Shown in pieces: positions 1 to 23,665 of a stretch of DNA of 23,665 nt. Both the position numbers and the translations under genes were made by a program. Below the pieces are notes generated by a model, which saw only the letters and a list, made by a program, of their open reading frames with translations, did not search any database and had not been told where the DNA came from. Origin of the DNA: a virus; IMG/VR virus record IMGVR_UViG_3300036766_000247, positions 1 through 23,665 of that record. The stretch is one strand, 5' to 3'. Position 1 is the stretch's first letter, and every line of letters starts with the position of its first letter.

Positions 1-410
1 ATGCCCGGGCCCTTGGGCGACACCGTGACTAGCTCGCATTCATGTATCCAATCTGGAAAGAATGTGCCTTGCGTTTCAATGGCGATCTTCATATCAGCTT
101 CCTGCAGCTTCTTTACGAGATCCGTTAGATTCCATATTGCAGGGTTTCCTCCTGATAGAGTAACCCAAGGAGTTTTATTAACGTTCATCTCGATCATCTT
201 GTTGGCAATTTCTACTGCCGTTAGATATGTCGCATTCTTTTTAACTTCCGATGCAAGCACAGCGTGCTTACTGTCACACATGCGGCAGGCGTAATCGCAA
301 GTACCAAGACGTATGAACATCGTCTGGTGCCCGCACATCGATCCTTCGCCTTGCACAGTAGGACCAAAGGCTTCTATAAGAGGTATTTTACGATCTGGTC
401 TTGCTGTCAT
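1..410 (-). CDS. queE: QueE, 7-carboxy-7-deazaguanine synthase (radical SAM), C-terminus cut by window edge
   Basis: Radical SAM enzyme that converts 6-carboxy-tetrahydropterin (QueD product) to 7-carboxy-7-deazaguanine in the preQ0 pathway. Translating the minus strand from the ATG at 410 gives 136 residues before the edge. It has GPTVQGEG at about 16-23, then the iron-sulfur motif CDYACRMC (C38, C42, C45, spacing CxxxCxxC) and LSGGNPAIW, the SAM-binding GGNP-type motif of Bacillus-like QueE. The start is supported by GAAGGG a few bases upstream. The start overlaps the end of the HNH gene by 23 nt. The last third of the protein lies outside the window. QueE is distinguished from other small radical SAM activases by the GGNP motif and by the neighbouring queC, queD and folE. 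Confidence 0.93.
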   Translation of the reverse strand, partial: MTARPDRKIPLIEAFGPTVQGEGSMCGHQTMFIRLGTCDYACRMCDSKHAVLASEVKKNATYLTAVEIANKMIEMNVNKTPWVTLSGGNPAIWNLTDLVKKLQEADMKIAIETQGTFFPDWIHECELVTVSPKGPG

Positions 411-942
411 ATTTATTTCCCTTCTTTGTGTTACATTTAAAATGTGCAAGTTGTACGTTGTTCCATACGTGAGTACCTCCCTTACTAATCGGCTTAATAT
501 GATCTATAGAACGATCTTCCAACGCAACTAATTCTCTGCAGATGCCACACATTTCTTTGTCTCTTTCATAGAGCATACTGATTGTTATATCCTTATCTAT
601 TTCGCCGTTTTTAATTGCTCTTCTTGCATGGTTTTGTTTAGCTCTAGAGTCCTTAACTTTTAGAGGATTATTCTTTCTCCATAGTTTGTGGCGCTCATTA
701 TCTTGTACTATATTATTTTCGCGATATTCTTTTTGATACTTGCTTATCTTTTCTGCATTTTGCTTAGCATATTCGCCAGTTACTTCAATCCGTTTTTCAC
801 GTGTACGCGCGTAGTATTTTTTGAAGGCTATTTTTGCGCATTGTTTGCAGTAAGGAGTAACCCCGTCTTTAGTATGTTTGTGTTTATAAAACGCCATAGT
901 TGCTTTTTCTTGTTCACACCTACAACAAACTTTATTCTTCAT
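388..942 (-). CDS. HNH endonuclease, free-standing homing type, inserted in the preQ0 operon
   Basis: 184 residues. The N-terminus carries two CxxC pairs (C6/C9 and C32/C35), probably a treble-clef or zinc ribbon. A long basic helical stretch follows, then a C-terminal HNH nuclease: CGIC at 132-135, the D147-H148 pair in SIDHIKPISKGG, NN at 161-162, and AHFKCN near 170. This layout is typical of phage HNH homing endonucleases that cut DNA and promote their own spread. It sits between queD and queE, overlapping the end of queD by 11 nt and the start of queE by 23 nt. Its ATG has no clear ribosome binding site, so it may be translated by coupling to queD. It is AT-richer than its neighbours. 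No role in base modification is implied. Confidence 0.9.
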   Translation of the reverse strand: MKNKVCCRCEQEKATMAFYKHKHTKDGVTPYCKQCAKIAFKKYYARTREKRIEVTGEYAKQNAEKISKYQKEYRENNIVQDNERHKLWRKNNPLKVKDSRAKQNHARRAIKNGEIDKDITISMLYERDKEMCGICRELVALEDRSIDHIKPISKGGTHVWNNVQLAHFKCNTKKGNKYDSKTRS

Positions 943-1441
943 AGGTTGCTTGGCAATTTGGAGTTTCGCCTACGTTGATGTTTTTCAGAGTTGCTTGTCC
1001 TTCAGTTCTCACCTTAACTCTTGGTGCTAATCTTTGAAACCAATGTCTAGCAAGATTCTCAGCTGTGGGTACAAAAGGTACAAGATAAAGTTTTCCAAAA
1101 ATCTCATTGCCGATTATTAGATGCGATCCGTTCTGCTGAATAGCCTGGAAAGCAATATGATAGACTTTATCGGGAATAGACATCTTTACGATAGGATCGT
1201 CGAGCCAGAGAATTGTTCCATGATCGCAAGGAGCATCGATCTCGTTCATCATCTCTTCTTTTAGGAAGCCAAAATCAAGTACCATGCCCTGTTGTTCGCC
1301 GGATGCAAAAAGCGGGCCCGAACAAGTTGCCTTGATCGTGTAACGATGACCATGTATATTCTTGCACTTACTCCCATGGTAGGTAACTCGATGTCCTGCA
1401 TCAATTCCAATCTCCCGAGTAATTAGATGTTTATTTTCCAT
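932..1441 (-). CDS. queD: QueD, 6-carboxy-5,6,7,8-tetrahydropterin synthase
   Basis: 169 residues. Converts dihydroneopterin triphosphate (FolE product) to 6-carboxy-tetrahydropterin. Zinc ligands of the PTPS/QueD fold are visible: H17 in DAGH, and H30 and H32 in CKNIHGH, with catalytic C26. Also present are MVLDFG at 53-58, the CDHG motif at 72-75, PTAENLA at 125-131, and a C-terminal NVGET near 156-160 supplying the substrate-binding glutamate. The ATG at 1441 is chosen over longer in-frame starts because AGGGGGCAAG precedes it and the protein then begins as in the family. The first 11 nt overlap the end of folE. The length is somewhat more than the usual 120-140 residues because of an insert around residues 78-118. 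Confidence 0.93.
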   Translation of the reverse strand: MENKHLITREIGIDAGHRVTYHGSKCKNIHGHRYTIKATCSGPLFASGEQQGMVLDFGFLKEEMMNEIDAPCDHGTILWLDDPIVKMSIPDKVYHIAFQAIQQNGSHLIIGNEIFGKLYLVPFVPTAENLARHWFQRLAPRVKVRTEGQATLKNINVGETPNCQATYEE

Positions 1442-2285
1442 AATCTTGCCCCCTAATGATATCAAAGAACTCTTGCTTAGCAGCCGGATTTCTTGCGAAG
1501 ATTCCCCGTACAACTGAATTAGTCATCGTAGTCTCATTATCTCTGACGCCTCTCCAGCACATACATAGGTGTGTTGCCTTCAATACTACAGCTACACCAA
1601 TTGGCTCGAGAGCACGTTCAAGCATATCAGCAACCTGTATTACGGCCTCTTCTTGAATTTGCGGCCGAGATAATACCCAGTCAATAGCGCGATTAAACTT
1701 GGAAAGGCCGATAACTTTAGTACCTGGAATAACTCCAATCCAGCAATCGCCGATGATAGGTACAAAATGGTGAGAGCACATAGAGCGAACTGCAATGGGT
1801 CCGACAGTGTAAATCTCATCAAGCTTCTTAGCATTCGGAAAAGTAGTGATTTCAGGCGGTGCATGATATCTTCCTTTCATGACCTCATTGATGTACATCT
1901 TAGCCATACGCTTAGCTGTCTCCTTGGTATTATGATCGTTATCAACATCGATCACAAGCGTCTTGAGCAGCTGTAGGCAAACTGCTTCGACTTCACGTTG
2001 CAGCTTTTCATGTTCGCCGGGCTTGATATATTGGTAGAGAGTATCGTTTGCGTGATAAGGCTTCTCGGCTTCAATAAGACGATTCCGAATCAAGTCGCAC
2101 ACTTTAGAAGATCCCTGCGTATACGGCTTAGAATCCTTATGTGTCTTATTGGAGAAGACTTCCTCAATTTGTGCCGGACTCTTTCCAAATCCTGTACCAC
2201 AGCATTCGTCAGTGTCTGGAAAAGGCAGTGCTAATTGTGCTTTGAGCTCTTCACTCATAGGAGGTGTTGCATCTGGTTTGGACAT
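1431..2285 (-). CDS. folE: FolE, GTP cyclohydrolase I with an N-terminal extension
   Basis: 284 residues. Type I GTP cyclohydrolase, making dihydroneopterin triphosphate from GTP, the first step towards preQ0. The catalytic core is clear: MCSHHFVPI with C170 and H172/H173, WIGVIPG, KVIGLSKFNR, and HLCMCWRGV with zinc ligand C241. The core begins near residue 90. The first 90 residues, which include a CC pair at 28-29, are not part of the usual 190-220 residue enzyme and I do not recognise them. The start at 2285 is backed by GGAG five bases upstream and lies 2 nt after the queC stop. It is the second gene of the tightly spaced queC-folE-queD group, so translation is probably coupled. Confidence 0.95.
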   Translation of the reverse strand: MSKPDATPPMSEELKAQLALPFPDTDECCGTGFGKSPAQIEEVFSNKTHKDSKPYTQGSSKVCDLIRNRLIEAEKPYHANDTLYQYIKPGEHEKLQREVEAVCLQLLKTLVIDVDNDHNTKETAKRMAKMYINEVMKGRYHAPPEITTFPNAKKLDEIYTVGPIAVRSMCSHHFVPIIGDCWIGVIPGTKVIGLSKFNRAIDWVLSRPQIQEEAVIQVADMLERALEPIGVAVVLKATHLCMCWRGVRDNETTMTNSVVRGIFARNPAAKQEFFDIIRGQDYGK

Positions 2286-2287
2286 GA

Positions 2288-2950
2288 TTACTCCGCGTAT
2301 ACAGTTGGATCAATTATTCCGGCTTGCTGAAAGGCGATTTTACGTGCACGACACGTTGGGCAAGTTCCGCAGTGGTGTTCCTCACCGGCATAGCAAGACC
2401 AAGTAAGACTAAAGTCGAGGCCAAGTTTCGTCCCGAGCGAAACAATTTCTGATTTGAGCATCCACTGAAGGGGTGTAATGAGGCGTGTCTTTTGATAAGT
2501 GCCAATAAAAATGGCATTTGCCATTGCCCCATTGAATTCAGGAGTGCAGTCGGGATAAGCCCAGTTCTTGGCATCTTCAGAATGCGCCCCATAATATAAT
2601 AGATCGAAGCCTTCATGCTGTGCGATCGATGCAGCATTTGATAGCATGAGTCCGTTCCGAAAAGGAACATAAGTAGGCGAAATTCCTGTAATCTCGTCAT
2701 AGCTGATATTCGGGATTTCAATCGTTTCATCTGTGAGCATTACTCCCTTGATTGGAGGCAGTACAACTACTTGACGCTCGACGTTGAGCTGGTTGCACAG
2801 AGCATCTGCATAATCCATTTCTTTCTTATGTCGTTGTCCGTAGTTAATTGAAATTGATTTGCAGTTCGGGGCACCGTATTCTGCAACGGCTGATGCAAGG
2901 CAAACTGAACTATCTAAGCCTCCGCTGTGTAGCACTAACACTCTTGTCAT
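2288..2950 (-). CDS. queC: QueC, 7-cyano-7-deazaguanine (preQ0) synthase
   Basis: 220 residues. ATP-dependent enzyme that converts 7-carboxy-7-deazaguanine to preQ0. It shows the PP-loop SGGLDSS at 9-15, INYGQRHKKE, the family's PFRNGLMLSNAASIA, and the C-terminal zinc site C186, C194, C197, C200 (HHCGTCPTC). Length is normal for the family. Unlike the fused gat-queC of phage 9g, no amidotransferase domain is attached, so preQ0 rather than the archaeosine-type base is the likelier end product; this is inference. The ATG at 2950 follows TAGGAG by five bases. First gene of the preQ0 group in transcription order. Confidence 0.95.
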   Translation of the reverse strand: MTRVLVLHSGGLDSSVCLASAVAEYGAPNCKSISINYGQRHKKEMDYADALCNQLNVERQVVVLPPIKGVMLTDETIEIPNISYDEITGISPTYVPFRNGLMLSNAASIAQHEGFDLLYYGAHSEDAKNWAYPDCTPEFNGAMANAIFIGTYQKTRLITPLQWMLKSEIVSLGTKLGLDFSLTWSCYAGEEHHCGTCPTCRARKIAFQQAGIIDPTVYAE

Positions 2951-2970
2951 AGCAACTCCTATATGTCTGA

Positions 2971-3228
2971 TTATTCGTCGGAAGAGGTAGCTGGGGGAAT
3001 TTCACCCCCAGCGCTCTCAACACTGCTAGCATTACCCTCGTTTAGGAAACGTTTGATTTCGTCACTGTAAACACGAATGACTCCACCTACACGAATTCCT
3101 TTGATCTCGCCTCGATTGTACATGCGATGCGCAGTTGGATAGGTAACGTCTATCATCTGAGCAAACTTGTTCAACGAGACAAAGCCTCGCGAGAGCAGTG
3201 CAGCAATATTATTTTCAGCCTTCGGCAA
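2971..3228 (-). CDS. Small HTH DNA-binding protein, excisionase/MerR-like
   Basis: About 85 residues from the TTG at 3228, preferred because GGTGGAG sits six bases upstream; an in-frame GTG at 3267 would give 98 residues. The core VSLNKFAQMIDVTYPTAHRM, followed by RGEIKGIRVGGVIRVYSDEIKRFL, is the winged helix-turn-helix of excisionase-type (HTH_17) proteins: a recognition helix, then a wing with conserved G and R, then a last helix. The C-terminal 20 residues are Ser/Glu/Pro-rich and probably disordered. The start overlaps the end of the DUF669-type gene. It lies between the recombination cluster and queC, so it may regulate the preQ0 genes or be a recombination accessory factor; neither is shown. 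Confidence 0.75.
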   Translation of the reverse strand: MPKAENNIAALLSRGFVSLNKFAQMIDVTYPTAHRMYNRGEIKGIRVGGVIRVYSDEIKRFLNEGNASSVESAGGEIPPATSSDE

Positions 3229-3679
3229 ATTCGTCTCCACCGCCAGCTGGAAGGATTGCTTTGACACGGTTAGTGTCTTCGCCTTCCCATTTTTCGATAG
3301 TTACACGTGCACGACCACGTGCGCCGATGAACTGATCAACGACTTCCTCAGGATTAAATGGACCCTCAAGAAGAGAAGACAGGCCTAGGCGAGCAATAGT
3401 ACGCTTAGCCATCGGCATCGCTTTCGGACTGAACACAACGTGCGTGAACAGCTTGCGGCCTTTATAGGAGCCTTCTTCAATCTCCAGCGTCAGGGAAATC
3501 ATAGGATTACCCCCGCTCTGGCTGATTTTGTATTCGGCGTTTTCGACTACGAAGGGATAAACGGCTTTTGGAAGTACGTCAAAGCCAACATCTTCTTGAA
3601 CGTTTGTCAGATCGATAGTCATCGAGCCTTCCGCGTTCTCAAACATGCCGCTCTCTTCGTTTGTTTTTGGATTAGCCAT
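3215..3679 (-). CDS. DUF669-like protein, probable ssDNA-binding partner of the neighbouring ATPase
   Basis: 154 residues. The beta-rich pattern with VLPKAVYPFVVENAEYK, GNPMISLTLEIEEGSYKGRKLF and a G- and acidic-rich C-terminal tail (ending DEFAEG) matches the phage DUF669 family, commonly encoded beside Sak4/AAA_24-type ATPases and thought to bind single-stranded DNA. The acidic tail resembles that of SSB proteins. The next gene upstream in transcription is that ATPase, 24 nt away. The ATG at 3679 has AAAGGA upstream. Function is assigned by family and context, not by a catalytic motif. Confidence 0.7.
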   Translation of the reverse strand: MANPKTNEESGMFENAEGSMTIDLTNVQEDVGFDVLPKAVYPFVVENAEYKISQSGGNPMISLTLEIEEGSYKGRKLFTHVVFSPKAMPMAKRTIARLGLSSLLEGPFNPEEVVDQFIGARGRARVTIEKWEGEDTNRVKAILPAGGGDEFAEG

Positions 3680-3703
3680 AGTTATAGTTCCTTTCTACAG
3701 TTG

Positions 3704-4633
3704 TTACTTTTTCGAGTTGCTTGTTTCGAGCAATCCTACTTCCGTAAGAATGCTCTTCATTGTCGGATTATCAAAGTGCGCTCCCTTGAAGCTGGAGAAC
3801 CTATTTTTAGCTGCGTAGCGTCCAATAGGTGTCACAAACATACGGCGAGGAATCGTAGTATCTTTTCCTGTAGCCTCTGCTTGCCCAAGTACAAGGTAGC
3901 CGACAATATCCATGAATCCTTGTACCGCACCAGAAAGTTTCCCAGTGAGGTTAGGACCAAATATCATTTTCTTTTGCTCGTCTTGGTTATATTGACGAGC
4001 GCAAGTGATGATAACATGAATTGGGAGATCACGATAAGCGCGGATTAGGCGCTGTATCATGTGAAATTGTTTCTTGTATTCCGCCCACTCAGCTGACTGG
4101 GTTTCATCTTGCAGACCTGTTTTATCATTGATCCCGAGAAGCTGGTTCATACAATAAACCTCAACCTCAGTCAATGAGTCAATAATCACTGTGCGATACC
4201 GCTTAACATCTTCGTCGGCGATTGACTCAACCTCAACGCCCGTTAGTCGCGCCTGGAGTGCTTTGAGTTCCGGAATCTTTGCAGGATTATCACGATAGTC
4301 GCAATGTACCTTTAAGAAGTCATAAACGTTTGCAACCTGTGTGAACGATGATACTGTGACGCTATCGATCTTTTCAAACCCATGCTTATCGCTAGTGTCG
4401 AGAGTGAGATCCCCGGATTCCGCGTTGAGCAAGAGAACATCGCCCATACTTGGAACTTCTGCAGCTGTTCCTGCAAGAAATGTCTTACCGACACCATAAT
4501 CGCCATAGAACATGATTTTAAGGAATTTTTCCTCTTTACGATCCGCACGCGTTTTAATAACGAATGGTGGGGCTGCTTTAGGAACTGCAACTGCTTGCGC
4601 TTTTGCAGCTGGTTTAGGTGTTTGTACATTCAT
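3704..4633 (-). CDS. RecA-like AAA ATPase (AAA_24/Sak4 type recombination protein)
   Basis: 309 residues from the ATG at 4633, which overlaps the stop of the nuclease gene as ATGA and has GGAG eight bases upstream; a start at 4648 is possible but has a poor ribosome site. After a Pro/Ala-rich leader, Walker A is GDYGVGKT (about 44-51) and Walker B is RTVIIDS (about 147-152). A Q-rich segment follows, with IHVIITCARQ. This is the RecA-core layout of phage Sak4/AAA_24 proteins, which promote single-strand annealing or exchange with a partner SSB-like protein, here probably the DUF669 product. The neighbouring Fe-S nuclease and SNF2 helicase support a recombination/replication role. Confidence 0.85.
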   Translation of the reverse strand: MNVQTPKPAAKAQAVAVPKAAPPFVIKTRADRKEEKFLKIMFYGDYGVGKTFLAGTAAEVPSMGDVLLLNAESGDLTLDTSDKHGFEKIDSVTVSSFTQVANVYDFLKVHCDYRDNPAKIPELKALQARLTGVEVESIADEDVKRYRTVIIDSLTEVEVYCMNQLLGINDKTGLQDETQSAEWAEYKKQFHMIQRLIRAYRDLPIHVIITCARQYNQDEQKKMIFGPNLTGKLSGAVQGFMDIVGYLVLGQAEATGKDTTIPRRMFVTPIGRYAAKNRFSSFKGAHFDNPTMKSILTEVGLLETSNSKK

Positions 4634-5697
4634 ACGTATTTTCTCCATGCTTCTGCGTTGTTTCGTTTCATTGTACTCAGATTCAGTTCTTCTTTCCAGT
4701 TATCGCCGCAGTCCATTAAGACGCACGGATTTAAGAATGGACAATCCCAAGCACAATCTCTTGTCGCATTCGTATAAATTGGTAATTCCGGATTAAGCAT
4801 CTCAATAGTCTCTTGTAAGATGCGTGATCCTTCGGATTCTAATTGTTGTTGGCTACGAAAAACATAGTCACGTCTGATTACCGAATCTTCTTCTGGCCCT
4901 TCTTTAGCCGCTAGCGCATTTAGGAAATCAATGTTTGGCTGTGGCGACTTCATGATCTCACCGTAAAGATTCACTAATGCCTTCTTATATAGTGCGTGCG
5001 TAGTAATCATGTTCTTAGCCGTACTTATCTTTCCAGACTTAAGAATCTCGGGCTCATGAGGTAGATCTTTTTTGTATTGCTGATAAATGAATCCGGTAAT
5101 TGGTTTGTCGAAGAGAACGCTTCCAGCCCAGCAATATGAAGTTACTTGCGGATCAGTTTCAAAGTGCATTAATGCGAACGCACGAGCAGTTTTATGATCC
5201 AGGATCCAAATACGTTCTTTGTCATCAATGACCATACGATCGATTGTCCCCTGATATACGGCGACATCGTATCCAGCCTTATCAAGTATGTCTTGGGGTA
5301 TTGGTAAAGGAATTTCAAATCGGACTTCAACTTGCGGTACGCCATCAATCCAAAGAGTTTTGAATGTTTCTCTGTTTTTAAGCCATTCCATGTAATAGTC
5401 AAGCATCCCAGTGAACAAAGCAGTGAGCTCTTCAAAATCTGCAGGAACCCCTTGTCCAACGGCTGTTCTTGTTGCACGAACATAAGCACGAAACGCTTCA
5501 GACGGATGCCCATACTTGTTATATCCATGGTAATCCTCCAATGCGTAGTGAAAGCCAGTTCCGCCCCAAAGCGGCCCACGAGCCTGATCTTCCTGCAAAT
5601 TGTCGCCCATCGAATTAGACCATTTCCACTTACGACGACATCTTTTGAATGTCGATCTATCGGAAGTACGTATTCTGGCAATGCGGGGTTCAGACAT
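4630..5697 (-). CDS. PD-(D/E)XK nuclease with Cas4/AddB-type iron-sulfur cysteines
   Basis: 355 residues from the ATG at 5697 (AGAGG five bases upstream). Shows the RecB-family nuclease pattern: RSTFKRC near the N-terminus (C20), an E/H-containing helix near 50-55 (HYALED), GTIDRMV (D153), and ILDHKTA (D167, K169). Three C-terminal cysteines, C315, C319 and C325, are spaced CxxxCxxxxxC. With C20 they match the four ligands of the 4Fe-4S cluster in Cas4 and AddB nucleases. Likely a DNA end-processing exonuclease working with the neighbouring ATPase and ssDNA-binding candidate. There is no cas1 or cas2 nearby, so no CRISPR role is implied. The stop overlaps the ATPase start by 4 nt. Confidence 0.88.
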   Translation of the reverse strand: MSEPRIARIRTSDRSTFKRCRRKWKWSNSMGDNLQEDQARGPLWGGTGFHYALEDYHGYNKYGHPSEAFRAYVRATRTAVGQGVPADFEELTALFTGMLDYYMEWLKNRETFKTLWIDGVPQVEVRFEIPLPIPQDILDKAGYDVAVYQGTIDRMVIDDKERIWILDHKTARAFALMHFETDPQVTSYCWAGSVLFDKPITGFIYQQYKKDLPHEPEILKSGKISTAKNMITTHALYKKALVNLYGEIMKSPQPNIDFLNALAAKEGPEEDSVIRRDYVFRSQQQLESEGSRILQETIEMLNPELPIYTNATRDCAWDCPFLNPCVLMDCGDNWKEELNLSTMKRNNAEAWRKYV

Positions 5698-5722
5698 GAA
5701 TGCCTCTATCAAATTATTAAAT

Positions 5723-5751
5723 ATTATCCCAAAATTTTAAAGGAAACTCAA
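5723..5751 (-). promoter_or_regulatory. Sigma-70-type promoter before the Fe-S nuclease gene
   Basis: On the minus strand TTGAGT (5746-5751) and GATAAT (5723-5728) are separated by 17 nt, about 25 nt upstream of the nuclease ATG. It lies in the only gap in this cluster. It overlaps a hairpin that may act as a terminator for the helicase gene. Confidence 0.55.
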
Positions 5752-5767
5752 GAGGGTTTCTTTAAAA
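5735..5767 (-). terminator. AT-rich hairpin after the SNF2 helicase gene, possible weak terminator
   Basis: Starts directly after the helicase stop. The arms TTTTAAAGAAAC and GTTTCCTTTAAAA pair over 12 bp with one bulged C and an 8-nt loop, followed by TTTT on the minus strand. The stem is AT-rich, so termination may be partial. The loop contains the -35 element of the promoter described here. Confidence 0.45.
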
Positions 5768-7174
5768 TCATTTGGTCGCTAAGAGTATTTCTTTAAGTGC
5801 TTGGGGGGAGTGGAACATTGGCTTGGTATTACGGACCTTTTCATTCAGGATATCGAAAAGCTCCATCTCGGTAGTTTTCTGGTGTTGGAAATAGAACATG
5901 TCAACATCATGTTTCAGGGTACGCCGGTGTATTCGGTCTTCCGCTTGATAGTTAGCCTCTGGATCATAATCGGGTCCAATGAAATATCCCGCTTGGGCGG
6001 GCACGAGATCGAACGACTCTGCGAAGGGTATTGACAGCATTACTACCAACTTACCTGGCTTCTCAAAGGTATCGATTACTTTGCCAATCTCTTCCGGCTC
6101 CATTCCTCCACGAAGCTGCAAGACAACAAAGCCTTTGCTCTCGATATAATCCCTAAAGAATGGGAACGCTGCAGGAAATGAAGTGAACATAACCGCTTTA
6201 TCTAGCTCTTCATCGTCCATATGTTCCATCATAGCTTCGATAGCCCCGCCTACATCGAACTCAGGACCCCAGAGCTTGGGACAGGTTAGTAGCTGGCGTA
6301 GCCTTAGGATCGATGTTAGTACGGTTGATGCAACCATATAACCTGAATCGACTTCGGCGATCATATCTTCACACATCTTCCGATATAGCTTCGCTTGTTG
6401 TCCAGTCATCTCAATAGGAACAATACTGCGCCGTTTCTTCGGCATATTTGGATTTACTTCCATCTTTAGTCGTCTAATCAAAACTTCACCTGTTACTCTT
6501 CTGAACTCTTCCATATTTTGTACGCCGATAATCTCTTGTCCAAACCCATTATTATCTATGACACAAAAGTGGTTAATATACTGCCAGTAGCTAGGAAACA
6601 TATCAGGCTTAACCAAATTAAACAATGTCCAAGTATCTTGAGGACCTCTCTTAGCCGGAGAACCAGTTACAGGCACTACAATAGGGGGTCTCGCTTTTAG
6701 GACAATCTGTTTAGCCGCTTTATAGGTTTGTGTCTTCTTGTTCTTCATCTTTTGGGCTTCGTCACAATACATAGCGTCCCATTTCATCGCCGTGATAACA
6801 TCCACATCTGATTTCATTACCCCGTAAGTGACAATGGCAATCCCTTGATCGAAGTTATTCCAAGCGCGTTTTCTCTGTGCCGGAGTTCCTCTTATGAAGA
6901 CGGCTGTCTTTGCGAGATTAGGATAATACTTTTGTAGTTCTTTCATCCAAGTATAGGTAGAGTTCTTGCTTCCCGAAATCAGTGTGCGTGGTGGTTGCCA
7001 AATAGCATGAGCTTTCAAGACTTGGATTGTCTTCCCAATTCCCATTTGGTCCGCTAGGATCGCTTTCTTTCTAGGAACTAAAAAGTCGATCCCTTTCTGT
7101 TGCCAAGGATCGAGCACGAAGTCGTCTGGCGGGCGAAAGTGGTAGAGGTTGCTTTCCGTTTCAACGATTGTCAT
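5768..7174 (-). CDS. SNF2-family DEAD-like DNA helicase/translocase
   Basis: 468 residues from the ATG at 7174, chosen because AAAGG lies six bases upstream; a longer TTG start would overlap the previous gene more. Domain 1 has the Q-like segment LDPWQQKGIDFL, Walker A ADQMGIGKT (41-49) and the DEAQ box (138-141, YCDEAQKMKN), then PVTGSPAKRGP (motif III). Domain 2 has KAVMFTSFPAAF (motif IV) and the motif VI-like EDRIHRRT near 420. This is the two-RecA-fold core of SNF2 remodelling helicases, in the compact form found in phages. Probably a DNA translocase in replication or recombination. The gene leads the nuclease-ATPase-DUF669 series. Confidence 0.9.
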   Translation of the reverse strand: MTIVETESNLYHFRPPDDFVLDPWQQKGIDFLVPRKKAILADQMGIGKTIQVLKAHAIWQPPRTLISGSKNSTYTWMKELQKYYPNLAKTAVFIRGTPAQRKRAWNNFDQGIAIVTYGVMKSDVDVITAMKWDAMYCDEAQKMKNKKTQTYKAAKQIVLKARPPIVVPVTGSPAKRGPQDTWTLFNLVKPDMFPSYWQYINHFCVIDNNGFGQEIIGVQNMEEFRRVTGEVLIRRLKMEVNPNMPKKRRSIVPIEMTGQQAKLYRKMCEDMIAEVDSGYMVASTVLTSILRLRQLLTCPKLWGPEFDVGGAIEAMMEHMDDEELDKAVMFTSFPAAFPFFRDYIESKGFVVLQLRGGMEPEEIGKVIDTFEKPGKLVVMLSIPFAESFDLVPAQAGYFIGPDYDPEANYQAEDRIHRRTLKHDVDMFYFQHQKTTEMELFDILNEKVRNTKPMFHSPQALKEILLATK

Positions 7175-7364
7175 TGCGTGCCTTTTTCGGTAAGTCAAGT
7201 TTCATTTCACATGAGTAACCTGAAGGAGATAATGTTACATAACGAGCATAGTCAATATACGATTGCCATTCGCTATCTGGGACTGTTCCAGATTTCTCTG
7301 AACGACGACACTTCGCAGCTAATGGACAGAGCTCGTGCGCACACATTGTTATATCAGGCATCAT
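7161..7364 (-). CDS. Small cysteine-rich protein, function unknown
   Basis: 67 residues (66 if the second ATG is used). Four cysteines, C8, C13, C19 and C52, are embedded in CAHELCPLAAKCRR and SGYSCEMK. The pattern suggests a bound zinc ion or a small iron-sulfur cluster; this is inference. Conserved-looking aromatic residues lie between (SEWQSYIDYARY). GGAG precedes the start. It overlaps the preceding gene by 11 nt and the helicase start by 14 nt, so it is probably translated with them. No family recognised with certainty. Confidence 0.65.
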   Translation of the reverse strand: MMPDITMCAHELCPLAAKCRRSEKSGTVPDSEWQSYIDYARYVTLSPSGYSCEMKLDLPKKARNDNR

Positions 7365-7692
7365 AATACTCCAGTTTATATTTCAGTACATACTTTGCCA
7401 TGATTTCAAGTTCCTTAACAAAACGTTTGCTAATATCTTTCCTACCAGTAAGCTCGTGGAAAATGTGACGGATTGCTTCCTTAAGATATTGCTCAGTATA
7501 GAAGGAACTAAATGCGTAGCTTCGATATGGCTTTAACTTTGCATCCTTGGGCATTGTATGGTTCCAGATCATGCGTAGCGTATAGAATAGATGTCTAGTT
7601 TCCATCCTGGAAACATCTATATGCTGACCATCTCTTGTACGCCATGCAAATCTTCTTGCAGGAATGCTTTTATCGTTCTGAAGCGCAAGCAT
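7354..7692 (-). CDS. Hypothetical phage protein with the METRHL/LRMIWNH motif
   Basis: 112 residues, basic and mostly helical. The segment RFAWRTRDGQHIDVSRMETR, followed by HLFYTLRMIWNHTMP, resembles a motif (trp, thr, DG, then M-x-T-x-HL and L-R-M) seen in many small phage proteins of unknown function. No catalytic motif is evident. The start is supported by AAGGAG six bases upstream. It is the first gene after a 108-bp GC-rich gap and is followed by the cysteine-rich gene with an 11-nt overlap. Confidence 0.7.
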   Translation of the reverse strand: MLALQNDKSIPARRFAWRTRDGQHIDVSRMETRHLFYTLRMIWNHTMPKDAKLKPYRSYAFSSFYTEQYLKEAIRHIFHELTGRKDISKRFVKELEIMAKYVLKYKLEYYDA

Positions 7693-7723
7693 CTAGTTCT
7701 CCTTAAATTCGTGTCCCATTCCC

Positions 7724-7791
7724 CCAGCGTCCCGAAGGCGATACTTGTTAATTCAAGTCGAGTGGTGCGCCGGATAGGGGCCAGCGTCCCG
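7724..7791. repeat. Direct repeat CCAGCGTCCCG in a GC-rich intergenic gap
   Basis: Two exact 11-nt copies, 7724-7734 and 7781-7791, lie in the 108-bp gap 7693-7800, which is GC-richer than its surroundings. A short hairpin, ACTTG-AATTAA-CAAGT on the minus strand, lies between them (7744-7759). No start codon, promoter or U-tract was found here. Its role is unknown. Confidence 0.6.
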
Positions 7792-7800
7792 GGATCAACT

Positions 7801-8043
7801 TTAGAATGGCAACTGTTTACGATTCCAAGTAACTTCGATAATGTCATCGCGTGCCTGACCGACAAGAATCTCGATCTCGTGCATGACATACCCTAGCTGC
7901 GATACTCCACTATTGCGATGATCTGATGTAGCTTTTAGTGTGCTGCTAATTGCACTAAGACGAACAGATGCATCAGTGAGCTTTTCTAATGCCCTTTCGA
8001 GCTTCTGCAATTTCGTTAGCGATTTAGGTCTTTTCTTTTTCAT
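7801..8043 (-). CDS. Small helical protein, function unknown
   Basis: 80 residues, strongly basic at the N-terminus (MKKKRPKS). A heptad-like run, KLQKLERALEKLTDASVRLS, suggests a coiled coil through about residue 40, followed by an amphipathic helix containing HEIEILVGQARDDIIEV. The start overlaps the preceding gene's stop as TAATG, a coupling arrangement used repeatedly in this window. No family recognised. Confidence 0.65.
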   Translation of the reverse strand: MKKKRPKSLTKLQKLERALEKLTDASVRLSAISSTLKATSDHRNSGVSQLGYVMHEIEILVGQARDDIIEVTWNRKQLPF

Positions 8044-8231
8044 TAGTATTCTTCCATTTCTAAAGTGACATTAGCTACAAGTTCTACGTGATGGTAGTAT
8101 AGATTGGTATAGTGGGGAGTAAGATGTCCAAGCATAATCTTTGCATTTTCTTCTGTTTTTACTAAACAGATGCTTTCCCAATCGCCTTCGTCACCTTGAC
8201 GTATCTCGAAGAATTCAATACAATCACTCAT
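8043..8231 (-). CDS. Small acidic protein, function unknown
   Basis: 62 residues from the ATG at 8231, whose first bases overlap the preceding stop as ATGA. A start at 8252 would add seven residues. The sequence ECIEFF-like opening (SDCIEFFEIRQGDEGDWESI) and alternating hydrophobic strands around a helix suggest a small alpha/beta fold. It sits in a chain of coupled genes between the DUF6378 gene and a small helical protein. Confidence 0.6.
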   Translation of the reverse strand: MSDCIEFFEIRQGDEGDWESICLVKTEENAKIMLGHLTPHYTNLYYHHVELVANVTLEMEEY

Positions 8232-8515
8232 TTGCCCATAAACTCCAAACATGATTCCGCTACATCAACGTAGCCTATAATGTCCTTCAAGCTATCCCTA
8301 TGATTAGGAGTAGTTTTTAAACGACACTCTTTAACGAGTCGCATTGCTTGTGCGACATCTACTGGGGAGAATGTAGCATCGACAGCTAGTTTCTTTTCGA
8401 AGATAACCGTCCATAAGATAGCAATATCGTTTAGGTTATCATGAGGATGTCCATAAACGCGAGAACGCTCCTCAACAGTTTCCGCTATTTGATCAACCAA
8501 CCTTTTCTCTGTCAT
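8228..8515 (-). CDS. DUF6378 domain protein
   Basis: 95 residues from the ATG at 8515, chosen because AGGAG lies seven bases upstream; a longer start at 8551 lacks support. The sequence has the family's ERSRVYGHPHDNLNDIAILW, followed by VDVAQAMRLVKECRLKTTPNHRDSLKDIIGYVDVAE. This matches DUF6378, a small helical phage protein in which the acidic YGxxxxN and D-x-x-x-D-x-x-GY segments recall all-alpha NTP pyrophosphatases. A nucleotide-pool role is therefore possible but not shown. The end overlaps the next gene by 4 nt. Confidence 0.75.
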   Translation of the reverse strand: MTEKRLVDQIAETVEERSRVYGHPHDNLNDIAILWTVIFEKKLAVDATFSPVDVAQAMRLVKECRLKTTPNHRDSLKDIIGYVDVAESCLEFMGK

Positions 8516-9140
8516 CTTTCTTCTCCTTTGCTTTCCACTTACCTTCGGCAATAAGTTGGTTTCGTAGTTGCTGGTATGTAATTCCTAGCTCTTCGGCATA
8601 GGCCGCCGCTGGTAGTCGTTCTCCTGTTTTAGGGTGCTTAACGTATACCGTTCCTTTTTTGTTACGCGCCTGTTCAAGATCAGTTGCCCATCGGCAGTTG
8701 TATTTTGCATATGGACCGTGAGCGTCAATACGATCGAGGGACTGCCCTTTGGGAACTTCTCCCATATCTTCAAAGAAGTTATCGAACGATTCTTGCCACC
8801 TAAGCTCCATAGTAATGCCTTTAGCTCCATATCCTTTGTAAGATGGATGTTCAGGATTGTGGCATCTAGATTTAGCATCCCACCAAGCATGGTATTCTTT
8901 TTTGTAAATCTTTGCAAGACCGCCGCGTAAACATCCGCAATGCGTTTTGGGATTGCTCTTGTCGATAAGTCGATTGTGTCCAACTTTAATTTCCTCCCCA
9001 CATCCCTCAGCAGTACATTCACAGAGCCATTTAGCTCGTCCTTTTACGTAGAGCCTCTTGATCACCAATAAGTAGCCTATCTTGATCCCTTTTAAGTTTG
9101 TTAATCCGCCTTTTAACTTCTTGTTGTTCGATATAGTCAT
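8493..9140 (-). CDS. AP2/HNH-type homing endonuclease
   Basis: 215 residues from the ATG at 9140; the open frame extends up to an ATG at 9221 with AGAGGA upstream, which would give 242. The N-terminal zinc-binding part NLKGIKIGYLLVIKRL with C-x-C, C and CGCLR precedes the nuclease part EYHAWWDAKSRCHNPEHPSY, then YGAKGI, WQESFDNFFEDMG, SLDRIDAHGPYAKYNCRWAT and QARNKK. This is the typical order of phage HNH/AP2-type endonucleases (motif LDRIDxxGxYxxxNCRW). The C-terminus has a helix-turn-helix-like stretch, AAAYAEELGITYQQLRNQL, suited to sequence recognition. Its N-terminal region overlaps the small zinc-finger gene by at least 110 nt in another frame, suggesting an inserted element. Confidence 0.85.
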   Translation of the reverse strand: MTISNNKKLKGGLTNLKGIKIGYLLVIKRLYVKGRAKWLCECTAEGCGEEIKVGHNRLIDKSNPKTHCGCLRGGLAKIYKKEYHAWWDAKSRCHNPEHPSYKGYGAKGITMELRWQESFDNFFEDMGEVPKGQSLDRIDAHGPYAKYNCRWATDLEQARNKKGTVYVKHPKTGERLPAAAYAEELGITYQQLRNQLIAEGKWKAKEKKDDREKVG

Positions 9141-9270
9141 CTTGACACTCGCTATGATAGACTGTCCATTTTCCACTGTTTTTCTTAAAGCCTGGTTTTC
9201 GTCTGATTCCATCCCCTGCATAAACTATCCTCTTACAAAAGCAACAAACTCCGGGAAACTTATTTCTCAT
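9031..9270 (-). CDS. Small zinc-finger protein (CxxC...HxxxC)
   Basis: 79 residues from the ATG at 9270. The motif VCCFCKRIVYAGDGI, followed by GKWTVYHSEC, is a compact CxxC/HxxxC zinc-binding module of a kind common in small phage proteins. After residue 45 the sequence becomes a charged helix (EVKRRINKLKRDQDRLL). Residues from about 44 onward lie in the region shared with the endonuclease gene, so the C-terminal helix may be an altered tail created by insertion of that gene. The start overlaps the stop of the 57-aa gene by 11 nt. Confidence 0.65.
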   Translation of the reverse strand: MRNKFPGVCCFCKRIVYAGDGIRRKPGFKKNSGKWTVYHSECQDDYIEQQEVKRRINKLKRDQDRLLIGDQEALRKRTS

Positions 9271-9433
9271 CGGGCTCAATCACTTCACGCACATGCATCG
9301 AGCTACTATCATAATGTTTGCCCATATTCTTTAATCGCTCCTTTATTTGTTCGCATGCATCTTCCATAGTCTCTGCCTTAACGTGAGAAGAGCAATTAAT
9401 AGTTTGGGTATAAACGACCTGAAACAGTTTCAT
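9260..9433 (-). CDS. Small protein, 57 aa, function unknown
   Basis: The ATG at 9433 overlaps the ligase stop as ATGA, with GAGGATATTTC upstream. The product begins MKLFQVVYTQTINCSSHVKA and ends HVREVIEPDEK: a beta strand, then an acidic-basic helix (ETMEDACEQIKERLKNMG), then a strand. This layout resembles small phage proteins built as strand-helix-strand with an A-E-T/S-x-E-x-A motif. It ends 11 nt into the zinc-finger gene, completing a continuous chain from ligase to endonuclease. Confidence 0.7.
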   Translation of the reverse strand: MKLFQVVYTQTINCSSHVKAETMEDACEQIKERLKNMGKHYDSSSMHVREVIEPDEK

Positions 9434-10329
9434 GAAATATCCTCTTTATCCCGGATACCCTTATAGATAGGAAATCGTGGTTGATCGTATCCTCCATAAG
9501 TCATATGTTTGAACTTTAGGGTTTTACCGAGGTATTCGGCTTGATTGTCCCAAATTTTTTGACGCTCTGCATCATTTAATCCTGATCCAACGGTAAACTC
9601 ATCATGGAAAAGATCACACAGAACTCTAAATGCCCCAAGAGTGCCTTCTGGCATCATATTTTCTTTGTGCGAAGAACGTTCTGCATTACCAAGAAGGTCT
9701 CTTGTTTGTTCGTTGCAGTTTTTCATGCGCTCAACGAAACCTATGATGGTTGCTTCATCTTCACGGAACTGTTTTACTTTAAGGAGCGTTCCTTCCTTTA
9801 ATGTGGATCGTCCGTATTTATAGGGGCCGTCTAAGCTTCGAATCATTACCCCCTCATATCCTTGGTGTAAGCACAGTGCTTCAAAGGCTCCGAGCTCCTC
9901 AGAGTCAGGGATTTCAGTATGTTCGACAAGCTTTATGTGCGGACAATTAAGCCCTAATACGCGTTCTTTAAGCTCTTCATACCTTACTTCAAATGGCACG
10001 TGAGGATCGGTAACATCATCGAAAACCCAAAAGACGAAATCAGACTCACCCTCTTCTGCCATTACTCCGCTAGTCGTTGCTCTAAACGCCATTGGATCGC
10101 TTGGATTGCCTACCAGTATTTCGCCGTCTAATCCTTCAAAATCTGGATCAGCGAGAATTGATTGCACAAACTTATTGCGAACCGGTTTGAGGCTGCGTGT
10201 AACGGGGATTCCGTCGAGGATGAGGACTCTGATTCCGTCAAGCTTTGGTGATCCTAGAACTGGATAGATGATCTTGTCAAAGTCTTCGGTTTCAAGGGTT
10301 GCTGCGAGAAGCGGTTTAAATTGGCTCAT
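9430..10329 (-). CDS. ATP-dependent DNA ligase, small phage type
   Basis: 299 residues from the ATG at 10329 (AGGAAA upstream); a longer in-frame start at 10392 adds 21 residues without family similarity. The nucleotidyltransferase motifs are in order: I, SPKLDGIRV, with adenylated lysine K29; the R and LDGEI segments (III-like); FWVFDD; EGVMIR (IV); and LLKVKQ (V). A C-terminal OB-fold region ends PRFPIYKGIRDKED. Size and layout resemble T7-like phage ligases that seal nicks using ATP. Together with the recombination genes it points to a phage-encoded replication and repair set. Confidence 0.92.
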   Translation of the reverse strand: MSQFKPLLAATLETEDFDKIIYPVLGSPKLDGIRVLILDGIPVTRSLKPVRNKFVQSILADPDFEGLDGEILVGNPSDPMAFRATTSGVMAEEGESDFVFWVFDDVTDPHVPFEVRYEELKERVLGLNCPHIKLVEHTEIPDSEELGAFEALCLHQGYEGVMIRSLDGPYKYGRSTLKEGTLLKVKQFREDEATIIGFVERMKNCNEQTRDLLGNAERSSHKENMMPEGTLGAFRVLCDLFHDEFTVGSGLNDAERQKIWDNQAEYLGKTLKFKHMTYGGYDQPRFPIYKGIRDKEDIS

Positions 10330-10410
10330 TTGTACGTTTCCTATTTGTGGAGAAGGGCAGAGAACTGCTTCATTCTCTACCCAGACCACCATGACAAGCG
10401 GTTAGTTTGC

Positions 10411-10500
10411 GATTCCGGTAACATCGATTCCTAGAAACTATATAGTATCTTTGTATTGATATGTTTTGGAATCTCTGTTTAAAATTGTGTTACCGGTTAG
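10411..10500. repeat. Nested inverted repeats upstream of the ligase
   Basis: The gap between the ligase and the basic protein holds three nested inverted repeats: CCGGTAACA at 10415-10423 with TGTTACCGG at 10488-10496 (perfect, 9 bp); GATTCC at 10426-10431 with GGAATC at 10468-10473; and a central 18-bp palindrome at 10433-10450, AGAAACTATATAGTATCT, with one mismatch. CGGTTAG also occurs twice in direct orientation (10399-10405 and 10494-10500). This could be a regulatory leader, operator or replication-associated site. Confidence 0.6.
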
Positions 10501-10781
10501 ACTTCTATTACACGATGTGTGCAATCCAAGGCATTCAGCATTGATTTAACTGTCTTTAGTTGATCCGTTGGAGTTTTAACGAAGATAAATACATTGCTTC
10601 CGCTATGTTCTTTTGGTGATCTGATATGCTCGCGCACTTTATAAGCACGCTTCACACGCGCTTTTTTGCCGCGGTTTTTCTTGAGCCGCATATCGGTATT
10701 CCAGTTCATTACGCGCCCTTTGTTTCTGATCTTTTTTCTTATGATACCATCATCGGTAACGACTTTCAGTGCTGTCTTCAT
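10497..10781 (-). CDS. Small basic protein, function unknown
   Basis: 94 residues. The first half is very lysine/arginine-rich (KKNRGKKARVKRAYKVREHI); the second half looks like a small alpha/beta unit, NVFIFVKTPTDQLKTVKSML. Charge suggests nucleic-acid binding but there is no recognised domain. The ATG at 10781 follows AGGAG by six bases. It is transcribed from its own candidate promoter about 60 nt upstream, with a hairpin in the leader. Confidence 0.7.
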   Translation of the reverse strand: MKTALKVVTDDGIIRKKIRNKGRVMNWNTDMRLKKNRGKKARVKRAYKVREHIRSPKEHSGSNVFIFVKTPTDQLKTVKSMLNALDCTHRVIEV

Positions 10782-10806
10782 TTTAGACTCCTATCTATTG
10801 TTAAAT

Positions 10807-10828
10807 GATTGCACACCATGCTGCAATC
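10807..10828 (-). promoter_or_regulatory. Hairpin in the 5' leader of the basic-protein gene
   Basis: GATTGCA and TGCAATC form a perfect 7-bp inverted repeat around the 8-nt loop GCATGGTG (minus strand). It would lie at or near the start of the transcript from the promoter at 10838-10865, so it may stabilise the mRNA or be an operator. No U-tract follows, so it is unlikely to be a terminator. Confidence 0.5.
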
Positions 10829-10837
10829 TAAATAAAG

Positions 10838-10865
10838 TATATAATAAAGGTCCTAAGGTCATCAA
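10838..10865 (-). promoter_or_regulatory. Candidate sigma-70 promoter for the small basic gene
   Basis: Minus strand TTGATG (10860-10865) and TATATA (10838-10843) with a 16-nt spacer. The -35 lies in a 23-nt segment 20/23 identical to the one carrying the promoter at 11952-11980. Confidence 0.5.
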
Positions 10866-10883
10866 GAGTTAAAATTGGGTCTT
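10861..10883. repeat. 23-nt near-identical repeat, copy 1 (3' end of the DJ-1-like gene)
   Basis: Plus-strand segment beginning ATCAAGAGTTAAAATTGGG; 20 of 23 positions match 11976-11998. It includes the last codons and stop of the DJ-1-like gene and the -35 region of the next promoter. The two copies bound the DJ-1-like gene and its partner. Confidence 0.65.
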
Positions 10884-11510
10884 CTTAGCGTCTTTAGCTG
10901 CATTAATCATACGAGATATTTCTGGGGCCATACGACGAGGGCGTCCTCTTGGAACAAATCCAGAATCTTCGAATACATATATGGGGGGCTTTCCAGCAAG
11001 TACGTTACAAAATTCTTCGGCCCACATCTCTGTAGCCATTTGATGCTCAGCAGTAACAAGCTTTCCATCAACACTGATTGCTACTGTTTGTAGTAGGGCG
11101 CCCGCTTGCTTCAGTCGTTGTCTACTACGCACAAGAGGATAAAACGAAACTCGCTTCCCTTTAGCTATAGGGGCAACAGTAGGCGCTGAACAACAAATAG
11201 CAGCCACAGGCTTATCTGAGGCTCCAAAGTGTTTTACAATAGATTGCACATGGTCATTTGTCCAATAGGCTTCTGTGTCATCCATATTACCAGATACAAT
11301 CATTAGTGCATCAAAGTCGAACATATCTATTGCTTGTACTTGGTTGATTGTGCGTTCAATTGTGTTAGGGCGTAATGTGAGCTCGTCCATAATAGTTGTG
11401 CTAGTAGACACTACTTCAAACGTGTGTCCTTGTTTTTGCATTACGCCTAAAGCCGTCCACAATTCGTGACCATTATAGCGTCGAGCGCAAATTACTAATA
11501 CACGGCTCAC
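10869..11510 (-). CDS. DJ-1/PfpI-family protein
   Basis: 213 residues with the class I glutamine amidotransferase-like fold of DJ-1/PfpI proteins. Visible are VLVICARRYNGHELW with the conserved acidic E16; FDALMIVSGNMDDTEAYWTN (strand and loop typical of the family); and the nucleophile elbow AAICCSAPTVAP, where C107-S-A-P aligns with C-x-x-P. The segment DGKLVTAEHQ matches the usual strand after it. Members are deglycases, proteases or chaperones, or act on nucleotides; the substrate here is unknown. The C-terminal 30 residues are basic (RGRPRRMAPEIS). The start overlaps the preceding gene as ATGA. It is an unusual passenger for a phage early region. Confidence 0.82.
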   Translation of the reverse strand: MSRVLVICARRYNGHELWTALGVMQKQGHTFEVVSTSTTIMDELTLRPNTIERTINQVQAIDMFDFDALMIVSGNMDDTEAYWTNDHVQSIVKHFGASDKPVAAICCSAPTVAPIAKGKRVSFYPLVRSRQRLKQAGALLQTVAISVDGKLVTAEHQMATEMWAEEFCNVLAGKPPIYVFEDSGFVPRGRPRRMAPEISRMINAAKDAKKTQF

Positions 11511-11914
11511 TTTGTAACGCGTCCTTTTTCTTGTGTATAGCGTGTAGCTACTTCTGCTGCATTAAGAGGAGTTGCTGGAGTATCAGCTTCTAAGCCTAAA
11601 CGACCATCGGTCGCCTTAGCATTCTTAGTACGCCAATCTGGAACTTCATTGCCTTCATTATCAAGATCCAAGCGCATGAAAAAGATTTCGCCGCCTGAAC
11701 TAAATATTTTAATGGGCAAGTCGTGATTCTTAATGTAAGAACCCATCATAGAATAGAGTGCTTGAAAAGATGATTGAATGCCTGTACGATCAAGCTGTAC
11801 ACAAACTTTGCCAGTTTCCAAAAAGGACTTCAGAATAGGATATGAAACTCTTCCGCGCCGCCCTTCACGCGTAGTTGGAATATTTGCTGGATCAACATCG
11901 ATAAACTTTACCAT
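11507..11914 (-). CDS. Hypothetical protein, partner of the DJ-1-like gene
   Basis: 135 residues. The N-terminus FIDVDPANIPTTREGRRGR is basic; it continues with YPILKSFLETGKVCVQLD, then SMMGSYIKNHDLPIKIFSSG and EIFFMRLD, an alpha/beta pattern also seen in unassigned phage proteins that bear an arginine-rich start. The C-terminal 45 residues are polar and probably disordered. The ATG at 11914 follows AAGGAG by six bases and is the first gene after the strong promoter at 11952-11980. It overlaps the DJ-1-like start by 4 nt, so the two are one translation unit. Function unknown. Confidence 0.7.
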   Translation of the reverse strand: MVKFIDVDPANIPTTREGRRGRVSYPILKSFLETGKVCVQLDRTGIQSSFQALYSMMGSYIKNHDLPIKIFSSGGEIFFMRLDLDNEGNEVPDWRTKNAKATDGRLGLEADTPATPLNAAEVATRYTQEKGRVTK

Positions 11915-11951
11915 TTTAATCTCCTTTAACTGTTTTCACATTTTATACTTT

Positions 11952-11980
11952 ATTATACTTTATAAAGTTTAAAATATCAA
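11952..11980 (-). promoter_or_regulatory. Strong sigma-70-type promoter
   Basis: Minus strand TTGATA (11975-11980), 17-nt spacer, perfect TATAAT (11952-11957). It lies about 40 nt before the ATG at 11914 in an AT-rich gap with no other gene. Upstream sequence is shared with the promoter at 10838-10865. Confidence 0.8.
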
Positions 11981-11998
11981 GAGGCAAAATTAGGTCTT
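11976..11998. repeat. 23-nt near-identical repeat, copy 2 (upstream of the DJ-1 cassette)
   Basis: Plus-strand segment beginning ATCAAGAGGCAAAATTAGG; 20 of 23 positions match 10861-10883. It covers most of the -35 hexamer of the strong promoter and ends at the stop of the DUF3310 gene. Confidence 0.65.
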
Positions 11999-12296
11999 AT
12001 AGTGGGCTTTCATGTTTGATGGTCTTCTCAAGGGTTTTAATCTCGTCATCAATATAGAAGCGTGCCTTCTTTAAGTCTTCTAGCCACTTTGATTCATCTT
12101 TTTTGCCTGCACGTAAAACGTATTTTATTACGTTGCCTAAATTAAATCCAAGATCCCAAGCTTTAATTACGTCGAGGGCCTGAATGTGCATATGCGTAGT
12201 TGGTTTATTAATTCCCCCATCGCTTTCATCTTGCGGTACACGAATTGCGTTGGGGCTGTAATAGTGTTTCGGGGCTGTTACGTTATCAAATCCCAT
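11997..12296 (-). CDS. DUF3310 protein
   Basis: 99 residues. The family signature is clear: KHYYSP at the start, HIQALDVIKAWDLGFNLGNV, then IKYVLRAGKKDESKWLEDLKKARFYID. DUF3310 proteins are small phage proteins, sometimes annotated as nucleotide kinases, with no proven activity. The start overlaps the preceding 56-aa gene by 11 nt and has GGAAAAG upstream. It ends right before the strong promoter, so it closes the upstream operon. Confidence 0.85.
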   Translation of the reverse strand: MGFDNVTAPKHYYSPNAIRVPQDESDGGINKPTTHMHIQALDVIKAWDLGFNLGNVIKYVLRAGKKDESKWLEDLKKARFYIDDEIKTLEKTIKHESPL

Positions 12297-12456
12297 TTTC
12301 TTTTCCTTTCAGTGCTAACATACGAATATTTGCGTAATGTACAACATATTCAGCACGTGCTAATAATTCAGCGGCATTTTCTGCTGTTGTGCATTCATCG
12401 ATCTCTTTGCAAGCTAGTTGTACTATAGGGCATTGTGTTGTATCAGTTCCCGCCAT
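12286..12456 (-). CDS. Small protein, 56 aa, function unknown
   Basis: The ATG at 12456 has AGGAG six bases upstream and lies 1 nt after the RuvC-like stop. The product begins MAGTDTTQCPIVQLACKEID and continues ECTTAENAAELLARAEYVVH; it is helical, with three cysteines near the N-terminus. It ends in frame 11 nt inside the DUF3310 gene. The position fills an otherwise empty gap in a fully packed operon, which supports it as real. Confidence 0.7.
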   Translation of the reverse strand: MAGTDTTQCPIVQLACKEIDECTTAENAAELLARAEYVVHYANIRMLALKGKENGI

Positions 12457-12457
12457 A

Positions 12458-12949
12458 TTATTCTCCTGTGCATTTTTTCCAGTTGAAGATTAAAAAATAG
12501 ATCCCATGTCTTATTGCGTCTCTAGCATGCTTCTGTCCTTTAGCCCAAAGACTCCAGGTACGCAATTTATCATCAGTGCAGAACTGTTTTGCCACAGACG
12601 CCATCTGATTATGAAACTTTATGCCTTTTTGTAGGCAGAGAACTTTAATACACCCGATGAATTGGGAGGTATGTAAATCGGAATTAGCATGATCTTCTGT
12701 TTTGTGTTGATAGACCCTATAGGCTTCATACACAACGAAGTCAGGCCGGTGCTTCAAGAGAAGGTTCTCAAGCGCTTGTAGTCCTATTTCAATTGTCTTG
12801 GTGTTTAGCTGTCCGGCTTCTTTTAATTGATCGCCGTGGAAAATTGCATACCCAGTTGTTTGTCCTGGGTCCAGCGCTACCAATACTCCTTCAAACGGTT
12901 TTTTATTTTGCTGGGCAATTAAGGTTTGAAGGACTATTTGAGTTTGCAT
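12458..12949 (-). CDS. RuvC-like Holliday junction resolvase (RNase H fold)
   Basis: 163 residues. The catalytic acids of the RuvC superfamily are present in order: D27 in ALDPGQTTGYAIF, E75 in VVYEAYRVY, and D144 with H148 in HARDAIRHGIYFL. Expected to resolve branched DNA before packaging or during recombination. The length is that of compact phage RuvC-like enzymes. The start has no strong ribosome site and overlaps the membrane-protein gene by 16 nt, suggesting coupling. A 1-nt gap leads to the next small gene. Confidence 0.85.
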   Translation of the reverse strand: MQTQIVLQTLIAQQNKKPFEGVLVALDPGQTTGYAIFHGDQLKEAGQLNTKTIEIGLQALENLLLKHRPDFVVYEAYRVYQHKTEDHANSDLHTSQFIGCIKVLCLQKGIKFHNQMASVAKQFCTDDKLRTWSLWAKGQKHARDAIRHGIYFLIFNWKKCTGE

Positions 12950-13161
12950 GTTCTATGATTCAGCCAATTAAAGAATCGACGCACATAATATCCCCGTATA
13001 AAGCTAACCACAGTGAAGAACACGAGTAGGATCATATTCTCTTTGTGCGTTACTGGGATACCAAGAAGGGGAAAAATAAAGACCTGAGATACATACGCGA
13101 CGACAATTCCGATTATGACACTAAAAAATTGTTCGTTAAAGGATTGTTTCTTTGTTTGCAT
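12934..13161 (-). CDS. Small membrane protein, DUF7220-like
   Basis: 75 residues with two predicted membrane segments: FFSVIIGIVVAYVSQVFIFP (about 12-31) and NMILLVFFTVVSFIRGYYV (about 42-60). It ends in a basic tail, RRFFNWLNHR. The sequence layout, with a FPLLGIPV turn between helices and SFIRGYYVRR after the second, matches the DUF7220 type of phage inner-membrane protein. Function is unknown; holin activity should not be assumed. It begins directly after the terminator at 13183-13218, with only a weak ribosome site. Confidence 0.75.
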   Translation of the reverse strand: MQTKKQSFNEQFFSVIIGIVVAYVSQVFIFPLLGIPVTHKENMILLVFFTVVSFIRGYYVRRFFNWLNHRTCKLK

Positions 13162-13182
13162 TGCTCAGGCCTTTATTCACAA

Positions 13183-13218
13183 AAGAAGAGCGGGAGAGTT
13201 TTCACCCTCCCGCTTCTT
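13183..13218 (-). terminator. Rho-independent terminator
   Basis: On the minus strand AAGAAGCGGGAG pairs with CTCCCGCTCTTCTT (2-nt bulge), loop GGTGAAAACT, followed by TTTTG. It lies 4 nt after the stop of the gene at 13223-13486. This is the clearest terminator in the window. Confidence 0.85.
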
Positions 13219-13222
13219 GTAG

Positions 13223-13486
13223 TTAAGCAGCAGCAGCAGCTTCTTCAGCTTTGCCGGCGCCTTTGGTGGCTGCAAACACGATCTGGTAAGCAACTTCGTG
13301 GCCATACTTCTCAGCGAGAACCTTTTTGATTTCGCCGCGCTTCAGGCCCGTACCGTTGTTCCAGAGGTCTTTAATCACATCAACACGTGCAAACAATTTG
13401 CCCGTCTTGGTTTCGGTGATCATAACTTTGCGACCTTTTGCATCGCCCTTTGGAGCAGCGCCTTCAACTTTTTCTTTCTTAGCCAT
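13223..13486 (-). CDS. Small basic protein, single-gene unit
   Basis: 87 residues from the ATG at 13486 (GGAG eight bases upstream). The N-terminus is MAKKEKVEG-like and lysine-rich. The conserved-looking core is GRKVMITETKTGKLFARVDV, then IKDLWNNGTGLKRGEIKKVL, then YGHEVAYQIVFAATKG. It ends in an alanine-rich tail (EEAAAAA). The RGEI..L.E..G..V.YQIV part looks like a small helix-turn-helix, but no family is certain. It has a 109-nt leader and its own terminator, so it is probably transcribed alone and strongly. Confidence 0.8.
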   Translation of the reverse strand: MAKKEKVEGAAPKGDAKGRKVMITETKTGKLFARVDVIKDLWNNGTGLKRGEIKKVLAEKYGHEVAYQIVFAATKGAGKAEEAAAAA

Positions 13487-13595
13487 AGTGATATCTCCTT
13501 CTTCAACACACGAGCGATACACCTCGCATCACTCTATTTCTAATCTTACAGCAATCTAAACGAAAAATCACGATAATTCTTGAGGTCGCCTCGAT
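13487..13595 (-). promoter_or_regulatory. Leader of the small basic gene, weak promoter candidate
   Basis: 109-nt gap between the primase stop and the ATG at 13486. A -10-like TAAGAT (13543-13548) is present but no good -35 lies 17 nt upstream. A short hairpin, GCGAGGTGTATCGC (minus strand), lies between it and the ribosome site GAAGGAG. GAGGCGACCTC near 13580-13590 is an imperfect palindrome. No gene was found here. Confidence 0.35.
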
Positions 13596-15992
13596 TTATT
13601 TTATTGACAACACTTTAAATCTCCGGTTAGTATTCCTTCCAGGCTCCATTAAGACCTCAACCTTACATATTTGCAGCAACTTAGAGGTGTTATTTTTTAA
13701 GTAACCATCCATTTGGTTAGACTGTTGCATCATCGGATGGTTACAGTGTTGTTCATGCATCTGTGCCCAATCACACAGCATTTGTACGTTACTGTCTATT
13801 TCTTTACCTGGATTTGCTCTACGGATCATTTCAGCATAATCTTTAATAACACGAAGACTCCAGTCGGCTTCAATGATTTTTTCTTGTGATCTTTCCACGA
13901 GAGATCCTCCAATCCATTTATGTTCCATCCCGAATACTTTAGCGGCAATATTTAAACATTGTTCATAGTTAGCCAAACGATGATCCGCTTTATAGTCTGC
14001 TTTCCAATCTCCGGCTTGCACACGATTTAAGAACTTATGCAGGAAAACAAGTTGATGTGCCAACCAAGGAACACGCCCACCAAAATGAGCCAGCTGTGAA
14101 GCAACCCAACTACCATCATGTCCCGCACCCACAGCGCTCAATTCAAAAATTGCTGCCCGTTGGATAATGTCGGCATTAAAGAACGGTTGCTGAATAGCTG
14201 TCATCGCGAATACAGTGTTAACCGGCAATCTTTGCTGTCCAGAGGTAGTGTAGAGACGACGCATCTCCACGTGAGGCTTCGGTTCGGTAATGATACGGCA
14301 CATTTCATCACTAAGGCGCTGACGTAATTCCTTGTTTGTAAACTGAACGTTATCGATAACATGTAACCCCCCAATATTGACGATTGACGCAAACCAGTCT
14401 CTAAGGTCTGATGGGATGTTACGAAGGAGAGGGGCCCCAGTTAGGATTGACAGCCTAAGCTCATATAATGATGACTTTCCCGAGCCTGCCTCACCAATTA
14501 AGAGCTCCGCGGGGAGTTGTGTCCCTCTCCAACGTAACAACCAAGGCGATATATAATAAAGCAAGGCAGCCATTGTAGCAACCTTATCATCGCCAACTAG
14601 ATTAACGCTGTTCTTGAAAACGTGTAACCACCAACAGTCTATTTCGACTTTCATCTGCTTGGCTAGTTCGACTTCAAGTTCTTTAGCGTCGATTCCTTCA
14701 ACTTGTTCCTGTTCAAATAAAAGACCGTAATTTCCATTAGTGAATACCTGGAAAGGTTTCTTTGCGTCTCCGGATACTACTATGAAATGACTGTCACTTA
14801 TTTGTACGGCTATCTCGTCTGGACGATCGGGGTGTACGGTAACTACTTTATATGGAGATACCTCCTCAATTGGATCCTCGCCTGTAAATTGTGCTCCTAA
14901 CCAGCTGAACACTCTTGTGTCTGCAGATGCGATACCATATTCCTGATAAAGGAAACGTCCAAACACACTCTCGTGGATCGGTTCATTCTGTTTCTGCATA
15001 AGCTGCACAGGCATTAACTTAAGTGATCGTTCATCGAAATAATACGGTAATGCTGAGGCTGCTGCTCGTAAACGTCTTCCACGTGCATCTAGTTCAGCCA
15101 ATACTGTCAACGATACTTCTTGTACTTCTTTCCGACTTAAGTTTCCTGCTTGAAGTTTATTGTTGACAAGCGCGCGGGGATTAGGATGTCTAGGAAATGC
15201 ACCCCGTTCAGCGAGCGCTGCGTAACAGAGACTTTCAAGTTCGGCAGCTTTATGTGTAAGGAGATAATCATCTAAACCTACTTTCTTGTCTTCAAATGGA
15301 AGGATTACTTGTCTCACGTTCTTAATCGGAATGCCCATATGTATAAACTGGTGTGCTAGCGTCGCAGCTGCACGTTGTACTTCCATCTTTAATCCGCCCT
15401 TTTCATCTGTGTCATATATAATGATGATAGGTAGATCAAGGCTTACAAGAGCATCCACAAGTGATTGCATACCCATTGCGAGCGAAAAGTCTTCGCGCAT
15501 AGTAATATCGCCTGGAGGTAGTTTGGCGCGTATAGAACCAGACTCTTTTGTTGCATTATCTAGTTTTGTCTCAGGCGGTAAAATGATTGTTTTATTGCGC
15601 CAACTATCGACACCCCCCAAAGCGCAGCAAGGTATTCCATGACGGCAACAAGCAGCCGCCTTTTTCTCACCTTCCGTAAGCACGATAAAGGGCTTCTTCT
15701 TTGCCCGCTTACATGCTGCTAAGTGTGCTTCAAGTGTCTCTTTAAAATTCCGTGGGAAATATATATGGTTAGAAGTACCATGAACTTGTTTATATTTTAG
15801 TTCCTGTCCAAACAGCTTAACGCGATAGAACGGTAAACGATCTCCGTTCGGCTGGTAATAAGGGATAACATATCCCTGAGTGCTAGTAGGCACTCGTATA
15901 GCTGCTAATTCCGGTGATCCTGCTTCTTTGGCGCCCAAATCTTCAGGAGTAAGCCCAGAACGAGCAAGATCAGCTGTCATTGATCCTGCCAT
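13596..15992 (-). CDS. DUF3854-type primase/helicase-like protein
   Basis: 798 residues. The N-terminal third has the Toprim/DUF3854 pattern: VLTEGEKKAAACCRHGIPCC (about 104-123) with catalytic-type E107, LGGVDSW, and IIIIYDTDEK (about 189-198) with paired aspartates. The second half has an ATPase: Walker A GEAGSGKSS at 500-508, Walker B-like LHVIDNVQF at 543-551, a sensor near NTVFAMTA and an arginine-containing QRAAIFEL. Phage proteins of this layout couple primase-type DNA binding to a helicase motor at the replication fork. The zinc-binding N-terminus of classic primases is not apparent. GGGGGGAG lies six bases before the start. It is the largest gene here. Confidence 0.82.
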   Translation of the reverse strand: MAGSMTADLARSGLTPEDLGAKEAGSPELAAIRVPTSTQGYVIPYYQPNGDRLPFYRVKLFGQELKYKQVHGTSNHIYFPRNFKETLEAHLAACKRAKKKPFIVLTEGEKKAAACCRHGIPCCALGGVDSWRNKTIILPPETKLDNATKESGSIRAKLPPGDITMREDFSLAMGMQSLVDALVSLDLPIIIIYDTDEKGGLKMEVQRAAATLAHQFIHMGIPIKNVRQVILPFEDKKVGLDDYLLTHKAAELESLCYAALAERGAFPRHPNPRALVNNKLQAGNLSRKEVQEVSLTVLAELDARGRRLRAAASALPYYFDERSLKLMPVQLMQKQNEPIHESVFGRFLYQEYGIASADTRVFSWLGAQFTGEDPIEEVSPYKVVTVHPDRPDEIAVQISDSHFIVVSGDAKKPFQVFTNGNYGLLFEQEQVEGIDAKELEVELAKQMKVEIDCWWLHVFKNSVNLVGDDKVATMAALLYYISPWLLRWRGTQLPAELLIGEAGSGKSSLYELRLSILTGAPLLRNIPSDLRDWFASIVNIGGLHVIDNVQFTNKELRQRLSDEMCRIITEPKPHVEMRRLYTTSGQQRLPVNTVFAMTAIQQPFFNADIIQRAAIFELSAVGAGHDGSWVASQLAHFGGRVPWLAHQLVFLHKFLNRVQAGDWKADYKADHRLANYEQCLNIAAKVFGMEHKWIGGSLVERSQEKIIEADWSLRVIKDYAEMIRRANPGKEIDSNVQMLCDWAQMHEQHCNHPMMQQSNQMDGYLKNNTSKLLQICKVEVLMEPGRNTNRRFKVLSIK

Positions 15993-16009
15993 AAGTAACT
16001 CCCCCCTTA

Positions 16010-16261
16010 TTAGGCTGGTAGTTTTATGCGTACATATGTAATATATCTTCCTGAAGGGCTTGTTGCGCTTATCTGATCTTGGATAAGCTCACCTTGGGCA
16101 ATCATCTCCTCAACTACTGGTCTCCATACCTTTGGAGTAATTTGAGGCCCAATACCTGCTTGTAGCATAGTATGGGAAATGCAAGGATAGATTGTTAAAA
16201 CGTGCTTAATTTTGTCTCTAAGTGGTTCGTTGACGTCAACTTCAATTTCTGCTTCTTCCAT
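16010..16261 (-). CDS. Small winged-helix-like protein
   Basis: 83 residues. After an acidic start (MEEAEIEVDVNEP) the pattern LRDKIKHVLTIYPCISHTML, followed by WRPVVEEMIAQGELIQDQI and YITYVRIKL, fits a winged helix: helix, helix-turn-helix, then a two-stranded wing. This could bind DNA. GAGAGAC and AAGGAG precede the start. It is the first gene after the promoter at 16286-16314 and lies 17 nt before the primase, so the two are probably co-transcribed. Confidence 0.7.
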   Translation of the reverse strand: MEEAEIEVDVNEPLRDKIKHVLTIYPCISHTMLQAGIGPQITPKVWRPVVEEMIAQGELIQDQISATSPSGRYITYVRIKLPA

Positions 16262-16285
16262 GAGTCTCTCCTTTCTGTCTTTCTT

Positions 16286-16314
16286 ATTATAGTATATTAA
16301 TAAAGGGAAATCAA
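16286..16314 (-). promoter_or_regulatory. Sigma-70-type promoter before the winged-helix/primase operon
   Basis: Minus strand TTGATT (16309-16314), 17-nt spacer, perfect TATAAT (16286-16291). It is about 25 nt upstream of the ATG at 16261 and lies downstream of the two structured elements of the same gap. Confidence 0.75.
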
Positions 16315-16329
16315 CAAGTTTTTATGGGG

Positions 16330-16407
16330 TGGGGCTACGACACGCTTCGGTCTATGGGCTTCGGGTTCTTAACCCGATTTGCCGATCTCTAGGCGAGCGT
16401 AGCCCCA
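16330..16407. ncRNA. Strongly structured element, cloverleaf-like fold, function unknown
   Basis: A perfect 10-bp closing stem, TGGGGCTACG (16330-16339) and CGTAGCCCCA (16398-16407), encloses three possible arms. The central one is a 7-bp hairpin, TCGGGTT-CTT-AACCCGA, which can also be drawn as a 5-bp stem with a 7-nt loop. Another is TTGCC-GATCTCTA-GGCGA. A third, weak one is GCTT-CGGTCTAT-GGGC. The stem without its outer pair spans 76 nt, like a tRNA, but there is no T-loop consensus on either strand, so it is not called a tRNA. It is GC-rich against an AT-rich background. Neighbouring promoter position argues against a simple terminator. Confidence 0.5.
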
Positions 16408-16414
16408 TAACTGG

Positions 16415-16464
16415 TGAGGGTCAGCGGCCCCTATAGTACAACGACTATAGACGCATGACCCTCA
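16415..16464. repeat. Long imperfect hairpin next to the cloverleaf-like element
   Basis: TGAGGGTCA (16415-16423) pairs with TGACCCTCA (16456-16464), continues with GCG/CGC across one bulged A, and is topped by CTATAGT/ACTATAG (16431-16437/16444-16450) around a 6-nt loop. No U-tract follows on the minus strand. On that strand the closing stem is followed by ACCA-like bases, but the element is far too short for a tRNA. Confidence 0.6.
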
Positions 16465-16468
16465 TAAC

Positions 16469-16780
16469 TTATTTTGCTACTGGTGTGAGAAATGGTTCGA
16501 CAGGAACGTCGCTCCACATAATACCGATAATCTTGCCGCTTTGTTCGACGCGATATGCTTGCTGGAGAACACGATGCCCATCAATGTTCACTTCTTTCCA
16601 ACGAAAAGCAGCTATTGGATATGCAGTCTTATCTCCTGGAGGATCAAGCTTAACCGTAGGTGGTTGGGCCGTCGCTGTTTGCTCAGGCTGCTTCTCTTGT
16701 GGAGGCTGCTGTGTCTCAGTGATCGGTGCTTCAGTCATTGGTTTATCCTTTGTGCGTTTTGTGTTATTGAGCGGTCTCAT
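16469..16780 (-). CDS. Small protein with Pro/Gln-rich N-terminus, function unknown
   Basis: 103 residues. The first 50 are rich in Pro, Gln, Thr and Glu and probably disordered. The second half, TAYPIAAFRWKEVNIDGHRV, followed by LQQAYRVEQSGKIIGIMWSD, looks like a small beta domain. The ATG at 16780 follows GGAGGGATAA and adjoins the MazG-like stop; an internal ATG at 16738 also has AAAGGA. It ends the operon before the structured gap. Confidence 0.65.
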   Translation of the reverse strand: MRPLNNTKRTKDKPMTEAPITETQQPPQEKQPEQTATAQPPTVKLDPPGDKTAYPIAAFRWKEVNIDGHRVLQQAYRVEQSGKIIGIMWSDVPVEPFLTPVAK

Positions 16781-17347
16781 TTATCCCTCCAAGATTTTGC
16801 GTTCGCCTTCTAAGTCTCTATTTAATGCATGTTCTTGCGTGAACTGCCCCGGAAAGCGTTTGCGAAGCTTAGCAATGTTGATATCCATTGCTTCATCGAA
16901 TGTGCTATCAACTGAGCGAAGGATAAGAGCTATATACCATAACAAGTCTCCTGCTTCCTCGATAACGTTTACTCTATCAATAGGTTTTCGATCAAGCATA
17001 CTAGTAACGAGTGCTTGTAGCAATTCACTTGCTTCTCCTGTTACTCCGAGAATACCGTGAACAAGATCAGCTGAATAGTTACCATCAGCTTTTCCCTGAG
17101 CAAACAAAATCTCGTGCTTAATATTTGCAGGATCCTTAAGGCGTTCGATAATTGCAGGAATTACTACGTTTTCTGGTAAAGGTTTTCCATAAAATACCTT
17201 GCGCTTGAGATGATCAATTGCACTTCCAGAAAGAATTACACCTTCAAAAGCTACTGCGATGCAACGGCTAAAATTTTCTTCCATATCCGTATTAAACATT
17301 GGAGATACTGATCTTGCTGATTCTTGTAAGTATGTTTTGCTATCCAT
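16781..17347 (-). CDS. MazG-like nucleoside triphosphate pyrophosphohydrolase
   Basis: 188 residues from the ATG at 17347, 1 nt after the previous stop. The C-terminal half carries the all-alpha NTP pyrophosphatase signature: HGILGVTGEASELLQALVTS with E-x-x-E-like residues, then NVIEEAGDLLWYIALILRSV with EExxD, and AKLRKRFPGQFTQEHALNRD. The ending RKRFPxxF is typical of MazG-like phage proteins. Likely hydrolyses (d)NTPs or ppGpp-type nucleotides, shaping the nucleotide pool during infection. The first 90 residues are helical and less conserved. Confidence 0.85.
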   Translation of the reverse strand: MDSKTYLQESARSVSPMFNTDMEENFSRCIAVAFEGVILSGSAIDHLKRKVFYGKPLPENVVIPAIIERLKDPANIKHEILFAQGKADGNYSADLVHGILGVTGEASELLQALVTSMLDRKPIDRVNVIEEAGDLLWYIALILRSVDSTFDEAMDINIAKLRKRFPGQFTQEHALNRDLEGERKILEG

Positions 17348-17348
17348 T

Positions 17349-17606
17349 TTACCAACCCTGATTTGTTTCCCGTGATTCGATGACCAGATTCTGCTTGGCT
17401 CGGTCAAACATGCCATTAACGTAGACTGTATAGTGCCCCTGAAAGATTTTACCTAATTGCTCCTCAGACACGAAGATGTCCTGATCAATAGTAGCCGTTT
17501 GATTGCTAATGTGCAGCTTCTGTTTGGGAGCTAGTTGGATAATAGGAGAACGTACAAGCTTGTACATATCTCTCTTGTACTCAGGTTTTACTACTTTACC
17601 ATTCAT
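17349..17606 (-). CDS. Hypothetical protein
   Basis: 85 residues from the ATG at 17606 (AAGGAG seven bases upstream). Mostly beta-like: YKLVRSPIIQLAPKQKLHIS, then ATIDQDIFVSEEQLGKIFQG, then YTVYVNGMFDR. Basic overall. No family recognised. It overlaps the preceding gene by 11 nt and leads into the MazG-like gene with a 1-nt gap. Confidence 0.65.
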   Translation of the reverse strand: MNGKVVKPEYKRDMYKLVRSPIIQLAPKQKLHISNQTATIDQDIFVSEEQLGKIFQGHYTVYVNGMFDRAKQNLVIESRETNQGW

Positions 17607-17874
17607 GCACAAGCTCCTTAATACGCATCCGTAGTATTTGTGCCGCAGATACGTTTTTGCTTGCGAGGACTTTGTTTAAGGAAAAGAGTACATCCAATGT
17701 TGCCATTGATGCTGCCGTAAACAAATATGTAGGAGTTATGTTGCCGGTCTTATGATTTAAAATGGTCTCAAGAATCTTACTAAACACTGTATTAACAGCT
17801 TCGACCTTGAAAACCTTTAGTTCCGCAGCTTGACTATCGTTAAGTCCTTCAACGAACGCGTCCAAACTAGCCAT
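17596..17874 (-). CDS. Hypothetical helical protein
   Basis: 92 residues, nearly all helical: DAFVEGLNDSQAAELKVFKV, then AVNTVFSKILETIL, then YLFTAASMATLDVLFSLNKV, ending in a basic helix (AQILRMRIKEL). The ATG at 17874 follows TAGGAG by nine bases and overlaps the stop of the 28-aa membrane peptide. No family recognised. Confidence 0.65.
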   Translation of the reverse strand: MASLDAFVEGLNDSQAAELKVFKVEAVNTVFSKILETILNHKTGNITPTYLFTAASMATLDVLFSLNKVLASKNVSAAQILRMRIKELVHEW

Positions 17875-17953
17875 GTGATAATACTCCTATTGCCAGAAAG
17901 ATAATTGTGAACAGTAAGAACCCTTTTAGGAACGCCCATGCACATTTAAGCAT
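17867..17953 (-). CDS. Mini membrane protein, 28 aa
   Basis: MLKCAWAFLKGFLLFTIIFL followed by AIGVLSHG: one hydrophobic helix with a lysine near the N-terminus. The ATG overlaps the preceding stop as TAATG, and its stop overlaps the next start by 8 nt, filling the only gap in this operon. The ribosome site is weak, so expression would rely on coupling. It could be a chance frame, but a strongly hydrophobic frame with both junctions coupled is suggestive. Confidence 0.5.
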   Translation of the reverse strand: MLKCAWAFLKGFLLFTIIFLAIGVLSHG

Positions 17954-18270
17954 TAAGCCACCCGTTTAGTTCTAATTACCGGAAATGTAGATGTTTGATA
18001 CCATCCACGATTATAACACTCCTCCACTCCTATCTCTGCTTCAACTTTAGATGCACTGAGCGTAGTACGATCTTGGGTGGCAATCTCTGCACGGAATAAA
18101 TCGCCAGCTACTGCCTTTTCCCCGTCAGGCAAGCGTCCCTTAAACGCTTCTTTAAAGAAGTTTTCCTTACGTTCTGCGAGTGCCTTCTCTTCACGTGCTT
18201 TACCCAGCTCGTCGACGAGATATCCTAAAGTTACCTGTGATGGCAGTTGGAATTCATTTTCTTCGCTCAT
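17953..18270 (-). CDS. Hypothetical phage protein
   Basis: 105 residues. LGYLVDELGKAREEKALAER begins a helical/coiled-coil segment with lysine and glutamate, followed by AVAGDLFRAEIATQDRTTLS and ASKVEAEIGVEE, ending in a basic RTKRVA. This helix plus small beta layout (a DELG...EK...FKA...G..F.A pattern) is common among unassigned phage proteins. The start and stop overlap neighbours by 1 nt (TAATG type). Confidence 0.7.
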   Translation of the reverse strand: MSEENEFQLPSQVTLGYLVDELGKAREEKALAERKENFFKEAFKGRLPDGEKAVAGDLFRAEIATQDRTTLSASKVEAEIGVEECYNRGWYQTSTFPVIRTKRVA

Positions 18271-18497
18271 TACTTATTTCCTTTCACTTCTGTTGGAGTA
18301 TATACGATTTTGTTCAGATTATATTGCTCGACACGTTCGCCATTTTCAAAGAACACTAGTGCGTATTTAACATCATTACGTTCATGTACTTCGATCATAA
18401 TGACTTTACTTTTGCCTACCTCATAAGCGAAATAGTCCTCTCCCTCTTCTGACGTAGAATGCCAGTTGTAATGTACTCTAGTTGCCCGTAGTATCAT
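18270..18497 (-). CDS. Small beta-rich protein, function unknown
   Basis: 75 residues: MILRATRVHYNWHSTSEEGE, then DYFAYEVGKSKVIMIEVHER, then YALVFFENGERVEQYN. The alternating pattern suggests a small beta barrel or sheet. It is coupled to both neighbours by 1-nt TAATG overlaps. No family recognised. Confidence 0.65.
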   Translation of the reverse strand: MILRATRVHYNWHSTSEEGEDYFAYEVGKSKVIMIEVHERNDVKYALVFFENGERVEQYNLNKIVYTPTEVKGNK

Positions 18498-18898
18498 TAC
18501 CGACTCCGAAGTTGTGACATAATATTGTTAGCGACTTCCCAGATTTGATTTTGTGTTCCCTGATTCATTGCTGCTACGGTTAATAGCGTTATGTTCTGAG
18601 CTGTCAAGAATTGACTAATTGCAGTCTGAATTACTTCTTTGTGCGTTTCAACATAGTCTACGATCGCCTTCTCAAGGATGGGTTTACCTGCTTTAGTGAT
18701 TTCCTCGATGAACCAAGAAGGTAGTTCTTTGCGATCGTATCCACTACTTATGGTTCTAGGCTTAAAGAATGTTTCATCAACTGCCTTATCGAAGAGTGCC
18801 TTAACGACATCTTCAGGCAACATTTCACCAATGTCTTTACGGATCTTTTCGGAAACTCGTTCTTGGAAGGCTTGAAGTGGGGTTAGCTCGTTTGACAT
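18497..18898 (-). CDS. Hypothetical phage protein, first gene of its operon
   Basis: 133 residues, helical. LTPLQAFQERVSEKIRKDIG followed by EMLPEDVVKALFDKAVDETF, FFKPRTIS and PSWFIEEITKAGKPILEKAI resembles a family of unassigned small phage proteins with an LxPLxxFxxRV opening. The C-terminus (TVAAMNQGTQNQIWEVANNI) is a further helix. The ATG at 18898 follows GAGGAG by five bases. It is the first gene after the promoter at 18918-18956. Confidence 0.7.
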   Translation of the reverse strand: MSNELTPLQAFQERVSEKIRKDIGEMLPEDVVKALFDKAVDETFFKPRTISSGYDRKELPSWFIEEITKAGKPILEKAIVDYVETHKEVIQTAISQFLTAQNITLLTVAAMNQGTQNQIWEVANNIMSQLRSR

Positions 18899-18917
18899 AT
18901 GTACTCCTCATTCTCTT

Positions 18918-18956
18918 ATTATATTATAGAATAAATTAAATTGCCTCAAGAGGCAA
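18918..18956 (-). promoter_or_regulatory. AT-rich promoter with a palindrome over the -35 region
   Basis: Two overlapping TATAAT boxes (18918-18923 and 18923-18928) lie downstream of TTGAGG (18944-18949), giving spacers of 20 or 15 nt, both off the optimum of 17. The -35 lies within the palindrome TTGCCTCAAGAGGCAA (18941-18956; 7-bp arms, 2-nt centre), a plausible operator. No gene is present in 18899-18979. Confidence 0.6.
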
Positions 18957-18979
18957 AATAAAATATTTTTAGGTCGTCA

Positions 18980-19195
18980 TTAATCCTCTGGCGGAGTCTC
19001 GGTTGAAGTTGGATCAAATGTTCCGTTTACAGTTGATGCTATTGCCGCATCAATCCCTTGTTGTAGATTATCAATTACCTTGCTTAAATCATGCACATTA
19101 AAGGCTAAATCAGTGACGATCATGAGCAGAGCTATGATTATTCCGCAAAGACAAAGAGTGATGTCAAGGAGGTTCTGGAGCATCCAAAGTCTCAT
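18980..19195 (-). CDS. Small membrane protein, function unknown
   Basis: About 71 residues if started at the ATG at 19195; ATGs at 19192 and 19183 are alternatives and none has a strong ribosome site. A hydrophobic segment (ITLCLCGIIIALLMIVTDLA) forms one membrane helix near the N-terminus, followed by a polar helix and a Thr/Pro/Glu-rich tail. The N-terminal coding region overlaps the acidic gene before it, suggesting coupled translation. The longer in-frame extension upstream to 19363 is basic, out of keeping, and probably not translated. Confidence 0.5.
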   Translation of the reverse strand: MRLWMLQNLLDITLCLCGIIIALLMIVTDLAFNVHDLSKVIDNLQQGIDAAIASTVNGTFDPTSTETPPED

Positions 19196-19604
19196 CATCG
19201 TCGTCAGCTTCTGTATCCTCGTTAGTGGTGTCATTCGTATTATCTCGATCGGTTCCATCTTGGTTCTCTTCTGGTTGTGGGTCGACACTTGCGTCTGTAG
19301 TTTCTTCCTCGTTTTCATCCTCAAAGGCACTCTTGAAGTCGGTAGGCATCCCTTTGAGATCACGGTATTTCATGTAAGCGAAGGAGGCTTCTCGGGCAGC
19401 AAGTTTAGATTCCTTGATCTCGCAAAGTCCTTTAAAGTCCTCTACAAGTCCACAGAATTGCGCGTGATCATATAGCATATTTTTAAGTGCCTGCTTACTG
19501 ATGTACACTTTAGAAGCACTACTATGCATATCATCTAGGTTGCGATGCATCTCCTCAAACTGTTCTTGTGTTAATGCACATTCAAGCTCATGTCGCTTAG
19601 CCAT
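19164..19604 (-). CDS. Hypothetical protein with a very acidic tail
   Basis: 146 residues from the ATG at 19604 (GAGGAG four bases upstream). The N-terminal 90 residues are helical (LTQEQFEEMHRNLDDMHSSA, SKQALKNMLYDHAQFCGLVE). The last 45, from about residue 100, are almost purely Glu, Asp, Asn and Thr, ending in DDDDETLDAPEPP. Such acidic tails occur on ssDNA-binding and DNA-mimic proteins, but the N-terminal part is not recognised as an OB fold. The first 8 nt overlap the preceding gene. Confidence 0.65.
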   Translation of the reverse strand: MAKRHELECALTQEQFEEMHRNLDDMHSSASKVYISKQALKNMLYDHAQFCGLVEDFKGLCEIKESKLAAREASFAYMKYRDLKGMPTDFKSAFEDENEEETTDASVDPQPEENQDGTDRDNTNDTTNEDTEADDDDETLDAPEPP

Positions 19605-19800
19605 CAATCTCCTCGCTCTCCAGCTCAAGTTCTATTGCTAATTTTTTAGTGTAAGGTTCTGCTTCATAGCTGTGCTGCGATTCGCACTCCTGTTGGAACT
19701 CTTGTTGAGCAGCTTCGTCTGCTTCTGCTTGACTTTCTGCCTCAATGATCTGGGATTCTTTACCAAAACCCACATCAATAGTAATTATATATTTGCTCAT
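19597..19800 (-). CDS. Small acidic strand-helix protein
   Basis: 67 residues: MSKYIITIDVGFGKESQIIE, then a long acidic helix (AESQAEADEAAQQEFQQECE) with a YEAEPYTKKL segment. This DVGFG...EAES..EA layout recurs in unassigned phage proteins. It lies 2 nt after the preceding gene's stop and overlaps the next start by 8 nt. Function unknown. Confidence 0.7.
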   Translation of the reverse strand: MSKYIITIDVGFGKESQIIEAESQAEADEAAQQEFQQECESQHSYEAEPYTKKLAIELELESEEIDG

Positions 19801-19802
19801 AG

Positions 19803-20018
19803 TTACTCCGTGAATTGTAGAAGGGTTTGAATGAGGTGATCATAATCGCTCTTACGACATTCATCGAGAACCTCGCTGATAGCAGGTTGATGCCATCCTT
19901 GTCGCCGAGCTGCTTGCTGGAATCCGCCCATAAGTGCAAAGGCATTACTATCTACTGACTGTAGATCGAAGCGGACTTTCTTTAAGGAACTAGCGAGGGG
20001 TAAGGCTAACTGGGACAT
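19803..20018 (-). CDS. Hypothetical phage protein with the SNAFALMG/QAARRQGW motif
   Basis: 71 residues. The core VDSNAFALMGGFQQAARRQG, followed by W and AISEVLDECRKSDYDHLIQTLLQF, is a recurring small helical module (NAFxLMGxFxxAARRxGW, then YDHLxxTL) in many phages; its role is unknown. AAAGGAAA precedes the start, with some spacing. The preceding 59-aa gene overlaps its first 29 nt. Confidence 0.75.
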   Translation of the reverse strand: MSQLALPLASSLKKVRFDLQSVDSNAFALMGGFQQAARRQGWHQPAISEVLDECRKSDYDHLIQTLLQFTE

Positions 20019-20169
20019 AGTTATAGGTTTCCTTTCTGTTTGCTACGGCATCTTTGAGTGTTCTTCCGGTTGTTCCAACGTATGTTGTACCGTCTTTCAT
20101 GTGTGCATAAGCTGTGAGGCCATCAATGTAACCTTGATCATAGGCACGCTGATCTATATTAGTCGCCAT
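19990..20169 (-). CDS. Small protein, 59 aa, function unknown
   Basis: The ATG at 20169 overlaps the preceding stop by 11 nt with GGTGA upstream. The product begins MATNIDQRAYDQGYIDGLTA and continues YAHMKDGTTYVGTTGRTLKD; this YDQGYxDGLxAYAxxKDGxxYVGTTGxTLK pattern is typical of small conserved phage proteins. The end overlaps the following gene by 29 nt, and the last ten residues are probably non-conserved. Function unknown. Confidence 0.75.
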   Translation of the reverse strand: MATNIDQRAYDQGYIDGLTAYAHMKDGTTYVGTTGRTLKDAVANRKETYNYVPVSLTPR

Positions 20170-20362
20170 ATTTCACCGATGTATAGTTGCAAAATGAACC
20201 GATTGTTCCAGCACTGTTATAGACGCGACAAACAACCCCATCGGTAAAGAACTTCATTGTACTATCTCCAATGAAAAGGTGTTTATGATCGTGCTGATCA
20301 ACAACATTGATCCTTGTTTCGACTGCTGCGCGATTGTCTCTCCAGGTATTTGGTTTTGTCAT
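20159..20362 (-). CDS. Hypothetical small beta-rich protein
   Basis: 67 residues: WRDNRAAVETRINVVDQHDH, then KHLFIGDSTMKFFTDGVVCR and YNSAGTIGSFCNYTSVKYG. Beta-strand alternation suggests a small sheet. The start overlaps the preceding stop as ATGA. No family recognised. Confidence 0.6.
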   Translation of the reverse strand: MTKPNTWRDNRAAVETRINVVDQHDHKHLFIGDSTMKFFTDGVVCRVYNSAGTIGSFCNYTSVKYGD

Positions 20363-20703
20363 GCTATTTGCTCCTGTGGTTGGTATGTTATTGTGCGCAA
20401 CTCCTGTATCTGATTATCAATTTCCCTAAGTACAACATGGTGCTCAGCCATAATTCTACGCTTTCTGTCCTGCAGATAGATAATGGACTGAGTTGTAAGA
20501 TCAAGTTCACATGGAGGTATTTTGAGAATCACTTCCTGTTCATAAAGCTTTATGTATTTGTGATATTCGTCACCATCAGGATAGCTCTCGGTAAGATCGA
20601 AACAATCAGTACGAACTTGACCATACGAATAAGAATCGGCCTTCACATCGATAGTGACGAAGAGTTTTGTTGTAATTGTGGTGGGTATTTCTGCTTGTTT
20701 CAT
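20359..20703 (-). CDS. Hypothetical protein
   Basis: 114 residues from the ATG at 20703, coupled by ATGA to the preceding gene and preceded by AAAGGA; a longer start at 20733 is less likely. IPTTITTKLFVTIDVKADSY is followed by a strand-rich first half and a C-terminal helix (QDRKRRIMAEHHVVLREIDN) that may form a coiled coil. No family recognised. The last residues EQIA plus stop are almost repeated by the preceding gene's EQVA plus stop. Confidence 0.6.
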   Translation of the reverse strand: MKQAEIPTTITTKLFVTIDVKADSYSYGQVRTDCFDLTESYPDGDEYHKYIKLYEQEVILKIPPCELDLTTQSIIYLQDRKRRIMAEHHVVLREIDNQIQELRTITYQPQEQIA

Positions 20704-21011
20704 GCTACTTGTTCCTTTGCTTTTGCAAGACATTCACGATAGTATTCCATTGCTCCTTGGCGTCCCCAACAATGCGCTGGAGCATAATTATAGAGCCAAC
20801 AGACAATTGAGCGTAAGGAGGCGGCATTGAAATTGTCTGCGCGACCAAAAGCCTCTTTAAGGTCATTCTCAAGAACTGCTGTTAAGAAGCCTCCTACAGG
20901 CTGCCCATATTGGACGTAATCCAATAAGGCGTGTCGAGTATGTTCTGGAACATAGCTTTCAGGTGTTTCCATTGCGATCTCAAGTCTTTTCCGATCTAAA
21001 TCGTTCATCAT
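20700..21011 (-). CDS. Conserved phage protein with the GGFLTAVLENDL motif
   Basis: 103 residues. YVPEHTRHALLDYVQYGQPV, followed by GGFLTAVLENDLKEAFGRAD and NFNAASLRSIVCWLYNYAPA, then HCWGRQGAMEYY, is a small helical module (GGFLxAVLxNDLxxAxxRAD) that recurs in phages; function unknown. It starts just after the preceding stop (TAAATG), with GGAGG five bases upstream. The end overlaps the next gene by 4 nt. Confidence 0.75.
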   Translation of the reverse strand: MMNDLDRKRLEIAMETPESYVPEHTRHALLDYVQYGQPVGGFLTAVLENDLKEAFGRADNFNAASLRSIVCWLYNYAPAHCWGRQGAMEYYRECLAKAKEQVA

Positions 21012-21248
21012 TTATGCCTCCACGGTTTGAGGTTGCGGATTCTTAATCCAATCGAGCACTGACTCGATATTTACTCCGTTCAACCGCTTGCTGATCTGTT
21101 GCGGTGTTTGTTTCATGGTGTGAAAGAGGTAATATGCCTTCTCTTCGGCCGTTGGAAGCTTTTCCAAGGTTTCATATTGAAGGCGGATTGATGGATCAAC
21201 GGTTGTGATGAGGTTCTTGAAGCGAGTTTGGAAAGGTTTTCTAGACAT
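21012..21248 (-). CDS. Hypothetical helical protein, first gene of its operon
   Basis: 78 residues from the ATG at 21248 (AGGAG five bases upstream); a longer start at 21287 is disfavoured. The helical pattern includes TRFKNLITTVDPSIRLQYET, EKAYYLFHTMKQTPQQISKR and LNGVNIESVLDWIKNPQPQT; the QQISKRLNG segment suggests a helix-turn-helix but the evidence is thin. It is the first gene after the promoter at 21297-21326. Confidence 0.65.
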   Translation of the reverse strand: MSRKPFQTRFKNLITTVDPSIRLQYETLEKLPTAEEKAYYLFHTMKQTPQQISKRLNGVNIESVLDWIKNPQPQTVEA

Positions 21249-21296
21249 GTTATCTCCTATTGTCATGGTTTCACTGGTATCACTCATTAATAATTA

Positions 21297-21326
21297 ATCT
21301 TAGCATAAAGGTTCTCAGGTACTCAA
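21297..21326 (-). promoter_or_regulatory. Extended -10 promoter
   Basis: Minus strand TTGAGT (21321-21326), 18-nt spacer, TAAGAT (21297-21302) preceded by TGC, the extended -10 signature. It is about 50 nt upstream of the ATG at 21248. No gene was found in the gap 21249-21354. Confidence 0.6.
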
Positions 21327-21354
21327 TGGTTAAAATGATTGTCGCCACATGGAT

Positions 21355-21618
21355 TTAACTGTGCCATGAAAGATACATAAGTCCTTCCTCAGTTATACTA
21401 TACATCGTGCTTTCCTTGCAACAATGTGTACAAGCAATTCGTCCCTCATTCTTAAGTTTGCCCTCTTTGATCATCTTGTGGATTTCAACCCCTATAGCAT
21501 TGTTCTTAATTAGTTCTTCAGACGTTTCGTTTAACTTCTCCCAAAGCATGCTTGTTGACATTTGTCCGCGCTGCTTGGCAAAAATCTTTAGCATTTTGAT
21601 CTTAGTGCTTTCATACAT
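21355..21618 (-). CDS. Winged-helix-like protein with a CxxCC site
   Basis: 87 residues from the ATG at 21618 that overlaps the preceding stop as TAATG. The sequence has a helical start, MLKIFAKQRGQMSTSMLWEK, a helix (IGVEIHKMIKEGKLKNEGRI) and a wing-like end, MYSITEEGLMYLSWHS, resembling a MarR/PadR-type winged helix. ACTHCCKE in the wing region adds a possible metal-binding CxxCC site, unusual for this fold. Probably a transcription factor; the target is unknown. Confidence 0.65.
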   Translation of the reverse strand: MYESTKIKMLKIFAKQRGQMSTSMLWEKLNETSEELIKNNAIGVEIHKMIKEGKLKNEGRIACTHCCKESTMYSITEEGLMYLSWHS

Positions 21619-21821
21619 TATGCATTCACCCACACATGTGTTACCTGACGATGGGAACGTCTACGCGCTCTTTGCGACTTGCTTATCATGAAACGTCCGC
21701 TTCCAGTCTCAAGGCTGTAGTGGAAGCACCTATCAGTTTCCTTGTAGATAAGTCCTACTTCTTCAACACCATCATCTTTGCGTCGGACTTTTACGCGATC
21801 GCCAACCTTAAGTGCAAGCAT
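21618..21821 (-). CDS. Small SH3/KOW-like protein
   Basis: 67 residues: MLALKVGDRVKVRRKDDGVE, then EVGLIYKETDRCFHYSLETG, then FMISKSQRARRRSHRQVTHV. The LKVGDRVKVRRKDDG opening is a beta barrel start like KOW or SH3-type RNA- or DNA-binding folds, and the second half is strongly basic. GGAG precedes the ATG. Function unknown. Confidence 0.65.
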   Translation of the reverse strand: MLALKVGDRVKVRRKDDGVEEVGLIYKETDRCFHYSLETGSGRFMISKSQRARRRSHRQVTHVWVNA

Positions 21822-21927
21822 TATATTTCTCCGTTAGTTTTTCCGAAATTAACATGTCGTTTAGAGTGAACCATTTAGGCACAAGGAAAAGACTTCCCTT
21901 ATAGCGAACTATCTTTGTATTCCTCAT
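21808..21927 (-). CDS. Small protein, 39 aa, tentative
   Basis: The ATG at 21927 overlaps the preceding stop as ATGA. The product is MRNTKIVRYKGSLFLVPKWF followed by TLNDMLISEKLTEKYNACT; it reads like a small beta hairpin plus helix. The ribosome site is an internal ACATC with no clear SD, so it would depend on coupling. It ends 14 nt into the next gene and fills an otherwise empty stretch of about 100 nt. Confidence 0.5.
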   Translation of the reverse strand: MRNTKIVRYKGSLFLVPKWFTLNDMLISEKLTEKYNACT

Positions 21928-22085
21928 GATGTTCGTGTTTCATGTGCATAAATATATCCAAGCTCTTTTCTGTCTCTGGTTGGAGCTACTATAACAACGC
22001 CTGTTATTTCTCCCTCATAGGCATAACAATTGGCATCAGGAGGATACTTCGATAGGGCATCTATCATTTCTTGAACTGTTATCAT
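21924..22085 (-). CDS. Small protein, 53 aa, function unknown
   Basis: The ATG at 22085 overlaps the peptidase-like stop as ATGA. MITVQEMIDALSKYPPDANC then YAYEGEITGVVIVAP and LGYIYAHETRTS show a helix followed by beta strands. The M-x-V-x-E-x-I-x-x-L-x-x-x-P-x-D-A pattern with GEITGVVIV is common in small phage proteins. Function unknown. Confidence 0.7.
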   Translation of the reverse strand: MITVQEMIDALSKYPPDANCYAYEGEITGVVIVAPTRDRKELGYIYAHETRTS

Positions 22086-22462
22086 ATCTTATCACTACCT
22101 CCAACGACCCGCCAAATTTGTTTGATGGTTCGACGTAGTCCGCCTGTTTTGGGACCACGAGGATCATACAGTATCCCATGATCTAGTACAAAGAGGTGAT
22201 CAAATGTTCCTAGGAGAAATAACCCTTTAGGGTATTTTTTAATTACCTTGCGCAACTCTATAGGTTCGGTAGGCTCTAAACGTAAACGTAGTCCAAGTAG
22301 TCCTGCAGCGTTTCTCCATTCAGTATCTTCCATACCTCGTTTTTCTGTAAATCCGTACGACTTACACGCACGTAACACTGCAAACTCATCTATACCAACA
22401 GCATAGTGCAGTGCGCACACAACACAGGCACCTTCAATGGTATGTATTTTAGGTCTTTTCAT
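22082..22462 (-). CDS. Papain-like (C39/C1-type) cysteine peptidase-fold protein
   Basis: 126 residues from the ATG at 22462; the open frame extends further upstream but that part is not protein-like and overlaps the preceding gene. Features: EGACVVCALHYAVGIDEFAV with a candidate nucleophile cysteine (C13 or C16), a helix with KSYGFTEKRGMEDTEWRNAA, LGLRLRL, YPKGLFLLGTFDHLFVLDHG with the candidate catalytic histidine in FDH, and a final ILYDPRGP. The order C...H...D/N is that of papain-like peptidases, and many phages carry small proteins of this kind with unknown substrate. It may be a non-peptidase relative. Confidence 0.6.
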   Translation of the reverse strand: MKRPKIHTIEGACVVCALHYAVGIDEFAVLRACKSYGFTEKRGMEDTEWRNAAGLLGLRLRLEPTEPIELRKVIKKYPKGLFLLGTFDHLFVLDHGILYDPRGPKTGGLRRTIKQIWRVVGGSDKI

Positions 22463-22673
22463 TTGATGTGTCCGCCAATATTTGTGCACGCATCTCTTGC
22501 TCATGTTGATCAGCTGCAGCTTGTGCCAATGCAATAACGCAGTCATAAAAGTCATCTGGCATTTTAACTTGAACAACTGCCTCACCAGCTGGTTTTAATA
22601 GTATATATGCACGACAAATTTTCTTTGTCTTGTCACCATCGAAATGGAACATGAGCTGTTTAATGTGAGCCAT
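22449..22673 (-). CDS. Hypothetical small protein
   Basis: 74 residues: MAHIKQLMFHFDGDKTKKIC, RAYILLKPAGEAVVQVKMPD then DFYDCVIALAQAAADQHEQE. A short strand pair and a C-terminal helix (YDCVIALAQAAADQHEQEMR). The ATG at 22673 follows GAGGAG by eight bases. The start lies 4 nt after the DUF1566 stop, and the end overlaps the peptidase-like gene by 14 nt. No family recognised. Confidence 0.65.
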   Translation of the reverse strand: MAHIKQLMFHFDGDKTKKICRAYILLKPAGEAVVQVKMPDDFYDCVIALAQAAADQHEQEMRAQILADTSNEKT

Positions 22674-22677
22674 TACT

Positions 22678-23133
22678 TCAACTCCTCACCTGCCGGCGCG
22701 GGAGCGAAGGTGCTGCCACCAAGCGCACGGGCCGGCAGGACAAGCGATAGTCGTCCTTAGGGAACCAACCCTCGCTACCACCCGAGAAGCGGACACCAAG
22801 CACGTCGGACGAGTTGTCACGGTCCTCCGTGGACGACCAGTACCAGCAAGGAAAATCGGAACCGCCCCTTTCTGCCGTGCAGAACCCTCCAAACCGGTCT
22901 TTATTTATATACATCAACCGCAATTCATTAAGTGTCGGTATGTACCAACCATCACCAAGGTTTTTAACCGCTTCCACGGCATCAAGATACGTCATGGTTT
23001 CCGGCAGGTCTTTTGGGTAGACATCGAACGGTAGGCCGAAGTCACCGTATGCAACCTTTGACACCTGCGCAATATCTGTTTCCTGAGAGCATATCCATTG
23101 GTAGATGTAATCAAGTTTTTCGCTGTCGTTCAT
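22678..23133 (-). CDS. DUF1566 (Lcl-type C-lectin fold) protein, candidate DGR target
   Basis: 151 residues. The family core is clear: TYLDAVEAVKNLGDGWYIPT, NELRLMYINKDRFGGFCTAE, CWYWSSTE, VRFSGG, then SCRPVRLV at the end. This is the DUF1566/Lcl domain, a C-type-lectin-like fold and a known target class of diversity-generating retroelements (DGRs). The last 40 residues (about 96-137, coordinates 22723-22848) match the usual variable region: between fixed YWSSTE and RPVR lie D, R, D, N, S, S, D, G, S, E and further variable residues, with many codons ending in C or T. The coding strand there is GC-rich and poor in A, unlike the rest of the gene. No reverse transcriptase or template repeat was found here. 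The start overlaps the preceding stop as ATGA. Confidence 0.8.
   Translation of the reverse strand: MNDSEKLDYIYQWICSQETDIAQVSKVAYGDFGLPFDVYPKDLPETMTYLDAVEAVKNLGDGWYIPTLNELRLMYINKDRFGGFCTAERGGSDFPCWYWSSTEDRDNSSDVLGVRFSGGSEGWFPKDDYRLSCRPVRLVAAPSLPRRQVRS
22689..22739. repeat. Inverted repeat at the 3' end of the candidate variable region
   Basis: CCTGCCGGC (22689-22697) and GCCGGCAGG (22731-22739) form a perfect 9-bp inverted repeat, 33 nt apart. GGTG-CTGC-CACC (22709-22720) is a further hairpin inside it. It overlaps the end of the DUF1566 gene. Hairpins or cruciforms just past the variable region are a known feature of DGR targets, although there the loop is shorter. Confidence 0.65.
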
Positions 23134-23291
23134 TTTAATTCTTTCTGTCTAGCTACCTCAAGTGCATCAGAGGCCTTCTCTAAGGCGGCCTTAAATGGAG
23201 CGAGCACTTTAGTTCGACCGCAATCTCTCCACATAGCCCACAAGAGTATGTCGAAATTATCGGTAAGTTTTCGTTTACGTGCCTTTTTCAT
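23130..23291 (-). CDS. Small basic protein, 53 aa
   Basis: The ATG at 23291 and the stop at 23130 both overlap neighbours as ATGA. MKKARKRKLTDNFDILLWAM followed by WRDCGRTKVLAPFKAALEKA and SDALEVARQKELK is basic at the start and helical. No family recognised. Its coupling on both sides supports it as a real gene. Confidence 0.7.
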   Translation of the reverse strand: MKKARKRKLTDNFDILLWAMWRDCGRTKVLAPFKAALEKASDALEVARQKELK

Positions 23292-23562
23292 GCTTCTTCC
23301 TTTATAGGTTTAATACAATCATCAAGAGAAACGCCTTCCTCAAGTGGTCTCACTAATTTAACCTTACGAGGCTTACTTGCTAGGTTCTCTCCAAGATAGT
23401 ACCATTCGCGTCCACACTTAGTGCACGCCTCGAAGACACCCTTAATTATCTCCTTTAATTCGGTATTGTCCATTGGACATTGCATGTTGGGCGCCGCTTG
23501 CGGTTGTTCTGGCGGAGATGTGGTGGTAGTTGTCGTTGCGTTGCGTTGCGTTGGTTGTCCAT
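23288..23562 (-). CDS. Zn-ribbon protein whose natural start is out of frame in this sequence
   Basis: The body encodes MQCPMDNTELKEIIKGVFEA then CTKCGREWYYLG and a basic/acidic C-terminus ending IKPIKEEA. CPxD plus CxxCG is a zinc-ribbon-like motif. The best start is the ATG at 23562: it overlaps the upstream stop as TAATG and has TTGGGGAC upstream. From there the frame is lost after the four-copy CAACG repeat, giving a 34-residue frame that ends at a stop. With one repeat copy fewer the ATG would run in frame into the zinc-ribbon body. As given, the body frame is open only from a weak TTG at 23614. So the gene is frameshifted, phase-variable or carries an assembly slip. Coordinates use the likely original start. 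Confidence 0.6.
23534..23553. repeat. Pentanucleotide tandem repeat (CGTTG)x4
   Basis: Four exact copies, read CGTTG on the plus strand and CAACG on the coding strand, directly inside the N-terminal coding region of the zinc-ribbon gene. As 5 is not a multiple of 3, each gain or loss changes the reading frame. Confidence 0.8.
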
Positions 23563-23665
23563 TATGTCCCCAATAAGTCAGATATCTGTTTCTCGTGCTC
23601 ACGGAGCCATTCAATTAGGTTCCTATAATTGACAACTGCTCCAAAATGATTCTCTCCGGATGCAG
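23562..23665 (-). CDS. C-terminus of a gene that begins beyond the window edge
   Basis: 33 residues visible before the stop: ASGENHFGAVVNYRNLIEWL then REHEKQISDLLGT. The frame runs open to the edge. The stop overlaps the zinc-ribbon ATG as TAATG, which supports this as the true upstream gene. The fragment is too short to name. Confidence 0.65.
   Translation of the reverse strand, partial: ASGENHFGAVVNYRNLIEWLREHEKQISDLLGT

Follow-up and report, generated by a model that had tools for sequence, protein, structure and literature searches.

The lectin gene and its surroundings

The window, that is, the whole stretch of DNA analysed here, is one linear virus sequence of 23,665 bases; it encodes, on the minus strand, a small protein of the C-type-lectin kind, considered below as a candidate target of a diversity-generating retroelement (DGR). 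The features that bear on the argument are the following.

22678..23133, minus strand: stand-alone Lcl_C/DUF1566-type C-type-lectin protein, candidate variable protein (ORF of 151 aa; PF07603 match; alignment with 25 relatives)
22825..22845, minus strand: 5' anchor WYWSSTE, aa 97-103 (from the sequence; nearly invariant in the alignment)
22738..22824, minus strand: core of the candidate variable region, aa 104-132 (29 codons, of which none ends in A and eight end in T)
22717..22737, minus strand: 3' anchor CRPVRLV, aa 133-139 (from the sequence and the alignment; in related DGRs the match between variable region and template ends here)
22689..22739, no strand: perfect 9-bp inverted repeat with a 33-nt loop (arms 22689-22697 and 22731-22739)
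22681..22716, minus strand: GC-rich C-terminal tail AAPSLPRRQVRS, 12 residues, missing from the aligned relatives
22449..22673, minus strand: downstream 74-aa gene, starting 4 nt past the stop codon of the lectin gene (tight operon)

The coordinates, the reading frame and the anchors YWSSTE and SCRPVRLV (the latter being residues 132-139) were given exactly in the original prediction. The assignment of the protein to the DUF1566/Lcl fold is backed by the conserved Lcl_C core, which in the alignment comprises G.W.P...EL, WYWSST, F..G and RPVR, and by the match of a profile built from the 26-sequence alignment to the solved chains 8q4e (E=1.9e-13) and 4eps (E=5.2e-6), but the score against Lcl_C itself (PF07603; E=1.1e-6, 29.4 bits) lies under the Pfam curated cut-off of 34.9 bits, as is likewise the case for Pseudomonas phage genes of a similar kind (W03, W10). 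A phmmer search of PDB with the window protein alone gave no match, and the AlphaFold2 model obtained with 26 relatives (pLDDT 50, pTM 0.33) was too poor for use.

The candidate variable region lies near the 3' end of a C-type-lectin-type gene, which is a feature of DGR targets. The AGGAG of the likely ribosome site of the downstream 74-aa gene is located inside the 3' end of the lectin gene; the product of that gene has no Pfam or PHROG match and was not identified as Avd or a reverse transcriptase (RT) by family search. The lectin gene, whose product might, according to the original prediction, be a binding protein for host or surface recognition, is found among small non-structural genes, as are the targets seen in the Pseudomonas phages, and not in a tail module.

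Besides a replication module, preQ0 genes (FolE, QueC, a QueD-type PTPS and a radical-SAM QueE-type end) are present in the record, and no recognised structural gene was seen among the window genes scanned. The nearest complete genome found is that of the Brevundimonas phage vB_BpoS-MaInes, which has the Que genes, exonuclease, SNF2 helicase, ligase and DUF3854 gene in common with the record, in a largely conserved order, the DUF3854 protein being 42.7% and the exonuclease 43.2% identical. Since this genome is 68,997 bp long, the full genome of the window phage is probably near 69 kb and the record covers about one third of it; as judged from this one relative, the host is probably an alphaproteobacterium. 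MaInes has neither an Lcl_C nor an RVT_1 match, so that the lectin gene is accessory. Peptide scans for sister phages yielded a 7.5-kb contig (L001) with a 93% identical helicase and a Sak4 relative (L073, 52%); neither contains an RT, and both are too short to inform on the lectin target. In addition, an HNH-endonuclease gene (window 388-942) separates the QueE-type gene of the preQ0 cluster from the QueD-type gene and, because these two are adjacent in MaInes, appears to be an inserted free-standing gene of the homing type.

Base composition and codon signature

The segment 22723-22848 had been singled out as GC-rich and poor in adenine, with about 15 adenines in 126 nt; exactly 15 are present on the coding strand, and a count as low as this occurs in 0.2% of all coding-strand stretches of 126 nt. 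Its GC content of 0.635 exceeds that of every other 126-nt stretch in the record, which reach 0.571 at most and average 0.43, so that the compositional claim is correct as far as the region itself is concerned, but the surrounding DNA, at 43% GC, is only mildly AT-rich. The GC content is 0.64 across 22678-22848, and the high GC does not end with the variable codons but goes on as far as the stop codon, a run for which adenine mutagenesis alone does not account.

The shortage of adenine is a stronger argument for a DGR when it is examined by codon position than as a plain adenine count. While the 29 codons of the variable region contain no third-position A and eight third-position T, the preceding 60 codons contain 13 and 18, respectively, and not one of the 5,482 29-codon stretches in the 38 other window genes is free of third-position A. 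When the codons between WYWSST and RPVR were compared among Lcl_C genes, third-position A numbered at most one in all 17 DGR-linked genes, whatever the GC content of the genome, and 0-1 in four of the remaining 18 non-orphan genes used for comparison, most of the comparison genes having 2-15; these proportions do not make a clean likelihood ratio because the labels are imperfect (a gene was labelled DGR-linked if an RT was present in the same record, or a template, and some genes labelled non-DGR may be unrecognised targets) and the phages are interrelated. Third-position T numbered at least four in 10 of the 17 DGR-linked genes. The signature is a correlate established in this analysis and not a published criterion.

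The same composition could have arisen if the 3' third of the gene had been recombined in from a GC-rich genome with an ordinary, non-DGR lectin domain, the low adenine content being that of the donor. The GC content of 0.64 over 22678-22848, continuing through the non-variable tail, fits such an origin, as do the GC-rich Lcl_C genes L044 and L058, which have no third-position A and for which no RT was found in the respective record or genome; besides, the lectin gene is missing from the closest complete phage relative, so that it has been acquired or lost. However, plain high GC would not lead one to expect eight T and no A at the third position of 29 codons, and third-position T is found only once in L044 and not at all in L058. 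We regard a GC-rich donor as a serious alternative, though a rather unlikely one. L044 may itself be a DGR target because a second, similar gene with a region resembling a variable region is present: this 45-kb GC-rich viral record, which has no RT match, contains three Lcl_C-type matches (at 9665-10219 and around 5622, among others), two of which have a similar framework and a different variable stretch.

That the gene is an ordinary, stable phage lectin-like gene that has never been part of a DGR, its composition being due to chance or to selection on a W/G/D-rich sequence, is improbable: DUF1566 proteins without DGRs do exist, as had been pointed out (examples in this analysis being L016, L022, L045 and several bacterial DUF1566/Lcl_C genes, all with no RT found and no signature), but all of these have at least four third-position A, and the complete lack of third-position A is unmatched in the other window genes.

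The 3' end of the gene

The 9-bp inverted repeat noted at the 3' end is real and perfect; when the region was simulated 200 times with a first-order Markov model, a repeat of equal length arose in four cases, and the folding of the strand is only modestly better than that of shuffled sequences (z=-1.6). In DGRs of the phage type, the variable region is followed by a hairpin with a GC stem of 7-10 bp and a 4-nt GRNA loop (PMC3240598). No short-loop hairpin follows the variable region of the window, and the inverted repeat was set aside as a DGR hairpin on account of its 33-nt loop. The absence of a hairpin is not decisive, since a scan of the clear Pseudomonas DGR (L064, L065) revealed no stem of at least 6 bp either.

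Many Lcl_C targets (L002, L014, L025, L034, L059, L061) have a TAA or TAG stop followed by CTTT- or CCTTT-like pyrimidine tracts after the variable region and, in several cases, a GC-rich hairpin after the tract. These tracts may possibly be a common feature of homing sites; the 3' flank in the window is devoid of them.

Reverse transcriptase, template and alleles

The original prediction reported neither an RT nor a template repeat in the window, which is confirmed by RVT_1 and repeat searches of the 23.7-kb record; the record, though, is a fragment. Searches of IMG/VR with the exact 5' and 3' anchors together, with the 5' anchor or with the 3' anchor retrieved no template for this variable region, the 3'-anchor matches being unrelated, and the comparison with the other loci yielded only adenine-rich stretches (28-35 A in 50 nt), which would match any sequence. 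Six-peptide scans, run on viral or genome contigs, found no relative of the lectin gene and no second allele. The absence of an RT from the record is weak evidence because a template and its target can be 12.6 kb or about 27 kb apart, distances that the fragment does not exclude: in the DGR of Bacteroides phage F4 (PMC8143477), which also has a DUF1566 target, 12.6 kb separate the target from its template, and in G020 (IMG/VR 3300042816_000038) the positions are about 5.7 kb for the template and about 32.7 kb for the target. In F4, unlike the window record, target, template and RT are all present in the genome. An RT was found in 12 of the 21 records of at least 35 kb that hold such a lectin gene.

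Clear pairs of template and variable region were seen in L025, L034, L043, L059, L064, L065, L068, L033, L002 and L061; the L061 pair was read by eye, and in the pairs scored by script all mismatches in the best 50- or 60-nt stretch, 11-18 in number, are at adenines. The DUF1566 target in L033 has its template at L098:5742-5797, about 27 kb away on one viral contig, with 18 adenine mismatches and none at other bases in 50 nt.

The 18-nt 5' anchor of the window, TACTGGTCGTCCACGGAG, is present in three IMG/VR contigs and belongs to a DUF1566 target in only one of them (3300031260_000088, L061), which is a complete DGR with template and RT. Its DUF1566 variable region ends, as in the window, in an R(P/A)VR-type motif; however, the L061 target is a 715-aa fusion with a small intervening ORF (Avd-like by position) and with template and RT within about 1.5 kb, whereas the window encodes a stand-alone protein of 151 aa, with no intervening ORF, template or RT seen.

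Orphan targets in RT-less Pseudomonas phages

In the P. aeruginosa phages phPA-G and Haboob, a DGR (L064:9779-12749; L065:4782-7750) consisting of two DUF1566 targets, Avd, template and RT is located beside the cI region. Its targets are, like the window protein, small (about 163-195 aa), stand-alone and encoded in a non-structural region, but Avd, template and RT lie directly downstream of them. The phPA-G template is shared with variable regions of genomes that have no RT, namely, nine jumbo phages of the PA5oct group, FBPa19, D3, PMG1 and U7 (L077-L085, L004, L005, L066, L067), and in most of these the mismatches to the template are adenine-only or adenine-biased. FBPa19 differs from it at 17 of 30 template adenines and at none of 57 other bases, PA5oct at 15 adenines and one other base, and Ettore at 16 and three; the remaining genomes have 2-13 non-adenine changes (up to 20 adenine and 13 other). 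The altered regions of D3 and PMG1 are near-identical and contain non-adenine changes, and the nine jumbo genomes (285-288 kb) contain several distinct variable regions on frameworks that are 91-97% identical. These orphan regions could stem from either mutagenesis in trans or capture by recombination. The window resembles the orphan targets (PA5oct, FBPa19, D3 and others) in that a lectin gene of the variable type is accompanied by no RT in the record, but their template is known from other phages, and the window protein has only about 25% identity with the framework common to phPA-G, Haboob and the RT-less phages.

Origin of the variable region

Taken together, the codon-position test and the relatives with proven pairs of template and variable region support the proposal that the gene is a DGR target, whereas the lack of an RT and a template in the record and an inverted repeat that is not of the DGR hairpin type do not. 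The window gene looks like a DGR target, and a link to a DGR is likely; we assign a probability of roughly 0.6 to the reading that the variable region is DGR-shaped and that its RT and template are encoded outside the record. The case is weakened by the failure of the scans to find a second allele, by the GC-rich 12-residue tail, missing from the relatives, and by the tight operon with a downstream gene of no known family. We refrain from classifying the locus itself as a DGR, since the searches yielded neither an RT nor a template and since the hairpin described in the literature is missing.

Given the gene, its anchors and its codon signature, a DGR as the maker of the variable region would have operated as follows. 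An RT would have copied a template rich in codons of the AAC/AAT type, misreading the template adenines, and the resulting cDNA would have replaced the segment between WYWSSTE and CRPVR, the varied residues presumably being on the ligand-binding face of the fold. The RT and the template could be encoded in the remaining part of the phage genome or in another element (host or prophage), which might have acted in trans or have donated an already varied segment that was captured. By analogy with the orphan targets of the RT-less Pseudomonas phages, such an outside source is plausible; the specific version in which the phage itself lacks a DGR and the variable region is written in trans by a DGR of the host or a prophage is, nevertheless, unlikely.

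With the third-codon-position test, DGR-shaped regions can be flagged even where a fragment contains no RT, and the RT-less Pseudomonas phages pose a testable question, namely, whether the DGR of one element diversifies a gene of another phage. If confirmed, the window gene would represent a DGR-diversified lectin outside the tail module, in a group of phages with 7-deazaguanine genes, the closest complete relative of which has no such lectin.
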